Positions 1-58,171 of a DNA stretch of 58,171 nucleotides are shown here, one piece after another. Every line of letters begins with the position of its first letter. Position 1 is the stretch's first letter. The DNA comes from Oceanibaculum nanhaiense (GTDB taxonomy: Bacteria > Pseudomonadota > Alphaproteobacteria > Oceanibaculales > Oceanibaculaceae): positions 1-58,171 of the forward strand of contig NZ_MPOB01000015.1 in NCBI RefSeq assembly GCF_002148795.1, read 5' to 3'. A model generated the notes under the pieces. That model made no database searches, was not told the DNA's origin, and saw nothing but the letters and a program-made list of their open reading frames with translations. The position numbers and the translations under genes were made by a program.

Positions 1-585
1 TATTTTGCCGATACAATGGGCCTTGTGCATAATTTTACAGCTGTTCTAGATTGGCGGCGGCGTGGGGAAATAATAAAAATTGTCCAAGATTCTTATTTTA
101 CGGGTGGCATAGGAAAGGTTCCCGACGAGGTTGGAAATTTCGTAAGAAAAAGATTTTTAAACTCTCTTCAGTATACTCAAATTATGCGGAGGTTGGACAG
201 TCGGCGTACTGAGGGTGTGGGCAGACTTGTCAAAGAAGATGCTACACAGGACCAGATATTTGGTCAATTTCAATATTTGTATAGAGATGTATTATTTAGG
301 GACTTAAGACATAAAATTTGGAATGGCACTCAGGTGAAGACGATATCAGCCATGACAACGCGCGCGGGGTTTTCTTTGGATAATGGCGTTCCTTATCCTA
401 CTTTTCAGGAAGACTATGGCCTTGTGCTTGTTGATAATTTTAAGGACCATCGCGGTGATCCTGAGAAGCTGTTGAGAGCCGCCGCATTTGCCGGTTGGGG
501 GGTTGTTCCTGAAAGCCAAAAACATCGGATTCGGGAAGTTGCTCAACATATAGAAGAGCGTAGGTCCAAGAGGTATCAAGCGTGA
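1..585 (+). CDS. Hypothetical protein, possibly 5'-partial, AT-rich module
   Basis: I do not recognise a family. The first in-frame ATG is at 16, but the frame is open to base 1 and no ribosome binding site precedes that ATG, so the gene may begin outside the window; from the ATG it would be 189 residues. The product looks soluble, rich in charged residues, with no signal peptide or membrane segment. The C-terminal 30 residues are strongly basic and probably helical. It overlaps the next gene by 4 bases (GTGA), so the two are probably translationally coupled. Base composition is visibly AT-richer than everything after about 1100, with AT-ending codons common, which suggests horizontal acquisition. 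Its role may be tied to the HEPN-like partner, but that rests on position only. Confidence 0.55.
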   Translation, partial: YFADTMGLVHNFTAVLDWRRRGEIIKIVQDSYFTGGIGKVPDEVGNFVRKRFLNSLQYTQIMRRLDSRRTEGVGRLVKEDATQDQIFGQFQYLYRDVLFRDLRHKIWNGTQVKTISAMTTRAGFSLDNGVPYPTFQEDYGLVLVDNFKDHRGDPEKLLRAAAFAGWGVVPESQKHRIREVAQHIEERRSKRYQA

Positions 586-1025
586 GTTCAAATTCTCGGA
601 GATTGCAAACTTTGAGAGCATTGACCGCAGCAGCAAAATCTCGCTCGGGATTGGCGGCGTTTAACCATGTAGATCATGAACTTCAAGAGATCGGTACCGC
701 CACACGAGTTTCCCCGCAAAGGCGTAGCCATTTGCTACAAGTTTTCCATGGTATGCGAGCGCTTGAAAGCGCGCTTAAAGAGGTGGCTAGAAGCCATGGT
801 CTTCCAACAAGAAATACTCTTGGAGGCGTTTTTTATGAGCTGAGCAATGTTCCGGCAAACCATCCGGCCCATTTAAGCGCACGAGATCGAAGTCGATTTC
901 TGAGAAATGTTGCGTCCACACGTAATTCAATTATGCATCAGGCGAATAAATTTCCAAGGAGTGAAAGAGAGGTTAGTGTCACTATGGGTGAAATCGCCGC
1001 ATGCTTTTCCTTATTAGTGAGATAA
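582..1025 (+). CDS. Putative HEPN-domain protein (RNxxxH motif)
   Basis: A 147-residue, probably all-helical protein. The GTG start overlaps the upstream stop and is preceded by an AAGAGG-type binding site about 8 bases upstream. Near the C-terminus it has R114-N115-x3-H119 (RNSIMH) within a predicted helix. This is the R-x4-6-H signature, with polar residue after Arg, that marks HEPN ribonuclease domains in toxin-antitoxin, abortive-infection and CRISPR-associated proteins. The rest of the sequence gives no further match, and a short motif like this can arise by chance. The AT-rich composition matches the upstream partner and differs from the chromosome to the right. If the call is right, a function in RNA cleavage during defence or stress is plausible, but this is inference. 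No nucleotidyltransferase (MNT) antitoxin is visible in the window. Confidence 0.5.
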   Translation: MSSNSRRLQTLRALTAAAKSRSGLAAFNHVDHELQEIGTATRVSPQRRSHLLQVFHGMRALESALKEVARSHGLPTRNTLGGVFYELSNVPANHPAHLSARDRSRFLRNVASTRNSIMHQANKFPRSEREVSVTMGEIAACFSLLVR

Positions 1026-1304
1026 CGCTTGATGTTATAGTTATCGTTGTAGGTGTGAGCGCCTTAAAGGGTTTCTAATGCCGTAATGCGCTTCGCAGTG
1101 TTCCTTTTCTGCATCCGTGCAGTGATGTTTGCCTTTCATTTTCTTCCCGCCCACCTCCCCCACACCCCCACTCCGGGATGGATTTCCGGGGCGGATCGTA
1201 CTAGAGGTCAGGGCCGCGCGCTCCGGTGAGGGGCGCGGCTGTTGCCCGCCCGCCAGGCAGGACCTTTAGCCAGTCCCTCGGGGCCGGTCCCTTATGGGAG
1301 TCGC
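1026..1304. other. Intergenic junction between AT-rich module and GC-rich chromosome
   Basis: No gene is seen. Composition shifts from AT-rich to GC-rich across this stretch, with pyrimidine-rich CCCCCAC-type runs around 1145-1175. An inverted repeat (GCCGCGC at 1213-1219 with GCGCGGC at 1233-1239) could form a 7-bp hairpin, but no T-tract follows it, so terminator function is unsupported. The stretch may contain the promoter of the downstream ABC ATPase gene. Confidence 0.4.
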
Positions 1305-2714
1305 ATGACCCAGACCCGCATCGCCGTCTCGCACATCACCAAGCGGTATTTCCTGTACCGCACGGCGCTGGAGCGTCTGCTGCATGCCGGTTTCGGCGTG
1401 AAGGCCAAGCCGGTGCGTGCCTTCGAGGCGCTGAACGATGTCTCCTTCTCGGTCAAGGCCGGGGAATGCGTCGGGCTGGTCGGGCGCAACGGCTCGGGCA
1501 AATCGACGCTGCTCTACATCATCGCCAACACGCTGGCGCCGACTTTCGGCAGCGTCGCGGTGACCGGCCGGCTGGCGGCGCTGCTGGAGCTGGGATCGGG
1601 CTTCAACCCGGAATTCACCGGCCGCGAAAACATCTTCTTTTATGCCGCCATGCTGGGGCTGAAGCGCGAGGAGATCGCCGCCCGCTTCGAGGAGATCGTA
1701 GAGTTCGCCGGCATCCGCGATTTCATCGACCAGCCGGTGAAGACCTATTCCTCGGGCATGACTGTGCGGCTGGCCTTCTCCGTCACCACCTGCATCGAGC
1801 CGGAAATCCTGATCGTGGACGAGGCGCTGGCGGTCGGCGACGAGGCGTTCCAGCGCAAATGCATCGCCCGCATGGCCGATCTCCGGTCGCGCGGCACCAC
1901 CATCCTGTTCGTCAGCCACAATGCGCGCAGCGTCATCGAACTGTGCGACCGCGCCATCCTGCTCGACCGCGGCGAGATGCTGGTGGATGGCAAGCCGGAC
2001 GAGGTGATCGTCGCCTATCGCCGCATGCTCTACATGGAAGGCGAGCGCTACGAGGCCTACCGGCAGGAGCTGAAGGCGCATAATGGCGACCCGAAGCCGC
2101 TGCTGCTGGCGCGCGAGACCGAGAACGGTTCAAACGGCAATGGTGCGGCTGAACCGCAGATAGAGTCGGAGCCCGGCGCCGCCTATTACGACGAGTCCCT
2201 GAAGCCGGAAAGCATGCTGATGCATGAACCGGCCGGCGCGGTGATCTCGGAGCCGGCAGTGTGCCTGGTTGGGGCCGATGGCGCGCCCGCCGCGCGGGTG
2301 AACATGCTGAAGCGCGGCGAGGAATATGTGATCCGCTACCGCGTGCGCTTCGAGGAGGATGCCCGCGATGTCGGCTTCTCCACCAGCGTGCAGTCGATGA
2401 ACGGCGTCATGCTGGGCGGCGGCTCGCTGGTGCTGGCCGACGAGACCATCCCCCTCGTGCCGGCCGGCAGCGTGATCGAGGCGCGGCACGTGTTTTCCTG
2501 CCGGCTGCTGGCCGGCACCTATTTCGCCAGCCTCGGCTGTTCCGCCGTGAAGGATGGCGCGCGCCAGCCGCTGCACCGCATCGCCGATGCGCTGATGTTC
2601 TCGGTGCTGCCGGAGAAATCCTACAATGGGCGCGGCATGGTGGATTTCGCCTTCCGCAGCGGCCATGCCGTGATCGCGGGTGGCGCGGAACAGGACCGAA
2701 AAGCTGGAGAATAG
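1305..2714 (+). CDS. Wzt-like polysaccharide ABC exporter ATPase with C-terminal carbohydrate-binding-type domain
   Basis: Start chosen at ATG 1305, which has GGAG 4 bases upstream and begins right at the ATPase domain; an in-frame ATG at 1242 would add 21 residues unlike the family. In 469 residues the N-terminal ~245 form an ABC ATPase: Walker A GRNGSGKST (60-68), signature SSGMTVR, Walker B ILIVDEAL, switch His in FVSHNAR. It is the family that powers O-antigen and teichoic-acid exporters (Wzt, TagH, KpsT-like). After a linker of ~60 residues comes a ~170-residue beta-rich domain in the position of the Wzt C-terminal domain that recognises the modified glycan end. No Wzm-type permease gene or glycosyltransferase is adjacent; upstream lies the AT-rich module, so this ATPase is an orphan here. 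Substrate unknown. Confidence 0.85.
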   Translation: MTQTRIAVSHITKRYFLYRTALERLLHAGFGVKAKPVRAFEALNDVSFSVKAGECVGLVGRNGSGKSTLLYIIANTLAPTFGSVAVTGRLAALLELGSGFNPEFTGRENIFFYAAMLGLKREEIAARFEEIVEFAGIRDFIDQPVKTYSSGMTVRLAFSVTTCIEPEILIVDEALAVGDEAFQRKCIARMADLRSRGTTILFVSHNARSVIELCDRAILLDRGEMLVDGKPDEVIVAYRRMLYMEGERYEAYRQELKAHNGDPKPLLLARETENGSNGNGAAEPQIESEPGAAYYDESLKPESMLMHEPAGAVISEPAVCLVGADGAPAARVNMLKRGEEYVIRYRVRFEEDARDVGFSTSVQSMNGVMLGGGSLVLADETIPLVPAGSVIEARHVFSCRLLAGTYFASLGCSAVKDGARQPLHRIADALMFSVLPEKSYNGRGMVDFAFRSGHAVIAGGAEQDRKAGE

Positions 2715-2719
2715 AATGA

Positions 2720-2804
2720 TGGTGCGGGCGGTCGGACTCGAACCGACACTCCTCTCGGAACCGGATTTTGAGTCCGGCGCGTCTACCAATTCCACCACGC
2801 CCGC
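2720..2804 (-). tRNA. tRNA-Leu (anticodon CAA)
   Basis: The reverse complement folds as a class II tRNA with a long variable arm. The 7-bp acceptor stem is GCGGGCG (2804-2798) paired with CGCCCGC (2730-2724), followed by discriminator A and an encoded CCA ending at 2720. The anticodon stem CCGGA/TCCGG encloses loop CTCAAAA, giving anticodon CAA (reads UUG, Leu). The T-arm contains GGTTCGAGTCC. The gene is convergent with the Wzt-like gene, whose stop lies only 5 bases from the CCA end. Confidence 0.95.
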
Positions 2805-2879
2805 ACGGCAGAGGCGTCCTTCGACGGATCGGCATATTAGTCGCGGACGGCCTGCCGTCAATCGCGGTGTGGAGAGCCT

Positions 2880-3491
2880 ATGACAAGTTCTGCTTCCGAG
2901 CGGCCCTCGCCGCTGCGCCGGCTGTATGACTGGACGCTGCGCTGGTCCGCCCATCGCCATGCGGAAAAGGCGCTGTTCGGCATTTCCTTCGCCGAGAGCA
3001 GCTTCTTCCCGATCCCGCCCGATGTGATGCTGATCCCGATGGTGCTGGCCGACCGTGCCCGTGCCTTCCGCTTCGCCGCGATCTGCACGCTGGCCTCGGT
3101 GCTGGGCGGCGCGCTGGGCTATGCCATCGGCCTGTTCCTGTTCGAGAGCGTCGGCCGCGCAGTGCTGGATTTCTACGGCTATGCCGCCAAGTTCGCGGAA
3201 TTCTCGGCGCTCTATAACGAACAGGGCTGGCTGATCGTCGCCGGGGCCGGCTTCACACCCTTTCCCTACAAGGTCATCACCATCGCCAGCGGCGTGACCA
3301 GCATGGATTTCCTTGTCTTCATGCTGGCCTCGGCGGTGTCGCGCGGCGCACGCTTCTTCCTGGTGGCGGCCCTGCTGTGGCGCTTCGGCCCGCCGATCCG
3401 GGTTTTCATCGAGGCGCATCTCGGCAAGCTGACCGCCGCCTTCTTCATCCTGCTGGTGGGCGGATTCGTCGCCTTGAAATATCTGCTGTGA
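2880..3491 (+). CDS. yqaA: YqaA-type DedA/VTT-domain membrane protein
   Basis: A 203-residue inner-membrane protein of the SNARE-associated/DedA superfamily (VTT domain), short YqaA subfamily. Visible features are the amphipathic entry helix, the ESSFFPIPPDVMLIP stretch (~residues 39-53), a glycine-rich LGGALGYAIG helix, the TPFPYKVITIASG re-entrant region (~124-136), SRGARFF, and a C-terminal hydrophobic helix. DedA relatives act in membrane homeostasis and lipid-carrier scrambling; the exact activity of YqaA is not established. ATG 2880 is preceded by GGAGAG. It starts a run with dsbB-like and coq7-like genes, overlapping or nearly overlapping the next start, so probably the first gene of an operon. 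Confidence 0.88.
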   Translation: MTSSASERPSPLRRLYDWTLRWSAHRHAEKALFGISFAESSFFPIPPDVMLIPMVLADRARAFRFAAICTLASVLGGALGYAIGLFLFESVGRAVLDFYGYAAKFAEFSALYNEQGWLIVAGAGFTPFPYKVITIASGVTSMDFLVFMLASAVSRGARFFLVAALLWRFGPPIRVFIEAHLGKLTAAFFILLVGGFVALKYLL

Positions 3492-3508
3492 GCGCGGATT
3501 TTCCCCTG

Positions 3509-4015
3509 ATGAACCGCATCGACACCCGCCTCGCCACGCTTGCCACCGCCCTGCTCAGCGCCGCGATTCTGGGTGCCGCGCTGCTGTCGCAGTTTGCCGG
3601 CGGGCTGCAGCCCTGCGTGCTGTGCGTCTATCAGCGGTGGCCCTATGTGGCGACGATCCTGCTCGGTCTGGCTGGTTTCGCGCTGGCACGGCGGCATCCG
3701 GGCGCGGCGCGGATCACCCTGGCGCTGGCCGGGCTGGTATTCTTCGTGGGTGGCGGCATCGCCGGTTTCCATGTCGGGGTGGAGCAGGGCTGGTGGCAGG
3801 GCACTTCGGGCTGCGGCGCGCCGACCGGCGGCGCGATGACGCTGGAAGATTTGCGCGCGCAGGTGCTGGCCGCCCCCGTGGTGCGCTGCGACGAGGTGCC
3901 ATGGTCCCTGCTTGGCATTTCCATGGCAGGCTATAATTTCATTATCTCGCTGGCGCTGGCTGGTGCTGCCCTCTGGGCCGCTGCGCGCCGCACGGAAGAT
4001 GGAGACGAGGCATGA
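3509..4015 (+). CDS. dsbB: DsbB-family disulfide bond formation protein
   Basis: A 168-residue, four-helix inner-membrane protein that would reoxidise periplasmic DsbA and pass electrons to ubiquinone. The first redox pair is C36-V-L-C39 in QPCVLCVYQRWPY, the hallmark region after helix 1. The second pair is C102 (SGCGAP) and C127 (VVRCDEVPW) in the second periplasmic loop. Start chosen at ATG 3509. A GTG at 3488, in frame and overlapping the yqaA stop by 4 bases, would add 7 residues and is equally possible, because neither has a strong binding site. The stop overlaps the coq7 start (ATGA). Linkage to a ubiquinone-biosynthesis gene fits its use of quinone. No DsbA is in the window. Confidence 0.9.
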   Translation: MNRIDTRLATLATALLSAAILGAALLSQFAGGLQPCVLCVYQRWPYVATILLGLAGFALARRHPGAARITLALAGLVFFVGGGIAGFHVGVEQGWWQGTSGCGAPTGGAMTLEDLRAQVLAAPVVRCDEVPWSLLGISMAGYNFIISLALAGAALWAAARRTEDGDEA

Positions 4016-4587
4016 GCAAGGCACAAGCCGCACATCCGCGCGTGACAGCAGAAGACCGGCTGCCCGGCGACCTGACGCGTGAGGAACTGATCGCCCGCAT
4101 GATCCGCGTCGATCAGGCCGGCGAATATGGCGCGCGCCGCATCTATGAGGGCCAGCTCGCGGTGCTGGGGAAATCTCCCTCCGCCGCCACCATCCGCCAC
4201 ATGCACGAGCAGGAGCTGGAACATCTCGACACTTTCAGCCGGATGCTGGTGGAGCGCCGCGTGCGCCCGACCGCCTTGCAGCCGCTCTGGCATGTCGCCG
4301 GCTTCGCGCTGGGCGCGGCGACCGCGCTGATGGGCGAGAAGGCGGCGATGGCGTGTACCGTCGCGGTCGAGGAGACCATCGATGAGCATTACCGCCAGCA
4401 GGCCGAGACGCTGGGCGAGGACGAGGCACCGCTGCGCGAGACCATCGAACGCTTCCGCGCCGAGGAGCTGGAGCACCGCGACATCGGCTATGAGCACGGC
4501 GCCGAACAGACGCCGGGCTTCGAGCTGATGCGCGGCGCGATCAAGGCTGGCTCCCGCCTCGCCATCTGGCTGTCGGAACGGGTGTAG
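4012..4587 (+). CDS. coq7: COQ7-family 5-demethoxyubiquinone hydroxylase
   Basis: A 191-residue diiron monooxygenase of the COQ7/CLK-1 family, which hydroxylates demethoxyubiquinone in ubiquinone synthesis at the inner membrane. Iron-ligand motifs are visible: E38 in DQAGEYGA, the EQELEH block (Glu-x2-His ending at H71), the VAVEETIDEHY helix, and EELEHRDIG near the C-terminus. These are the paired ExxH motifs of the ferritin-like four-helix bundle. The hydrophobic LWHVAGFALGAATALMG segment fits the membrane-contacting helix. Length is normal for bacterial COQ7. It overlaps the DsbB-family gene by 4 bases and ends 3 bases from the convergent PaiB gene. Confidence 0.93.
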   Translation: MSKAQAAHPRVTAEDRLPGDLTREELIARMIRVDQAGEYGARRIYEGQLAVLGKSPSAATIRHMHEQELEHLDTFSRMLVERRVRPTALQPLWHVAGFALGAATALMGEKAAMACTVAVEETIDEHYRQQAETLGEDEAPLRETIERFRAEELEHRDIGYEHGAEQTPGFELMRGAIKAGSRLAIWLSERV

Positions 4588-4590
4588 CCT

Positions 4591-5220
4591 CTACCCCCGC
4601 TTCGCGGCGCGCATCATCGCGGCGATGGCGAGGTTGGACTCGCCGCCCAGCGCTTCCAGTGCGCCGGCAGCCCCTTCCACATCCTCCGGTTTCTTGTTCT
4701 GCGACAGCTTCCATTTGCCGGTCAGGTTCTCGATGCCGATTTCCAGCCCGACGATGGCCTTGCGCATCCCGGTATAGAGTTTTTCCGGCATCTTACCGGT
4801 GGTCCAGGGCCTCTTCGGCAGCAGCTTTTCCTCGAACTGCGCCGACAGATCGTCCAGCATCTGCATCACCGCGATATCGTCGGTCACGCGCGGCTTCCCG
4901 GTGGCATGCACGGCGGCATAGTTCCAGGTCGGCACCTGGTGTTCGCTGGCGTACCAGTCCGGCGAGATATAGGCGTTCTGCCCGCCAAACACGATGAGCG
5001 CCGAGGCCGTGCCGTCGCAGGCTTTCCAGATCGGGTTGGCGTGCGCCACATGGCAGCGCAGCGTGCCGTGCGGCCCCGCCTTGCGGTCCAGCAGGAAAGG
5101 CAGATGCGCCGCCTGCATGCCGGTTTCCGTGTTGATGACCATCAGGGCGAAGGGGTGCGCCTCGATCAGGCCGAACAGCGCGTCAGGATCGTCGGTCGCG
5201 AAATGGCGGGGCACATACAT
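4591..5220 (-). CDS. paiB: PaiB-family FMN-binding negative regulator
   Basis: A 209-residue protein with the full PaiB-family signature: the N-terminal MYVPRHFATDD, HLPFLLD (~residues 39-45), the HVAHANP turn, the NAYISPDWYASEHQVPTWNYAAVH core (~83-106), and the late LTGKWKLSQNK block. PaiB of Bacillus represses degradative-enzyme and sporulation genes; the fold is a split-barrel flavin-binding domain, and many homologues have unknown roles. It is convergent with coq7 and lies 29 bases downstream of the BtuF-like gene on the same strand, so the two may be co-transcribed. No PaiA acetyltransferase is adjacent. Confidence 0.88.
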   Translation of the reverse strand: MYVPRHFATDDPDALFGLIEAHPFALMVINTETGMQAAHLPFLLDRKAGPHGTLRCHVAHANPIWKACDGTASALIVFGGQNAYISPDWYASEHQVPTWNYAAVHATGKPRVTDDIAVMQMLDDLSAQFEEKLLPKRPWTTGKMPEKLYTGMRKAIVGLEIGIENLTGKWKLSQNKKPEDVEGAAGALEALGGESNLAIAAMMRAAKRG

Positions 5221-5249
5221 GGCCTGGCTTTCCGGTCGCAGGAGAAAGA

Positions 5250-6173
5250 TCAGAGGCGAACCCAGCCGGTGCCTTCATGGGTGAAGGCGAAGCGACCGGG
5301 GTGCAGGATTTCCGCCAGGATTTCCAGCGTCTCCAGAATACGCGGTCCGGGCCGGTTGAAAAAGTGATGACCGTCGGCAACATAGACACGGCCGTCCCGC
5401 GCCGCGCGCATGTCGGCCCAGCCGGGCTGGCCGGTCAGGGCCGATATCTCCGACAGGGTGCGTGGTATCTCGAAGCCGCAGGGGGCGATCACCACCACAT
5501 CCGGATCGATGCGCAGCAAGGCCTCCAGCTCCAGCCAGGGCGAATGCTTCCCGGCCTCGCCGAACAGGCTGACGCCGCCGGCCCGCGCGATCAGTTCCGG
5601 CACCCAGTTGCCCGCCGCCATCGGCGGGTCCAGCCATTCGATGCAGGCGACGGTCGGCTTCGGCTCGATCAGACGTGTCTGCGATTCGATGCCCTCGATG
5701 GCGAGCGTCAGCCGGTCGATCAGCGCCTTGCCCTGGCGCACCGCACCCAGCGCGCGGGCGACGCGGCGGATGTCGGTCCAGATGCCGGCAAGGCTGGCCG
5801 GGCTGCAGGAGACGAGACGTACCGGGCGGCCGGTCAGCTCGCAGGCCGCCTGCTCCACCTCGCCCAGGCTGACGGCGCAGACCCGGCACAGATCCTGGGT
5901 GACGATGATGTCCGGCTGCAATTCGGCCAGCATCGCCTCATCCACCTCGAAGACCGACAATGCGTTGCGTGCCGCCTGCTTCACCTGGCGGTCGATCTCT
6001 GCCGAGGGGACGGTGATATCGATGCGCGGGCGGCTGACGATGGGCAGGTCGCCGATGGCGGCGGGGAAGTCGCATTCGTGGCTGCGCCCGACCAGATTGC
6101 CGGCATGGCCCAGCTCGGCCACGATCTCGGTGGCGCTGGGCAGCAGGCTGACGATGCGGGGCGGGCGGGTCAT
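5250..6173 (-). CDS. BtuF-like cobalamin-binding protein
   Basis: A 307-residue class III periplasmic-binding-protein fold, opening with PRIVSLLPSATEIVAELG and ending with FFNRPGPRILETLEILAEILHP, both typical of the BtuF/cobalamin-binding family. The CRVCAVSL motif (~residues 95-102) and SHECDFP are common in the long alphaproteobacterial cobalamin-binding subfamily. There is no signal peptide, so unlike BtuF it is probably cytoplasmic, and no BtuCD genes are near. Its task (corrinoid sequestration or sensing) is uncertain; siderophore or haem binding is possible in this superfamily. It is followed closely by paiB. Confidence 0.78.
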   Translation of the reverse strand: MTRPPRIVSLLPSATEIVAELGHAGNLVGRSHECDFPAAIGDLPIVSRPRIDITVPSAEIDRQVKQAARNALSVFEVDEAMLAELQPDIIVTQDLCRVCAVSLGEVEQAACELTGRPVRLVSCSPASLAGIWTDIRRVARALGAVRQGKALIDRLTLAIEGIESQTRLIEPKPTVACIEWLDPPMAAGNWVPELIARAGGVSLFGEAGKHSPWLELEALLRIDPDVVVIAPCGFEIPRTLSEISALTGQPGWADMRAARDGRVYVADGHHFFNRPGPRILETLEILAEILHPGRFAFTHEGTGWVRL

Positions 6174-6183
6174 GGCGCGCTTC

Positions 6184-6813
6184 CTAAAGGGCGAGGTCGA
6201 TCAGTGCGGCGGCGCCGAAGATAAAGATCAGCGCACCGGAAATCCTGTTCATCCATTCCAGATGGTGGATGTCCAGCCGGCCGCGCAGCAGCCCGGCGCC
6301 CAGCGCGATGCCGAACCACCACAGGCACGATCCGATGAACACCCCCAGCACCACCAGGATCGGGTCCAGCAGCGCCCTGTCGGCATCGATGAACACGCCC
6401 AGCGCGACGAAGATGCCGGCGAAGGCCAGGATGGTGATCGGGTTGATCAGGGTCAGCACGAAGGTGGTGAAAAAATCCCCCAGCAGAGAATGCATGCGCA
6501 AGGGCTCCTCCCCCTTGGGCAGCGCAGCGGTCTTCTTGTGGTAGGTATGGATACCCATGCCGAGCAGCAGGATGCCGCCGGCCAGCTGCATCTCCGACGT
6601 ATGGTCGAGCAGCAGATGCGCCAGCGCCGCCAGCCCGAAGGCGGCGATGCAGCCATACAGCGCGTCCGCAACCGCTGCCCCCAGGCCGGAGACCAGCCCG
6701 TGCAGCCGGCTTTCCAGCACAGTGCGGTGCACGCACAGCACGCCGACAGGCCCGACCGGCGCCGCGATGGCGAGGCCGGCGAGTATCGATTTCAGGAACA
6801 GCCAGTCATGCAT
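6184..6813 (-). CDS. LysE/RhtB-family amino-acid exporter
   Basis: A 209-residue inner-membrane protein with about six hydrophobic helices. It opens with WLFLKSILAGLAIAAPVGPVGVLC, the Pro-Gly-rich first helix that defines LysE-superfamily translocators, and keeps TLINPITILAFAGIF (~residues 140-154) in the middle. These export amino acids or metabolites; the substrate cannot be told. Start chosen at ATG 6813 (MHDWLFL). Two further in-frame ATGs upstream arise from 15-bp tandem repeats and would prepend MPVLAMPVLA; no start has a clear binding site. The stop lies 10 bases before the btuF-like start, so an operon with it and paiB is likely. Confidence 0.85.
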   Translation of the reverse strand: MHDWLFLKSILAGLAIAAPVGPVGVLCVHRTVLESRLHGLVSGLGAAVADALYGCIAAFGLAALAHLLLDHTSEMQLAGGILLLGMGIHTYHKKTAALPKGEEPLRMHSLLGDFFTTFVLTLINPITILAFAGIFVALGVFIDADRALLDPILVVLGVFIGSCLWWFGIALGAGLLRGRLDIHHLEWMNRISGALIFIFGAAALIDLAL

Positions 6814-6885
6814 CGCGAGGACCGGCATCGCGAGGACCGGCATCGCCTAGGCGGGCATCGCCTGGACGGGCATCGCATGGGCAGG
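6811..6885. repeat. 15-bp tandem repeat, five copies
   Basis: Five head-to-tail copies of a 15-bp unit: 6811-6825 and 6826-6840 are identical (CATCGCGAGGACCGG), and 6841-6855, 6856-6870 and 6871-6885 are variants sharing CATCGC and a GG-rich end. The array covers the start region of the LysE-family gene. Because 15 is divisible by 3 and each unit holds an in-frame ATG on the minus strand, copy-number change would lengthen or shorten the N-terminus by MPVLA units without a frameshift. Confidence 0.85.
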
Positions 6886-7108
6886 ACGGGGCGGCTTGCG
6901 GAAGGAGGGAAAAGGGCATGCCTTGATTCTTGTTTCTGGGTTCTTGCTTCCGGTGTGACTTGAGACCGTGGATCATGAATACACGATGCGGCAAGGGCCT
7001 TCCACCGCGCGTCAAGCCGCGGCCTCGCGGAAGCGTGATTGTGCGGGGCTTCGTTTCGCAGGGTGGCGGTCCTATGTTTAGACTTGGTGTGTGACGAAAG
7101 AGGCGGCG

Positions 7109-7786
7109 ATGCCCCAGGACGGCGAGACCGACGGCGATATTTTCGGACCGATCAAGCGCAAGCTGGTCGAGACCAAGCAGAAATGGGCGCGTGACGGCAG
7201 GCTGCTGACCGGCGAGCAGTCGAGTCCGGCGCAGCGCAGGCTACCGCCCGGCCAGCGCGAGGTGAAGAATTGGCCGGTACTGGATCTCGGCACCCATCCG
7301 GTGGTGACGCAGAAAGAATGGAAGCTCTCCGTCACCGGGCTGGTCGAGAATCCGGTCAGCTGGGACTGGGCAGCGCTGATGGCGCAGCCGGTGTTCCAGG
7401 ATACCTCCGACATGCATTGCGTGACCGCCTGGTCGCGCTTCGAGAATCGCTGGGAAGGCGTGTCGGCGCGGCATCTCCTGTCTGTCGTGAAGCCGAAGCC
7501 GGAGGCGAAGTTCGTCATCCTGAAAAGCTATGACGGGTACGCCACCAACATCCCGCTGTCGGCCTTCGATGATGCGGATGTGCTGCTGGCGACCAAATGG
7601 GAAGGCAAGGCGATCCCCCGCGAACATGGCGGGCCGGTTCGACTTATCCTGCCGAAGCTCTATCTCTGGAAGAGCGCGAAATGGCTGCGCGATATCCGCT
7701 TCGTGGATCGCGATGCGCCCGGTTTCTGGGAAGTGCGCGGCTATCACAACAATGGCGATCCCTGGAAGGAAGAACGTTATGGCTAA
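7109..7786 (+). CDS. Sulfite-oxidase-like molybdopterin oxidoreductase (YuiH type)
   Basis: A 225-residue oxidoreductase molybdopterin-binding domain. The molybdenum-ligating Cys is C104 in MHCVTAWSRFENRWEGV, followed by the family's GYATNIPL, PREHGGPVRLILPKLYLWKSAKW and the C-terminal GYHNNGDPW. It has no Tat or Sec signal and no haem or dimerisation domain, so it is a compact cytoplasmic member of unknown substrate, unlike periplasmic MsrP or SorA. Start chosen at ATG 7109, preceded by AAGAGG; an in-frame GTG at 7091 would add six residues. The stop overlaps the start of the glutathione peroxidase gene by 8 bases, so the two are translationally coupled. Confidence 0.87.
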   Translation: MPQDGETDGDIFGPIKRKLVETKQKWARDGRLLTGEQSSPAQRRLPPGQREVKNWPVLDLGTHPVVTQKEWKLSVTGLVENPVSWDWAALMAQPVFQDTSDMHCVTAWSRFENRWEGVSARHLLSVVKPKPEAKFVILKSYDGYATNIPLSAFDDADVLLATKWEGKAIPREHGGPVRLILPKLYLWKSAKWLRDIRFVDRDAPGFWEVRGYHNNGDPWKEERYG

Positions 7787-8354
7787 GAAAGGCCTCGCCA
7801 GCTTTGCCGGCATGCTGGTCGCCGCCGCCGTCAGCACGGTGCTGCCGCAGGCCGCGCCGGCCAAGACCGGCGACGGCAGCGGTTTCGATTTCAGCTTCGA
7901 ATCCATCGATGGCGGCGCGCTGCCGCTGGACCAGTATCGCGGCCGCCCGGTGCTGGTGGTGAACACTGCCTCACGCTGCGGCTTCACGCCCCAATATGAA
8001 GGTCTGCAGGCGCTGTGGGAGAAATACCGCGATCAGGGACTGGTCGTGCTGGGCGTGCCGTCGAACGATTTCGGCGGGCAGGAGCCGGGCAGCACCGAGG
8101 AGATCAAGCAATTCTGCGAAGTGAATTTCGGGATCGATTTCCCGATGACCGCGAAATATCCGGTGACCGGAGCGGACGCCCATCCATTCTACCGCTGGAT
8201 CGCCGAAACGCTGGGCGAGTCCAAGGCACCGCGCTGGAATTTCTATAAATATCTGCTGGCGCCTGACGGCACTATCGCCGCCGCCTGGCCCTCCACGGTT
8301 AAGCCGGACAGTCGCACCGTCACCGACACGGTCGATACCCTGCTGGCGAAGTAG
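7779..8354 (+). CDS. Glutathione-peroxidase-family protein with signal peptide
   Basis: A 191-residue thioredoxin-fold peroxidase. Residues 1-29 form a Sec-type signal (hydrophobic core GMLVAAAVSTVL, then APA), implying a periplasmic location. Peroxidatic C67 lies in NTASRCGFTPQYEGL; PSNDFGGQEPG supplies the catalytic Gln; QFCEVNFG has the second Cys found in thioredoxin-dependent members; WNFYKYLL carries the Trp-Asn pair. It uses Cys, not Sec. GGAAGGAAG precedes the ATG. It overlaps the sulfite-oxidase-like gene and ends one base from the convergent cyclase gene. Likely role: reduction of hydroperoxides in the envelope, probably with thioredoxin-type rather than glutathione reductant. Confidence 0.9.
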   Translation: MAKKGLASFAGMLVAAAVSTVLPQAAPAKTGDGSGFDFSFESIDGGALPLDQYRGRPVLVVNTASRCGFTPQYEGLQALWEKYRDQGLVVLGVPSNDFGGQEPGSTEEIKQFCEVNFGIDFPMTAKYPVTGADAHPFYRWIAETLGESKAPRWNFYKYLLAPDGTIAAAWPSTVKPDSRTVTDTVDTLLAK

Positions 8355-8355
8355 T

Positions 8356-10065
8356 TTATCCCGGCAGGTCGGCGGCGCGGGCGACGAGGCGTACCGGCAT
8401 CGGCTCGCGCTTGCCGCGGATCGCCACTTCCTCGTGCGGATAGACCTCCAGCCCGGCGCCAGCGAGCCTAACCAGCGCTTCCGACACGGCAAGCTGGGCA
8501 TCGCGCTCCTTGGCGATGCTTTCCAGCCGGCTGGCGGTGTTCACCGCATCGCCGATGGCGGTCAGCGCCATCGCCGTGCCATAGCCCATCACGCCGACGA
8601 TGGCCGGCCCGACATGCAGCCCCATGGCCAGGCGCAGCGGCTCCTTCAGCTCATGCGCCAGTGTCTGGTTCAGCCGGTCCAGCCCCTCGCCGATGGCGCG
8701 CGCGGCGGTGAGCGCCTGTCGGCAGGCCTGGGCGGGATCGGCGTTTTCTTCCGCGCCGAACAGCGCCATGACGCCATCGCCGATGAATTTGTCGATGCGC
8801 CCGCCGGCGCCGGTGATGGCCTGGCCGGTCTCGGCGAAATAGCGGTTCAGCAGGAACACCGTGTCGAAGGGCAGCCGGTCTTCCGACAATTTGGTGTAGC
8901 CGCGCAGATCGGCGAACAGGATCGCCACCTGCTGCTCGCGTCCGCCGGACTCGCGCCCGGCGCGCAACGCGTCGCGGGCACTGGCGGCAGCCGGCAGCAG
9001 CGGCGTCACCTGCACGTCGCCGGTGGGCCGCGCCTGGCAGGCGAGGCGCACTTTCGGCGGGGCGGCGATCCGGCGCAGCACGCGCGTCTCCTCGGCTTCC
9101 GGCGGCGGCAGATATTCCGCGCCGGCATCGATCCGCACCCGGCAGGTCGAGCAGCGCCCGCGCCCGCCGCAGACCGAGGCATGCGGCCGCCCGGCGATGC
9201 GGCTGGCCTCCAGGATGCTGGTGCCGATGGCGACCCGGCAGGCGCTGCCGTCGGGATAGCGCACGGTCGCCCCCTTGCGGCGCAGCCCTGCCAGCCGGCG
9301 CGCGCCGCGTGCCAGAAGCGCCAGCGCGATGCCGCCCAGGAACAGCTGCTGGCCGGTCTCCGTCGCGCTGCGAATCCGCGCCCAGCCTGCCGCGTCGGGA
9401 TAGTCGATGGTCTGTTTGTAGCTTTCCAGCCACATCGGCGTTTCCGCCAGTGCGATCACCTGCAGCCCGCCCTGCACGAAGCCCAGCAGTGCCAGCACCG
9501 GCAACAGCAGGGCTATCGTATAGAGTGCCGGGACGGCCCTGTGGTACCAGGGCCGGATACGCAGCCAGTAATGCAGGCCGATGCAGGCATGCAGCCAGGC
9601 GGTCAGCAGCAGGGCGATCTGCAGCACCGCGCCATAGGGCCGCTCCACCCAAAGCAGCAGCAGGACATAGGCGTAGGTATCGTCCACCCCGGCCAGGGTG
9701 AAGCCGAAATGCGTGTCGAAGATATGGCCGACCAGGATCGGCGGGATGGCCAGCCCGAGCGCCAGCTGCGCCAGCTCCCAGGGCGGCACGCGCAGGATCG
9801 GCCGGCGCTTGTACAGCGACCAGAGGCCGAGGCAGAGATGCGTCAGCAGCGCGCCATACAGCACATACATCGCGGTCTTGGCGCGCCAGAACGCCATGAA
9901 GTAGAGCCTTCCCTGCTCCATCGCCTCCAGCGAGATCAGCCCGAGGGAATGATTGAGGAAATGCGTGGTGACGAAGAATACCAGGACGAGGCCGCTGGCC
10001 AGCCGGGCCTGCCGGATCAGGGCGGCGCTGTCGATGGCTTTCTTTGTGGCCTCGGCCGCCGCCAT
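8356..10065 (-). CDS. cyaC: CyaC-like adenylate cyclase: diheme-type 6TM anchor, [2Fe-2S] domain, class III cyclase
   Basis: A 569-residue three-part protein. Residues ~20-255 hold six hydrophobic helices with histidines H35, H39, H76, H114, H119, H160 and H165, placed as in the succinate:quinone-oxidoreductase-like diheme-b anchor. Residues ~265-355 form a plant-type ferredoxin domain with C299, C305, C308 and C343 as cluster ligands. Residues ~378-565 are a class III nucleotide cyclase with metal aspartates D386 (FADLRGYTKLSE) and D430 (DKFIGDGVMALFG). Sinorhizobium meliloti CyaC has this architecture and makes cAMP in response to the quinone redox state. The same job here is inferred from domain order and motifs. 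It is convergent with the peroxidase gene and divergent from the Gld-like operon. Confidence 0.88.
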   Translation of the reverse strand: MAAAEATKKAIDSAALIRQARLASGLVLVFFVTTHFLNHSLGLISLEAMEQGRLYFMAFWRAKTAMYVLYGALLTHLCLGLWSLYKRRPILRVPPWELAQLALGLAIPPILVGHIFDTHFGFTLAGVDDTYAYVLLLLWVERPYGAVLQIALLLTAWLHACIGLHYWLRIRPWYHRAVPALYTIALLLPVLALLGFVQGGLQVIALAETPMWLESYKQTIDYPDAAGWARIRSATETGQQLFLGGIALALLARGARRLAGLRRKGATVRYPDGSACRVAIGTSILEASRIAGRPHASVCGGRGRCSTCRVRIDAGAEYLPPPEAEETRVLRRIAAPPKVRLACQARPTGDVQVTPLLPAAASARDALRAGRESGGREQQVAILFADLRGYTKLSEDRLPFDTVFLLNRYFAETGQAITGAGGRIDKFIGDGVMALFGAEENADPAQACRQALTAARAIGEGLDRLNQTLAHELKEPLRLAMGLHVGPAIVGVMGYGTAMALTAIGDAVNTASRLESIAKERDAQLAVSEALVRLAGAGLEVYPHEEVAIRGKREPMPVRLVARAADLPG

Positions 10066-10260
10066 GTCTTAGGGTCTCCGGCTTGAAGCGCCGCCGGTTG
10101 CGGGGCTGTCGCCACGATTTTGCCACAACCTCTTGAAAAATAGCGCGGCATTCGTAAATCAGCCGGTCGAAAAGTGAAGGCCACCGTCCCGCCGGGGAAA
10201 CCAGTCGGGGAATAAGGCACGGCCAGCAACGGAACGCAGAAGGCACAGGGGGAGCGGTCA

Positions 10261-11208
10261 GTGACCGAGATGATCAAAGTCAGTGGATTGGCGAAGCATT
10301 TCGGGCCGATCCGCGCCGTTGACGGGATTTCCTTCGCGGTCGCCAGGGGCGAGGTGCTGGGGTTCCTCGGGCCCAATGGCGCCGGCAAATCCACCACCAT
10401 GAAGATGATCACCGGCTTCCTGGAGCCGACGGCGGGCAGCGCCGAGGTGTGTGGCTTCGATGTCAGCCGCCACCCGATCCAGGTGAAGCGGCGCATCGGC
10501 TATCTGCCGGAAGGCGCGCCAGCCTATGGCGATATGACGCCGCTGGGCTTCCTCGGATTCTGCGCCGATGTGCGCGGGCTGAAGGGGGCGGACCGCAAGG
10601 CGAAGATCGAGGCCGCCATCGCCCGCACCACGCTGGGCGGCGTGCTGTACCAGCCGATCGACACGCTGTCCAAGGGCTTCAAGCGCCGCGTCGGGCTGGC
10701 GCAGGCGCTGCTGCACGATCCCGAGGTGCTGGTGCTGGACGAGCCGACCGATGGTCTCGACCCGAACCAGAAGCATGAGGTGCGCACGCTGATCGAGAGC
10801 ATGGCGAAGGACAAGGCCATCATCATCTCGACCCACATCCTGGAAGAGGTGGACGCGCTGTGCAGCCGTGCCATCGTGATCGCTGGTGGCCAGATCGTCG
10901 CCGACGGCACCCCGGCGGAGCTGGAGGCGCGCTCCCGCCTGCATAATGCTGTGACGGTGCGGCTGAAGAAGAGCGCCGTGCCCGCCGCCCGCAAGGCGCT
11001 GGCGGATATTCCCGGTGCTGCCGGCATCGAGGAGGCTGACGGCACGCTGACCGTGCTGGCGCAGCGCCGCAAGGCGATCCTGCCGGCGGTCAGCCAGGCA
11101 CTGCGCGACGCCAATATCGCGGCGGACGAAATCAGGCTGGAACGCGGCCGCCTCGACGAGGTGTTCCGCGACGTCACCGATCCGAAAAAGACTGGAAAAC
11201 AGGGCTAG
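10261..11208 (+). CDS. ABC transporter ATPase, GldA-like
   Basis: A 315-residue ABC-2-type ATPase. Walker A GPNGAGKST (~residues 39-47), a divergent signature LSKGFKRRVG, Walker B VLVLDEPTDGLD and the switch His STHILEEV are all present. A ~90-residue C-terminal extension follows, as in GldA/CcmA-like exporters. GTG start at 10261 with GGGGAG about 8 bases upstream; ATG 10270 is an alternative. It heads a five-gene run with a GldF-like permease, a GldG-like auxiliary protein, a DUF4340 protein and a GST. In Bacteroidetes GldAFG serves gliding, but the same cassette is widespread in non-gliding Proteobacteria, where its substrate is unknown. Confidence 0.88.
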   Translation: MTEMIKVSGLAKHFGPIRAVDGISFAVARGEVLGFLGPNGAGKSTTMKMITGFLEPTAGSAEVCGFDVSRHPIQVKRRIGYLPEGAPAYGDMTPLGFLGFCADVRGLKGADRKAKIEAAIARTTLGGVLYQPIDTLSKGFKRRVGLAQALLHDPEVLVLDEPTDGLDPNQKHEVRTLIESMAKDKAIIISTHILEEVDALCSRAIVIAGGQIVADGTPAELEARSRLHNAVTVRLKKSAVPAARKALADIPGAAGIEEADGTLTVLAQRRKAILPAVSQALRDANIAADEIRLERGRLDEVFRDVTDPKKTGKQG

Positions 11209-11212
11209 AACG

Positions 11213-11944
11213 ATGGGTGTGTGGGCGATTCTCAAGCGCGAGCTGGCGAGCTATTTCCTGACGCCGCTCGCCTATATCTTCATCATCATCTTCCTGGTGC
11301 TGACGGCGACCTTCACCTTCTTCGTCGGCGGTTTCTTCGAGGGCGGGCAGGCCAGCCTGCAGGGCTTTTTCGGTTTCCATCCCTGGCTCTATCTGGTGCT
11401 CACGCCGGCGGTCGCGATGCGGCTGTGGGCGGAGGAGCGCAAGAGCGGCACGCTGGAACTGCTGCTGACCCTGCCGGTCTCCATCGGCAGCGCCGTCGCC
11501 GGCAAGTTCCTCGCCGCCTGGGCCTTCACCACCATCGCGCTGGCGCTGACCTTCCCGCTGTGGATCACGGTCAATTATCTGGGTGATCCGGATAATGGCG
11601 TCATCCTCGCCTCCTATATCGGCAGCGCGCTGCTGGCCGGGGCCTATCTGGCGCTGGGCTCGGCGCTGTCGGCGCTGACCCGCAACCAGATCATCGCCTT
11701 CGTGCTGACGGCGGCGGTCGGCGTGATCTTCGTGTCCGCCGGTTCCTCGCTGGTGCTGTCCTTCTTCACCGGCTGGGCGCCGGCGCCGATGCTGGAGGCG
11801 CTGCGCTCCTTCAGCTTCCTGGCGCATTTCCAGGACATCACGCGCGGCGTCATCGATCTGCGCGATGTCATTTTCTATCTCTCGGCGATCCTGGCCTTCC
11901 TTTGGGCCACGGCGCTGCTGGTCGATCTGAAGAAGGGGCGCTGA
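11213..11944 (+). CDS. ABC-2 permease, GldF-like
   Basis: A 243-residue inner-membrane permease with six hydrophobic segments. The first follows WAILKRELASYFLTPLAYIF, the typical N-terminal entry of GldF/NosY-like ABC-2 permeases. AMRLWAEERKSGTLELLLTLPVS (~residues 66-88) is the conserved cytoplasmic coupling region. It starts 4 bases after the ATPase stop and ends 3 bases before the GldG-like gene, so the three are one operon and very probably one transporter. Substrate unknown. Confidence 0.88.
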   Translation: MGVWAILKRELASYFLTPLAYIFIIIFLVLTATFTFFVGGFFEGGQASLQGFFGFHPWLYLVLTPAVAMRLWAEERKSGTLELLLTLPVSIGSAVAGKFLAAWAFTTIALALTFPLWITVNYLGDPDNGVILASYIGSALLAGAYLALGSALSALTRNQIIAFVLTAAVGVIFVSAGSSLVLSFFTGWAPAPMLEALRSFSFLAHFQDITRGVIDLRDVIFYLSAILAFLWATALLVDLKKGR

Positions 11945-11947
11945 ATC

Positions 11948-13897
11948 ATGGCCAAGACCCCGCGCACTCATTCCTCCCTTGTCCGGCCATCCTACGCCTG
12001 GCTGTCGCTGGCGCTGGTCGCGCTGCTGTTCGTCGCGGTCAATGTCTATTCCAGCGTGTCCTTCACTTCGGCCCGGCTCGACCTGACCGAGGACCGGATC
12101 TACACATTGTCGCCGGGCACGCGCGACACGCTGGCGAAGGTGCAGGAACCGATCACCCTGCGCTTCTTTTTCTCCGAGCGGCTGGGGCGCGAGCTGCCGG
12201 CCTATGCCGCCTATGGCCAGCGCGTGCGCAATCTGCTGCAGGAATACGCCAATCTGTCGAATGGCAAGATCCGGCTGGAGATTTTCGACCCCGAGCCGTT
12301 CTCGACCGTCGAGGACCGCGCCGTCAGCTACGGGCTGCAGGGCGTGCCCATCGACCAGTCGGGCGAGCAGGTCTATTTCGGCCTGGTCGGCACCAACATG
12401 ACCGATGACGAGCAGGTCATCCCCTTCTTCCAGCCGGAGCGTGAGCGCTTCCTGGAATATGATCTGACGCGCATCGTCAACAACCTGGCCAATCCGGAGC
12501 GTAAGGTCGTCGGTATGCTCTCCGGGCTGCCGCTGGAAGGGCGTTTCATGCCCGGCGGGCAGGTGGCGCCGCCCTGGACGATCCTGCAGCAGATGCGCCA
12601 GGTCTTCCTGGTGCGCACCATCGGTGCCGCGATCGACCGGATCGAGCCGGATGTCGATGTGCTGTTCGTCGTGCATCCGAAGAACCTGCCGGAAAAGACG
12701 CTCTACGCCATCGACCAGTTCATGATGGCCGGCGGCCGGGCAATCTTCTTCGTCGATCCCTATTCCGAGGCCGACGCGACCATTCCCGATCCGTCCGGCC
12801 AGCCGAAGTTGGACACCTCCAGCGCGCTGCCCGGCCTGTTCGACAAATGGGGCATCGCGGTCTCCTCGGATGAGGTGGTCGGCGACCGCCGCGCCGCGCG
12901 CCGGGTCAATGCCGGCGCTGGCAACCAGGTCGTGGCGGTGGATTTCGTGGTCTGGCTGAATTTGCAGCGCCAGAACCTGAATCAGGAACTGCCGGTTACC
13001 GGCGAGTTGCAGCAGATTTCCATGGCCAGCGCCGGCGCGGTCAGCCTGAAGGAGGGCGCCAGCCTGTCCATGACCCCGCTGATCAGCACCAGCGCCGAGG
13101 CGCAGATGATCGCGGTGGACAAGCTGCGGCCGCGGCCCGATCCGCAGCGCCTGCTGCGCGAGTACCAGCCGGGGAACGAGGCGAAGGTGCTGGCGGCGCG
13201 CTTCCAGGGGGCGCTGGACAGCGCCTTTCCCGAAGGCCGCCCTACGGTTGAGGGTGAAACCGAGACACCGAAGGATCTGCCGGAACACCGGGCGCGCTCG
13301 GACGGCGAGGCGATGTTCGCGGTGATCGCCGATACCGACCTGCTGGACGACCGGTTCTGGGTCCGGGTGCAGGATTTCTTCGGCCAGCAGGTGGCCGCGC
13401 CCTTCGCCAATAATGGCGATTTCGTCATGAACCTGCTGGAAAGCCTGTCAGGCAGTTCGGCGCTGGTCGATCTGCGCGGGCGCGGCATGATCGCGCGGCC
13501 CTTCACGGTGATCGAGGAGATGCGCCGCGAGGCCGATCAGCGCTTCCGCGCGCAGGAGCAGGCGCTGCAGGAACGGCTGCAGGAATCGCTGGCGCGGCTG
13601 GAGGAGTTGCGCTCCAAGGAGGCGCCGGGCGGCGGCGCCATCCTGACCAACGCGCAGCGCGCCGAGATCGCCAAGATCCAGGAGGATATCCTGGAGGCGC
13701 GGCGGGAGTTGCGCACCGTGCAGCGGTCGCTGCGGGAGGATATCGACGCGTTGCAGACGCGGCTGCTGTTCCTCAATATCGGTCTGGTGCCGCTGCTCGT
13801 GGTGCTGGCGGCGATCCTTGTCGGCCTCGCCCGTGCCGCCCGCCGACGGCGCGGCGCACCTTCTGCAACGCTTTCGGGGAAAGGAGCATCCGCATGA
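11948..13897 (+). CDS. GldG-like ABC transporter auxiliary protein
   Basis: A 649-residue protein with one N-terminal membrane helix (~residues 18-40), then the family hallmark LDLTEDRIYTLSPGTRDTL. A large extracytoplasmic domain (the GldG/IFT52-like ABC-associated region) follows, then a long charged, probable coiled-coil stretch (~530-605) and a C-terminal membrane helix (~613-635) with a basic tail. GldG proteins accompany GldA/GldF transporters; the periplasmic domain may bind the substrate or gate transport, but no activity is proven in Proteobacteria. The stop overlaps the DUF4340 gene by 4 bases (ATGA). Confidence 0.85.
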   Translation: MAKTPRTHSSLVRPSYAWLSLALVALLFVAVNVYSSVSFTSARLDLTEDRIYTLSPGTRDTLAKVQEPITLRFFFSERLGRELPAYAAYGQRVRNLLQEYANLSNGKIRLEIFDPEPFSTVEDRAVSYGLQGVPIDQSGEQVYFGLVGTNMTDDEQVIPFFQPERERFLEYDLTRIVNNLANPERKVVGMLSGLPLEGRFMPGGQVAPPWTILQQMRQVFLVRTIGAAIDRIEPDVDVLFVVHPKNLPEKTLYAIDQFMMAGGRAIFFVDPYSEADATIPDPSGQPKLDTSSALPGLFDKWGIAVSSDEVVGDRRAARRVNAGAGNQVVAVDFVVWLNLQRQNLNQELPVTGELQQISMASAGAVSLKEGASLSMTPLISTSAEAQMIAVDKLRPRPDPQRLLREYQPGNEAKVLAARFQGALDSAFPEGRPTVEGETETPKDLPEHRARSDGEAMFAVIADTDLLDDRFWVRVQDFFGQQVAAPFANNGDFVMNLLESLSGSSALVDLRGRGMIARPFTVIEEMRREADQRFRAQEQALQERLQESLARLEELRSKEAPGGGAILTNAQRAEIAKIQEDILEARRELRTVQRSLREDIDALQTRLLFLNIGLVPLLVVLAAILVGLARAARRRRGAPSATLSGKGASA

Positions 13898-14928
13898 CCG
13901 CCCGCGGCTTCTGGTTCCTGTTCGTCGTCACATTGCTGGCGGTTGGCGCCGCCGGCCATGCCGTCTGGCAGCGCCATGCCGGCACCATTGGCAGCGTCAG
14001 CGCCGAGCCGGTGTTCCCCGACCTGTCCGACCGGCTGAACGAGGTCGCCGCCATCCAGTTGGAGGACAGCCAGGACAGCGTCACGCTGGTGCGGGCCGGT
14101 GAGGGCTGGGTGGTCGAGAACGCGCACAACTACCCGGCGCGCGGCGAGGCGGCGCGGGCGCTGCTGCTGGCGCTTGCCGACCTGCAGATCATCGAGGCCA
14201 AGACCGAACGGCCGGAGATGTTCGCCCGGCTGGAGGTCGAACCGCTGGATGCGGAGAAGTCGCGCTCCCGGCGCATCACCGTGCTGGACGGTGCAGGCAA
14301 GGTGCTGGCCGAGTTGATCGTCGGCAAGAAACGCTTCGGGCAGGGCGGCCAGGCCGATGCGCATTATGTGCGCCGCCCGGAGGGCGGGCGGGCTTTCCTG
14401 GCGGAAAGCCGGCTCGATCCGCGTGTTGAGCCCATCGACTGGCTCGACCGCCGTATCGCCGATGTGGCGCGCGGCCGGGTGAAGCAGGTGGTCATCGATC
14501 ACCCCGATGGCGGCAGCCTGACGGTCGCCAAGGACAGCCGCGAGGGCAATGATTTCCGGATCGTCGATCTGCCGGAGACCATGAAGGTGGAGAACCAGTT
14601 CACCCTGAACGCCACCGCCGGCACGCTGGACAAGCTGGTGTTCGACGCGGTGATGCCGGCCGAGGGGCTGACGCTGCAGGAGAGTGTGACGCGCTACACC
14701 ACCTTCGACGGGCTGGCCGTGACCATCGGCTTCGCCGAGCATGACGGCAAGCTGTGGACCCGCTATACCGCCGCCGCGCTGCCGGATGCCTCGGACGACG
14801 TAAAGGCGGAGGCGGCCGAGATCAACGCGCGCGCCGGGGATTGGGCCTACCGGCTGGCCGATTTCAAGAATGAGCAGCTGCGCCGCACGCTGGAGGATAT
14901 CGCCAAGAAGCAGGAAGGCTCCTCGTGA
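13894..14928 (+). CDS. DUF4340-domain protein
   Basis: A 344-residue protein with an N-terminal membrane anchor (~residues 5-24) and a repeated beta-rich extracytoplasmic domain typical of DUF4340: GEGWVVENAHNYPA (~residues 70-83), LLALADLQIIEAKT, and a second partial copy from about residue 190. DUF4340 proteins are nearly always encoded with GldG-type transporters, which is the arrangement here (GGGGAAAGGAG binding site inside the upstream gene, 4-base overlap). It is presumably the periplasmic partner of the GldAFG-like complex; biochemical function unknown. Confidence 0.85.
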   Translation: MTARGFWFLFVVTLLAVGAAGHAVWQRHAGTIGSVSAEPVFPDLSDRLNEVAAIQLEDSQDSVTLVRAGEGWVVENAHNYPARGEAARALLLALADLQIIEAKTERPEMFARLEVEPLDAEKSRSRRITVLDGAGKVLAELIVGKKRFGQGGQADAHYVRRPEGGRAFLAESRLDPRVEPIDWLDRRIADVARGRVKQVVIDHPDGGSLTVAKDSREGNDFRIVDLPETMKVENQFTLNATAGTLDKLVFDAVMPAEGLTLQESVTRYTTFDGLAVTIGFAEHDGKLWTRYTAAALPDASDDVKAEAAEINARAGDWAYRLADFKNEQLRRTLEDIAKKQEGSS

Positions 14929-15590
14929 GCACGGCTTCCGGGCTCACCATCTGGGGCCGGCGCAACTCCTTCAACGTGCAGAAGGTGATATGGCTGGTCG
15001 GCGAGCTGGATATCCCGCACACCCATATCGATGCCGGGGGCGATGCCGGCGGTCTGGACACGCCGGACTTCCGGGCCATGAACCCGCACGGCAAGGTGCC
15101 GGTCATCCGCGATGTTGATGGCACCGTGGTCTGGGAATCCCACACCATCCTGCGCTATCTGGCGGCGGTCTATGGCAAGGGGGCGTTCCTGCGGGAGACG
15201 CCTGCCGCCCGCGCGCAGGATGAACGCTGGATGGACTGGTCGGCCACCGCCTTCCAGCCGGCTTTCCTCTCCGGCCTGTTCTGGGGCTATTACCGCACGC
15301 CGGAGGACCGGCGCGACTGGACCGCGATCCGCGCGAAGCAGGAGGCCTGCGCGCAGTATGTCCGGCTGCTCGATGCCGAGCTGGCCGGCAGGCCCTTCCT
15401 GTCCGGTGCGGCGCTGGGGCTGGCGGACATTCCCGCCGGCGCCTGCCTCTATCGCTATTTCGGCATGGGACTGGAGCATCCCGAGGTGCCGAACGTGCAG
15501 GCCTGGTACGCCCGGCTGCAGGAACGCCCGGCCTATCGGGCGCATGTCATGCTGCCCTTCGATAACCTCTACGGACGTCTGGCGTTCTAG
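14925..15590 (+). CDS. Glutathione S-transferase family protein
   Basis: A 221-residue canonical two-domain GST. The thioredoxin-like N-domain runs from TIWGRRNSFNVQKVIWL through the cis-Pro NPHGKVPVI and the glutathione gamma-Glu-binding E-S in VVWESHTILRYLA; the helical C-domain contains LADIPAG (~residues 163-169). The active-site region has RRNSFNVQK, so Ser or Asn near residue 14 would be the thiol-activating residue. GTG start overlaps the DUF4340 stop by 4 bases. Co-transcription with the Gld-like transporter is seen; whether it acts on the same substrate is unknown. Confidence 0.9.
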   Translation: MSTASGLTIWGRRNSFNVQKVIWLVGELDIPHTHIDAGGDAGGLDTPDFRAMNPHGKVPVIRDVDGTVVWESHTILRYLAAVYGKGAFLRETPAARAQDERWMDWSATAFQPAFLSGLFWGYYRTPEDRRDWTAIRAKQEACAQYVRLLDAELAGRPFLSGAALGLADIPAGACLYRYFGMGLEHPEVPNVQAWYARLQERPAYRAHVMLPFDNLYGRLAF

Positions 15591-15711
15591 AAGGTCGTGC
15601 CACCATAGGTGGTGGAGTAGCCGCGTATGACCGCAAAATACCGCTGGATTGCGTGAAGGGCTGCTGGCATTCTCTTGCCCGCCCCTCCGGGCGCTGCGCA
15701 AAGGGTTCTGC

Positions 15712-16485
15712 ATGCCACCCTATAACAGTGTGATCGCCGCACTTTCCGCGTTCTACATGACTGTGCTGGCCCTGGCCTTCTGGAATCTGGGCCTGCATGT
15801 CTATGCCACGCTGTCCGGTTATGACGCGCTGTTCGATGGCGATGCGCCTTTCATCCTGTTGTTCGGGCGCTATCTGCGCCCCTTCGATCTGGAAGGCATG
15901 GCGATCCGCGATGCGGTGATCGCCACCACCGGTTTCGTGATTGCGATTACCGCCTTGTTCATCGTCGTCATGGTGATGCTGGCGCAGGTGGCCCACCGCC
16001 GCCGCCGGCTGATGGTGCTGGGGGCGCTGAACATCGTGCGGCCGGCAAGTCCGCTGATCGTGCCGCTGGGCGACGAGGCCGAACCGGACCGGGTCTATCA
16101 GCTGGAGATCGATCTGGAAGTGCCACGCCCCGGCCATACGCAGATGGTGCGCGACCTGTTGCCCGATCTGCGACCGGCCCTGGAAAGCGAATTGTCCGCC
16201 CTGGCGCAGGGCAGGCTGGTTCAGCTTACCAAGGGCGAGATGGAAGTCTTCCTGACGGCATCGGCGCAGGAAATATCGGACGGCATGATCAACCGGGTGC
16301 GCGTGCGCCGGGCGAATTTCGTGATCGCGCCGGAACTGCTGGCCAGCCGGGCGATGGCGCAGGAGAACGCAGCGGGCGCGCTGCCGCCCGAGGCGGTGGT
16401 GGTGCCGATTCCCGGGATGCCGATTCCCGGGGTACCGATTCCGGGCGCGACGACAGCTGAGAGCCCATCGAGCGCTGCCGCCTAG
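15712..16485 (+). CDS. Two-TM hypothetical protein with C-terminal PIPG repeats
   Basis: I do not recognise the family. Start chosen at ATG 15712 (MPPYNSV), giving 257 residues that enter the membrane immediately; an ATG at 15649 would add 21 atypical residues. Hydrophobic helices lie at ~8-28 and ~75-100, followed by a basic HRRRR stop-transfer. The ~110-residue region after it has a helix (~142-180) and a beta end with NRVRVRRANFVIA, faintly reminiscent of FliL-like C-terminal domains, but I cannot support that. The tail is proline-rich with tandem PIPGM/PIPGV/PIPGA units (~231-246). It stands alone between the GST gene and the RND pair. Confidence 0.6.
   Translation: MPPYNSVIAALSAFYMTVLALAFWNLGLHVYATLSGYDALFDGDAPFILLFGRYLRPFDLEGMAIRDAVIATTGFVIAITALFIVVMVMLAQVAHRRRRLMVLGALNIVRPASPLIVPLGDEAEPDRVYQLEIDLEVPRPGHTQMVRDLLPDLRPALESELSALAQGRLVQLTKGEMEVFLTASAQEISDGMINRVRVRRANFVIAPELLASRAMAQENAAGALPPEAVVVPIPGMPIPGVPIPGATTAESPSSAAA
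16408..16448 (+). repeat. Short tandem repeat encoding PIPG units
   Basis: Three near-identical units of CCGATTCCCGGGRTG type in direct tandem, each 15 bases, encoding V-PIPGM-PIPGV-PIPGA at the C-terminus of the two-TM protein. In-frame copy-number variation is expected between strains. Confidence 0.6.
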
Positions 16486-16588
16486 GGCCTTTTCCGCTTG
16501 TAAGCCGCCTTGACTCTTTACGGCCCGGCTTCATTATCAAGGCATGCGGATTTACTAGATTTGCCCTTCGACACGGATACGGAAAGCA

Positions 16589-17692
16589 ATGAGCGCAGGC
16601 TGGAAGATTCTGGCGGGGCTGGTGGTTCTTGCTGCCGCGGGTGGCGGGGTTGCCTATCATCTGAAGGATGAGGGTTCCGCCGCCGTCGCGCAGACCGAGA
16701 ACAAGGCATCGCAACAGAATGCCGGCCCGGCGGTCGAGGTCGCTGAAGTGACCATCGACACGGTGCGCTCCGAGATCACCGCCATCGGCTCGTTGCTGCC
16801 GAACGAGGCGGTGTCGATCCAGCCGGAAATCGCCGGACGCATCTCGCGCATCCTGTTCGAGGATGTGCAGCAGGTGGAACGCGGCGCGCCGCTGGTCGAA
16901 CTGGACAAGGAAATTCTCCAGGCCGAACTGGCGCAGGCGCAGTCCAACCTGTCGCTGTCCCGGGCGAATTTCGACCGTGCCGACACGCTGCTGAAGCAGG
17001 GCACCGGCACGGCGCGGGCACGCGACGAGGCGTGGGCCCGGCTGCGTTCCGACGAGGCCGGCCTCGATCTTGCCAAGGCGCGTCTGGAAAAGACCACGAT
17101 CCGCGCGCCCTTCTCCGGCGTGCTGGGGCTGCGCAGCGTCAGCCTGGGCCGCTATGTGACGCCGGCGGACATCATCGTCACCTTGCAGCAGATCGATCCG
17201 CTGAAGGCGGAGTTCCGCGTGCCGGAAATCTATCTGACCTCGATCCGCGTCGGCCAGAAGATCGAGATGACCGCCGATGCGTTGAGCGGCCAGACCTTCA
17301 CGGGCGAAATATACGCCATCGACCCGCAGATCGATGTGAATGGCCGGTCGCTGCGTATCCGCGCGCTGGTGCCCAATCCGGAGCGTTCCCTGTTTCCGGG
17401 CCTGTTCATCAGGCTGACCATTATCGCCGACACCCGGCTGAACGCCGTCCTGGTGCCCGAATCCGCGATCACGCCGGTCGGCCAGGAGCGCTTCGTCTAT
17501 CGGCTGGTCGGCGACAAGGTGGCGCTGACCAAGGTCGAGCTGGGCGCGCGCCGGCCCGGCATGGTCGAGGTGCTGAGCGGGCTGAATCCGAAGGATGTCG
17601 TGGTCGTTGCCGGCCAGTTGCGTCTGCGCGACGGCATTGCCGTCGATGTGGTCGGCCGCGATGCGCCGGCCGTGACGGCGCCCGGAAGCTGA
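16589..17692 (+). CDS. RND efflux periplasmic adaptor (membrane fusion protein)
   Basis: A 367-residue HlyD/AcrA-family adaptor. An N-terminal hydrophobic segment (~residues 6-22), uncleaved or signal-like, anchors it. The lipoyl half-motif EVAEVTIDTVRSEITAIGSL starts the barrel, with SIQPEIAGRISRILFEDVQQVERGAPLVELD (~76-106) as the first biotinyl-lipoyl strand set; an alpha hairpin (~108-155) and TTIRAPFSGVLGLRSVSLGRYV (~157-178) complete it. The beta-barrel and membrane-proximal domains follow. It sits 12 bases upstream of the RND pump gene and supplies its periplasmic bridge. No outer-membrane factor is nearby, so a TolC-like channel must come from elsewhere. Confidence 0.92.
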   Translation: MSAGWKILAGLVVLAAAGGGVAYHLKDEGSAAVAQTENKASQQNAGPAVEVAEVTIDTVRSEITAIGSLLPNEAVSIQPEIAGRISRILFEDVQQVERGAPLVELDKEILQAELAQAQSNLSLSRANFDRADTLLKQGTGTARARDEAWARLRSDEAGLDLAKARLEKTTIRAPFSGVLGLRSVSLGRYVTPADIIVTLQQIDPLKAEFRVPEIYLTSIRVGQKIEMTADALSGQTFTGEIYAIDPQIDVNGRSLRIRALVPNPERSLFPGLFIRLTIIADTRLNAVLVPESAITPVGQERFVYRLVGDKVALTKVELGARRPGMVEVLSGLNPKDVVVVAGQLRLRDGIAVDVVGRDAPAVTAPGS

Positions 17693-17704
17693 TCGGAGCC
17701 ACCC

Positions 17705-20700
17705 TTGAATATTTTCGAGCTCTGCGTCAGGCGGCCGGTCTTCGCGACGGTGATGAGCCTGATGATCCTGCTGATCGGCCTGGTCAGCTACGAGCGGCTG
17801 CCGGTCCGCGAATACCCCAACATCGACGAGCCGATCGTCTCCGTGCGCACCGACTATCTCGGCGCCAGCGCGGAAATCGTCGAATCCCAGGTGACGCAGG
17901 TTCTGGAAAGCTCGATCTCCGGCATTGAAGGCATCGAGACGATCATCTCGCAGAGCCGGCAGGAGCGCGCCAACATCACCATCCGCTTCCGTCTGGGCAC
18001 CGATCCCGACGTGGCGGCCAGCGATGTGCGCGACCGCGTCAGCCGGGTGCGCGGCCGCCTGCCGGAGGAGATCGAGGAACCGGTCATTGCCAAGGTCGAG
18101 GCCGATGCCTCGCCGATCCTGTTCATCGGCTTCTCCGCCCCCGGCCGCTCCTCCATGGAGCTGACGGATTATGCCGACCGGTTCTTCGTTGACCGGCTGC
18201 AGACCCTGCCGGGCCTTGCCGAGGTGCGGATCTATGGCGAGCGGCGCTTCTCCATGCGCATCTGGATCGACCGGGCGAAGCTGGCCGGCTACAACCTGAC
18301 TGTCCAGGATGTCGAGAACGCGCTGCGCCAGCAGAATGTGGAAATTCCGTCCGGCCGCATCGAGAGTCTCAGCCGCGAATTCACTGTACTGTCGCGCACC
18401 AATCTGGTGACGCCCGAGCAGTTCGAAAACGTCGTGCTGAAGGACGTCGATGGCTTCCAGGTGAAGCTGCGCGATGTCGGCCGGGCCGAACTGGGGCCAT
18501 CGGACAACCGCCGTGTCTCGCGCTATAACGGCGTCAATTCGCTGACGCTGGGCGTGGTGAAGCAGGCGACCGCCAACCCGCTGGAAGTCTCCAAGGCCGT
18601 GCGGGCCGAACTGCCCAACATTCTGCGCGACCTGCCTGCGGACATGAATGCCGAGGTCGCCTTCGACACCTCGGTCTTCATCGAACGGTCCATCGACAAT
18701 GTGTTCACCACGATCCTTGAGGCGGTGATCCTCGTCATCCTGGTGATCTTCTTCTTCCTGCGCAGCCTGCGCGCGACGATTATCCCGATGGTCACCATCC
18801 CGGTTTCGCTGATCGGCGCCTTCATCTTCATGTATGCGATGGGTTTCAGCATCAACACGCTGACCCTGCTGGCGATGGTGCTGGCCATCGGCCTGGTGGT
18901 CGATGATGCCATCGTCGTGCTGGAGAACGTCCATCGCCATCTGGAGATGGGCAAGACGCCCTTTGGCGCTGCCATCGTCGGCACCAAGGAAATCTCCTTC
19001 GCCGTCATCGCCATGACGATGACGCTGGCTGCCGTGTTCGCGCCGGTGGCGTTCGCCGAGGGGCGCACCGGGCGGCTGTTCATCGAATTCGCGCTGGCGC
19101 TGGCGGGTGCGGTTGTCGTGTCGGGCTTCGTCGCGCTGACGCTGACGCCGATGATGTGCTCCAAGATGCTGCAGGCGCACGAATCGCACGGCCGCCTCTA
19201 CAATATGATGGAAGGCGCGTTCAACAGCTTCGCCAATGGCTATCGCCGCATCCTGCTGGCCAGCCTGAATGTGCGCTTCCTGGTGGTGCTGATCGGTGTT
19301 GGCGTCGCCGGCGCCAGCTACTTCCTGTATATGGGGCTGAAATCGGAACTGGCGCCGACCGAGGACCGCGGCACCATCAACGTGTTCTCCACCGCGCCGG
19401 AAGGCGCGACGCTGGAATTCGCCGATCATTATGCCCAGAAGTTCGAGAAGATGCTGCTGGAGACGCCGGAGGTCGAGGGCGCCATCGTCATCACCGGCTT
19501 CCCCGATGTGACGCAGTCGGTCTCCTTCGCCCGGCTGAAGAACTGGGAGGACCGGGATCGCAAGCAGCAGACCGTGGTGAATGAGCTGCAGAAGAAGCTG
19601 GTGAAGATCGCCGGCATCCGCGCCTTCGCGATCAACCGTCCCGCCTTCGGACAAAACTCGCGCGACCGGCCGATCCAGTTCGTGCTGCAGACCACCGCCA
19701 GCTATCAGGAACTGGAAACCTATCTCCAGCTGATGATGGAAGAGGCGCGGGACTATCCGGGCTTCGTCAATCTCGACGACGACCTGAAGCTGAACAAGCC
19801 GCAGCTCGACATCGACGTGAACCGCGAGAAGGCGGCCGATCTCGGCATCCCGATCTCGGTCATCGGGCGGACGCTGGAAACCCTGCTGGGCGGCCGCCAG
19901 GTGACCCGCTTCAACATGAATGGCGAGCAGTATGACGTGATCGTGCAGGTTGAAGATGCCGACCGCCGCACGCCGGGCGATCTGTCGGGTATCTATCTGC
20001 GCACGCCGCGCGGCGAGATGGTGCAGTTCTCCAACCTGGCCAGCGTGCGGGAGGTGGTCGCCCCGCGCGAGCTGAACCGCTTCAACCAGCTGCGTTCCGC
20101 CACCATCACGGCCAATCTGGCGCCGGGCTACGCGCTGGGCGAGGGGCTTGTGTTTCTGGAGGAGGCGGCCGGGCGTGTGCTGCCGGCAAATGTGCAGACC
20201 GACCTGAACGGCCAGTCGCGCGAATTCCGCCAGGCCGGGCAGGCGCTCTATGTCATCTTCCTGCTGGCGCTGGCCTTCATCTATCTGGTGCTGGCCGCGC
20301 AGTTCGAGAGCTTCACCGATCCGCTCATCATCATCCTGACCGTGCCGTTGTCGATGACCGGGGCGCTGGCCGCGCTGTATTTTACCGGCAACACGATCAA
20401 CATCTACAGCCAGATTGGATTGATCACGCTGGTCGGGCTGATCACCAAGCACGGCATCCTGATCGTGGAATTCGCCAACCAGCTGCAGGAGCGCGGCATG
20501 AAGCTGCGCGAGGCGGTGGTGGAATCCGCGGTGCTGCGCCTGCGCCCGATCCTGATGACCACCGGCGCCATGGTGCTGGGCGCGGTGCCTCTGGCGCTGG
20601 CCACCGGGGCGGGTGCGGAAAGCCGGCAGGCCATTGGCTGGGTGATCGTCGGCGGCATGATCTGTGGCACCATCCTGACGCTGTTCGTGGTGCCGACCAC

Positions 20701-20788
20701 CTATACGCTGCTGACCCGTCAGCGCGGCGGGGAGGCGCCGGAAATCATGGCCGATCCGCAGAAGCCGGTTTCCAGCCCGGCGGAGTGA
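17705..20788 (+). CDS. RND multidrug efflux permease (HAE1/AcrB-like)
   Basis: A 1027-residue proton-driven RND transporter with the full AcrB plan: FELCVRRPVFATVMSL at the first helix, two large periplasmic loops after TM1 and TM7, and twelve TM segments. The proton-relay aspartates D400 and D401 lie in GLVVDDAIVVLENVHRH of TM4. IGLITLVGLITKHGILIVEFANQ is the matching TM10 region, where Lys is the relay residue. Start is TTG 17705, supported by CGGAG 6 bases upstream and by beginning exactly at the conserved N-terminus. It forms an operon with the adaptor gene. Substrates cannot be predicted; no TetR regulator is adjacent. Confidence 0.95.
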   Translation: MNIFELCVRRPVFATVMSLMILLIGLVSYERLPVREYPNIDEPIVSVRTDYLGASAEIVESQVTQVLESSISGIEGIETIISQSRQERANITIRFRLGTDPDVAASDVRDRVSRVRGRLPEEIEEPVIAKVEADASPILFIGFSAPGRSSMELTDYADRFFVDRLQTLPGLAEVRIYGERRFSMRIWIDRAKLAGYNLTVQDVENALRQQNVEIPSGRIESLSREFTVLSRTNLVTPEQFENVVLKDVDGFQVKLRDVGRAELGPSDNRRVSRYNGVNSLTLGVVKQATANPLEVSKAVRAELPNILRDLPADMNAEVAFDTSVFIERSIDNVFTTILEAVILVILVIFFFLRSLRATIIPMVTIPVSLIGAFIFMYAMGFSINTLTLLAMVLAIGLVVDDAIVVLENVHRHLEMGKTPFGAAIVGTKEISFAVIAMTMTLAAVFAPVAFAEGRTGRLFIEFALALAGAVVVSGFVALTLTPMMCSKMLQAHESHGRLYNMMEGAFNSFANGYRRILLASLNVRFLVVLIGVGVAGASYFLYMGLKSELAPTEDRGTINVFSTAPEGATLEFADHYAQKFEKMLLETPEVEGAIVITGFPDVTQSVSFARLKNWEDRDRKQQTVVNELQKKLVKIAGIRAFAINRPAFGQNSRDRPIQFVLQTTASYQELETYLQLMMEEARDYPGFVNLDDDLKLNKPQLDIDVNREKAADLGIPISVIGRTLETLLGGRQVTRFNMNGEQYDVIVQVEDADRRTPGDLSGIYLRTPRGEMVQFSNLASVREVVAPRELNRFNQLRSATITANLAPGYALGEGLVFLEEAAGRVLPANVQTDLNGQSREFRQAGQALYVIFLLALAFIYLVLAAQFESFTDPLIIILTVPLSMTGALAALYFTGNTINIYSQIGLITLVGLITKHGILIVEFANQLQERGMKLREAVVESAVLRLRPILMTTGAMVLGAVPLALATGAGAESRQAIGWVIVGGMICGTILTLFVVPTTYTLLTRQRGGEAPEIMADPQKPVSSPAE

Positions 20789-20906
20789 CCGGGGCAGCTT
20801 TCATCCCGCCATGGTTGATCCCCGCCCATTCGCATTGTAGCACTGATGCCATGGCGTGCCGCGCCGGTCGCGTGGCCGCGCTTCCTTGAGGAGGGCTTTC
20901 CAGTCC

Positions 20907-22037
20907 ATGCCCGGTAGGGACGAGCGCATCGCCGTGTCGCGCGACGGCAACAATGTCGTGCTGACCTTGTCCGGCGAGTGGATCATGACGCGGCAGCCGC
21001 CGCGCCTGAAGGATTTGCTGTCGCCTGTCCTGCCGAAGGAGGGAGTGGGCGTAACCGTCCGGGTGCACGATCTGGGGCGCTGGGACGCGACCCTGCCGGC
21101 CTTCCTGTTCGCCTTGCAAGTGGAGGCGGCCCGGCGCGATCTGGTGCTCCGTCTGGACGGCTTGCCGGCGGCGCTGCGGGACACGCTCGATCTCGCCGGC
21201 AAGTCCGACCGGCCCGGCCTGTCCGGTCCAGTGGCGGCGGATGGTTTCGTCAGCCGGGTTGGCCTTTGGGCATTGGCCGAAATCCGGCAGCTGGGCGTCG
21301 TGCTGGGATTCCTCGGCGATGTGCTGCTGGAGCTGTTTGCTCCCCGGCGCGGCGTGCGCCAGCGTCCGCGCGCCTCGGAGACGCTGTCCCTGTTCCGCGA
21401 CGCCGGTGCCGGTACGCTGGGCATCGTTTCCATCGTCACCTTGCTGGTCGGTGCCATCCTTGCCTTCGTCGGCGCGGTGCAGCTGCGTAATTTCGGCGCC
21501 GGCATCCTGGTCGCCGATCTGGTCGGCATCGCCATGGCGCGCGAGCTGGCCGCGGTGATGACCGCCATCGTGGTGGCCGGGCGCACCGGGGCCTCCTATG
21601 CCGCGCGCCTTGCCGCCATGCAGGGCAATGAGGAGATCGACGCGCTGAAGACGCTGGGCATCTCGCCGATCGCGTATCTGGTGGTGCCGCGCGTGCTGGC
21701 GCTCTCCTTCATGATGCCGCTGCTTTACATCTACGGCACTGCGATGGGGCTGCTGGGCGGACTGCTGATTGGCATCGGCCTGCTCGACCTCAGCGTCGTC
21801 GCCTATCTGGAACAGACGCGTGGCGCCATCGGGACGGCCAATTTCGCCCTTGGCTTCGTGAAGAGCATCACCTTCGGGCTGCTGGTCGCCGCCGTGGGCT
21901 GCCGCTGCGGTCTGGCGGCGGGGCGCAGCGCCGCCGATGTCGGCAAGGCGGCGACTGATGCCGTGGTCATCTCCATCGTCGGCATCATCCTGCTCGATGC
22001 CATCTTCGCGGTGTGCGCCAATGCCCTCGATATCTGA
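20907..22037 (+). CDS. mlaE: MlaE-family lipid ABC permease with N-terminal STAS domain
   Basis: A 376-residue protein. Residues ~1-100 form a STAS-like (MlaB-type) domain with WIMTRQPPRL and RVHDLGRWDATLPAFLFAL. From ~145 onwards it is an MlaE permease (DUF140): FGAGILVADLVGIAMARELAAVMTAIVVAGRTGASYAARLAAMQGNEEIDAL is the conserved core, then several TM helices. Start chosen at ATG 20907 with GAGGAGGG upstream; an earlier ATG at 20856 lacks support. The fusion replaces a separate MlaB. It overlaps mlaF by 17 bases and is followed by mlaD-like and PqiC-like genes, forming an MCE phospholipid transport operon that would act between inner and outer membranes. Confidence 0.92.
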   Translation: MPGRDERIAVSRDGNNVVLTLSGEWIMTRQPPRLKDLLSPVLPKEGVGVTVRVHDLGRWDATLPAFLFALQVEAARRDLVLRLDGLPAALRDTLDLAGKSDRPGLSGPVAADGFVSRVGLWALAEIRQLGVVLGFLGDVLLELFAPRRGVRQRPRASETLSLFRDAGAGTLGIVSIVTLLVGAILAFVGAVQLRNFGAGILVADLVGIAMARELAAVMTAIVVAGRTGASYAARLAAMQGNEEIDALKTLGISPIAYLVVPRVLALSFMMPLLYIYGTAMGLLGGLLIGIGLLDLSVVAYLEQTRGAIGTANFALGFVKSITFGLLVAAVGCRCGLAAGRSAADVGKAATDAVVISIVGIILLDAIFAVCANALDI

Positions 22038-22788
22038 AACCGGGGCCAAAAGTGGGGCGAAGCCTTCCCTCTCGGTGCGCGGCCTGACCATGGCCTATGG
22101 CGATGTGCTGGTGCAACGCGCAGTGGAGTTCGACGTCGCGCGTGGCGAGATCTTCGTCATCATGGGCGGCAGCGGCTGCGGCAAGAGCACGTTGCTGAAG
22201 CATCTGATCGGGCTTCATCATCCCGCCGCCGGCGAAATCCTGTATGATGGCGATACCCCGCTGGAGGGGCTGGGCGATATCGCCCGGCGTTTCGGGGTGT
22301 TGTTCCAGGGCGGCGCGCTCTGGTCGTCGATGACGGTGGGCGAGAATGTCTCCCTGCCGCTGGAGCTCTTCACCAGGCTGGGGAGGGAAGAGATCGCTGC
22401 CATTGTCGCCTTCAAGCTGGCGCTTGTCGGGCTCGCCGGGCGCGAGCATCTTTATCCTGCCTCGCTCAGCGGCGGCATGCGCAAGCGCGCCGGTCTCGCG
22501 CGGGCGCTGGCGCTGGACCCGGAAATCCTGTTTCTCGACGAGCCCTCGGCCGGCCTCGATCCGATCAGCTCGCGCCGGCTCGACGACCTCATCCTGCAAA
22601 TCCGCGACATGCTGGGCACCACCATCGTCATGGTGACGCATGAGCTGGCCAGCATCTTCGCCATTGCCGACAAGGCGATCTTCCTGGATGCGGACACCAA
22701 AGTGCCGGCGGCGCTCGGCAGTCCGAAGGCGATGCTCGACACTTCCGATAACAAGACGGTGCAGGCCTTCCTGCGCCGCGAAGCCTGA
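22021..22788 (+). CDS. mlaF: MlaF-like ABC ATPase
   Basis: A 255-residue ATPase. Walker A GGSGCGKST, Q-loop VLFQGGALWSSMTVGENV (typical of MlaF), signature LSGGMRKRAGLARAL, Walker B ILFLDEPSAGLDPISS and switch His VTHELAS are all intact. Start chosen at ATG 22021 (MPSISETG), overlapping the permease stop by 17 bases; the longer frame upstream is within mlaE and lacks family similarity. It powers the MlaE permease; direction of lipid movement is not readable from sequence. Confidence 0.93.
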   Translation: MPSISETGAKSGAKPSLSVRGLTMAYGDVLVQRAVEFDVARGEIFVIMGGSGCGKSTLLKHLIGLHHPAAGEILYDGDTPLEGLGDIARRFGVLFQGGALWSSMTVGENVSLPLELFTRLGREEIAAIVAFKLALVGLAGREHLYPASLSGGMRKRAGLARALALDPEILFLDEPSAGLDPISSRRLDDLILQIRDMLGTTIVMVTHELASIFAIADKAIFLDADTKVPAALGSPKAMLDTSDNKTVQAFLRREA

Positions 22789-22800
22789 GCGGGAGCGGCC

Positions 22801-23787
22801 ATGGCAGGACCCGGTGGGACGGAACGCAAGGGGGCGGTGCTGGTCGGCGGCTTCGTGATCGCCGCCCTCATCCTCGCGGTCGCGGCGGCGCTGTTCTTCG
22901 GCGCCGGGCGGCTGTTCGAGCAGCGGCTTGTTGTCGTCAGCTATTTCGACGGGTCGGTCGGCGGCCTCAGCATCGGCGCGCCGGTCAGCTTCCGCGGCGT
23001 GCCGGTTGGCCGGGTCGAGCGCATCCAGCTGCAGATCATGCCGAAAGAAGTATCGGCCCAGATCGCTGTCTATATGTCGCTGGAGCCCGGCGTGGTGCGG
23101 TTGCCGGACGGCCAGCAGACGGTGCTGCAGGTCCCCGATTTCGACAGGCTGAATGAGATCGGCCTGCGCGCCCAGCTTGTCACCTTGAGTCTGATTACCG
23201 GTCAGCTCGGCATCCAGCTCGATTTCCGCCCGGAGACGCCGGCCCGGCTGCTGGCGCTGGACAATACCGTGCCGGAGATCGCTTCGATCCGATCGGAAAT
23301 TCAGGCGGTGAAGGACACCATCGCCGAACTGCCGCTGCGCGATGCGGTGGATAAGCTGATCGGCACGCTGACCGCCGTGCAGAGCCTTGCCGATGTTGCC
23401 TCGAAGGAGCTGGGCGGCATGTCCGACCGGGTCGGCACGACGATGGACCGGCTGGATGACAGCCTCGACATGGCGACGGTGGTGCTGTTGGGGCTGGAAG
23501 AAGAAGTGCGCACCGCGCTGCGCTCGGTCACCGCGCTCAGCGACGGGGCGGGGGCGGAGGTCGGCACGACGGCGGCGGATGTCCGCAAGGTGCTGGAAAA
23601 TGCCGACCGTACACTGGCGCAGCTTTCCGCCCTGACCGAGACGCTGAACCAGACCATCGATGGCCGCTCTGTGCTGCGTCAGGATGCCGAATCGGCGATC
23701 CGCGACCTGGCAGTGGCGACGCGGGCGCTGCGCAGCTTCGCTGAAGCCATCGAGCGTGAACCCAACCTCCTGATCCTTGGCCGGTGA
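22801..23787 (+). CDS. mlaD: MlaD/MCE-domain protein
   Basis: A 328-residue protein with one N-terminal TM helix (~residues 12-34) followed by an MCE domain: VVVSYFDGSVGGLSIGAPVSFRGVPVGRV (~43-71) and the later ITGQLGIQLDF. The C-terminal ~180 residues are helical and rich in leucine/alanine heptads (probable coiled coil), making it longer than E. coli MlaD and more like single-MCE proteins that form an elongated tube. It starts 12 bases after mlaF and overlaps the lipoprotein gene by 4 bases (GTGA). Confidence 0.9.
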   Translation: MAGPGGTERKGAVLVGGFVIAALILAVAAALFFGAGRLFEQRLVVVSYFDGSVGGLSIGAPVSFRGVPVGRVERIQLQIMPKEVSAQIAVYMSLEPGVVRLPDGQQTVLQVPDFDRLNEIGLRAQLVTLSLITGQLGIQLDFRPETPARLLALDNTVPEIASIRSEIQAVKDTIAELPLRDAVDKLIGTLTAVQSLADVASKELGGMSDRVGTTMDRLDDSLDMATVVLLGLEEEVRTALRSVTALSDGAGAEVGTTAADVRKVLENADRTLAQLSALTETLNQTIDGRSVLRQDAESAIRDLAVATRALRSFAEAIEREPNLLILGR

Positions 23788-24407
23788 GCATGATGCGGAA
23801 ATCCCTGTTGGCCCAGCCTGCCCCTCTCTTCCTACTGCTGTTGTCGGCGATCCTGCTGCTGGCTGGCTGTACGAACGGGCCGCGCGCCGATCCGCGCGTC
23901 ATCGTGCTGCACAGCGCGGCTGCCGCCGTGCCGGCGGCCGAGAACCGGATGGGCCGCATCGAGGTCGCAGAATATCTGCAACGCCGCCATCTGATCTGGC
24001 GGATGTCGGAAACGCAGCTGGTGGAGCGCCGCGACCAGTTCTGGGGCGAACGAATCGAGGCGGGTATCCGCCGCGTGCTGGAGGCGGAACTGGCCGTCCT
24101 GTCGCCGTCGCTGCCGGCGGGTGCGCGCTACGATGTCAGGATAGACCGGTTCGAGCCGGGGCCGGATGGCCGGGTCGCGTTGTGGGCCGGCTGGCAGCTT
24201 GCGGCGGGCGAGGACAATGTCCTGCGCAGCGGTCAGTTCCAGGGTATGGAAGCGGTGGCAGTTCTGCCCGGCAGTGTCGGGGGCAATGCCGGGGGCAATG
24301 CCGGGGGCAACGCCGGTGTCAGCCCGGAGGCCGGGGATGCGGCCAGCGTCGCGGCAGCGATGAGCCGGCTGCTCGGCCAGCTCGCGCGGGAGATGGCGGC
24401 ACGCTAG
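23784..24407 (+). CDS. PqiC-like ABC transport auxiliary lipoprotein
   Basis: A 207-residue lipoprotein. The GTG start overlaps mlaD by 4 bases; a signal with hydrophobic core LFLLLLSAILL ends in lipobox LLAGC (Cys ~29). The mature part has the ABC-type transport auxiliary (PqiC/DUF330-like) pattern: VEVAEYLQRRHLIWR (~60-75), then RYDVRIDRFEPGPDGRVALWAGWQL and a terminal helical LLGQLAREMA. A glycine-asparagine insert, GGNAGGNAGGNAG (~165-177), comes from a 12-bp repeat. It is probably the outer-membrane end of the MCE pathway. No MlaC-type periplasmic shuttle is encoded here. Confidence 0.82.
   Translation: MSMMRKSLLAQPAPLFLLLLSAILLLAGCTNGPRADPRVIVLHSAAAAVPAAENRMGRIEVAEYLQRRHLIWRMSETQLVERRDQFWGERIEAGIRRVLEAELAVLSPSLPAGARYDVRIDRFEPGPDGRVALWAGWQLAAGEDNVLRSGQFQGMEAVAVLPGSVGGNAGGNAGGNAGVSPEAGDAASVAAAMSRLLGQLAREMAAR
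24279..24314 (+). repeat. 12-bp tandem repeat, three copies
   Basis: GGGGGCAATGCC is present three times in tandem (last copy GGGGGCAACGCC), encoding GNAG-type units inside the PqiC-like lipoprotein. The repeat keeps the frame, so strains may differ in copy number. Confidence 0.8.
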
Positions 24408-24415
24408 GGCCGGAT

Positions 24416-24455
24416 CGCTTCAGCTTGAATCAGATGTCTGATGCAAGCTGAAGCG
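24416..24455. terminator. Long hairpin between convergent operons, likely bidirectional terminator
   Basis: CGCTTCAGCTT (24416-24426) pairs perfectly with AAGCTGAAGCG (24445-24455), and inside it ATCAGA pairs with TCTGAT around a 2-base loop. The near-complete 40-base palindrome lies in the 69-base gap between the convergent PqiC-like and TRAP genes. No strong T-tract follows on either strand, so it may act as a transcript-end stem or be a copy of a dispersed palindromic element rather than a classical terminator. Confidence 0.6.
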
Positions 24456-24476
24456 TGAATCCGCCTGGTCGATTGC

Positions 24477-26528
24477 TCACTTCACCTGCGATGGCAGCCA
24501 GAGAACGATTTCCGGGTAGAAATAGGTCAGCGTCAGGAAGGCCAGCATGATCGCCACGAACGGCAGCACGCCATAGACGATCTCCTTCAGCGGCACATCC
24601 CCGCCGACGCCGCGCAGGATGAACAGCACGATGCCGACCGGCGGCGTCACCAGCCCGACCTCGATCATCACCACCAGGAAAACGCCGAACCATAGCGGGT
24701 CTAGCCCGAGCGACAGGATGATCGGGAAAACCACCGGCAGCGTCATCAGCATCATCGAGATGGATTCGATGAACATGCCGAGCACGATATACAGGCAGGC
24801 GATGATGATGAGCACCATCCAGGGCGCCATCTCCGCCGCCTCGACGACGCTGACCAGGGTGCGCGGAATGCGCAGATAGTCGAACACCCAGCTCATGATC
24901 GAGGCGCCGACGACGATGAGCAGCAGGAACGAGGTGACGCGCACGGTCTCCATCGCCGTCTCGTAGATCAGCTTCCAGGTCAGGATGCCGCGGAACAGGC
25001 AGACCACGAGCGACGCGACGGCGCCAATGCCGCCCGCCTCGCTGGGTGTCGCCACACCGGCATAGAGCGATCCCAGAACCACCAGGATGATGAACAGGAA
25101 GGGAAAGACCGAGGCCGAGCCGCGAATCTTCTGCTTGAAGGTGAAGGACTCGCCACGCGGCGTCGCACCGGGACGCAGCGCCGACCAGAGGGCAACCCCG
25201 CCCATGAAGCACAGGCTGAGCAGGATGCCGGGGATCACCCCGGCCATGAACAGCTTGGTGACCGGCACACCAACCGTCGTGCCATAGATGATCATGGCGA
25301 TGCTGGGCGGGATCAGGATGCCCAGCGTGGCGCCGGCAGCGACCACCCCATAGGTCAGGCGCTGGCTGTAGCCGCGCGAAATCATCTCCGGGCAGGCAAC
25401 CTTGCCCATGGTCGCGGCGGTGGCGAGGCTGGAGCCGGAGACTGCCGCGAACACCGCGGAAGCGCCCACGGCGGCATGCGCGACGCCGCCCGGCGTGCGG
25501 CCGAACCAGCAGGTCAGCGCGTCGAACATCTCCCGCGCGACGCCGCTGCGGATCAGCACCGCCCCCATCAGCACGAACATCGGTACGGCGGTCAGGGTGA
25601 AGGTGTTCACGCTGTTCCACGACCGTTCGGCCAGCAGCGACAGCTGCGGCATCGGCAGCAGGAACATCAGCCCCAGCAGGCCAACGCTGCCAAGGGTCAG
25701 CGCCACGCGGACGCCCAGCACCAGAAACAGGAACAGGGTCGCCACCAGCAAAACGCCCAGCAGCAGCAGCGGGGTTCCCTTGGCCAGCCAGAAGACCATG
25801 CCGGTGCCGCCGATAACCAGCACCAGCATCAGCGCAACACGCCAACCGCTGACGACAAGGCAGCCCAGCAGCAGCGTGGCGATGATGGCAAGTGAGCCGG
25901 CATCCAGCCGGAGCCCGTCCAGATACACGGGCCGCGGGCCAAGCCAGAGCAGGAAGCCGGCAAGCAATGCGAGTCCGATCAGCAGCCCGGCCTCGATACG
26001 CCAGCCTGGCCGGGCGGCGCGCAGCAGATCGCCGAGGATGGCCAGCGCGAAAGCGGCGTAGCCGAGCGACACCGCCAGTTCGGGAATCCATTGTGGCGTC
26101 CCCAGCAAGCCCCAGTCGCGGGTGCCGTTGACATATTCCTGATAATTGAAGCTGATCATCTGCCAGCCGGTGAACAGCACGAACAGCAACCCGGCCCAGT
26201 TGGCGAAGAGATTCAGGAATGCCTGGATGTTTTCGCTAACATTGGCGAGCAGCAGCTCGACCTGCACATGATCGTCGGAACGCTGTGCCTGGGCGAGCCC
26301 CAGAAAGGTCATTCCGACCAGAAGATATGTCGCGACATCGCTGCCCCAGTAGGTCGGCTCGTTCAGGAAATATCGGGAAAACACCTCGAAACACACGATC
26401 AGCGTCATCGCGATGAGGGCGACCGCACTGAGCCCTCCCGTGAAGCGGGACACGCTGTCGATGGCACGGACGGTCTGGGACCGCGCCTTGTCGTTCGAAG
26501 CCGGGAAACTCCCGGTTCCTATGGTCAT
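24477..26528 (-). CDS. dctQM: Fused TRAP transporter permease (DctQ-DctM)
   Basis: A 683-residue inner-membrane protein. Residues ~20-190 are the four-helix small subunit (DctQ: VFSRYFLNEPTYWGSDVATYLLVGMTFLG), then ~60 residues of extra hydrophobic linker helices, and from ~255 to the end the large subunit (DctM) with GVAREMFDALTCWFGRTPGG, SGSSLATAATMG, PPSIAMIIYG and the late TPPVGIVLFILRG. Start chosen at ATG 26528 with AGGAGA upstream. There is no stop or frameshift between the halves, so the fusion is genuine. With the divergent solute-binding protein it would import a small organic acid using the sodium or proton gradient. It is probably controlled by the LacI site at 26816. Confidence 0.93.
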   Translation of the reverse strand: MTIGTGSFPASNDKARSQTVRAIDSVSRFTGGLSAVALIAMTLIVCFEVFSRYFLNEPTYWGSDVATYLLVGMTFLGLAQAQRSDDHVQVELLLANVSENIQAFLNLFANWAGLLFVLFTGWQMISFNYQEYVNGTRDWGLLGTPQWIPELAVSLGYAAFALAILGDLLRAARPGWRIEAGLLIGLALLAGFLLWLGPRPVYLDGLRLDAGSLAIIATLLLGCLVVSGWRVALMLVLVIGGTGMVFWLAKGTPLLLLGVLLVATLFLFLVLGVRVALTLGSVGLLGLMFLLPMPQLSLLAERSWNSVNTFTLTAVPMFVLMGAVLIRSGVAREMFDALTCWFGRTPGGVAHAAVGASAVFAAVSGSSLATAATMGKVACPEMISRGYSQRLTYGVVAAGATLGILIPPSIAMIIYGTTVGVPVTKLFMAGVIPGILLSLCFMGGVALWSALRPGATPRGESFTFKQKIRGSASVFPFLFIILVVLGSLYAGVATPSEAGGIGAVASLVVCLFRGILTWKLIYETAMETVRVTSFLLLIVVGASIMSWVFDYLRIPRTLVSVVEAAEMAPWMVLIIIACLYIVLGMFIESISMMLMTLPVVFPIILSLGLDPLWFGVFLVVMIEVGLVTPPVGIVLFILRGVGGDVPLKEIVYGVLPFVAIMLAFLTLTYFYPEIVLWLPSQVK

Positions 26529-26808
26529 GGAATGTCTCCTGAGATGGCAATCGGCGTTGAATCGGAACGGCGGGGGGCGGTCCCTGCGCCGCCGCCGCAC
26601 AAGAAAATCCACCCCCGGACTCGGGCGTCGAGGAACGCTAGCCCGGGGATTATGTCGTTGCAATGAAGGCGCATGATCGTATTATCTTGCTGCTTGTGGC
26701 CTTGTTTTTCGGCCTCCAAAAAAGGCAATGGCGTTGAGCCGGCGCCATAACCATCGGAAATTCCCCACTGTCGTTTCGAAGTATGCAGACAACAACGGGA
26801 GGAGCGCA

Positions 26809-27879
26809 ATGTTAATGTTATCGATAACGTCTCGAATGAGGCTTCTGACAAAATCCACTGGCGGCACGGCGTTTTCGGCGCTGATGGCGCCGGTTCTGGC
26901 GATCGCCATCGCCCTTGGCGCGTCATCCACCGCCAAGGCGCAGGATTTCGACCTGACCATGGGCATCCTGCCCGCACCGAACTCGCTTTACCTGAAGATG
27001 ATGCAGCAGGTGCCCGAACGCTTCGAGCGGGCGACCGGCGGCAAGGTGAAGGTGACGCTGAACGATTCGCTCGTCGGCGGCACGCAGATCACGGCCTCGG
27101 TCCGCGATGGCCGGGTGCCGATGTCGGGGGCGCTACACACCTATCTGGCGGCGGAAGAGCCGCGCATGGGCGTGTTCAACCTGCCCGGCCTGGTCAACGG
27201 CATGCCGGAATACGCCTATCTGTGCAAATCCTTCTGGTGCAAGGATGTCGAAAAGCTCTGGGCGGAGAAATGGAACTCCGTCGTCCTCGCCGAGGGCGCA
27301 TGGTGCAGCCAGGCCCTGTTCTCCAAGGAGCCGATCCGCACGCTGGAGGACTTCAAGGGCAAGAAGCTGCGCGTCCATAACCCGCAGACCGCCTCGCTGA
27401 TGGAAGCGGTCGGCGCCAAGCCGACGCCGCTGCCGCTGTCCGAGATTCCGCCGGCCCTCGAACGCGGCGTCATCGACGGTGTCTTCACCTCGACCTGCTA
27501 TGGCAATGGCCAGGAATACTGGCGTCTTGCCCCGAACGTGCAGAACTGGAAGGTCGGCCCGATCACCGGCTGGGTCGTCATCGTCAACAAGGACATCTGG
27601 GAGAAGATCCCGGCTGATCTGCGCACCGCGATCCGCAAGGAGATGCAGGCGCTGGAGGACGAGGCGCTCTACAATTTCTACGCCCATGTCAACGAGGCCG
27701 TGGCCAACATGAAGAAGAACGGCATCGAACTGTGGACCGCGCCGCAGTCCGAGGTCGATCGCCTGACCGCCGATCAGTACTCGCAGGCGGCCTACAAGTC
27801 GTTCTACGAGCGGGCCAAGGCCGTCGGTTTCGACGGCGAGGCCTATGTGCAGAAAGCGCGCGAGGCGCTCGGCAAGTAA
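26809..27879 (+). CDS. dctP: TRAP transporter solute-binding protein (DctP family)
   Basis: A 356-residue periplasmic binding protein. Residues 1-44 form a long signal peptide ending AKA; the mature protein has LTMGILPAPNSLYLKMMQQVPERF, the ligand-carboxylate Arg block GKKLRVHNPQTASLMEAVGA, and PPALERGVIDGVFTS. Start chosen at ATG 26809 behind GGGAGGAG. An operator-like palindrome sits at codons 3-7. Four cysteines in the mature part (CKSFWC, WCSQ, STCYG) are unusual for this family and could form disulfides. It is divergent from the permease and followed by a strong terminator, so it forms its own unit. Ligand probably a carboxylate; identity unknown. Confidence 0.92.
   Translation: MLMLSITSRMRLLTKSTGGTAFSALMAPVLAIAIALGASSTAKAQDFDLTMGILPAPNSLYLKMMQQVPERFERATGGKVKVTLNDSLVGGTQITASVRDGRVPMSGALHTYLAAEEPRMGVFNLPGLVNGMPEYAYLCKSFWCKDVEKLWAEKWNSVVLAEGAWCSQALFSKEPIRTLEDFKGKKLRVHNPQTASLMEAVGAKPTPLPLSEIPPALERGVIDGVFTSTCYGNGQEYWRLAPNVQNWKVGPITGWVVIVNKDIWEKIPADLRTAIRKEMQALEDEALYNFYAHVNEAVANMKKNGIELWTAPQSEVDRLTADQYSQAAYKSFYERAKAVGFDGEAYVQKAREALGK
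26816..26829. promoter_or_regulatory. LacI-type operator, site A (TGTTATCGATAACG)
   Basis: A 12-base perfect palindrome GTTATCGATAAC (26817-26828), matching TGTTATCGATAACA at 30603. It lies just inside the dctP reading frame (codons 3-7), where a bound repressor would block elongation or initiation. It is the presumed site of the LacI regulator encoded at 30661-31716. Confidence 0.7.
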
Positions 27880-27893
27880 CGCCTGGAACAAGA

Positions 27894-27936
27894 GACGGCA
27901 CGCCTTACCGCTGTAAGGTGTGCCGTCTTTCTTTTT
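27894..27936 (+). terminator. Rho-independent terminator after dctP
   Basis: A long stem reading GACGGCAC.CCTTAC against GTAAGG.GTGCCGTC, with one mismatched position and a 3-base loop (27894-27927), is followed by TTTCTTTTT (27928-27936). It separates dctP from the CMD gene by 15 bases after the stop. Confidence 0.92.
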
Positions 27937-27963
27937 GCCCGAAACCATCAGGAGAATACGCAT

Positions 27964-28344
27964 ATGGACAAGGATCTGTTCGAGAAGGGCCTGGCCAAGC
28001 GCAAGGCGACGCTGGGTGCCGCCTATGTGGAAAAGAACCTCGCCGCCGCCGACGATTTCACGCGCCCCTTCCAGGAAGCCATGACCGAATGGTGCTGGGG
28101 TTTCGGCTGGGGCGACGAGGCCCTCGACCCCAAGACCCGCAGCCTGATGAACCTGACCATGCTGGGGGCGCTCGGGCGCCTGCACGAATGGGAGACGCAT
28201 TGCCGCGGTGCGCTCAACAATGGCGTGACCAAGGACGAGATTCGCGCCGCTGTCCACGTCATCGCCATCTATTGCGGCGTGCCGATGGGCCTGGAATGCT
28301 TCCGCGTGGCGCGCAAGGTTCTGGAAGAAGCGGGCGAGCTGTAA
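27964..28344 (+). CDS. Carboxymuconolactone decarboxylase (CMD) family protein
   Basis: A 126-residue, all-helical protein matching single-domain gamma-carboxymuconolactone decarboxylases: LDPKTRSLMNLTMLGALGRLHEWETHCRGALNNGVTKDEIRAAVHVIAIYCGVP (~52-105). It has no CxxC, so it is not an AhpD-type peroxidase. AGGAGA precedes the ATG. True CMDs decarboxylate 4-carboxymuconolactone in protocatechuate breakdown, but no other gene of that path is here, and this family is often found as an accessory in other catabolic clusters. It is followed 34 bases later by the PrpD-family gene. Confidence 0.85.
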   Translation: MDKDLFEKGLAKRKATLGAAYVEKNLAAADDFTRPFQEAMTEWCWGFGWGDEALDPKTRSLMNLTMLGALGRLHEWETHCRGALNNGVTKDEIRAAVHVIAIYCGVPMGLECFRVARKVLEEAGEL

Positions 28345-28378
28345 AACCGCCTGCCCTCACGTAAAGGATACCGGAATC

Positions 28379-29746
28379 ATGTCCGCGCACATCGCCGCCG
28401 ATGACAGGGTGTCGGCCGTTCTGGCCGATTTCGTCGCCAACTCCCGCTGGGAAGACCTGCCGGAAACTGTCCGGCATGCCGCCCGGCGGTCGCTGCTGAA
28501 CGGCCTGGCGACTGCCTTCGCCGGCAGTGGCGACAGCGCCATCGATATCGCCGCCAGGACGATGCTGCCCTTCGCAGGCACGGCGGAGGCGACGCTGATT
28601 GGCCGCGCCGAGAAGGCCGACGCGATGACCGCCGCCTTCCTGAACGCGGCGGCGATGAACGTGCATGATTTCGACGACACGCATATCCGTACCGTCATCC
28701 ACCCCGCCGCCCCGGTGGCGCCGGCGCTGCTGGCGCTGGCCGAGCGGCAGCGTATATCCGGCGCGGCGCTGCTGCACGGGCTGGCGCTCGGCATCGAGGC
28801 GGCGTGCCGGATCGGCAATGCGGTCTCGCCCGGCCATTACGCGCGCGGCTGGCACATCACCGCGACCTGCGGCGTGTTCGGCGCCGCCGTGGCGGTCGGC
28901 AAGGTGCTCGGTCAGGACAGTCGGACGCTGGTGCATGCCCTGGGCGCCGCCTCGGCGCAATCCTCCGGGCTCGTGGAAACCCTCGGCTTTATGGCCAAGA
29001 GCATCGGCGTCGGCAGCGCCTGCCGCGGCGGCCTGCTGGCAGCACTGCTGGCGGAGAACGGCTTGGGCGGCCCCGAAAGGCCGCTGGAAGGGCCGCGCGG
29101 CTTCCTGACCGTCACCGGCGACAAGCCGGATTTCGGGCAGGTGACGGGTGATCTCGGGACACGGTGGGAGGTGCTGCGTAATATCCACAAGCCCTATCCC
29201 TGCGGCGTGGTGCTGTTCCCGGTGATCGACGCCTGCCTGGCGCTGAAGAATGAGCACGGCATTCAGACGGATGAGATCGAGGCGGTGACGCTGTACGGCC
29301 ACCCGCTGCTGCGCCAGCGCACCGACCGTCCCAATGTCGAAACCGGTCGGGAGGCGCAGGTCAGCGCCCAGCACGCGGTTGCCGTCTGCTTCCTGACTGG
29401 CAAGGCCGGGCTGGAACAGTTCAGCGATGCGGCGGTCGCCGATCCCGAAGTGCTGGCGCTGCGGGCGCGGGTGCGGATGGAGGATGAGGCCGGCCGCGAC
29501 TTCACCGGCGTGCGCGCGGTCGTCAGCCTGAAGGACGGGCGGTCCGAGGAAATCACCATTACCGACGCGAAGGGGACCGATAACGGCCCCTTGAGCGATG
29601 GCGAGATCGAGGCGAAGTTCCGCACGCTCGCCGCTTACGGCGCGCCGCACTGCCGCGATGCGGAGAAGCTGATCGACGCCGTATGGTCGCTGGATACGAG
29701 CGCAGATGCCGGCGCGATCATGGCGCTGGCGCGGCCCGCTCCTTAA
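28379..29746 (+). CDS. MmgE/PrpD-family protein
   Basis: A 455-residue protein of the 2-methylcitrate dehydratase superfamily. It has the N-terminal helical domain and the core with MNVHDFDDTHIRTVIHPAAPVAPALLALAE (~93-122), followed by RGWHITATCGVFGAAVAVGKVLG and IHKPYPCGVVLFPVIDACL. Members include 2-methylcitrate dehydratase, cis-aconitate decarboxylase and iminodisuccinate epimerase, so the reaction is an elimination, decarboxylation or epimerisation on a polycarboxylate, which is not decidable here. It is likely co-transcribed with the CMD gene and convergent with the SDR gene 6 bases away. No methylcitrate synthase is near, arguing against a propionate role. Confidence 0.86.
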   Translation: MSAHIAADDRVSAVLADFVANSRWEDLPETVRHAARRSLLNGLATAFAGSGDSAIDIAARTMLPFAGTAEATLIGRAEKADAMTAAFLNAAAMNVHDFDDTHIRTVIHPAAPVAPALLALAERQRISGAALLHGLALGIEAACRIGNAVSPGHYARGWHITATCGVFGAAVAVGKVLGQDSRTLVHALGAASAQSSGLVETLGFMAKSIGVGSACRGGLLAALLAENGLGGPERPLEGPRGFLTVTGDKPDFGQVTGDLGTRWEVLRNIHKPYPCGVVLFPVIDACLALKNEHGIQTDEIEAVTLYGHPLLRQRTDRPNVETGREAQVSAQHAVAVCFLTGKAGLEQFSDAAVADPEVLALRARVRMEDEAGRDFTGVRAVVSLKDGRSEEITITDAKGTDNGPLSDGEIEAKFRTLAAYGAPHCRDAEKLIDAVWSLDTSADAGAIMALARPAP

Positions 29747-29752
29747 ATAGCC

Positions 29753-30553
29753 TCAGCTCGCCGACCAGGCGAGATCGACCGGCAGCACCGCGCCGTTGAT
29801 ATCCCGGCCGGCCGGACCGCACAGGAAGGCGACGAATTCGGCGACGCTCTCCGGCGCGATAAAGCGGCCGGACGGCTGCTTGCCGGCAAGGAAGCGGCCC
29901 ACCGCCTCCTGCTCGGAGAGGCCCTGCTCCGCCATCGTGGCCTTGATGACGCGGCTGCTGTGCGTCGTGTTCACCGAGCCGGGGCAGATCGCGTTGCAGG
30001 TAATCTCGTGTTCAAGGGTTTCCATGGCGACGGCGCGGGTCAGGCCGATCAGCGCGGTCTTGGCAACGACGTAGCTGGCGCGGTTGGCGGCACCGATCAT
30101 CCCGTAGATCGACGACATGTTGACGATACGGCCCCAGTTGCGGGCCTTCATGCCGGGCATGGTGCAGCGGATCGTGTTGAAGGCGGAATTCAGGTTCACC
30201 GCCATGGCACGGTCCCAGTCGGCCGGTTTGGTATCTTCGATCAGCCCGAAAAGCCGCGTCACCGCGTTATTGACCAGGATATCGACGCCGCCGAAACGCG
30301 CGTTCGCCGCCGCGACCATCGCCTCCACCTGGGCGGCATCGCCGACATCGGCGCCATCATAGATCACATCGACATCGTGCGCCTTCAGGGCCGCGATCTT
30401 GTCCGCGACCTCTGCCTCGCGCTCGATGCCGTTCAGGACGATGTTGCAGCCGCTTGCCGCCAGCCGCTCCGCGACGGCATAGCCGATCCCCGCCGTCGAA
30501 CCGGTGATGAGTGCACTCCTACCCTTGAGCATGCGTGGCTTAACCTCGTTCAT
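29753..30553 (-). CDS. SDR oxidoreductase, 3-hydroxybutyrate-dehydrogenase-like
   Basis: A 266-residue classical short-chain dehydrogenase: TGSTAGIG dinucleotide motif (~residues 17-24), catalytic S-Y-K in SSIYG and SYVVAK, and ITCNAICPGSVNT. Overall it most resembles D-3-hydroxybutyrate dehydrogenases (for example FGGVDILVNNA, MPGMKARNWGRIVNMSS). The usual NNAG is NNAV here, a mild deviation. Substrate is probably a hydroxy acid or sugar acid. It is transcribed alone from a promoter carrying operator site B, so it is likely controlled by the LacI regulator upstream. Confidence 0.85.
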   Translation of the reverse strand: MNEVKPRMLKGRSALITGSTAGIGYAVAERLAASGCNIVLNGIEREAEVADKIAALKAHDVDVIYDGADVGDAAQVEAMVAAANARFGGVDILVNNAVTRLFGLIEDTKPADWDRAMAVNLNSAFNTIRCTMPGMKARNWGRIVNMSSIYGMIGAANRASYVVAKTALIGLTRAVAMETLEHEITCNAICPGSVNTTHSSRVIKATMAEQGLSEQEAVGRFLAGKQPSGRFIAPESVAEFVAFLCGPAGRDINGAVLPVDLAWSAS

Positions 30554-30602
30554 ATCGTCAGGACACCCGCACCAGCCCAGGCTTTGCGTGTGGGCACGTA
30601 TC

Positions 30603-30616
30603 TGTTATCGATAACA
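30603..30616. promoter_or_regulatory. LacI-type operator, site B (TGTTATCGATAACA)
   Basis: A perfect 14-base palindrome 50 bases upstream of the SDR start, on the minus strand preceded by a TTGACT -35-like hexamer (30635-30630) at a spacing that would place the operator over the -10 region. It is the best match to the shared motif of sites A and C. Confidence 0.8.
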
Positions 30617-30660
30617 TCTATTTATGCCAAGTCAAGCGGGCTGACGATGGCATTCGCCCG

Positions 30661-31716
30661 TCACGTGCTCTCGCGCTGGATGATGTCGAATCCCAGATCC
30701 TTGGCGATAACGCCGCCACCAAGCTTGAGGATGCGTTGCAGGAGGATGTTCGCTGAGAACATGCCGATTTCGCGGCGCGGCAGGCGCAGGGCCGTGATCC
30801 TGGGGACCAGATGATCGAGAATGTCGAGATCGTCGAAGCTGGCGATGGCGATATCCTCCGGCAGGCGGAGGTTCCGGCGCTGGCATTCCAGCGCCGCGCC
30901 GACCGCCAGTACGTCTCCGGAACAGAACACGGCGTCCGGCCGCTTCTTCAGGTCGAGCAGCCGGATCAGCGCGTCCCGGCCACCGGACAGCCCTTCCGGC
31001 GTTTCCAGGATCAGCTGCCGGTCCGGTTTGAGGTCCAGTTCCTCCAGCGCGGCCAGGTAGCCGCTGCGGCGCTGGCGCATGCGGTCATTGGTTTCCGTTG
31101 CCAGCGACACGAAGGCGATGCGGCGGTAACCCCGGCGGTGCAGATGGTGGGTCATCGCCTTCGCCGCCTCGAAATTGGAATAGCTGACCACGATGTCGAT
31201 CGGATCGCGGGTCAGGTCGCCGGTTTCAATGACCGGAATGTCGGCCTTCGTCAGGATGCCGCGAATCCGGGGCGTATGGGCCGTGTTGTGCAGGATGATG
31301 CCGCTGACCTGCTGGCTGAGGAAAGCCAGCACCAGCTTTTCCTCCACTTCCAGCGAATGGCCGCTCTCGGCGATCAGCACATGGAACCCGGCCTTGCCGA
31401 GATTATCGGCGATCGCCTGGATGGTCTCGGCGAACAGCGAGTTGCGCAGGCTGGGGACAATCAGCCCGATGACATCGGAATGCCGCGAGGACAGGTTGCC
31501 GGCCAGGCGGTTGGGGATATAGCCGGTCTTCTCGATGGCGTCGCGGATGCGCTCGCGGGTCTCCTCCGACACGGTATCCGGCGCCCGCAACGCGCGCGAC
31601 ACGGTCATCGCCGACACCCTGGCGAGGCGCGCGACGTCGCTCATGCGCACGGATTTCGCCTGACCTGTAGAATGGGGGCCCGTAAGAACTGTGCCCGCAG
31701 GGATTTTCTTGGACAT
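30661..31716 (-). CDS. LacI-family transcriptional regulator (regulator 1)
   Basis: A 351-residue LacI/GalR repressor. The helix-turn-helix and hinge are at VRMSDVARLARVSAMTVSRALRAPDTVS through GYIPNRLAGNLSSRHSDVIGLIVP (~residues 24-85), then a periplasmic-binding-like ligand domain with DALIRLLDLKKRPDAVFCSGDVLAVGA and IASFDDLD. Start chosen at 31716; 31644 (MSDVARL) is an alternative, and the longer upstream frame lacks similarity. Most likely it binds TGTTATCGATAACA-type sites at 26816, 30603 and 31802, the last in its own divergent promoter, and responds to a metabolite of the TRAP-imported substrate. Ligand unknown. Confidence 0.92.
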   Translation of the reverse strand: MSKKIPAGTVLTGPHSTGQAKSVRMSDVARLARVSAMTVSRALRAPDTVSEETRERIRDAIEKTGYIPNRLAGNLSSRHSDVIGLIVPSLRNSLFAETIQAIADNLGKAGFHVLIAESGHSLEVEEKLVLAFLSQQVSGIILHNTAHTPRIRGILTKADIPVIETGDLTRDPIDIVVSYSNFEAAKAMTHHLHRRGYRRIAFVSLATETNDRMRQRRSGYLAALEELDLKPDRQLILETPEGLSGGRDALIRLLDLKKRPDAVFCSGDVLAVGAALECQRRNLRLPEDIAIASFDDLDILDHLVPRITALRLPRREIGMFSANILLQRILKLGGGVIAKDLGFDIIQREST

Positions 31717-31801
31717 GGCCCGTGCTTCACCGCTTTGCCGAGTGACAGCGCAACTTTGCCCTTTCCAGCCGGCAGTTCCAACGGTAATGTTCCGCTTTGA
31801 A

Positions 31802-31815
31802 TGATATCGATAACA
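31802..31815. promoter_or_regulatory. LacI-type operator, site C (TGATATCGATAACA)
   Basis: It matches sites A and B except for one arm base (GATATC versus GTTATC). It lies in the 170-base gap between the lacI start (31716, minus) and the dehydrogenase start (31887, plus), placed to control both directions. Confidence 0.7.
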
Positions 31816-31886
31816 TATATTGAATGTCGATCCGCCAAGGTGTCCGCGCCGGCTGGCGGGATCGTGGCATGCCATCAGGAGACTAC

Positions 31887-32789
31887 ATGACCCAGGGCAA
31901 GGAAATCGGTTTCATCGGCATTGGCCGCATGGGGGCGCCGATGACGAAGCGGCTGCTGGATGCCGGTTACGCCGTCACCCTCTTCGACAAGAACACCGAG
32001 GCGCTGAAAGCGCTTGAGGCGGCAGGCGCCAGCATAGCGTCCTCGCCGCGCGCCATCGCCGACAAGGTCGATACCGTGCTGCTGTCGCTGCCGACACCAG
32101 CCATTGTCGAGGCCGTCGGGCGCGAACTGGCGGAAGGCAAGGCGCTGCGCACCGTCATCGATCTTTCCACCACCGGGCCGAAAGGCTCCGAGGTGCTGGC
32201 CGGCATCCTCGCCCCGGCGGGGATCGCGCTGGTCGATGCGCCGGTCAGCGGCGGCGTCGCCGGTGCCGCCAAGGGCAGCCTCGCCATCATGGCGGCGGGC
32301 GATCCTGAGCGGCTGGCCGAGACGAGGGCGATCCTCGACTGTTTCGGTAAGGTGTTCATCGCCGGCGACAAGCCGGGCATGGGCCAGACCATCAAGGTCA
32401 TCAATAATCTGATGTCGGTGACGGCGCTGGCCATCGCGTCCGAGGCGCTGGTGCTTGGCAAGGCGTCGGGCCTCGACCCGGACCGGATGATCGAGATCAT
32501 CAACGCCTCCAGCGGCCGTACCAACGCGACCGAGGACAAGATTCCCCGCTTCGTGCTGCCGCGCACCTTCGATTTCGGCTTCGCGCTGGAACTGTCCGAC
32601 AAGGATACGCGGCTCTGTGTCGAGCATGCGGACGCGCTGGGCATGCCGATGATCGTCGGCAGCGCGGTGCGGCAGATGCTGAAGATCGCCATGGCGACAC
32701 AAGGGCGGCAGGGTGACCTGACGTCGATTATCCGTCCCATCGAGGACTGGATGGGCGTCGAGGTGAAAGGCGGCGGCGCTAAATCATGA
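31887..32789 (+). CDS. NAD(P)-dependent beta-hydroxyacid dehydrogenase (HIBADH family)
   Basis: A 300-residue 3-hydroxyisobutyrate/tartronate-semialdehyde reductase family enzyme: Rossmann GFIGIGRMGAPM at the N-terminus, substrate loop DAPVSGGVAGAAKGSLAIMAAG, catalytic Lys in GQTIKVINNLM, and the all-helical C-domain with SELSDKDTRL-type ELSDKDTRLCVEHA. Start chosen at ATG 31887 with CAGGAGA. It oxidises or reduces a beta-hydroxy acid; candidates are tartronate semialdehyde, hydroxyisobutyrate or a sugar-acid derivative. It overlaps the lactonase-like gene by 4 bases (ATGA). Confidence 0.9.
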   Translation: MTQGKEIGFIGIGRMGAPMTKRLLDAGYAVTLFDKNTEALKALEAAGASIASSPRAIADKVDTVLLSLPTPAIVEAVGRELAEGKALRTVIDLSTTGPKGSEVLAGILAPAGIALVDAPVSGGVAGAAKGSLAIMAAGDPERLAETRAILDCFGKVFIAGDKPGMGQTIKVINNLMSVTALAIASEALVLGKASGLDPDRMIEIINASSGRTNATEDKIPRFVLPRTFDFGFALELSDKDTRLCVEHADALGMPMIVGSAVRQMLKIAMATQGRQGDLTSIIRPIEDWMGVEVKGGGAKS

Positions 32790-33577
32790 GCGACGACAGC
32801 TACGAGGTCTATGCCGTCAAATACGCGCATTTCGACCGGCCGGCCTATGAGAATTTCCTGGGCGGCGATCCGCATGATCACAACATGCCGCTGGATTATT
32901 TCGTCTGGGCCATCGTCGGCAAGCACCGCACCTTCGTGGTCGATAGCGGCTTCGAGGAAAAGACCGGCCTGGCGCGTGGCCGGATGACGACGGCGGCCCC
33001 GGCGGCCGGGCTGAAGGCCATCGGCATCGAGCCCGATGCCGTCGAGGACGTGATCATCACGCATATGCATTACGACCATGCCGGCAATCACGACCTGTTC
33101 CCCAGGGCGCGCTATCATGTGCAGGACCGGGAGATGAAGTTCTGCACCGGGCGCTGCATGTGCCATTCGACGCTGACTCATGCCTTCGAGGCCGAGGATG
33201 TGGTCGCCATGGTGCGCCGGCTGTACCAGGGCCGGGTGCAGTTCCATGACGGCTCGTCCGACATCGCGCCCGGCATTTCCGTGCATTGGGTCGGCGGCCA
33301 TACCGACGGGCTGCAGGTGGTGCGTGTGAAGACAAGGCGCGGATGGGTGGTGCTGGCGTCCGATGCGTCGCATTTCTACGCCAACATGGACCAGCAGCGC
33401 CCCTTCCCGGTGGTCTGTAATGTCGGCGACATGCTGGAGGGCTACCGCACGCTCGATGCGCTGGCGGACAGCCATGCGCATATCATTCCCGGCCATGACC
33501 CGGACGTGCTGAAGCGCTACCCGGCGGCCCGGCCCGGCCTGGAGGGCTGGGTGGTGCGGCTCGACGCCGATATGTGA
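32786..33577 (+). CDS. MBL-fold hydrolase, N-acyl-homoserine-lactonase-like
   Basis: A 263-residue metallo-beta-lactamase-fold enzyme. Metal ligands are visible in H93-x-H95-x-D97-H98 (THMHYDHAGN), the later GGHTDG His, Asp of ASDASHFY, and His of IPGHDPD. It resembles the AiiA/AttM-like lactonase subfamily. Coupled to a hydroxyacid dehydrogenase in a catabolic cluster, it more probably opens a sugar-acid or other metabolic lactone than a quorum signal, but this is inference. It has no signal peptide and is cytoplasmic. It ends 241 bases before the next operon. Confidence 0.85.
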   Translation: MSDDSYEVYAVKYAHFDRPAYENFLGGDPHDHNMPLDYFVWAIVGKHRTFVVDSGFEEKTGLARGRMTTAAPAAGLKAIGIEPDAVEDVIITHMHYDHAGNHDLFPRARYHVQDREMKFCTGRCMCHSTLTHAFEAEDVVAMVRRLYQGRVQFHDGSSDIAPGISVHWVGGHTDGLQVVRVKTRRGWVVLASDASHFYANMDQQRPFPVVCNVGDMLEGYRTLDALADSHAHIIPGHDPDVLKRYPAARPGLEGWVVRLDADM

Positions 33578-33730
33578 TCCGTTTGCGCCGCAGTTGCGGA
33601 GTGTCCTGAAGCGGGGCTGGCCATCGGCCGGACACCGACCATGGACACACGCCCCATGAAATCTCCTGGTTTCCGGTCCGGTGAAAGCGGTATAGAGCCG
33701 CCCGGTCTTTTGGCGTGCGACGCCCCTCGG

Positions 33731-33774
33731 TTGACAAGCCAGCGCCCTATGGCGTAGCGATGTAAGCGTTTACA
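33731..33774 (+). promoter_or_regulatory. Promoter with LacI-type operator, site D (TGTAAGCGTTTACA)
   Basis: TTGACA (33731-33736) is followed 17 bases later by GTAGCG and then by the near-palindrome TGTAAGCGTTTACA (33761-33774; one arm mismatch). The arrangement parallels the promoter at 37030-37076. It precedes the enolase-superfamily/udh operon by 44 bases, with GGGAGG before the start. A probable site of the LacI regulator encoded at 35812-36846. Confidence 0.75.
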
Positions 33775-33818
33775 AATTCGGTCCCCATAAGGCCGGACCG
33801 CTATCCGAGGGAGGTCCC

Positions 33819-34967
33819 ATGAGCAAGATTGAGCAGGTTTCCTGCACCGTTGCGCGCGTCCCGCTGGACACGGCGACGGCGTTTTCCACCCGCATGGTCC
33901 ATGACCGGCATTACCTGCTGGTGAAGGTGCGCACCGATGACGGAATCGAGGGTATCGGCTTCTGCTATGTCGGCAGCGCGGCGGGCCGGCTGGGGCAGAT
34001 CGCGGTGGAAGATCTGCTGGGGCCCATCGTGGTCGGCAAGGACCCGCTGACGGTCGAGAAGATCTGGAAGGACATGTACCAGGAATCGCTGCTGCAGGGC
34101 CGTATGGGCACGGTCATGCGCGCGCTCTCGGCGATTGACGTGGCGATCTGGGACCGCAACGCGCGGGCCGCCGGCCTGCCACTCTGGCAGTATCTCGGCG
34201 GATCGGCCGACAAGACTGTGCCGGCCTATGCCAGCGGCGGCTATTACCTGGAGGGCAAGACCCCCGCCATGCTGGGCGAGGAGGTGGCGGGCTATGTCGC
34301 CAAGGGCTTCAAGGCGGTGAAGATCAAGGTCGGCCGGCTCGATCCGAGGGGCGAAGAGGAGCGTATTGCCGCCGCGCGCTCTGCCATCGGCGACGATGTG
34401 CTGCTGATGCTCGACGCCAACAACGCCTGGGAAGATCTGCCGACCGCGCTGGAGTATATGCGCCGCTACGAGCCCTACGATCCGTACTGGATCGAGGAGC
34501 CGTTCAGCCCGGACGACATCGACAATCATGCAAGGCTCGCGGCGCGCACGCCGGTGACCGTGGCGACCGGCGAGATCGAATATGGCCGCTGGCGGCACAA
34601 GGAGCTGCTGGAGAAGGGCGCCGCCGGCATCCTGCAGACCGATGCGCTGGTCTGCGGCGGCATCAGCGAGTTCCGCCGCATCGCGGCGCTTGCCGCCGGC
34701 TATGGCGTGAAGATCTGCCCGCACTGGTTCCACGATCTGCATATCCATCTGGTGGCCTCCTCGTCGAACGGGCAGTTCGTGGAGTTCTTCCTCGATGACA
34801 AGGTGCTGAACTTCCGCCGTCTGGTCGGCCGCCAGCTGGAATTCGACAAGGGCAATCTGAAACTGCCGACGGAACCGGGTATCGGCTTTGACTTTGATGA
34901 ACAGGCTGTCGCCAAATATGGCAGCGGCTGGGTGGGCGTCGGCCATAACAGCGCCCGGGCCGCTTAA
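33819..34967 (+). CDS. Mandelate racemase/muconate-lactonizing family enzyme
   Basis: A 382-residue enolase-superfamily enzyme with complete machinery: K168-x-K170 (AVKIKVGR), metal ligands D199 (MLDANNAW), E226 (WIEEPF) and E252 (ATGEIEYG), D275 in LQTDALVCGG and H302 in CPHWFHD as the His-Asp acid/base dyad. This puts it in the mandelate-racemase subgroup, whose members act on sugar acids (aldarate dehydratases, galactarolactone cycloisomerase). Co-transcription with a uronate-dehydrogenase-like gene favours an aldarate or aldarolactone substrate, but this is inference. It is controlled by operator site D. Confidence 0.92.
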   Translation: MSKIEQVSCTVARVPLDTATAFSTRMVHDRHYLLVKVRTDDGIEGIGFCYVGSAAGRLGQIAVEDLLGPIVVGKDPLTVEKIWKDMYQESLLQGRMGTVMRALSAIDVAIWDRNARAAGLPLWQYLGGSADKTVPAYASGGYYLEGKTPAMLGEEVAGYVAKGFKAVKIKVGRLDPRGEEERIAAARSAIGDDVLLMLDANNAWEDLPTALEYMRRYEPYDPYWIEEPFSPDDIDNHARLAARTPVTVATGEIEYGRWRHKELLEKGAAGILQTDALVCGGISEFRRIAALAAGYGVKICPHWFHDLHIHLVASSSNGQFVEFFLDDKVLNFRRLVGRQLEFDKGNLKLPTEPGIGFDFDEQAVAKYGSGWVGVGHNSARAA

Positions 34968-34993
34968 GGAACAAGCTACCGAAGGAGGACGAT

Positions 34994-35806
34994 ATGCACC
35001 GCATCCTGATCACCGGCGCCGCCGGTTCTATCGGAACCGTGCTGCGCGAGGGGCTGCGCGGGCGCTATCCGGTTGTCCGGGTGACGGACCGCGCGGCGCT
35101 GGGGGCGGCGCAGCCGGGCGAGGAAGTGATGGAAGGCCTCGACCTCGCCGACCTCGATGGCCTGGAAGCGGCGATGCAGGGTGTCGATGCGGTCGTCCAC
35201 CTGGCCGGTACGCCGGTTGAGCAGCCCTGGGAGCCGATCCTCGCCAACAACATCATCGGTCTCCACAACACCTATGAGGCGGCGCGGCGGCAGGGCGTGA
35301 AGCGCATCGTCTTCGCCAGCTCCAACCACACGATCGGCTTTCATCCGCGCGGCCGGCATATCGACGAGACCGTGCCGCCGCGACCGGATGGGCGTTATGG
35401 CGTCTCCAAGGTGTTTGGCGAGGCGATGGGGCGGCTCTATGCCGACAAGCACGGGATGGAGATCATCAATCTGCGCATCGGTTCCTTCCAGCCGAAGCCG
35501 AAGAATGTGCGCATGCTGAACACCTGGCTCAGCCATCGCGACTGCGTGCATCTGGTCGATGTCTGCCTGCGGGCGGCGGGCATCCATTTCGAAATCATCT
35601 ATGGCGTGTCCGCCAACAGCCGCAACAAGTGGCATGACAGCCTCGCCGCGCGCATCGGCTACAGGCCACAGGACAATGCGGAGGAGTATGCGGCGGAAAT
35701 CCTGGCGGCGATGAAGCCGGAGGATGAGAAGCTGACCGAGCGGATGTTCCATGGCGGCGAATATTGCGCCATGGAATTCGACGGCGATCTGGCGAAGATC
35801 GGGTAG
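34994..35806 (+). CDS. udh: NAD-dependent uronate-dehydrogenase-like epimerase/dehydratase
   Basis: A 270-residue extended-SDR protein: N-terminal ITGAAGSIG dinucleotide motif, FASSNHTIGFHPRG (~residues 109-122) and catalytic YGVSK (~135-139), all shared with bacterial uronate dehydrogenases, which are about 265 residues and oxidise galacturonate or glucuronate to the aldarolactone. The closing GGEYCAMEF also fits. AAGGAGG precedes ATG 34994, 26 bases after the enolase-superfamily gene. The pairing of Udh with an MR-subgroup enzyme recalls the oxidative hexuronate path of Agrobacterium (Udh plus Gci), though the later enzymes are not present here. Confidence 0.78.
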   Translation: MHRILITGAAGSIGTVLREGLRGRYPVVRVTDRAALGAAQPGEEVMEGLDLADLDGLEAAMQGVDAVVHLAGTPVEQPWEPILANNIIGLHNTYEAARRQGVKRIVFASSNHTIGFHPRGRHIDETVPPRPDGRYGVSKVFGEAMGRLYADKHGMEIINLRIGSFQPKPKNVRMLNTWLSHRDCVHLVDVCLRAAGIHFEIIYGVSANSRNKWHDSLAARIGYRPQDNAEEYAAEILAAMKPEDEKLTERMFHGGEYCAMEFDGDLAKIG

Positions 35807-35811
35807 GCTGC

Positions 35812-36846
35812 CTAGGACTGCCCTGCCGCCATCCGTGCCGGGACGGTCCTGACACGCGCCGTTGAATCGCGCAGCACCAGATTGGCCTCCAGCTCGGTCT
35901 TCATCGGCATGGCGCGGCCCTCGATGCAGCCCAACAGATAATCGGCAACGCGCACGCCGATCTCCTCCACCGGCACATGCACGGTGGTGAGTGTGGGGTC
36001 GAGATGGCGGACGATCTCCAGATCGTCATAGCCGGCGACCGAGACCTCGCCCGGCACGGCGATGCCCATGGTGCGCAGTTCGAACAATGCACCGATGGCC
36101 AAAGCATCGGCGGTGCCACAGATCGCCGTTATCTGCGGGTGGGCGCGCATCAGCGCGCGGGCGGCGCTGCGCCCGTCAGCCAGCCTGTGCGGCACCTCGA
36201 TGATGCGGCTCTTCGGCTGGTCGACGCCATAGGATTTCAGGCAGGCCAGCATGCCCCGCAGGCGCGCGGCAATGCGGTCATTCAGCCGGGTCGGGCTGGT
36301 GACGATGCCGACATCGCGGTGCCCCAGCTCCATCAGATGGCGCATCAGCTCCCAGGCGCTGCGGTAATTGTCGAAACCGATGCAGGGATGTTCGTTGTCG
36401 GGGTCGTACTGATAGCTGTTCACATAGGGGATGCCGCGCCCCTGCAGCAGCGCATAGATGCGCGGATCATGCTGCTGGCCGACCAGTTGCACCCCGTCCA
36501 CGCCACGTTCGATCAGCGACCGCACGGCTTCGATCTCCTTGCTCGCATCATATTGCGTGGTGGCGATCAGCAGCTGGTAGCCATATTCCTGCAGCCGCTG
36601 CTGCAGCCGCTCGACACCGCTGGCGAAGATGCCGATGCCGATGGTCGGCACCACAGATCCGATGGAGTAGGAGCGCCGAGAGGCCAGCGCCCGGGCGGCG
36701 CCGTCGCGCACATAGCCCAGCTCCTCCATCGCCAGTGTTACCTTCTCGCGGATGCGGGCACTCACCTTATCCGGGTGGTTCAGCACGCGGGAAACGGAGG
36801 CAGTCGAAACGCCTGCACGTTTCGCAACATCGCTAAGCTGGGCCAT
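35812..36846 (-). CDS. LacI-family transcriptional regulator (regulator 2)
   Basis: A 344-residue LacI/GalR repressor: N-terminal LSDVAKRAGVSTASVSRVLNHPDKVS helix-turn-helix, GYVRDGAARALASRRSYSIGSVVP hinge, then the sugar-binding-type domain (AICGTADALAIGALFELRTMGIAVPGEVSVAGYDDLE). Its own promoter region carries the weak site CGTAAGCGCTTTCC (36853), and the divergent ABC operon has the perfect TGTAAGCGCTTACA (37063). It probably also acts at 33761 and 43755. The inducer would be a product of the imported carbohydrate. It is convergent with udh, 5 bases apart. Confidence 0.92.
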   Translation of the reverse strand: MAQLSDVAKRAGVSTASVSRVLNHPDKVSARIREKVTLAMEELGYVRDGAARALASRRSYSIGSVVPTIGIGIFASGVERLQQRLQEYGYQLLIATTQYDASKEIEAVRSLIERGVDGVQLVGQQHDPRIYALLQGRGIPYVNSYQYDPDNEHPCIGFDNYRSAWELMRHLMELGHRDVGIVTSPTRLNDRIAARLRGMLACLKSYGVDQPKSRIIEVPHRLADGRSAARALMRAHPQITAICGTADALAIGALFELRTMGIAVPGEVSVAGYDDLEIVRHLDPTLTTVHVPVEEIGVRVADYLLGCIEGRAMPMKTELEANLVLRDSTARVRTVPARMAAGQS

Positions 36847-36852
36847 GCAATC

Positions 36853-36866
36853 CGTAAGCGCTTTCC
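36853..36866. promoter_or_regulatory. LacI-type operator, site E (weak, autoregulatory)
   Basis: CGTAAGCGCTTTCC keeps the GTAAGCGCTT core of the perfect site at 37063 but mismatches at the outer arms. Its position directly upstream of the lacI-2 start codon suggests autoregulation. Confidence 0.5.
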
Positions 36867-37062
36867 ATGCCTAAAACACTGTCATCAATCTATCGCAAGG
36901 GATTGGACAAGGCGACTTTTTTGTGCGCTGCGATAAGGGACGGCCTCTGAATTCGGCGGCTGGCAGCGGTTCCCGGCACATCGGTGTCGGATCGAATGTT
37001 GCTTATTTAGAAAAATAAGGCCCATCGTCTTGACAGTGCGCTCTGTCATCTTCTAGCGTCAC

Positions 37063-37076
37063 TGTAAGCGCTTACA
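37063..37076. promoter_or_regulatory. LacI-type operator, site F (TGTAAGCGCTTACA)
   Basis: A perfect 14-base palindrome at the expected transcription start of the ABC importer operon, the strongest member of the regulator-2 operator set. Confidence 0.82.
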
Positions 37077-37226
37077 AAAAATAACAGTCAGCCATCTTGG
37101 CTGGCCATAGCGAAAAGCGCCCCCGAAGCGACGGCGTCCCAAAAATCAGAACAGGCGGGCGTCGCAGGTGCGGAACCGCAGAAGGCGGAACGGGCCGCAT
37201 ATAACGGATCCTTAGGGAGGAACCAC

Positions 37227-38537
37227 ATGTCGGTAGGAAAGATGCTGAAAGGCACGCTGTCCGCAATTGCGGTTAGCGCGGTTGCCTTGGCCATCTCGGC
37301 CGTAACCCCGGCGCAGGCCGAGGTCAAGGAACTGAAGATCGGTTACATGAAGAACCCGATCCTCGAAGCCAGTGTCGATATCATGGACAAATGGGCCAAG
37401 AAGAACGGGGTCAAGCTGGTCAAGATCCCGATGGCCTATTCGATCTTCCAGGAGAAGGTGACCGCCACGCTCACCTCTGGAAACGACCAGTTCGATATCA
37501 TCTGGCACAATGACGATTGGGGCCAGCTCTGGATCAAGTGGATGGCCCGCATGGACGATGTGAAGGGCATGGACCGGGTCTCCAAGCACCCGCTCGATGC
37601 CTTTTATGATGAAGATGGCAAGGTCAGCGCCGTTCCGGCCGCGCATACCGTGGGCACCTTCTTCTACCGCACCGATCTGGTGAAGCCGGAAGAAGTTCCG
37701 ACCACCTGGGCCGAGCTGGTTTCCGTCAGCCAGCGTCTGCAGAAGGAAGGCAAGGTGAAGTGGGGCTATGTCGGTGGCATGGCCATGAACAACACCTGGT
37801 TCTCGCTGTGGTGGACCATGTGGGGCAACAAGTGCGACATCTTCCTGCCGCTCTGGGAACGCGACAACAAGAAGCTGAACGCGGCGGGCTGGAAACCGGC
37901 CCTGACCGAGCCCTGCACCAAGGAATATGTCGAATTCTGGTGGGATGCTCTCTACACCCACAAGATCAGCCCGGAGGCGATGACCTCCTATACACGTGAC
38001 GAGGCGAACGCCATCTTTATGGCCGGCGACGCCGCCTTCACGCTGGTTGATTCGACGCATTTCGGCGATTTCAACAGCCCCAAGAAGTCACGGATCGCCG
38101 GCAAGGTCGGCATGGCCCCGCAGCCGATGGGGCCGCGCGCCGACAAGCCGTTTGCCTGGAATGAAATCTGGGGCTGGGGCATTCCCAAGGGCGTGCCGGC
38201 GGACCGCCAGAAGCTGGCCAAGGAGATGCTTGGCGCCATGCTGACCGATATGGAAGGCCAGAAGGCGATGTGGGACGCGACCGGCGGCCCGCCCCCGAGC
38301 ATGGATGCCTGGGAGATCCTGTCCAAGGATGACAAGGTGTTCGCCGATCTGAAGAATGCCGTGTTTGACCAGAATATCGGGACGCATTCGGCCTATTACT
38401 TCCCGGCCTGGCCGGCGGTTCACAAGGCCTATTCCGATGTCATGATCGGTGCCTTGAAGGGCAAGCGCGAGGATATCCCGAAGGCGATGGAAGCCGGGAT
38501 GGATGCCGTCCACAAAGCCGCCAACAGCGGTCAGTAA
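37227..38537 (+). CDS. Carbohydrate ABC transporter substrate-binding protein
   Basis: A 436-residue extracellular solute-binding protein of the family-1 (maltose/multiple-sugar) type. Residues 1-31 are a Sec signal ending TPAQA; the mature part has NDQFDIIWHNDDWGQLW, AVPAAHTVGTFFYRTDLVKP and NAIFMAGDAAFTLVDSTHFGDF, the hinge and ligand-cleft segments of the family. GGGAGG precedes ATG 37227. It is the first gene of the importer operon (SBP, two permeases, ATPase, MaoC). The ligand is probably a sugar, sugar acid or polyol; the regulon link to udh suggests a uronate-type compound, which is inference. Confidence 0.92.
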   Translation: MSVGKMLKGTLSAIAVSAVALAISAVTPAQAEVKELKIGYMKNPILEASVDIMDKWAKKNGVKLVKIPMAYSIFQEKVTATLTSGNDQFDIIWHNDDWGQLWIKWMARMDDVKGMDRVSKHPLDAFYDEDGKVSAVPAAHTVGTFFYRTDLVKPEEVPTTWAELVSVSQRLQKEGKVKWGYVGGMAMNNTWFSLWWTMWGNKCDIFLPLWERDNKKLNAAGWKPALTEPCTKEYVEFWWDALYTHKISPEAMTSYTRDEANAIFMAGDAAFTLVDSTHFGDFNSPKKSRIAGKVGMAPQPMGPRADKPFAWNEIWGWGIPKGVPADRQKLAKEMLGAMLTDMEGQKAMWDATGGPPPSMDAWEILSKDDKVFADLKNAVFDQNIGTHSAYYFPAWPAVHKAYSDVMIGALKGKREDIPKAMEAGMDAVHKAANSGQ

Positions 38538-38541
38538 GTCA

Positions 38542-39510
38542 ATGTCGACGGATGTTAAATCCGCCATGGGATCCCCGGGGCCAGACAAGGCCCCGGGGAA
38601 ACCCGGCAAAAGCTTCGCCTTGCGCTGGCTGGCGCTGAACGAAAAGACCCGTTTCAGCCTGCTGCTGCTGGCACCGTCCGGGATCATGCTGGTCCTGTTC
38701 CAGATCGTGCCGATCCTGATCGGCGCCAATGCCAGCTTTCGCGACTGGTCGCTGTACGATCCGCAGCGCACCTGGGTCGGGCTGCAGCATTACATCTACA
38801 TCCTGACCGACCCCAATTTCCTGTATCTGGTGCTGCCCAATACGCTGCTGCTGATGTTCAGTTCTGTCAGCATCGGCCTAGTCCTGGGGCTGGCACTGGC
38901 GCATATGCTGAACAAGCATTTCTTCGGCCATGCCATCGTGCAGACCGTGATCCTGCTGCCGCTGATGGTGGCGCCGGTCATCGCCTCAATGATGATGCGC
39001 TGGATTTTCAACGATCAGTTCGGCGTGGTCGCTGCCGTCATAGACGCGCTCGGCTTCGGGCAGATCGCCTGGCTGTCGGACCGCTGGCCCAGCTTCGCCA
39101 TCATCGTCTTCACCGATGTCTGGCTGTGGACGCCGTGGTTCACCATCCTGCTGCTGGCCGGGCTGCGCAGCCTGCCGAAGGAGCCCTACGAGGCGGCCGC
39201 CATCGATGCCGCCAGCAAATGGCGCGTCTTCACCCATGTCACCCTGCCGATGATGCGTCCCATCATGGCGGTGTGCATCGTCATCCGCTCGATCGACTGT
39301 TTCCGGACCTTCGACCAGGTCTGGGTGATCAGCGGCGGCGGGCCGGCGCGTCAGACCGAGGTGTTCAGCATCTACGCCTATACCGAGGCCTTCGTGTACC
39401 TGAATTTCGGGCGCGGCACGGCCGCGGCGATCATCGGTGCCATCATCATCGGTACGCTGGGCTGGGGGCTTTACAAACTTCTCAACCGTTTCATGGAGGT
39501 GTCGCGATGA
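38542..39510 (+). CDS. Carbohydrate ABC permease 1 (MalF/UgpA-like)
   Basis: A 322-residue permease with six membrane helices after a ~40-residue cytoplasmic lead. The EAA loop is EPYEAAAIDAASKWRVFTHVTLPMMRP (~residues 214-240), which docks the ATPase. Start chosen at ATG 38542, 4 bases after the SBP stop; an upstream in-frame ATG at 38503 lies inside the SBP gene. It pairs with permease 2, overlapping it by 4 bases (ATGA). Confidence 0.92.
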   Translation: MSTDVKSAMGSPGPDKAPGKPGKSFALRWLALNEKTRFSLLLLAPSGIMLVLFQIVPILIGANASFRDWSLYDPQRTWVGLQHYIYILTDPNFLYLVLPNTLLLMFSSVSIGLVLGLALAHMLNKHFFGHAIVQTVILLPLMVAPVIASMMMRWIFNDQFGVVAAVIDALGFGQIAWLSDRWPSFAIIVFTDVWLWTPWFTILLLAGLRSLPKEPYEAAAIDAASKWRVFTHVTLPMMRPIMAVCIVIRSIDCFRTFDQVWVISGGGPARQTEVFSIYAYTEAFVYLNFGRGTAAAIIGAIIIGTLGWGLYKLLNRFMEVSR

Positions 39511-40367
39511 GCGTCGCCACCGATACCGGCTACACCCCGCCAAAGCGCGGCAGTTTCCTGGACGCGCTGGCGCCGGGTGGCAAGCGGGCCTTCTTCCTGC
39601 TCAGCGTGCTGGGTGTGCTGCTGATCTTCGCCTTTCCGGTGTTCTGGCTGGTGCTGACCTCGATGCGGCCTGCCTGGGGCGTCTATTACGTGCATCGCGG
39701 GCTGGAATTCACGCTGGGCAACTATCTGGAGGTGCTGGAGCAGGAGGTGGTGGTCCATGCCTTCTTCAACAGCTTCGTCATCGCCACGCTGTCCACCTTC
39801 TTCTCGCTGACGGTGACGGTGACCAGCGGCTACATGCTGTCGCGTTTCACCGGCAAGCTGGCGAATGCCTGGTTCGGCACGATCTACATCTTCCGCACCA
39901 TCCCCTACATCACCTGGGTGCTGCCGCTGTATTTCGTCACCCAGTGGTGGGGCATCTTCGATACCTATCTCGGCCTGCTGCTGCCGCATATCGCGGTGCA
40001 TATCTGTTTCTTCTCCTGGCTGATGAAGGGCTTTTTCGACGGCATCGACCCGTCGATGGAATCGGCGGCGCTGATCGATGGCTGCACCCGCTGGGGCGCC
40101 TTCCTGCGCGTTGCCCTGCCCTCGGCGCTGCCGGGCATCGCGGCGCTCAGCATCCTGTGCTGGCTGTGGACCTGGAACGAATTCCTGTTCGCGCTGATCC
40201 TGACCAGCCACAACACGCCGATGATCACCGTGGTGATGGCGCAGTTCGTCAGCGAGCTGGGCACCGAGTGGAACCTGATGAGCGCCACCGCCGTGATGGC
40301 GATGGTGCCGGCGCTGATCGTTGCGATCTTCGGACAGAAATACGTGGTGCGCGGCCTGAAGGTCTGA
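39507..40367 (+). CDS. Carbohydrate ABC permease 2 (MalG/UgpE-like)
   Basis: A 286-residue permease with six membrane helices. The N-terminal segment ends in FPVFWLVLTSMRP, as usual for MalG-type subunits, and the EAA-type loop is MESAALIDGCTRWGAFLRVALPSALPG (~residues 183-209). Start at ATG 39507 overlaps the stop of permease 1, with ATGGAGG upstream. It completes the heterodimeric translocation pore with permease 1. Confidence 0.93.
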   Translation: MSVATDTGYTPPKRGSFLDALAPGGKRAFFLLSVLGVLLIFAFPVFWLVLTSMRPAWGVYYVHRGLEFTLGNYLEVLEQEVVVHAFFNSFVIATLSTFFSLTVTVTSGYMLSRFTGKLANAWFGTIYIFRTIPYITWVLPLYFVTQWWGIFDTYLGLLLPHIAVHICFFSWLMKGFFDGIDPSMESAALIDGCTRWGAFLRVALPSALPGIAALSILCWLWTWNEFLFALILTSHNTPMITVVMAQFVSELGTEWNLMSATAVMAMVPALIVAIFGQKYVVRGLKV

Positions 40368-40405
40368 CGCGCTCTCAAAACAACTTCGAAAGCGGATAAC
40401 GCGAT

Positions 40406-41551
<1,146 letters not shown>

Positions 41552-41563
41552 AGGAGGCCGGCA

Positions 41564-42016
41564 ATGGGCGATTTCTACGTAAAGCCGGGCGACGAGGTCT
41601 GCTTCTCCAAGACGGTGGGGGAGAGTGACGTCTATCTGTTCGCCGGCATCACCGGCGATCTTTCCGGCAATCATGTGAATGAGGAACTGATGCGCAAGTC
41701 GAGCTATGGGCGGCGTATCGCCCATGGCGCGCTGATGGTGGGGTTCATGTCCACCGCCTCGACGATGATGATCGATCTGGCCGGCAGCACCGGCGGCGAC
41801 GAGACGGCAGTGTCGCTGGGCTATGACCGTATCCGCTTCCTGGCGCCGGTGTTCATCGGCGACACGATCACGGTCACTTACCGCATTGCGGCCGTGGATG
41901 CAGCGCGCCGCCGCTCCACCTCCGACATCTCGATCACCAACCAGCAGGGCGAGCTGGTGGCGGTCGGCAACCACATCCTGAAATGGGTCGCCAACGCCGT
42001 TAAGGCCGCGGAGTGA
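41564..42016 (+). CDS. MaoC-family (hot-dog) dehydratase
   Basis: A 150-residue single hot-dog domain of the R-specific enoyl-CoA hydratase family: FAGITGDLSGNHVNEELMRKSSYGRRIAHGALMVGFMST (~residues 27-65) has the catalytic Asp...His/Asn arrangement and the GRRIAHG stretch, then RFLAPVFIGDTITV. Such proteins hydrate or dehydrate 2-enoyl-CoA compounds. Its place directly behind the ABC ATPase links sugar import to CoA-ester chemistry. A terminator follows. Confidence 0.9.
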   Translation: MGDFYVKPGDEVCFSKTVGESDVYLFAGITGDLSGNHVNEELMRKSSYGRRIAHGALMVGFMSTASTMMIDLAGSTGGDETAVSLGYDRIRFLAPVFIGDTITVTYRIAAVDAARRRSTSDISITNQQGELVAVGNHILKWVANAVKAAE

Positions 42017-42114
42017 CCCTGCGAAGCTGCCGTATCATGACCGGGTCCATGTCTGCGAACGTCGCTACTGCATATCCCACGGTCACCAACCCTGGCGGCA
42101 GCCTTGCCTCCCTG

Positions 42115-42161
42115 CTCTCCCTGTCCGGGGCTTCGGCGCCGGGCGGGGAGAGGTTTCTTTT
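42115..42161 (+). terminator. Rho-independent terminator after the ABC/MaoC operon
   Basis: CTCTCCCTGTCCGG (42115-42128) pairs with CCGGGCGGGGAGAG (42139-42152), including two G-T wobbles, around a ~10-base loop, and is followed by GTTTCTTTT. It lies between the convergent MaoC and enoyl-CoA hydratase genes. Confidence 0.85.
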
Positions 42162-42168
42162 CAGAGTT

Positions 42169-42942
42169 TCAGCGTCCCTTAAAGACCGGCGGCCGCTTTT
42201 CCTTGAAGGCGGTGACGCCCTCCATCCTGTCCTCGGTGGCGAAGGCGCGGGCGATCAGCTGGCGTTCCTGCAGCAGCCCGGCAGCCATCGGCACCTCGAA
42301 CGCCGCCAGCACCGCCGCCTTGGCGAGGCGCAGCGCAATCGGCGGCTTGGCGGCAATCAGGGCGGCCAGTGCGCCGGCGCGCACCTCGGCATCGCCGGCG
42401 GGAACCAGCTCCGTGACCAGCCCGGCATCCAGCGCGGTCGCCGCGTCGATCGGCTCTCCGGTCAGGATCAGCTTCATGGCCAGCGCCTTGCCGGCGGTGC
42501 GCGCCGCGCGCTGCGTGCCGCCATCGCCGGGGAACAGGCCGAGATTGATCTCCGGAAAGCCGAAGCGGGCGTTCTCCGCGGCGATGACGATGTCGGCCAG
42601 CAGTGCCAGCTCGAAGCCGCCGCCGAAGGCATAGCCCTCGACCGCCGCGATCATCGGTTTGGGGAAACTCTCGATGGCGGCCCAGTTCTCGATACGCTGG
42701 CGGTCCTCCAGCACCGCGCCGCCCTCGGCCACGAATTCCTTGATATCGGCACCGGCGCAGAACTGCTTGTCGCCACCGGACAGCAGCACAACGCGCACCG
42801 CTTCGTCACTGGCGGCAGCTCGCAGCGCGCCGGCCAGCGCCGATATCAGCGGGCGGCTCAGCGCGTTGCGCGCCTCGGGCCGGTTCAGCCGCAGGTGCAG
42901 CACATTGTTCGAATCGAAGGTGGAGAGGACGAGATCGGTCAT
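42169..42942 (-). CDS. Enoyl-CoA hydratase/isomerase family protein
   Basis: A 257-residue crotonase-fold protein: oxyanion-hole motif CAGADIKEF (~residues 65-73), AAVEGYAFGGGFELALLADIVIAAENARFGFPEINLGLFPGDGGTQRAAR (~100-148) with the Glu of FPEINLG as a candidate acid/base, and the late GLVTELVP. It acts on an acyl-CoA (hydration or isomerisation). Start chosen at 42942, which has GAGG 7 bases upstream; ATG 42948 would add two residues. It is co-directional with the SDR gene upstream, 9 bases apart, and convergent with MaoC. Confidence 0.9.
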   Translation of the reverse strand: MTDLVLSTFDSNNVLHLRLNRPEARNALSRPLISALAGALRAAASDEAVRVVLLSGGDKQFCAGADIKEFVAEGGAVLEDRQRIENWAAIESFPKPMIAAVEGYAFGGGFELALLADIVIAAENARFGFPEINLGLFPGDGGTQRAARTAGKALAMKLILTGEPIDAATALDAGLVTELVPAGDAEVRAGALAALIAAKPPIALRLAKAAVLAAFEVPMAAGLLQERQLIARAFATEDRMEGVTAFKEKRPPVFKGR

Positions 42943-42951
42943 GGTCATGCC

Positions 42952-43704
42952 TCAGGGTTCCCGGGTCGGGGTGATGACGAGCTGCGAGATCGTGCAGTGC
43001 GGCGGCTGGTCCAGCGCGTAGAGAATGCCGCGCGCGATATCGTCCGGGTCCAGCGTCATCGGGGCGGCATCGTAATAGGCTTTGCCCTTGGCCGGATCGC
43101 CGCCCACACGCGCGGCAGCGAAATCGGTGCGGGTCAGGCCGGGCAAGATCTCGGTGATGCGGATATCGCTGTCGCGGTAATCCTGCCGCAGCCCTTCGCA
43201 GAACATATGCACGGCGGCCTTGGAGGTGGTGTAGGCGCTGCCGCCGGGATAGGAGCGGAAGGCCGAGACCGAGCCAAGATTCACCACATGGCCGCCGCCG
43301 CGCTGCACCATGCCGGGCAGGATGGCGTGGCACACCCGCATCATGCCGGTGACGTTGGTGTCGATGATGCTGGCCCAATCCTCGATACGGCCGGCATCAA
43401 AGCGCTGGCGTCCACCGCTGTCGTGCCCGGCATTGTTCACCAGGATGTCGATGGCGCGCAGCCCCTCGGGCAGCCGGTCAAGCAGACCGGCCACGCTGGC
43501 CGGGTCACCGACATCCAGTGTCAGCACATGCGCCGTACTGCCGCAGGCGTCGGCAACCTTGCGCAGGCTGGCCTCGGTGCGGCCGGCGCAGATCACCCGA
43601 ACGCCGCGACCGGCCAGCGCCAGGGCGGTGGCCCTGCCGATGCCGGCGCCCGCGCCGGTGATCAGGGCGACCTTGCCGTCGAGATGGGATGCTGTGGCGG
43701 TCAT
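42952..43704 (-). CDS. SDR oxidoreductase (YdfG/serine-dehydrogenase-like)
   Basis: A 250-residue classical SDR: TGAGAGIGRATAL dinucleotide motif, LVNNAGHDSGG, catalytic SVSAFRS...YTTSK, and ILPGLTRTDF. The pattern KAAVHMFCEGLRQDYRDSDIRITEILPG resembles the YdfG-type dehydrogenases that act on 3-hydroxy acids. It is the first gene of a two-gene unit with the enoyl-CoA hydratase. Its promoter region is shared with the divergent CoA-transferase operon and contains operator site G at 43755, so regulator 2 may control both. Confidence 0.88.
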   Translation of the reverse strand: MTATASHLDGKVALITGAGAGIGRATALALAGRGVRVICAGRTEASLRKVADACGSTAHVLTLDVGDPASVAGLLDRLPEGLRAIDILVNNAGHDSGGRQRFDAGRIEDWASIIDTNVTGMMRVCHAILPGMVQRGGGHVVNLGSVSAFRSYPGGSAYTTSKAAVHMFCEGLRQDYRDSDIRITEILPGLTRTDFAAARVGGDPAKGKAYYDAAPMTLDPDDIARGILYALDQPPHCTISQLVITPTREP

Positions 43705-43754
43705 CGCGTCCTCCCCGTTGGATTTTCGGGCAGTCTAGCAATGGCTGACTTTCA

Positions 43755-43768
43755 TGTAAGCGTTTTCT
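43755..43768. promoter_or_regulatory. LacI-type operator, site G (TGTAAGCGTTTTCT)
   Basis: A strong left half-site TGTAAGCG with a degenerate right arm. It lies in the 89-base gap between the divergent SDR (43704) and CoA-transferase (43794) starts, and matches site D (33761) in its first ten bases. A probable member of the regulator-2 regulon. Confidence 0.6.
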
Positions 43769-43793
43769 TCCAGGAATCGGAAAGGTCTGAACA

Positions 43794-45002
43794 GTGCTTC
43801 TGAACGGCATGAAAATTGTCAGCTTCTGTCACTTCCTGCAGGGGCCGGCGGCGACGCAATATCTGTCCGACATGGGCGCGGAGGTGGTGAAGATCGAGCC
43901 GCCGCACGGTGCCTACGAACGCCACTGGGCCGGTGCCGACCGTGCCAAGGCCGGCGGTGTCAGCGCCTTCTTCCTGTCGGCCAACCGCGATGCCCGCAGC
44001 CTCGCCATCGACCTGAAGCATCCGCAGGCGAAGGAGGTGGTCTATCGGCTGATCCGGCAGAGCCATGCGGTGGTGGAGAATTTCCGCCCCGGCACGCTCG
44101 ACCGGCTGGGCTTCGGCTATGCGGCGGTGAAGGCGGAGAAGCCGGACATCATCTATGCCTCGGCGTCAGGCTTCGGCACGACCGGTCCCTATGCCAGCCG
44201 GCCGGGGCAGGATCTGCTGATCCAGGCGATGAGCGGCCTGGTCGCCGGCACCGGCGGGCGGCGCGGCCCGACGGCGGTGGGCTGTGCGGCGGCCGACCAG
44301 CATGGCGCGGCGCTGCTGGCGCTGGGCATCACCGGTGCCTACGCGAAATGGCTGCGTACCGGCGAGGGCACGCATGTCGAGGCCAATCTGCTGGCCGCCG
44401 GCGTCGATCTGCAAACCGAATCGCTGGTGACCTATTACGCCAGCCAGCGGGGGCGCGCGGCGCTGGACCGCGACGAACGGCTGGCCACCTGGTTCCATGA
44501 GGCGCCCTACGGCGTCTATGCGATTGCCGATGGCCACATGGTGCTGTCGCTGAACCCGCCCGACAAGCTGGCCGAGGCGCTGGACAGCGCCGAATTGCGC
44601 GCCTTCATCGGCCGCAATGCCTATGACGAGCGCGACGCCTATATCGCGGCGGTGGCCGAGGTGCTGGCGCCGCTGACCTATGCCGAGATCGCGGCGAAGC
44701 TGGAGGCGCACCGGCTGTGGTTCGCCCGCGTCGAGGATTTCGATGATCTGCGCCGCAACCCGCAGCTCCTCCATAACGAGACCTTCCGCGAGGTCGATGT
44801 GAACGGCGTCCCGGTCACGCTGGTCAATCACCCGCTGCGCTATGACGGCAAGCTGCCCGGCTTCACGGGGTTTGCCCTGCAGCCGGGCGCGCACAGCCGG
44901 TCCGTGCTGGAAGAAGCGGGTTTCGCGGCGGATGAGGTGGCGGCGCTGTTGGAGGCGGGGGCCGTTTTCGCGCCCGCGCCGGACAGTCAGGCCGCGGAAT
45001 AA
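43794..45002 (+). CDS. CaiB/BaiF-family (class III) CoA-transferase, copy 1
   Basis: A 402-residue formyl-CoA-transferase-like protein: N-terminal GMKIVSFCHFLQGPAATQYLSDMGAEVVKIEPP, VVENFRPGTLDRLG, YASASGFGTTGPYASRPGQD with catalytic-type D140, then QAMSGL. It transfers CoA between carboxylic acids. GTG start 43794 (AAAGG upstream); ATG 43809 is an alternative. It is 14 bases from a second, clearly related copy. Confidence 0.92.
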   Translation: MLLNGMKIVSFCHFLQGPAATQYLSDMGAEVVKIEPPHGAYERHWAGADRAKAGGVSAFFLSANRDARSLAIDLKHPQAKEVVYRLIRQSHAVVENFRPGTLDRLGFGYAAVKAEKPDIIYASASGFGTTGPYASRPGQDLLIQAMSGLVAGTGGRRGPTAVGCAAADQHGAALLALGITGAYAKWLRTGEGTHVEANLLAAGVDLQTESLVTYYASQRGRAALDRDERLATWFHEAPYGVYAIADGHMVLSLNPPDKLAEALDSAELRAFIGRNAYDERDAYIAAVAEVLAPLTYAEIAAKLEAHRLWFARVEDFDDLRRNPQLLHNETFREVDVNGVPVTLVNHPLRYDGKLPGFTGFALQPGAHSRSVLEEAGFAADEVAALLEAGAVFAPAPDSQAAE

Positions 45003-45016
45003 GGGAGGAACAGAAG

Positions 45017-46216
45017 ATGCTCGATCTGCTGGACGGTGTGAAGATCGTCAGCTTCAACCATTTCCTGCTGGGGCCGGTTTCCATGCAGGCGCTGGCTGAC
45101 ATGGGCGCCGATGTAATCTCGGTGGAACCGCTGGAAGGTGCCTTCCAGCGCCAGTTCGGCGGCGGGGTCGGGGTGTTCGTCGATGGCCAGGCTTCGCTGT
45201 TCCTGACCGGCAACCGCAACAAGCGCTCCATCGCCCTCGACCTGAAGTCGGAGAAGGGCCGGGAAGCGGCGCGCAAGCTGGCCGAGAGCGCCGATGTGGT
45301 GTGTGAGAATTTCCGTCCCGGCGTGATGGAGAAGCTGGGGCTGGGCTATGAGGCGCTGAAAAAGGCCAATCCGGGGCTGATCTATGCCGCCGCTTCCGGT
45401 TACGGGCCGGATGGTCCCTATGCGGAGAAGCCGGGCCAGGATCTGCTGATTCAGGCGATGAGCGGGCTGGCGGCGATCACCGGCGAGGCGTCGACCGGCC
45501 CGCGCGCGGTTGGTGTGTCGGTCGCCGATCATCATGGGGCGGCCCTGCTGGCGATGGGCATATTGGGGGCGCTGCTGCGCCGCACGCGCACCGGCAAGGG
45601 TTGCCGAGTCGATGTGAATCTGTTGTCGGCGGCCATCGATCTGCAGATGGAATCCTTCATCAACTTCCTCAATGCGGACCGCCATCACGACGTCACGCCG
45701 CCGCACCGCATTGGCGGCTGGTACTATGCAGCACCCTACGGCATCTACCCGGTGCAGGACGGACACATCGCCATTTCGCTGGCCGGCCTGAAGGGACTGG
45801 GCGAGGCGATGGACAGTGCCGAGATCGCCGCCATACCGGACGCGGAAGCCTTCGAACGGCGGGAGGAGGTGGCCGCCCTGCTGGACCGTATCTTCCCGAC
45901 GCGCCCCTATGCGGAATGGGCGGCGCTGCTGGAACCGAAGAAGATTTGGTTCTCCCGTGTGAACGACTATGCGGACGTCGCTGCCGACCCGCAGGTGAAG
46001 CACAATGGCAGCTTCGTCACCGTGGCAGGGGCGACCGGTAGCCCGGTCACGCTGGTCAACCATCCGGTACGCTATGATGGCGAGACGGCGGAGGTGCGCC
46101 TGCCGCCGCAGAAGCTGGGTGCGCAGAGCGCCGAAATCCTGGAAGAGCTCGGCTATTCGGCGGATGATATCCGCGCGATGGCCGCCGAGGGGGCAGCACT
46201 TCTGGGCGAGGGGTGA
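45017..46216 (+). CDS. CaiB/BaiF-family (class III) CoA-transferase, copy 2
   Basis: A 399-residue paralogue of copy 1 with the same landmarks (VKIVSFNHFLLGPVSMQALADMGADVISVEP, VCENFRPGVMEKLG, YAEKPGQD with D142, QAMSGL) but an insertion with GGGVGVFVDGQ near residue 50. GGGAGGA precedes ATG 45017. Class III transferases can act as alpha/beta pairs, so the two may form a heteromer, or may use different acids. The alpha/beta hydrolase gene follows 12 bases later. Confidence 0.92.
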   Translation: MLDLLDGVKIVSFNHFLLGPVSMQALADMGADVISVEPLEGAFQRQFGGGVGVFVDGQASLFLTGNRNKRSIALDLKSEKGREAARKLAESADVVCENFRPGVMEKLGLGYEALKKANPGLIYAAASGYGPDGPYAEKPGQDLLIQAMSGLAAITGEASTGPRAVGVSVADHHGAALLAMGILGALLRRTRTGKGCRVDVNLLSAAIDLQMESFINFLNADRHHDVTPPHRIGGWYYAAPYGIYPVQDGHIAISLAGLKGLGEAMDSAEIAAIPDAEAFERREEVAALLDRIFPTRPYAEWAALLEPKKIWFSRVNDYADVAADPQVKHNGSFVTVAGATGSPVTLVNHPVRYDGETAEVRLPPQKLGAQSAEILEELGYSADDIRAMAAEGAALLGEG

Positions 46217-46228
46217 TGGCAGGGCCTG

Positions 46229-47014
46229 ATGAATGACGGCGCATCCGAATATCTGATTGCCGGCGGTCACCGGCTGCGCCTGCGCCGGCTGGGCGAGGCC
46301 ACGCCGGACAAGCCGACCCTGGTGTTCCTGCATGAGGGGCTGGGCAGCATCACGCAATGGCGCGGCTTTCCGGCCGATCTGTGCGCCGCGACCGGACTGC
46401 CGGGGCTGGTCTATGATCGTTATGGCCATGGCGGTTCCGACCCGGTGGACCTGCCGCGCCCTGACGATTTCCTGGAAATCGAGGCGCAATGGGCGCTGCC
46501 GGCGCTGCTCAGCGCCTGCGGAATCGCGCGGCCGGTCCTGGTCGGCCACAGCGATGGCGGCACCATCGCACTGCATTTCGCGGCGTTCTTTCCCGGCCGT
46601 CCCGTCGCCTGCGTCACCCTGGCCGCCCATGTCATGCTGGAACCGGCGACCGAGGCCGGCCTCGCCGGGCTGAAGGCACGTTGGCAGGACGACCCGGAAT
46701 TCGCCATGAAACTGGCCCGGCATCATGGCGACCGCACCGAACGGCTGGTGCGCGGCTGGCTGGATGTCTGGACCCGGCCTTCGATGCGCGGCTGGTCCAT
46801 GCGGCACACGCTGCCAAGCATCCGCTGCCCGGTGCTGGCAATGCAGGGCGCTGAGGATTTACACGGCAGCCCGGCCCAGCTGGAGGCAATCCGGAACGGT
46901 GTCTCCGGACCGGTCGAGACGCAGCTGCTGCCCGGCTGCGGCCATGTTCCGCATCTGGAGGCGCCGGAGGCCACGCTGTCTGCAATTTGCGATTTCTTGC
47001 CACGCAGGATCTGA
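46229..47014 (+). CDS. Alpha/beta-fold hydrolase
   Basis: A 261-residue serine hydrolase: oxyanion loop FLHEGLGS (~residues 33-40), Asp in DRYGHGGSDPVD, nucleophile S108 in VLVGHSDGGT, and catalytic His in LLPGCGHVPHLE near the C-terminus. It may hydrolyse an acyl-CoA, ester or lactone generated by the pathway. It is the last gene of the CoA-transferase operon and ends 28 bases before the convergent histidine kinase gene. Confidence 0.9.
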   Translation: MNDGASEYLIAGGHRLRLRRLGEATPDKPTLVFLHEGLGSITQWRGFPADLCAATGLPGLVYDRYGHGGSDPVDLPRPDDFLEIEAQWALPALLSACGIARPVLVGHSDGGTIALHFAAFFPGRPVACVTLAAHVMLEPATEAGLAGLKARWQDDPEFAMKLARHHGDRTERLVRGWLDVWTRPSMRGWSMRHTLPSIRCPVLAMQGAEDLHGSPAQLEAIRNGVSGPVETQLLPGCGHVPHLEAPEATLSAICDFLPRRI

Positions 47015-47042
47015 AGATCGCGGCATTAGGATCGGTTGCCGG

Positions 47043-49727
47043 TCAGGCTTCCGTGCCCGAAATCGGGATCTGCAGAACGAAGCAGGCGCCCGTCTTGCCA
47101 TTTTCATCGAGGAACAGTTTGCCGTCGAACTGCCCTGCAATCTGGCGTGAAATGGCCAGTCCCAGCCCAGCCCCCTGATGGCCCGCGATAGGGCCGCGTT
47201 CGAATTTCAAGAAGATGCGTTCCTGATCCTGAGCGGGAATGCCGCTTCCATTGTCCTCGACCCGCACCTCATACACCCCGCCATTTATACTGCTGGAAAC
47301 GCGCACCTCAGGGCTCGGCGCGTCGTTGTATTTGATGGCGTTGGAGAGCAGGTTGATGAATATCTGCGCCAGTTTGTCGGGTTCGCCCGACAAGGTTACG
47401 GAACCCGCATGCCGAAGCCGCACCAGATTGGTGCCGGCGGTGTGGGCAAGGGCCTCGCAGCTTTCCATGGCGGAGGTCAGGATCTCCTCCGGATCGAACT
47501 CGGTCGGCGGGGGCCGGGTGAAGACGGCCCGTAACTGATCGAGTTCGAGAATGCTGTCGAGCAGCCTGGTAAGCCGGATGCTCTCATTCTGAATGATGTT
47601 GAGGAAGCGCAGCTTGCGTTCCTCCTGCATGGCCGGTTCCGCGAGCAGGATATCGCTGAACGACCGGATCGAGGTCATCGGGGTGCGCACTTCATGGCTG
47701 ATCTGGCTGAGGAATTCGTCCTTCTGCGCATCCACCTCGCGCAGGCGCTGGTTGGCGGCGGCAAGGGCCGCCGCTGTGGCCTCGATCTGGCGCGACTTGC
47801 GCTCAAGTTCCTCGGAATAGGCGCGGATCTGCTCGGCCTCGCCGGCGAGGCGTTTCAACTCCTGCACGCTGATAGTCTCGTCGCTGACCACCCGTGAGAT
47901 CAGCGAGCGGGCCGATGCTGCGCCAACATTCGCCGCCAGTCGTTGCTCGACACGGGAGATCGTCTCATCGCCGGCAAGGACCGAACGGTGGACGTCGCGA
48001 TCCGCGAACATTGCGATTGCCTCGGTGGGGCCGAGGATCCGCTCGGCGATCTGGCGCAGGTCGGCGACCCGTGCTGTGCGGCGGATGATGCGCTGCTCGG
48101 TCTCGGTCTGGCGGCGGAAGACATCGACGAAGAGCATCGACTGGAAGCGTGCGAGCGGTGTCGGCTCGCTCATCAGCGATACCAGCACGAACATCGAGAC
48201 ATTCGCGGCCATGCTCCAGAAGACCGCATGGACGAGCGGATCGTAGCCGATGAGCCCGAACAGGGCGTGCGGCCGCAGCCACAGGATTCCAAAGGGGCCG
48301 TCGGTGATGGTCGAAGCCGACATCAGGGCGGTTCCGCCGAAGCTCGGGAGCACAAGCGTGTACCCCCACAGGACGAGCCCGCACACCAGCCCCACCAGTG
48401 CGCCGGCTGCCGTTGCCCGGCTCCAATAGAGCCCGCCGACGAGGCTGGGGAGGAACTGCGCCACGCCACAGAACGAGATAAGACCGATGGCCGCCAGCGC
48501 GTCGGAATTGCTCACCCGTAAGTAGATCAGGCCGAGCAACACGACGAAGATGACGGCACCTCTCCGCGCGGTCAGGATGAAATGGCGCATCGCCTCGGCG
48601 CCGGCTTGGGGCAGCAGCGAAAGGCGCAGCGCCAGCGGCATGACGATGTGGTTCGAGATCATGGTCGATAGCGCGATCGAGGAAACGATGACCATCGAGG
48701 TCGCGGAGGAGAAGCCACCCAGAAAGGCAAGCAAAGTCAGCGTATTGTAATTTTCCTGCATGGGCAGGGTCAGCACGAAGAGATCGGGGTTGGAGCCGGC
48801 GGGAAGCCGTTCCATTCCGGCGATGGCGATCGGAATCACGAAAAGGCACAGCAGCAGCAAATAGAGCGGAAACAACCAGGACGCGGTCTGGATCTGGCGG
48901 TTGTTGGAATTCTCCACCACCGTCACCTGGAATTGGCGCGGAAGGCAGATGACGGCCGCCGCCGCGAGAAACAGCAGTGTCAGCCAGCGTGGACCGAAGG
49001 TTTCAGCCGGATCAATGATGCTTGCCGGCGCGCCGGCGAAGACCAGGGCCGGGTCCCAGTCAGACAGGCCGACCACCCATAGGCCCACGGCCAGGAGCGC
49101 GACCAGCTTCACGACCGCTTCCACGGCGATGGCGGCGACGACGCCGTGATGCCGTTCGTTCACATCGATGTTGCGCACGCCGAACATGATCGAGAAGACG
49201 CACATGCCAGCCGCAATCCAGAAGGCAAGCGCATAGTCGGGCTCGATCGTCGAACTTGCCGCGGTTATCGCCCCGCGCGGATATGTCAGCACCTGGAAGC
49301 TGTCGGTCAGGGCCTTGAGCTGCAGCGAAATGTAGGGTGCTGTTGCGATGACCGCGATCAGCGTCACCACCGCGCCAAGCATCGGGTTCTTGCCGAAGCG
49401 CGCGGAAATGAAGTCGGCAATCGACGTCGTATTATGGACGCGGCCGACCGTGACCAGCTTGCGCAGGAATATCCACCATCCGACAAAAACGATGGTCGGA
49501 CCGAGGTAGATGGTGATGAATTCCAGCCCGTTCCGTGCAGCAGAGCCGACGGCGCCAAAGAACGTCCAGGACGAGCAGTAGATGGAAATCGACAGGGTAT
49601 AGACCAGCGGCGACGAAAGCCAGCCGCCGGAGTCGCGCCGGGCGCGCCGGTCGCCGGCGAAAGCCACCGCAAACAGAATGGTAACATAGGCGAGGCAGAT
49701 CGCGATGACGAGATCGGGGTGCAGCAT
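47043..49727 (-). CDS. Sodium:solute-symporter-fused sensor histidine kinase (CbrA-like)
   Basis: An 894-residue protein. Residues ~5-510 form an SSS-family (PutP-like) transporter domain of about 13 helices (SSWTFFGAVGSAARNGLEFITIYLGPTIVFVGWW near the start). A ~130-residue linker in the position of the STAC domain follows, then a dimerisation and phosphoacceptor helix with H678 in SQISHEVRTPMTS, and a HATPase domain (NLLSNAIKYND, VEDNGSGIP, GAGLGLAISRQIAG). No receiver or PAS domain is seen. Such proteins couple nutrient flux to signalling; CbrA of Pseudomonas is the best-known case. It abuts the small membrane protein gene (start follows its stop with no gap) and ends the receiver operon. 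Confidence 0.93.
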   Translation of the reverse strand: MLHPDLVIAICLAYVTILFAVAFAGDRRARRDSGGWLSSPLVYTLSISIYCSSWTFFGAVGSAARNGLEFITIYLGPTIVFVGWWIFLRKLVTVGRVHNTTSIADFISARFGKNPMLGAVVTLIAVIATAPYISLQLKALTDSFQVLTYPRGAITAASSTIEPDYALAFWIAAGMCVFSIMFGVRNIDVNERHHGVVAAIAVEAVVKLVALLAVGLWVVGLSDWDPALVFAGAPASIIDPAETFGPRWLTLLFLAAAAVICLPRQFQVTVVENSNNRQIQTASWLFPLYLLLLCLFVIPIAIAGMERLPAGSNPDLFVLTLPMQENYNTLTLLAFLGGFSSATSMVIVSSIALSTMISNHIVMPLALRLSLLPQAGAEAMRHFILTARRGAVIFVVLLGLIYLRVSNSDALAAIGLISFCGVAQFLPSLVGGLYWSRATAAGALVGLVCGLVLWGYTLVLPSFGGTALMSASTITDGPFGILWLRPHALFGLIGYDPLVHAVFWSMAANVSMFVLVSLMSEPTPLARFQSMLFVDVFRRQTETEQRIIRRTARVADLRQIAERILGPTEAIAMFADRDVHRSVLAGDETISRVEQRLAANVGAASARSLISRVVSDETISVQELKRLAGEAEQIRAYSEELERKSRQIEATAAALAAANQRLREVDAQKDEFLSQISHEVRTPMTSIRSFSDILLAEPAMQEERKLRFLNIIQNESIRLTRLLDSILELDQLRAVFTRPPPTEFDPEEILTSAMESCEALAHTAGTNLVRLRHAGSVTLSGEPDKLAQIFINLLSNAIKYNDAPSPEVRVSSSINGGVYEVRVEDNGSGIPAQDQERIFLKFERGPIAGHQGAGLGLAISRQIAGQFDGKLFLDENGKTGACFVLQIPISGTEA

Positions 49728-49976
49728 TCACGCCCCGTCCGGCTTGTTCTTGCCGTCCCCGTCGGCGTCCTCGACCCGCAGGGCCACCAGCAATGCGACC
49801 AGGATCAGGCAGGCCCACACGCCGTAAACATAGAGGACGATCAGCGGGATGCCGGCAATCAGGACGGGAGCGGAGAAGATGAGGATTACCGGCGGCAGGA
49901 GCAGAAAAATGGCTGCCACCGGCAGTATCGCAGCGGCGTCCCGCACATTCCGGGTCCTGCTTTCCCAGTGCTCCAT
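49728..49976 (-). CDS. Small two-TM membrane protein in the sensor-kinase operon
   Basis: An 82-residue protein with two hydrophobic helices (~residues 15-36 and ~41-63), then a charged acidic tail DADGDGKNKPD. I do not recognise a named family; small two-TM subunits (DUF485/DUF4212-like) do accompany SSS transporters, which is the analogy. Start chosen at ATG 49976, 5 bases after the receiver stop, with GAGG upstream. It sits exactly between the receiver and SSS-kinase genes, so it is probably an accessory subunit of the transporter-sensor. Confidence 0.65.
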   Translation of the reverse strand: MEHWESRTRNVRDAAAILPVAAIFLLLPPVILIFSAPVLIAGIPLIVLYVYGVWACLILVALLVALRVEDADGDGKNKPDGA

Positions 49977-49981
49977 GCGCC

Positions 49982-50356
49982 TCAGCCTGTGCCGGTGACC
50001 TGTCGAAGGCATGCGATGATATCGGCGTTCGAGAACGGCTTGGTGATGAATTCGGTCGCCCCGGCCTCGCTGGCGGTCTGGCGGTCTCGGCTCTGCCCTT
50101 TTGCCGTCAGGACAATGACCGGCAGGCCGGACAGGTTCCGGTCGGCGCGCACCTGCCGCAGCACGTCGAAGCCGCTCATCCCCGGCATCATGACATCAAG
50201 GATGATGGCCGAGAACTTCGTGCCGCGCAGCCGTTCCAGCGCCTCCAGTCCATTGGCGGCGATGGCGACATCGAAATCCGCTCGTCTGAGAATATAGCTC
50301 AACGATTCTATAATGTTCGGCTCATCCTCGACGATGAGTATTCTGGTTCTCCCCAA
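49982..50356 (-). CDS. Single-domain response regulator (receiver only)
   Basis: A 124-residue CheY-like receiver: acidic pocket E10-D11, phosphoacceptor D54 in IILDVMMPG, T84 in VLTAKG, and K106 in ITKPF. There is no DNA-binding output domain. The TTG start at 50356 is supported by GGAAGGA about 7 bases upstream; no ATG start fits the family length. It is the first gene of a three-gene operon with the two-TM protein and the SSS-kinase, hence its likely partner. The output must come through another protein. Confidence 0.88.
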   Translation of the reverse strand: MGRTRILIVEDEPNIIESLSYILRRADFDVAIAANGLEALERLRGTKFSAIILDVMMPGMSGFDVLRQVRADRNLSGLPVIVLTAKGQSRDRQTASEAGATEFITKPFSNADIIACLRQVTGTG

Positions 50357-50517
50357 TGTTTTTTCCTTCCCTGCGGCCCGCTCCCACAGCCTTATTGACG
50401 GCTATATTGATTCACTTGGGGCCACTAGCACCATAATCGAGCTTGGGCCGCAGCCAAACAAGCCTTTTGGTCCGGCTGGATTTCCTGGCCGGATACGGCC
50501 TTCTTGCCGGGGCGGCC

Positions 50518-51993
50518 TCAGACGACCAGCGGCGGCTCCTGCCGCTGTCTGCACGCCTCGCGGACGCACAACCGGCATGTCGTGCCAACCGGCACCGTTC
50601 CGGCCCGCCTCTCGATGCCATCGCCGGCGGCTACGCGGGAGGCGTCATCCGCGGTGCAGGCCAGCATGATCGACATCAGATGCCGCGTGCCCCCGGCGGT
50701 TGCCGGCTGCTTCTCGACGGCGCGGGCGAAGAACAGGAAATCATCGCCTGATGTCAGGGCGCCATAGGCGCGCGCGGTCATGCCGGGCGTCTGGAAGGCG
50801 CCGTAGATCACCCAGAGCGGGCAGGCGCTGCCGTAGCGGGGCAGCGGCAGGCGAGGCAGCGGCAGGCGCTTGCTGATATAGCCTGACGGGTCAGCCCGCA
50901 TGAAGGCGAAGCGTACGCCCTCCCGGCCAGGGCGGCGCAGGGTCGTCAGCCGGTGCGCGGCCTGCTCGTAGGAGACACCGAATATTCTGGCCAGCCTGTC
51001 AGGATCATAGCGATGCCGTTCCGCGGCGGCGAGGAACGGTTCGTACGGCATCAGCATCGCCGCGGCGGCATAGGCGTACAGCGCCTCCGTGGCCAGCCGG
51101 CACGCCGCGTCATCCTGTTCGAACCCCTCATGGCGCGCGAGGATCGCGGCAACCTCGTCCGCCGCGCCCTGGCGCACCTGCGCGCGCAGCCGCTCGAATG
51201 GCGATGGCGGATCCTCGCTGCCCGTCGGGTCGCCCGCCGGATCGCCCGCCGCATCGAACACAGGCGGGGAATAAAGCACCCGCCCGGCGTCGCCGGCGGC
51301 GCGCGTAGCGTCGGCATAATCCTCCAGTTCGGGGAAATAATTCTGCGACTCCACGATCAGCGCATCGACCTTCTCGGTCGGGGTGGCGGCGCGCACGCGG
51401 GTTTGCGCGCTGTCGAAGAACCCGGCCAGTGCCCGCGCCGTTTGGGAAAGGCGGGCGCTGTCGTCAGCAACAATCTTCAGGAAGCGGCGGCTGTCGGCCG
51501 CGTCGAGCGTGTCGTCGGCATGGACGATCTCCGCCGCCGAGCGAATCGACGTCACCTGGGTCAGCATCTGGTGCACGCTGTCGCGCAGGAACGGGTCGTG
51601 CTCAAGCCGGTCGGCGAGTGCCAGAACGGCCGCGTCACGGTCCTGGTAGGAGCGATAAACCCGCAGGAGGAGAGCCGCCCAACCCGGATGATGGCCGACG
51701 AACTGCTCGGCTGGCGCGAGCTCTGGAAGCTTTTCGCTCGCTGCCAGCTCCGCTGAAACCTCGCGCACCTCATCCGCCAGGCGGCGCTCGGCCTCGCCGT
51801 CGAGTTGAGCGCGATCAACGGCCAGTTCGGCGGCGATCCGGTCGAGCAATGCCGTTGGTGCAGGGCGGCGGTTGCGCTCAATCAGATTGAGGTAGGACGG
51901 CGATATGCCGGTGCGCTGCGCCAGCGTGCCCTGGGCGAGCCCCGCCTGCATGCGCAGATTCCTGATCTTGAGCCCAATCAGCTTCGTCGCCAT
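50518..51993 (-). CDS. ScfR-like short-chain fatty-acyl-CoA transcriptional regulator (XRE family)
   Basis: A 491-residue regulator. Residues ~7-62 are an XRE helix-turn-helix (IRNLRMQAGLAQGTLAQRTGISPSYLNLIERNRR); a helical middle follows, then an ImmA/IrrE-like region and a C-terminal ScfR domain (~340-480) with PRLPLPRYGSACPLWVIYGAF, and the cysteine pair TTCRLCVREACRQR at the end. ScfR/RamB proteins sense acyl-CoA and control short-chain fatty-acid metabolism. The IrrE region lacks a visible HExxH, so peptidase activity is unlikely. It is divergent from the Liv-type importer, and the inverted repeat in the shared gap is a candidate site. Confidence 0.82.
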   Translation of the reverse strand: MATKLIGLKIRNLRMQAGLAQGTLAQRTGISPSYLNLIERNRRPAPTALLDRIAAELAVDRAQLDGEAERRLADEVREVSAELAASEKLPELAPAEQFVGHHPGWAALLLRVYRSYQDRDAAVLALADRLEHDPFLRDSVHQMLTQVTSIRSAAEIVHADDTLDAADSRRFLKIVADDSARLSQTARALAGFFDSAQTRVRAATPTEKVDALIVESQNYFPELEDYADATRAAGDAGRVLYSPPVFDAAGDPAGDPTGSEDPPSPFERLRAQVRQGAADEVAAILARHEGFEQDDAACRLATEALYAYAAAAMLMPYEPFLAAAERHRYDPDRLARIFGVSYEQAAHRLTTLRRPGREGVRFAFMRADPSGYISKRLPLPRLPLPRYGSACPLWVIYGAFQTPGMTARAYGALTSGDDFLFFARAVEKQPATAGGTRHLMSIMLACTADDASRVAAGDGIERRAGTVPVGTTCRLCVREACRQRQEPPLVV

Positions 51994-52004
51994 CGCTCCT
52001 CCTG

Positions 52005-52055
52005 TTTGTAAATTAATGACAATGTTGCTTGAGTGTCAATGAAAGTCTTTACAAA
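52005..52055. promoter_or_regulatory. Inverted repeat in the ScfR-like/ABC divergent promoter region
   Basis: TTTGTAAA (52005-52012) and TTTACAAA (52048-52055) are perfect reverse complements separated by 35 bases in a locally AT-rich gap between two divergent genes. The position suits a regulator binding both half-sites, perhaps the ScfR-like protein itself. Assignment is inference. Confidence 0.5.
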
Positions 52056-52176
52056 AATATCGTGATTTAACAATTACTTATTGAAACGATGACAAGTCCG
52101 CGTAATGATGACGCAGGGTCATCGCGCCCTTGGAACAGCCGGCAGCAAGCCGGGACGCCAACAGGGAGGAAAAACA

Positions 52177-53517
52177 ATGACGATCGCGAAGATTAACCGA
52201 CGCCTATTTCTGCAAAGCAGCGGCATTGTCGGTGCCGGCCTTGCCATGCCTATGATTCTCTCGGGTGCCGCGCGCGCTCAGAGCTTCTGCAACAGCCCGA
52301 CCGGTTCAAAGGTCGTGTTCGGCTTCAACTGTCCGCAAACGGGCCCCTATGCCGAGGAAGGCAAGGACCAGCTCAAGGCGTACCAGCTCGCTGTGCAGCA
52401 TATTAACGGCGAGGGCGATGGCGGCATGCTCAACACCTTCAAGGGAACCGCGCTGAAGGGCAACGGCGTCCTGGGTAAGAAGGTGGAGTACGTCACCGGC
52501 GACACGCAGACCAAGAGCGACGCGGCGCGTGCCTCGGCGACGCGCATGATCGAGCGCGACGGCGCGATCATGATCTCGGGCGGCTCCTCGTCTGGCGTTG
52601 CCGTTGCCGTGCAGTCGCTGTGCCAGGACATGGGAATCATTTTCATGTCGGGTCTGACGCATTCCAACGACACCACCGGCAAGGACAAGAAGAAGAACGG
52701 CTTCCGGCATTTCTTCAACGCCTATATGTCGGGTGTCGCCATCGCGCCGGTTCTCGGTGAGGCCTATGGCAAGGATCGCCGTGCCTATCACCTCACAGCC
52801 GACTACACCTGGGGCTGGACCCAGGAAGAATCGATCAAGAACGCAACCGAGGCGCTTGGGTGGGAGACCGTGCAGACGGTGCGCACCCCGGTCGGCGCTG
52901 CCGACTTCTCGCAATACATCACGCCGGTCCTGAACTCCGGCGCCGATGTGCTTATCCTGAATCACTACGGCAACGACATGGTGAACTCGCTGCGCCAGGC
53001 GGTTCAGTTCGGCCTGCGCGACAAGCAGGTCAACGGCAAGAATTTCGAGATCGTCGTGCCGCTGTTCTCCGAGCTGATGGCGCAGGGTGCGGGCGATGCC
53101 ATCAAGGGCATCTATGGCACCGCCAACTGGGACTGGAAGCTGCAGAACGAAGGCACCAAGGCGTTCACGAAATCCTTCGGTGCGGCCTATGGCAGCCCGC
53201 CCTCGCAGGCCGCGCAGACCGGCTATGTGCAGGCCCTGCTCTATGCCGATGCCTGCGAGCGCGCCGGGACTTTCAATCCGGAGGGCGTCGTCAAGGCGCT
53301 GGAGGATTTTGAGTTCGATGGCCTGGGCAATGGACCGACATACTACCGCGGGTCCGATCATCAGTGCTTCAAGCCGGTCCTCGTTGTGCAGGGCAAGGAG
53401 CAGCCGAAGGACAAGTATGACCTGCTGGAGGTCGTGAAGGAGGTTCCGACCAAGACTGTTACCTATGACCCATCGATCTTCGGCGGAGAACTGGGGCCGG
53501 TCGGCACCAAGTGCTGA
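52177..53517 (+). CDS. Branched-chain-amino-acid-type ABC substrate-binding protein
   Basis: A 446-residue periplasmic binding protein of the LivK/urea/amide-binding type. The signal contains twin arginines (INRRLFLQSSGIVGAG), so Tat export is likely, and ends ARA. The mature part has VVFGFNCPQTGPYAEEGKDQLKAY, ISGGSSSGVAVAVQSLCQDMGIIFMSG, and TADYTWGW. Start chosen at ATG 52177 with GGGAGGA; an ATG at 52105 would add 24 residues before the Tat motif. It leads the five-gene liv-type operon. Ligand unknown: amino acid, urea or short amide are the usual ones. Confidence 0.9.
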   Translation: MTIAKINRRLFLQSSGIVGAGLAMPMILSGAARAQSFCNSPTGSKVVFGFNCPQTGPYAEEGKDQLKAYQLAVQHINGEGDGGMLNTFKGTALKGNGVLGKKVEYVTGDTQTKSDAARASATRMIERDGAIMISGGSSSGVAVAVQSLCQDMGIIFMSGLTHSNDTTGKDKKKNGFRHFFNAYMSGVAIAPVLGEAYGKDRRAYHLTADYTWGWTQEESIKNATEALGWETVQTVRTPVGAADFSQYITPVLNSGADVLILNHYGNDMVNSLRQAVQFGLRDKQVNGKNFEIVVPLFSELMAQGAGDAIKGIYGTANWDWKLQNEGTKAFTKSFGAAYGSPPSQAAQTGYVQALLYADACERAGTFNPEGVVKALEDFEFDGLGNGPTYYRGSDHQCFKPVLVVQGKEQPKDKYDLLEVVKEVPTKTVTYDPSIFGGELGPVGTKC

Positions 53518-53594
53518 TCGACTGAGAAGCTGGCGGCCGGCTGTCGCAGGCCGGCCGCCTCTTCGTTTGCCGCATCGTTTCTCTACCGGAGCGT

Positions 53595-54626
53595 ATGGGA
53601 TTCATGGACCAACTTATACTCCAGCTGCTCAACGGCCTCGACAAGGGCGCGGCCTACGCCTTGATTGCGCTCGGCCTGACACTCGTCTTCGGCACGCTTG
53701 GCATTGTCAATTTCGCGCATGGCGCCCTGTTCATGATTGGCGCCTTCTGCGCTGTCGTCTTCAGCCGCCTGCTCCAATTCGAAACCGTGACCATAGACCC
53801 CGACCGGCTGACCCCGTGGGGGTCGCCGATGGAGGTGCGTACGCCGCTCGTCCAGGCATGGCTTGGTGATTTCGGCGCTGTCCTGGTGCAGTGGTCGGTA
53901 CCGCTGTCCGTTCTCTTTGCCATTCCGGTCATGCTCGTCGTGGGCATCGCCATGGAGCGCGGGCTGATCCGGCATTTCTACAAGCGCGCCCATGCGGATC
54001 AGATCCTGGTCACTTTCGGACTGGCGATCGTCCTGCAGGAGATCGTGAAGGCGAATTTCGGCGCCAACCCCATACCGACAAGCGCTCCAGCCGCCCTGGC
54101 CGGCAGTGTCGATGTCGGCGGATGGATGGGTTTCAGCGGCATCTTCTACCCCTGGTGGCGATTGGTGTATCTGGGCTTCGCGCTGACCGTCATGGGGATG
54201 GTGATCGCGTTCCTGCGCTATACGACCTATGGCATGGTGGTGCGCGCGGGCATGGAAGACCGGCAGACCGTCGGGTTCCTTGGCATCGACATCCAGAAGC
54301 GCTTCACGGTCGTGTTCGGCATTGCCGCCGTGGTCGCGGGGATCGCCGGGGTCATGTACACGCCGATCGTCTCGCCCAACTACCATATCGGCATGGATTT
54401 CCTGGTCCTGTCCTTCGTGGTGGTCGTTGTTGGCGGCATGGGCTCGGTGAGCGGCGCGGTACTTGCCGGCTTCCTGCTCGGAATCCTGCAATCCTTCGCG
54501 TCAATGAACGAGGTCAACAACATCCTGCCTGGCATCGACCAGGTCATCATATACCTCGTCGCCGTTGTCGTGCTGCTGGTGATGCCGCGCGGCCTGATGG
54601 GGCGCAAGGGCGTAATGGAGAACTGA
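53595..54626 (+). CDS. livH: LivH-type ABC permease
   Basis: A 343-residue permease with the LivH landmarks: N-terminal [41 protein letters not shown], the later [22 protein letters not shown] (coupling loop, ~residues 211-232) and [16 protein letters not shown] ~40-residue insert after the second helix (~residues 60-100, extracytoplasmic) makes it longer than E. coli LivH. It starts 77 bases after the SBP and ends one base before livM. Confidence 0.92.
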
Positions 54627-54627
54627 C

Positions 54628-55767
54628 ATGAACGCCTTGCGGAACGATTTCATCTACCTCGTGGTGTTCGCCGCGGCGGTGCTGGCCATGCCGATCTGGC
54701 TGGCGCCCTTTGGCGCGGCCTATCCGGACCTGATGCAGAAATTCGCGATCTACGGCATCTTCGCAATCGGCTTCAACATCCTGTTCGGCATGACCGGTTA
54801 TCTTTCGTTCGGGCATGCCGCTTTCCTCGGTGTCGGCTCCTATGCGGCGGTGTGGTCGTTCAAGCTGCTGAGCATGAACGTCATTCCGGCGCTTGCGCTG
54901 GCGATCCTGGTCTCCGGCTTGTTCGCCGCCGCCATCGGTTATATCAGCCTGCGGCGTTCCGGGATCTACTTCTCGATCCTGACGCTTGCCTTCGCGCAGA
55001 TGTCCTACAACCTCGCCTATTCGGTGTTCACGCCGATCACCAACGGCGAGACGGGGCTGCAGCTCGCCCTCAATGATCCGCGGATCATCGATCGCGCCTT
55101 ATTCGCCGATACGCCTGGTATTCCCCGCCCCAGCCTGTTCGGGCTCGAACTCGGCGGCTATGAAGCCTTCTACCTATGCGCGGTGGTCCTGATCCTGTGC
55201 TTCTTCGTGGCGATGCGGATCGAACGGTCGCCGTTCGGGATGATGCTCAAGGCCATCAAGTCAAACCAGACGCGGATGGCCTATACAGGCTTCAACACCC
55301 GCCCCTACACGCTGTCGGCGTTCATCATCTCGGGCATTTATGCCGGTATTGCGGGTGGGCTGCTGGCGGTTTCGGATCCGCTTGCCGGCGCGGAGCGCAT
55401 GCAGTGGACCGCGTCGGGAGAGGTTGTCCTGATGACCATCCTCGGCGGTGTTGGCACCCTCGTCGGCCCGGTCATCGGCGCGGCGGTGATCAAATATTTC
55501 GAGAATATCTTCTCGGCCTTCCACAAGGCGAAGCTGGAGGACATCTTCTCGTTCCTGCCCGATGGTCTGGAGAATGTCGTGGTCTCGACCGTCTCCCCCT
55601 TTGTCGGCGAGGGCTGGCATCTCACGCTCGGCATCATCTTCATGCTGATCGTGGTCTTCCTGCCGGGCGGCCTGATGGAGGGCGCGCGCCGGATCAAGGC
55701 GCGCTTCGGCACCGGGCGCGGCGGTGGAAATGAGGCACGTTCAAGCAACCCGGCACCGGCGGAATAG
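54628..55767 (+). CDS. livM: LivM-type ABC permease
   Basis: A 379-residue permease: [35 protein letters not shown] at helices 2-3, [37 protein letters not shown] as the ATPase-coupling loop, and [20 protein letters not shown]. The C-terminal ~25 residues are basic and low in complexity. It pairs with LivH; the ATPase genes follow directly. Confidence 0.92.
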
Positions 55768-55777
55768 GAGTCGCAAC

Positions 55778-56539
55778 ATGACAAATGCGGTGCTTCACGT
55801 CGCGGACGTGCATAAAAGCTTCGGTGGCCTGCATGCCCTGTCAGACATCGATCTGCAGGTCATGGAGGGCACGATCCACGCGATCATCGGCCCGAACGGC
55901 GCCGGCAAGTCGACATTGCTGAATGTGTGCATCGGGCGCCTCGCACCCGATTCTGGGGCGGTGGTTTTCGATGGCCAGGTGATCACGGGCAAGCGCCCGC
56001 ACGAGATCAACCAGATGGGCATCGTGCGCGTGTTTCAGACACCCGAGATATTTCCCGATCTGACGTTGCTCCAGAACGTCATGGTGCCGGCTTTCGCGAA
56101 GCGCGATGGTGCTTTCACCCTCAATGCCTTTCGTGGGGCGGACAGGGAGACGGAGATTCGCGACGAGGCCGAGCACTGGCTCGCCGATGTCGGGCTTGCC
56201 GCACACAAGGATACGCAGGCGGCGAGCCTGTCGCGCGGCGACAAGCGCCGGCTTGAGCTGGCAATGGGGCTGATACAGCATCCGCGGCTCCTTCTCCTGG
56301 ACGAGCCGACCGCCGGCATGTCACGCCACGACACCAACTCCACCATCGAACTGCTTAAAAAAATCAAGGAGCGCGGGATGACCAAGGTCATCATCGAACA
56401 CGACATGCATGTCGTGTTTTCGCTGGCTGACCGCGTTACGGTCCTCGCGCAGGGACGCATCATCGCCGACGGCACGCCGGAAGAGGTCAGGGGCAGCGCG
56501 GTGGTGCAGGAAGCCTATCTGGGAGGTGCGCACCGATGA
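55778..56539 (+). CDS. livG: LivG-type ABC ATPase
   Basis: A 253-residue ATPase: Walker A GPNGAGKST, Q-loop VFQTPEIFPDLTLLQNVMVPAF, a divergent signature LSRGDKRRLELAMGL, Walker B LLLLDEPTAGMS and switch His EHDMHVVFSLADRVTVL, plus the short LivG C-terminal extension. Start chosen at ATG 55778 with TAGGAG; the longer frame upstream lies in livM. It overlaps livF by 4 bases (ATGA). Confidence 0.92.
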   Translation: MTNAVLHVADVHKSFGGLHALSDIDLQVMEGTIHAIIGPNGAGKSTLLNVCIGRLAPDSGAVVFDGQVITGKRPHEINQMGIVRVFQTPEIFPDLTLLQNVMVPAFAKRDGAFTLNAFRGADRETEIRDEAEHWLADVGLAAHKDTQAASLSRGDKRRLELAMGLIQHPRLLLLDEPTAGMSRHDTNSTIELLKKIKERGMTKVIIEHDMHVVFSLADRVTVLAQGRIIADGTPEEVRGSAVVQEAYLGGAHR

Positions 56540-57282
56540 ACGCCCTGACAGCGCCACAGGCCGATGCCGCCACCGGCACGCCTTTCTTCAGCGTGAAGGA
56601 CATCCATGCCTATTATGGGGAGAGCTACATCGTTCAGGGTGTCAGCTTCGAGATCGCCGAAGGTGATATCGTGGCCCTGCTTGGCCGCAACGGCGCCGGC
56701 AAGACATCGACGCTGCGCACGCTGGCACGGGCACAAGACCCCCAGCTGAAGCGCGGGGAGATATGGCTCGGCGACCTTGCCGTCCATAGGCTGAAAGATT
56801 TTCAGGCGTCACAACACGGCATCCAGTTCGTGCAGGAAGACCGGCGCATCATTCCCGGCCTCACTGTCGAGGAGAACCTCCAGCTTGCGCAGATCGCCGA
56901 ACCGAAGGGCTGGTCGCTGGACAAAATCTATGAATCTTTTCCGCGTCTGGCGGAAAGGCGCAAGCAGGATGGCGTGACGCTGTCCGGCGGCGAGCAGCAG
57001 ATGCTGGCCGTGGCGCGTGCGCTGGCCCGCGACATCAAGCTGCTGCTTCTCGATGAGCCCTATGAAGGGCTGGCGCCGGTCATCGTGAAGGAGATCGAAA
57101 GGATCGTCGCGCAGATCAAGGAACTCGGCATCACCACCATCATCGTCGAGCAGAATGCGGTGGCTGCGCTTGAGCTTGCCAACCGCGCGCTGATCCTCGA
57201 CATGGGGCAGATCGTTTTCGACGGCACCGCCCAGTCGGTGCTGGACAGCCCGGATCTGCGCAAGGAATACCTCGCCATCTGA
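56536..57282 (+). CDS. livF: LivF-type ABC ATPase
   Basis: A 248-residue ATPase: Walker A GRNGAGKTS, Q-loop FVQEDRRIIPGLTVEENL, canonical signature LSGGEQQMLAVARAL, Walker B LLLLDEPYEGLAPVI, and VEQNAVAALELANRALIL. It has a ~20-residue N-terminal lead before the domain. It is the last gene of the importer operon. The order livG then livF is the common one. Confidence 0.92.
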   Translation: MNALTAPQADAATGTPFFSVKDIHAYYGESYIVQGVSFEIAEGDIVALLGRNGAGKTSTLRTLARAQDPQLKRGEIWLGDLAVHRLKDFQASQHGIQFVQEDRRIIPGLTVEENLQLAQIAEPKGWSLDKIYESFPRLAERRKQDGVTLSGGEQQMLAVARALARDIKLLLLDEPYEGLAPVIVKEIERIVAQIKELGITTIIVEQNAVAALELANRALILDMGQIVFDGTAQSVLDSPDLRKEYLAI

Positions 57283-57505
57283 AGCCGGCCTGAAGCAATG
57301 AGAATATCCCGCCTGTCCTGGACAGGTTATCGCTGGGAAATTCCGTGGTCGCCGTTTCAAACGCGAAATGGTGCGCTGGTCAGGGTGTAGATGCGAACCA
57401 TTATATTATTGAAATAAATAGATAATTTGATTCTCCTAAGTCTTGATGCCTCAAGGCCCTGGTGGGGGCATCAAGACGAAGGAGAAGGGCGTTCATGGCA
57501 ACAGA
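57283..57505. other. Intergenic region between convergent livF and RTX gene, with hairpin
   Basis: No gene is seen. An AT-rich patch (57400-57440) precedes a perfect 11-bp hairpin, GTCTTGATGCC (57440-57450) with GGCATCAAGAC (57467-57477). It lies 29 bases beyond the stop of the minus-strand RTX gene and could terminate it, although the T-run is weak. A shorter palindrome (CCTGTCCTGGACAGG) follows livF at about 57312-57326. Confidence 0.55.
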
Positions 57506-58171
57506 TCAGCCGTAGAAGGCGGTGTCGATATCGGCAGCGGTGAGCTGGCTGATGCCGAGGAAGGTGAGGGTCGCCCCCGCCACCTCGATGACCACGCCGG
57601 TGTCGGTCACGGTCTGGCTGGCAATCGCCGCCTGCAGTTCCGCCAGCGTCGCATTTTCTACCGCGAGATGGTCCGTGCCCTGCTGGAAGTCGGTCACCGT
57701 AGCGGTGAGGATCGCATCGGCAAAGGCCGCATCATAGGCCCGCAGGATGAAGACATCCGCGCCGTCACCGCCGGTCAGCGTGTCGTTGCCGAAGCCGGAA
57801 TAGAGCACGTCGTTGCCGGCACCGCCGGTGATGGAATCATGGCCCTTGCCGCCGCGCAGCTCGTCATTGCCGGCACCGCCCATGACCGTGTCGGCATTCA
57901 TGCCACCCTGCGCGACATTGGACCCGCCGCCGGTCAGGTCCAGCGTATCGAAGCCGGTGCCGCCGTCGAGGCTGTCATTACCCTCGCCGCCAAACACGGA
58001 GTCGTTACCGTCGCCGCCCAGCAGCGTGTCATTGCCATCGGCAGAGCCAACCGTATCGTTGCCGGCACCGCCATCGATATAATCGTCATCCGCACCCAGC
58101 ACGATGTACTGGCTGGCATCGTCGGCCACCACATAGTTCTGGCCGGCGCCGCCGGTGATGGTGGTCGAGCC
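57506..58171 (-). CDS. RTX-type calcium-binding protein, C-terminal part (5' end outside window)
   Basis: The reading frame is open to the right edge, so only the last ~221 residues are present. They contain about eight GGxGxDxx(L/V) nonapeptides (for example GGAGNDTVGSADGNDTLLG, GGDGNDSVFG, GGEGNDSLDG, GGAGNDVLYS), which fold as a calcium-bound beta-roll. A ~65-residue C-terminal domain follows, of the kind that carries the type I secretion signal (VFILRAYDAAFADAILTATVTDFQQGTDHLAV, ending ADIDTAFYG). The protein is probably exported by a type I system; function and N-terminal domain cannot be seen. Inside the window it is followed by the hairpin at 57440. Confidence 0.88.
   Translation of the reverse strand, partial: GSTTITGGAGQNYVVADDASQYIVLGADDDYIDGGAGNDTVGSADGNDTLLGGDGNDSVFGGEGNDSLDGGTGFDTLDLTGGGSNVAQGGMNADTVMGGAGNDELRGGKGHDSITGGAGNDVLYSGFGNDTLTGGDGADVFILRAYDAAFADAILTATVTDFQQGTDHLAVENATLAELQAAIASQTVTDTGVVIEVAGATLTFLGISQLTAADIDTAFYG

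Follow-up and report, generated by a model that had tools for sequence, protein, structure and literature searches.

A two-gene module with a HEPN-like putative ribonuclease between dusA and wzt in Oceanibaculum nanhaiense

At one end of a contig of Oceanibaculum nanhaiense, two genes of low GC content adjoin chromosomal DNA of quite different composition, and the second encodes a motif of the kind that marks HEPN ribonucleases. A first-pass annotation, made from the DNA alone, had read them as a foreign pair of unrecognised families with the usual look of a toxin-antitoxin or anti-phage system. We therefore asked whether the pair is indeed foreign and complete, whether its second product is a HEPN protein, and what the two might do together. 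The stretch under study, here called the window, is the whole of contig C15 (C15:1-58171; 58,171 bases) of a genome of 3.84 Mb in 40 contigs, here G000. The features discussed below are collected in Table 1.

Table 1. Features of the module and its right-hand neighbour. Positions are those of the window unless another sequence is named; L051 is the relative described in the text.
Feature	Position	Strand	Remarks
Gene A, C-terminal 194 codons	1..585	+	Frame open at contig end
Gene A, first 88 codons	L029:2302-2565, on contig C7		Basis: match to residues 1-84 of L051 A
Gene B, 147 aa, HEPN-like putative ribonuclease	582..1025	+	Complete frame, GTG start; relative at L051:8001-8444
Ex3K of gene B, E62-K66	765..779	+	Both residues the same in L051
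R114-N-x3-H119 of gene B	921..938	+	R114, N115, I117, M118 and H119 the same in L051
Tail of inserted segment	1026..1165		GC 0.49; ends where sister-genome identity begins
Wzt-like ABC transporter ATPase, right neighbour	1305..2714	+	ABC_tran E 3.1e-22; Wzt_C E 6.4e-19

The module and its site

The two genes, A and B, overlap by four bases, and the claim that they are AT-richer than the chromosome to their right is borne out. GC content is 0.452 in the first 1,000 bases, against 0.571-0.695 in the remaining 1-kb blocks of the window; it is about 0.45 for bases 1-1,165 and averages 0.648 for 1166-58171. Neither gene has a significant family match in Pfam, NCBIfam or PADLOC, in agreement with the earlier description of both as unrecognised.

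Because A is cut off by the contig end, it had been suggested that the module might be larger. The remainder of A lies where contig C7 of the same genome ends, adjoining dusA, so the upstream flank called for by the first-pass annotation is now in hand. C7 stops 400 bases past the end of its identity with a sister genome of the same genus, G400; these last 400 bases have a GC content of 0.43, and an open frame of 88 codons within them is the start of A. The 281-residue A protein of L051 joins the two contigs: its residues 1-84 match C7:164301-164552 (54% identity, E 1.2e-25) and its residues 98-278 match C15:25-573 (43%, E 8.3e-43), without overlap, and a search with it of 388 genomes of the phylum gave these two segments as its only matches. 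Counted against the L051 residues, the gap in A between the contigs would be about one codon. Since the other end of A lies beside dusA, the module is limited to two genes: it has the form dusA-[A-B]-wzt, is about 1.57 kb long and contains no third gene. The left end was indeed cut, but the larger module did not materialise.

From base 1166 of the window onwards, the sister genome G400 matches it at 91% identity; before that point the two differ. In G400 the slot contains a 1.48-kb AT-rich insert (GC 0.51) that leads to dusA and is unlike A-B. Within it, L014:2819-4144 covers a gene for a DUF2971 protein (Pfam E 3.3e-7; PADLOC PDC-S31, E 1.5e-27) and one for a 206-aa protein with the motif RNEFVH, to which neither Pfam nor PADLOC gives a name. 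In the sister genomes G398 and G399, dusA and wzt matches fall on separate contigs; the 8-kb stretches at dusA, where frames were listed for G398 only, are of ordinary GC except for single dips to 0.55 and 0.61. The dusA-wzt order was thus seen in two of the four genomes of the genus, with different inserts in those two.

Islands at dusA sites enter that gene at its 5' end and carry an integrase with them, as described in excerpts of PMC4482086. We rejected this route for the A-B module, because dusA is whole in the sister genome, no integrase occurs among the frames and families listed for the window and the G400 slot, and the module junctions have no joining repeat of at least 9 bases. On the other side, the Wzt-like gene is also present in the sister and lies outside the module, and the right-hand neighbours are ordinary genes. 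On the earlier question whether the pair recurs together in defence islands, the pair is found again in L051, and the window module does not lie in such an island. The Wzt-like gene is separated from a gene for a VTT-domain protein by a minus-strand tRNA-Leu(CAA) at window positions 2720-2804.

Relatives of the pair and selection on its genes

Among 84,980 species genomes scanned for B, one relative emerged, L051; because the scan detects close relatives only, this rarity may be overstated. L051 has the complete pair, with the same order, the four-base overlap and the motif, in a segment of GC 0.49-0.60 adjoining chromosome that is mostly 0.64-0.76. The genome is labelled Mycobacterium sp. KBS0706, yet it is proteobacterial by content (its Coq7 is 70% identical to that of the window genome). 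It very probably belongs to the same class as the window genome, which we take to be Alphaproteobacteria. The pair has been inherited together in two distant proteobacterial genomes.

Narrower searches gave the same picture. B was present in one of 398 genomes of the phylum (its own), and searches with a two-row B profile of 336 genomes from the class to which L051 belongs and of 17 from its order each gave a single match, in both cases L051 itself. A occurred in one of 96 relatives and one of 385 genomes of the class, each time its own genome. It was found in none of the three other genomes of the genus, which for A rules out a conserved housekeeping locus of sister species, the contrary reading raised with the first-pass annotation. 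Among plasmids, phages, E. coli genomes, viral contigs and whole genomes, relatives of the pair turned up only in its own genome and L051, the remaining matches being weak (E 0.7 or worse). A Caballeronia match (E 4) was taken as chance because the matched strand has no long frame resembling B.

No known defence genes were seen beside the pair in L051, where PADLOC was applied to one neighbour only. The upstream neighbour (L051:5991-6941) is a gene of low GC for a 316-aa protein with a zinc-ribbon-like CPKC...CKAC end and no significant Pfam or PADLOC family.

The two B proteins align without gaps over all 147 residues at 69% identity. Their genes differ at 43 first, 28 second and 92 third codon positions, each of 147; silent changes affect 69 codons, and 47 residues are replaced (Nei-Gojobori dN 0.24, dS saturated). 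Because third-position differences dominate, B is a real, conserved gene, and by this codon comparison it is under purifying selection. A diverges faster than B. Its identity to the L051 protein is 54% over residues 1-84, 37% over 89-140, 24% over 141-195 and 55% over 196-281 (about 41-54% overall), and dS is again saturated for its C-terminal part (value returned, -1). On this comparative evidence both A and B are selected genes, and the faster change of A would fit a sensor or an antitoxin. The predicted structure of A (pLDDT 32) was unusable, and matches to RapA or EsxA (E 0.47 or worse) were taken as chance.

The GC step, the different insert in G400, the scattered distribution and the retention of the pair as a unit in L051 together support the view, already put forward from composition, that A-B is a horizontally acquired, foreign two-gene module.

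The HEPN reading of gene B

HEPN proteins share Rx4-6H, in which the arginine is followed by N, D or H, and often have Ex3[KR], according to excerpts of a 2013 survey (PMC3710099). Both hallmarks occur in B, the latter with its second acidic residue, and both occur in the L051 copy as well. The R-N-x3-H that had first drawn attention to the gene is present as R114-N115-S-I-M-H119 and is unchanged in L051; the second motif reads E62-S-A-L-K66. Helices are predicted at residues 45-71, 80-88, 100-122 and 128-145, so that R-N-x3-H falls near the end of the third and Ex3K in an earlier one. No family match of B exceeds any cut-off in Pfam, NCBIfam or PADLOC. Below threshold, the sole Pfam match of window B is to HEPN_Apea (PF18739; residues 93-123, E 0.18) and the sole PADLOC match of L051 B is to a Csx1/Csm6 CARF+HEPN model (residues 53-139, E 0.027); these matches are not mutual, window B having none in PADLOC and L051 B none in Pfam. 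The B profile also matched a MAT a1 homeodomain (E 0.035), but over residues 41-76 alone, and we put this down to chance.

Structural and profile comparisons were less favourable. The AlphaFold model of B is helical with a mean pLDDT of 56.6, and Foldseek returned nothing at E <= 0.001; HepT (7bxo) ranked second, at E 2.0. In a structural comparison of this low-confidence model, the HEPN chains 1wwp (HEPN according to excerpts of PMC3710099), 2hsb and HepT 7bxo scored Z 7.6, 7.2 and 7.1 and RnlA 6y2s scored 6.9 over 130 residues, but the unrelated helical bundles of TBK1 and MccA reached 8.2, and the tool's own guidance is to give little weight to Z below about 13 for bundles of this type. An hhalign profile test fails to separate HEPN references from controls: among 106 entries, RnlA came 11th and the Apea pair 13th, behind unrelated proteins, and an unrelated frame of the window (10270-11205) scored best. 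Nine sources supplied the 102 open frames that served as controls; RnlA and the L051 upstream protein are each entered twice, as reference and as control. In an ungapped overlay of the C termini, R114 and H119 of B lie no more than one residue away from R97 and H102 of HepT (as numbered from Y104 of its RX4HXY), in a register inferred from the end points of the structural comparison.

One alternative is that B is a small helical protein outside the HEPN group, with RNxxxH there by chance, and that the pair is some other sort of accessory operon. Chance is not negligible: 4.9% of 20,000 shuffles of B carry the motif, as do 6 of 267 stop-free window stretches of at least 100 codons, and a motif as short as Ex3K is frequent by chance. 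The absence of any significant family, fold or profile match points the same way. Nevertheless, we regard this alternative as rather unlikely, given that both motifs are retained at 69% identity, that the helix order fits, and that the sub-threshold matches in two separate libraries are both to HEPN models. Motif, polar asparagine after the arginine, Ex3K, helix order and these library matches lead us to favour, with some confidence, the reading of B as a HEPN protein; the earlier assignment to the HEPN type thus stays plausible on motif and helices, while model confidence, Foldseek and profile ranking do not bear it out.

Known counterparts and possible function

If B is a HEPN protein, the pair resembles HepT-MntA in being an operon of two genes, of which the HEPN gene is the second (excerpts of PMC3710099), and B resembles HepT in being small and all-helical with RX4H; HepT is also among the weak structural matches of the B model. 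However, the HepT toxin carries RX4HXY (excerpts of PMC7641770) and its partner nucleotidyltransferase GSX10DXD, whereas B lacks the tyrosine, having Q120 and A121 after H119 in both copies, and A lacks GSX10DXD, with no GS in either copy as judged by eye with about one codon unread; nor does A match any Pfam family. The HEPN domain of ApeA (PF18739) is the only Pfam model to touch B, and hhalign places motif on motif, but B scores 12.7 bits against a curated cut-off of 24.4. ApeA, moreover, joins its HEPN to an N-terminal domain of mostly beta structure (excerpts of PMC3710099), which B does not have.

RnlA-RnlB (RNase LS) offers a HEPN toxin in a two-gene toxin-antitoxin system, which itself has an anti-phage role (excerpts of PMC5308261 and PMC3710099), and RnlA chains span residues 1-147 of the B model. 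However, rnlA of E. coli K-12 encodes 357 aa and comes first in its operon, whereas B, of 147 aa, comes second, and in hhalign the sequence similarity of RnlA to B is no greater than that of controls. Pfam holds RnlA models, and none of them is among the Pfam matches of either B copy up to E 10. The weak PADLOC match of L051 B (E 0.027) recalls Csx1/Csm6, but that model has 412 positions, with CARF joined to HEPN, against the 147 aa of B. Because tested features of each fail, the pair is not filed as HepT-MntA, ApeA or RnlA. In the HEPN and RnlA literature, judged at the level of search results, no description was recognisable as the A-B pair.

The best explanation, over which we are evenly divided, is an acquired dusA-[A-B]-wzt operon in which B is a HEPN-type endoribonuclease restrained or triggered by A. 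A would be produced first and coupled to B through the four-base overlap. B would act as a dimer and cut RNA, its catalytic site being made up of R114, H119 and probably E62. Gene order, coupling and the faster divergence of A suggest that A most likely keeps B inactive in healthy cells, as antitoxin or sensor; as a sensor, it would release B upon phage or other stress. A toxin-antitoxin or defence function is what we infer for the pair.

A sharper version, compatible with this explanation, would make A-B an anti-phage sensor-effector pair and not a toxin-antitoxin system, with A sensing infection and activating a silent B. The uneven divergence of A (about 54% identity in its N-terminal part, 24% in the middle and 55% in its C-terminal part, compared with 69% for B) is consistent with such a role, as is the PDC-S31-like DUF2971 gene beside a second RNxxxH protein in the G400 slot. 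Against it, neither A nor B has a significant PADLOC model, and the single-neighbour PADLOC check in L051 gave no defence gene. We consider this version unlikely. That A is instead an enzyme with a restriction-endonuclease-like N-domain, the pair jointly cutting nucleic acid, is improbable: the order guessed by eye for its N-terminal part is helix-strand-strand-strand-helix-strand, in which PDxxVGG is conserved and one strand ends in K, but at the acidic position of the usual (D/E)xK the two copies have M or F, and A has no usable fold model and no family.

Returning to the operon in which A governs B, a bolder and doubtful form of it would be a new two-gene immune module. Here a fast-evolving A of an undescribed family, perhaps with a degenerate endonuclease-like N-domain, would check B, a HEPN RNase of an equally undescribed family, and release it on infection, and dusA-wzt would, in this genus, be a swap site for such small RNxxxH modules. 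Should B prove to be a HEPN RNase, it would add a lineage missed by current libraries, with an unnamed partner family. The different small RNxxxH-bearing inserts of two sister genomes point to dusA-wzt as a conflict-gene slot without an integrase of its own.

Beside dusA in G400 (L014, about 5306-5600) lie palindromic repeats of about 100 bases, in a stretch that folds strongly. Dozens of further copies are spread over G000, G398 and G399, several of them at G399 contig ends; none was found in the window at E 1e-3. At the far end of the window, the minus strand of 57480-58171 encodes RTX-like Gly/Asp-rich repeats (GGxGND) in a protein that the contig end truncates.
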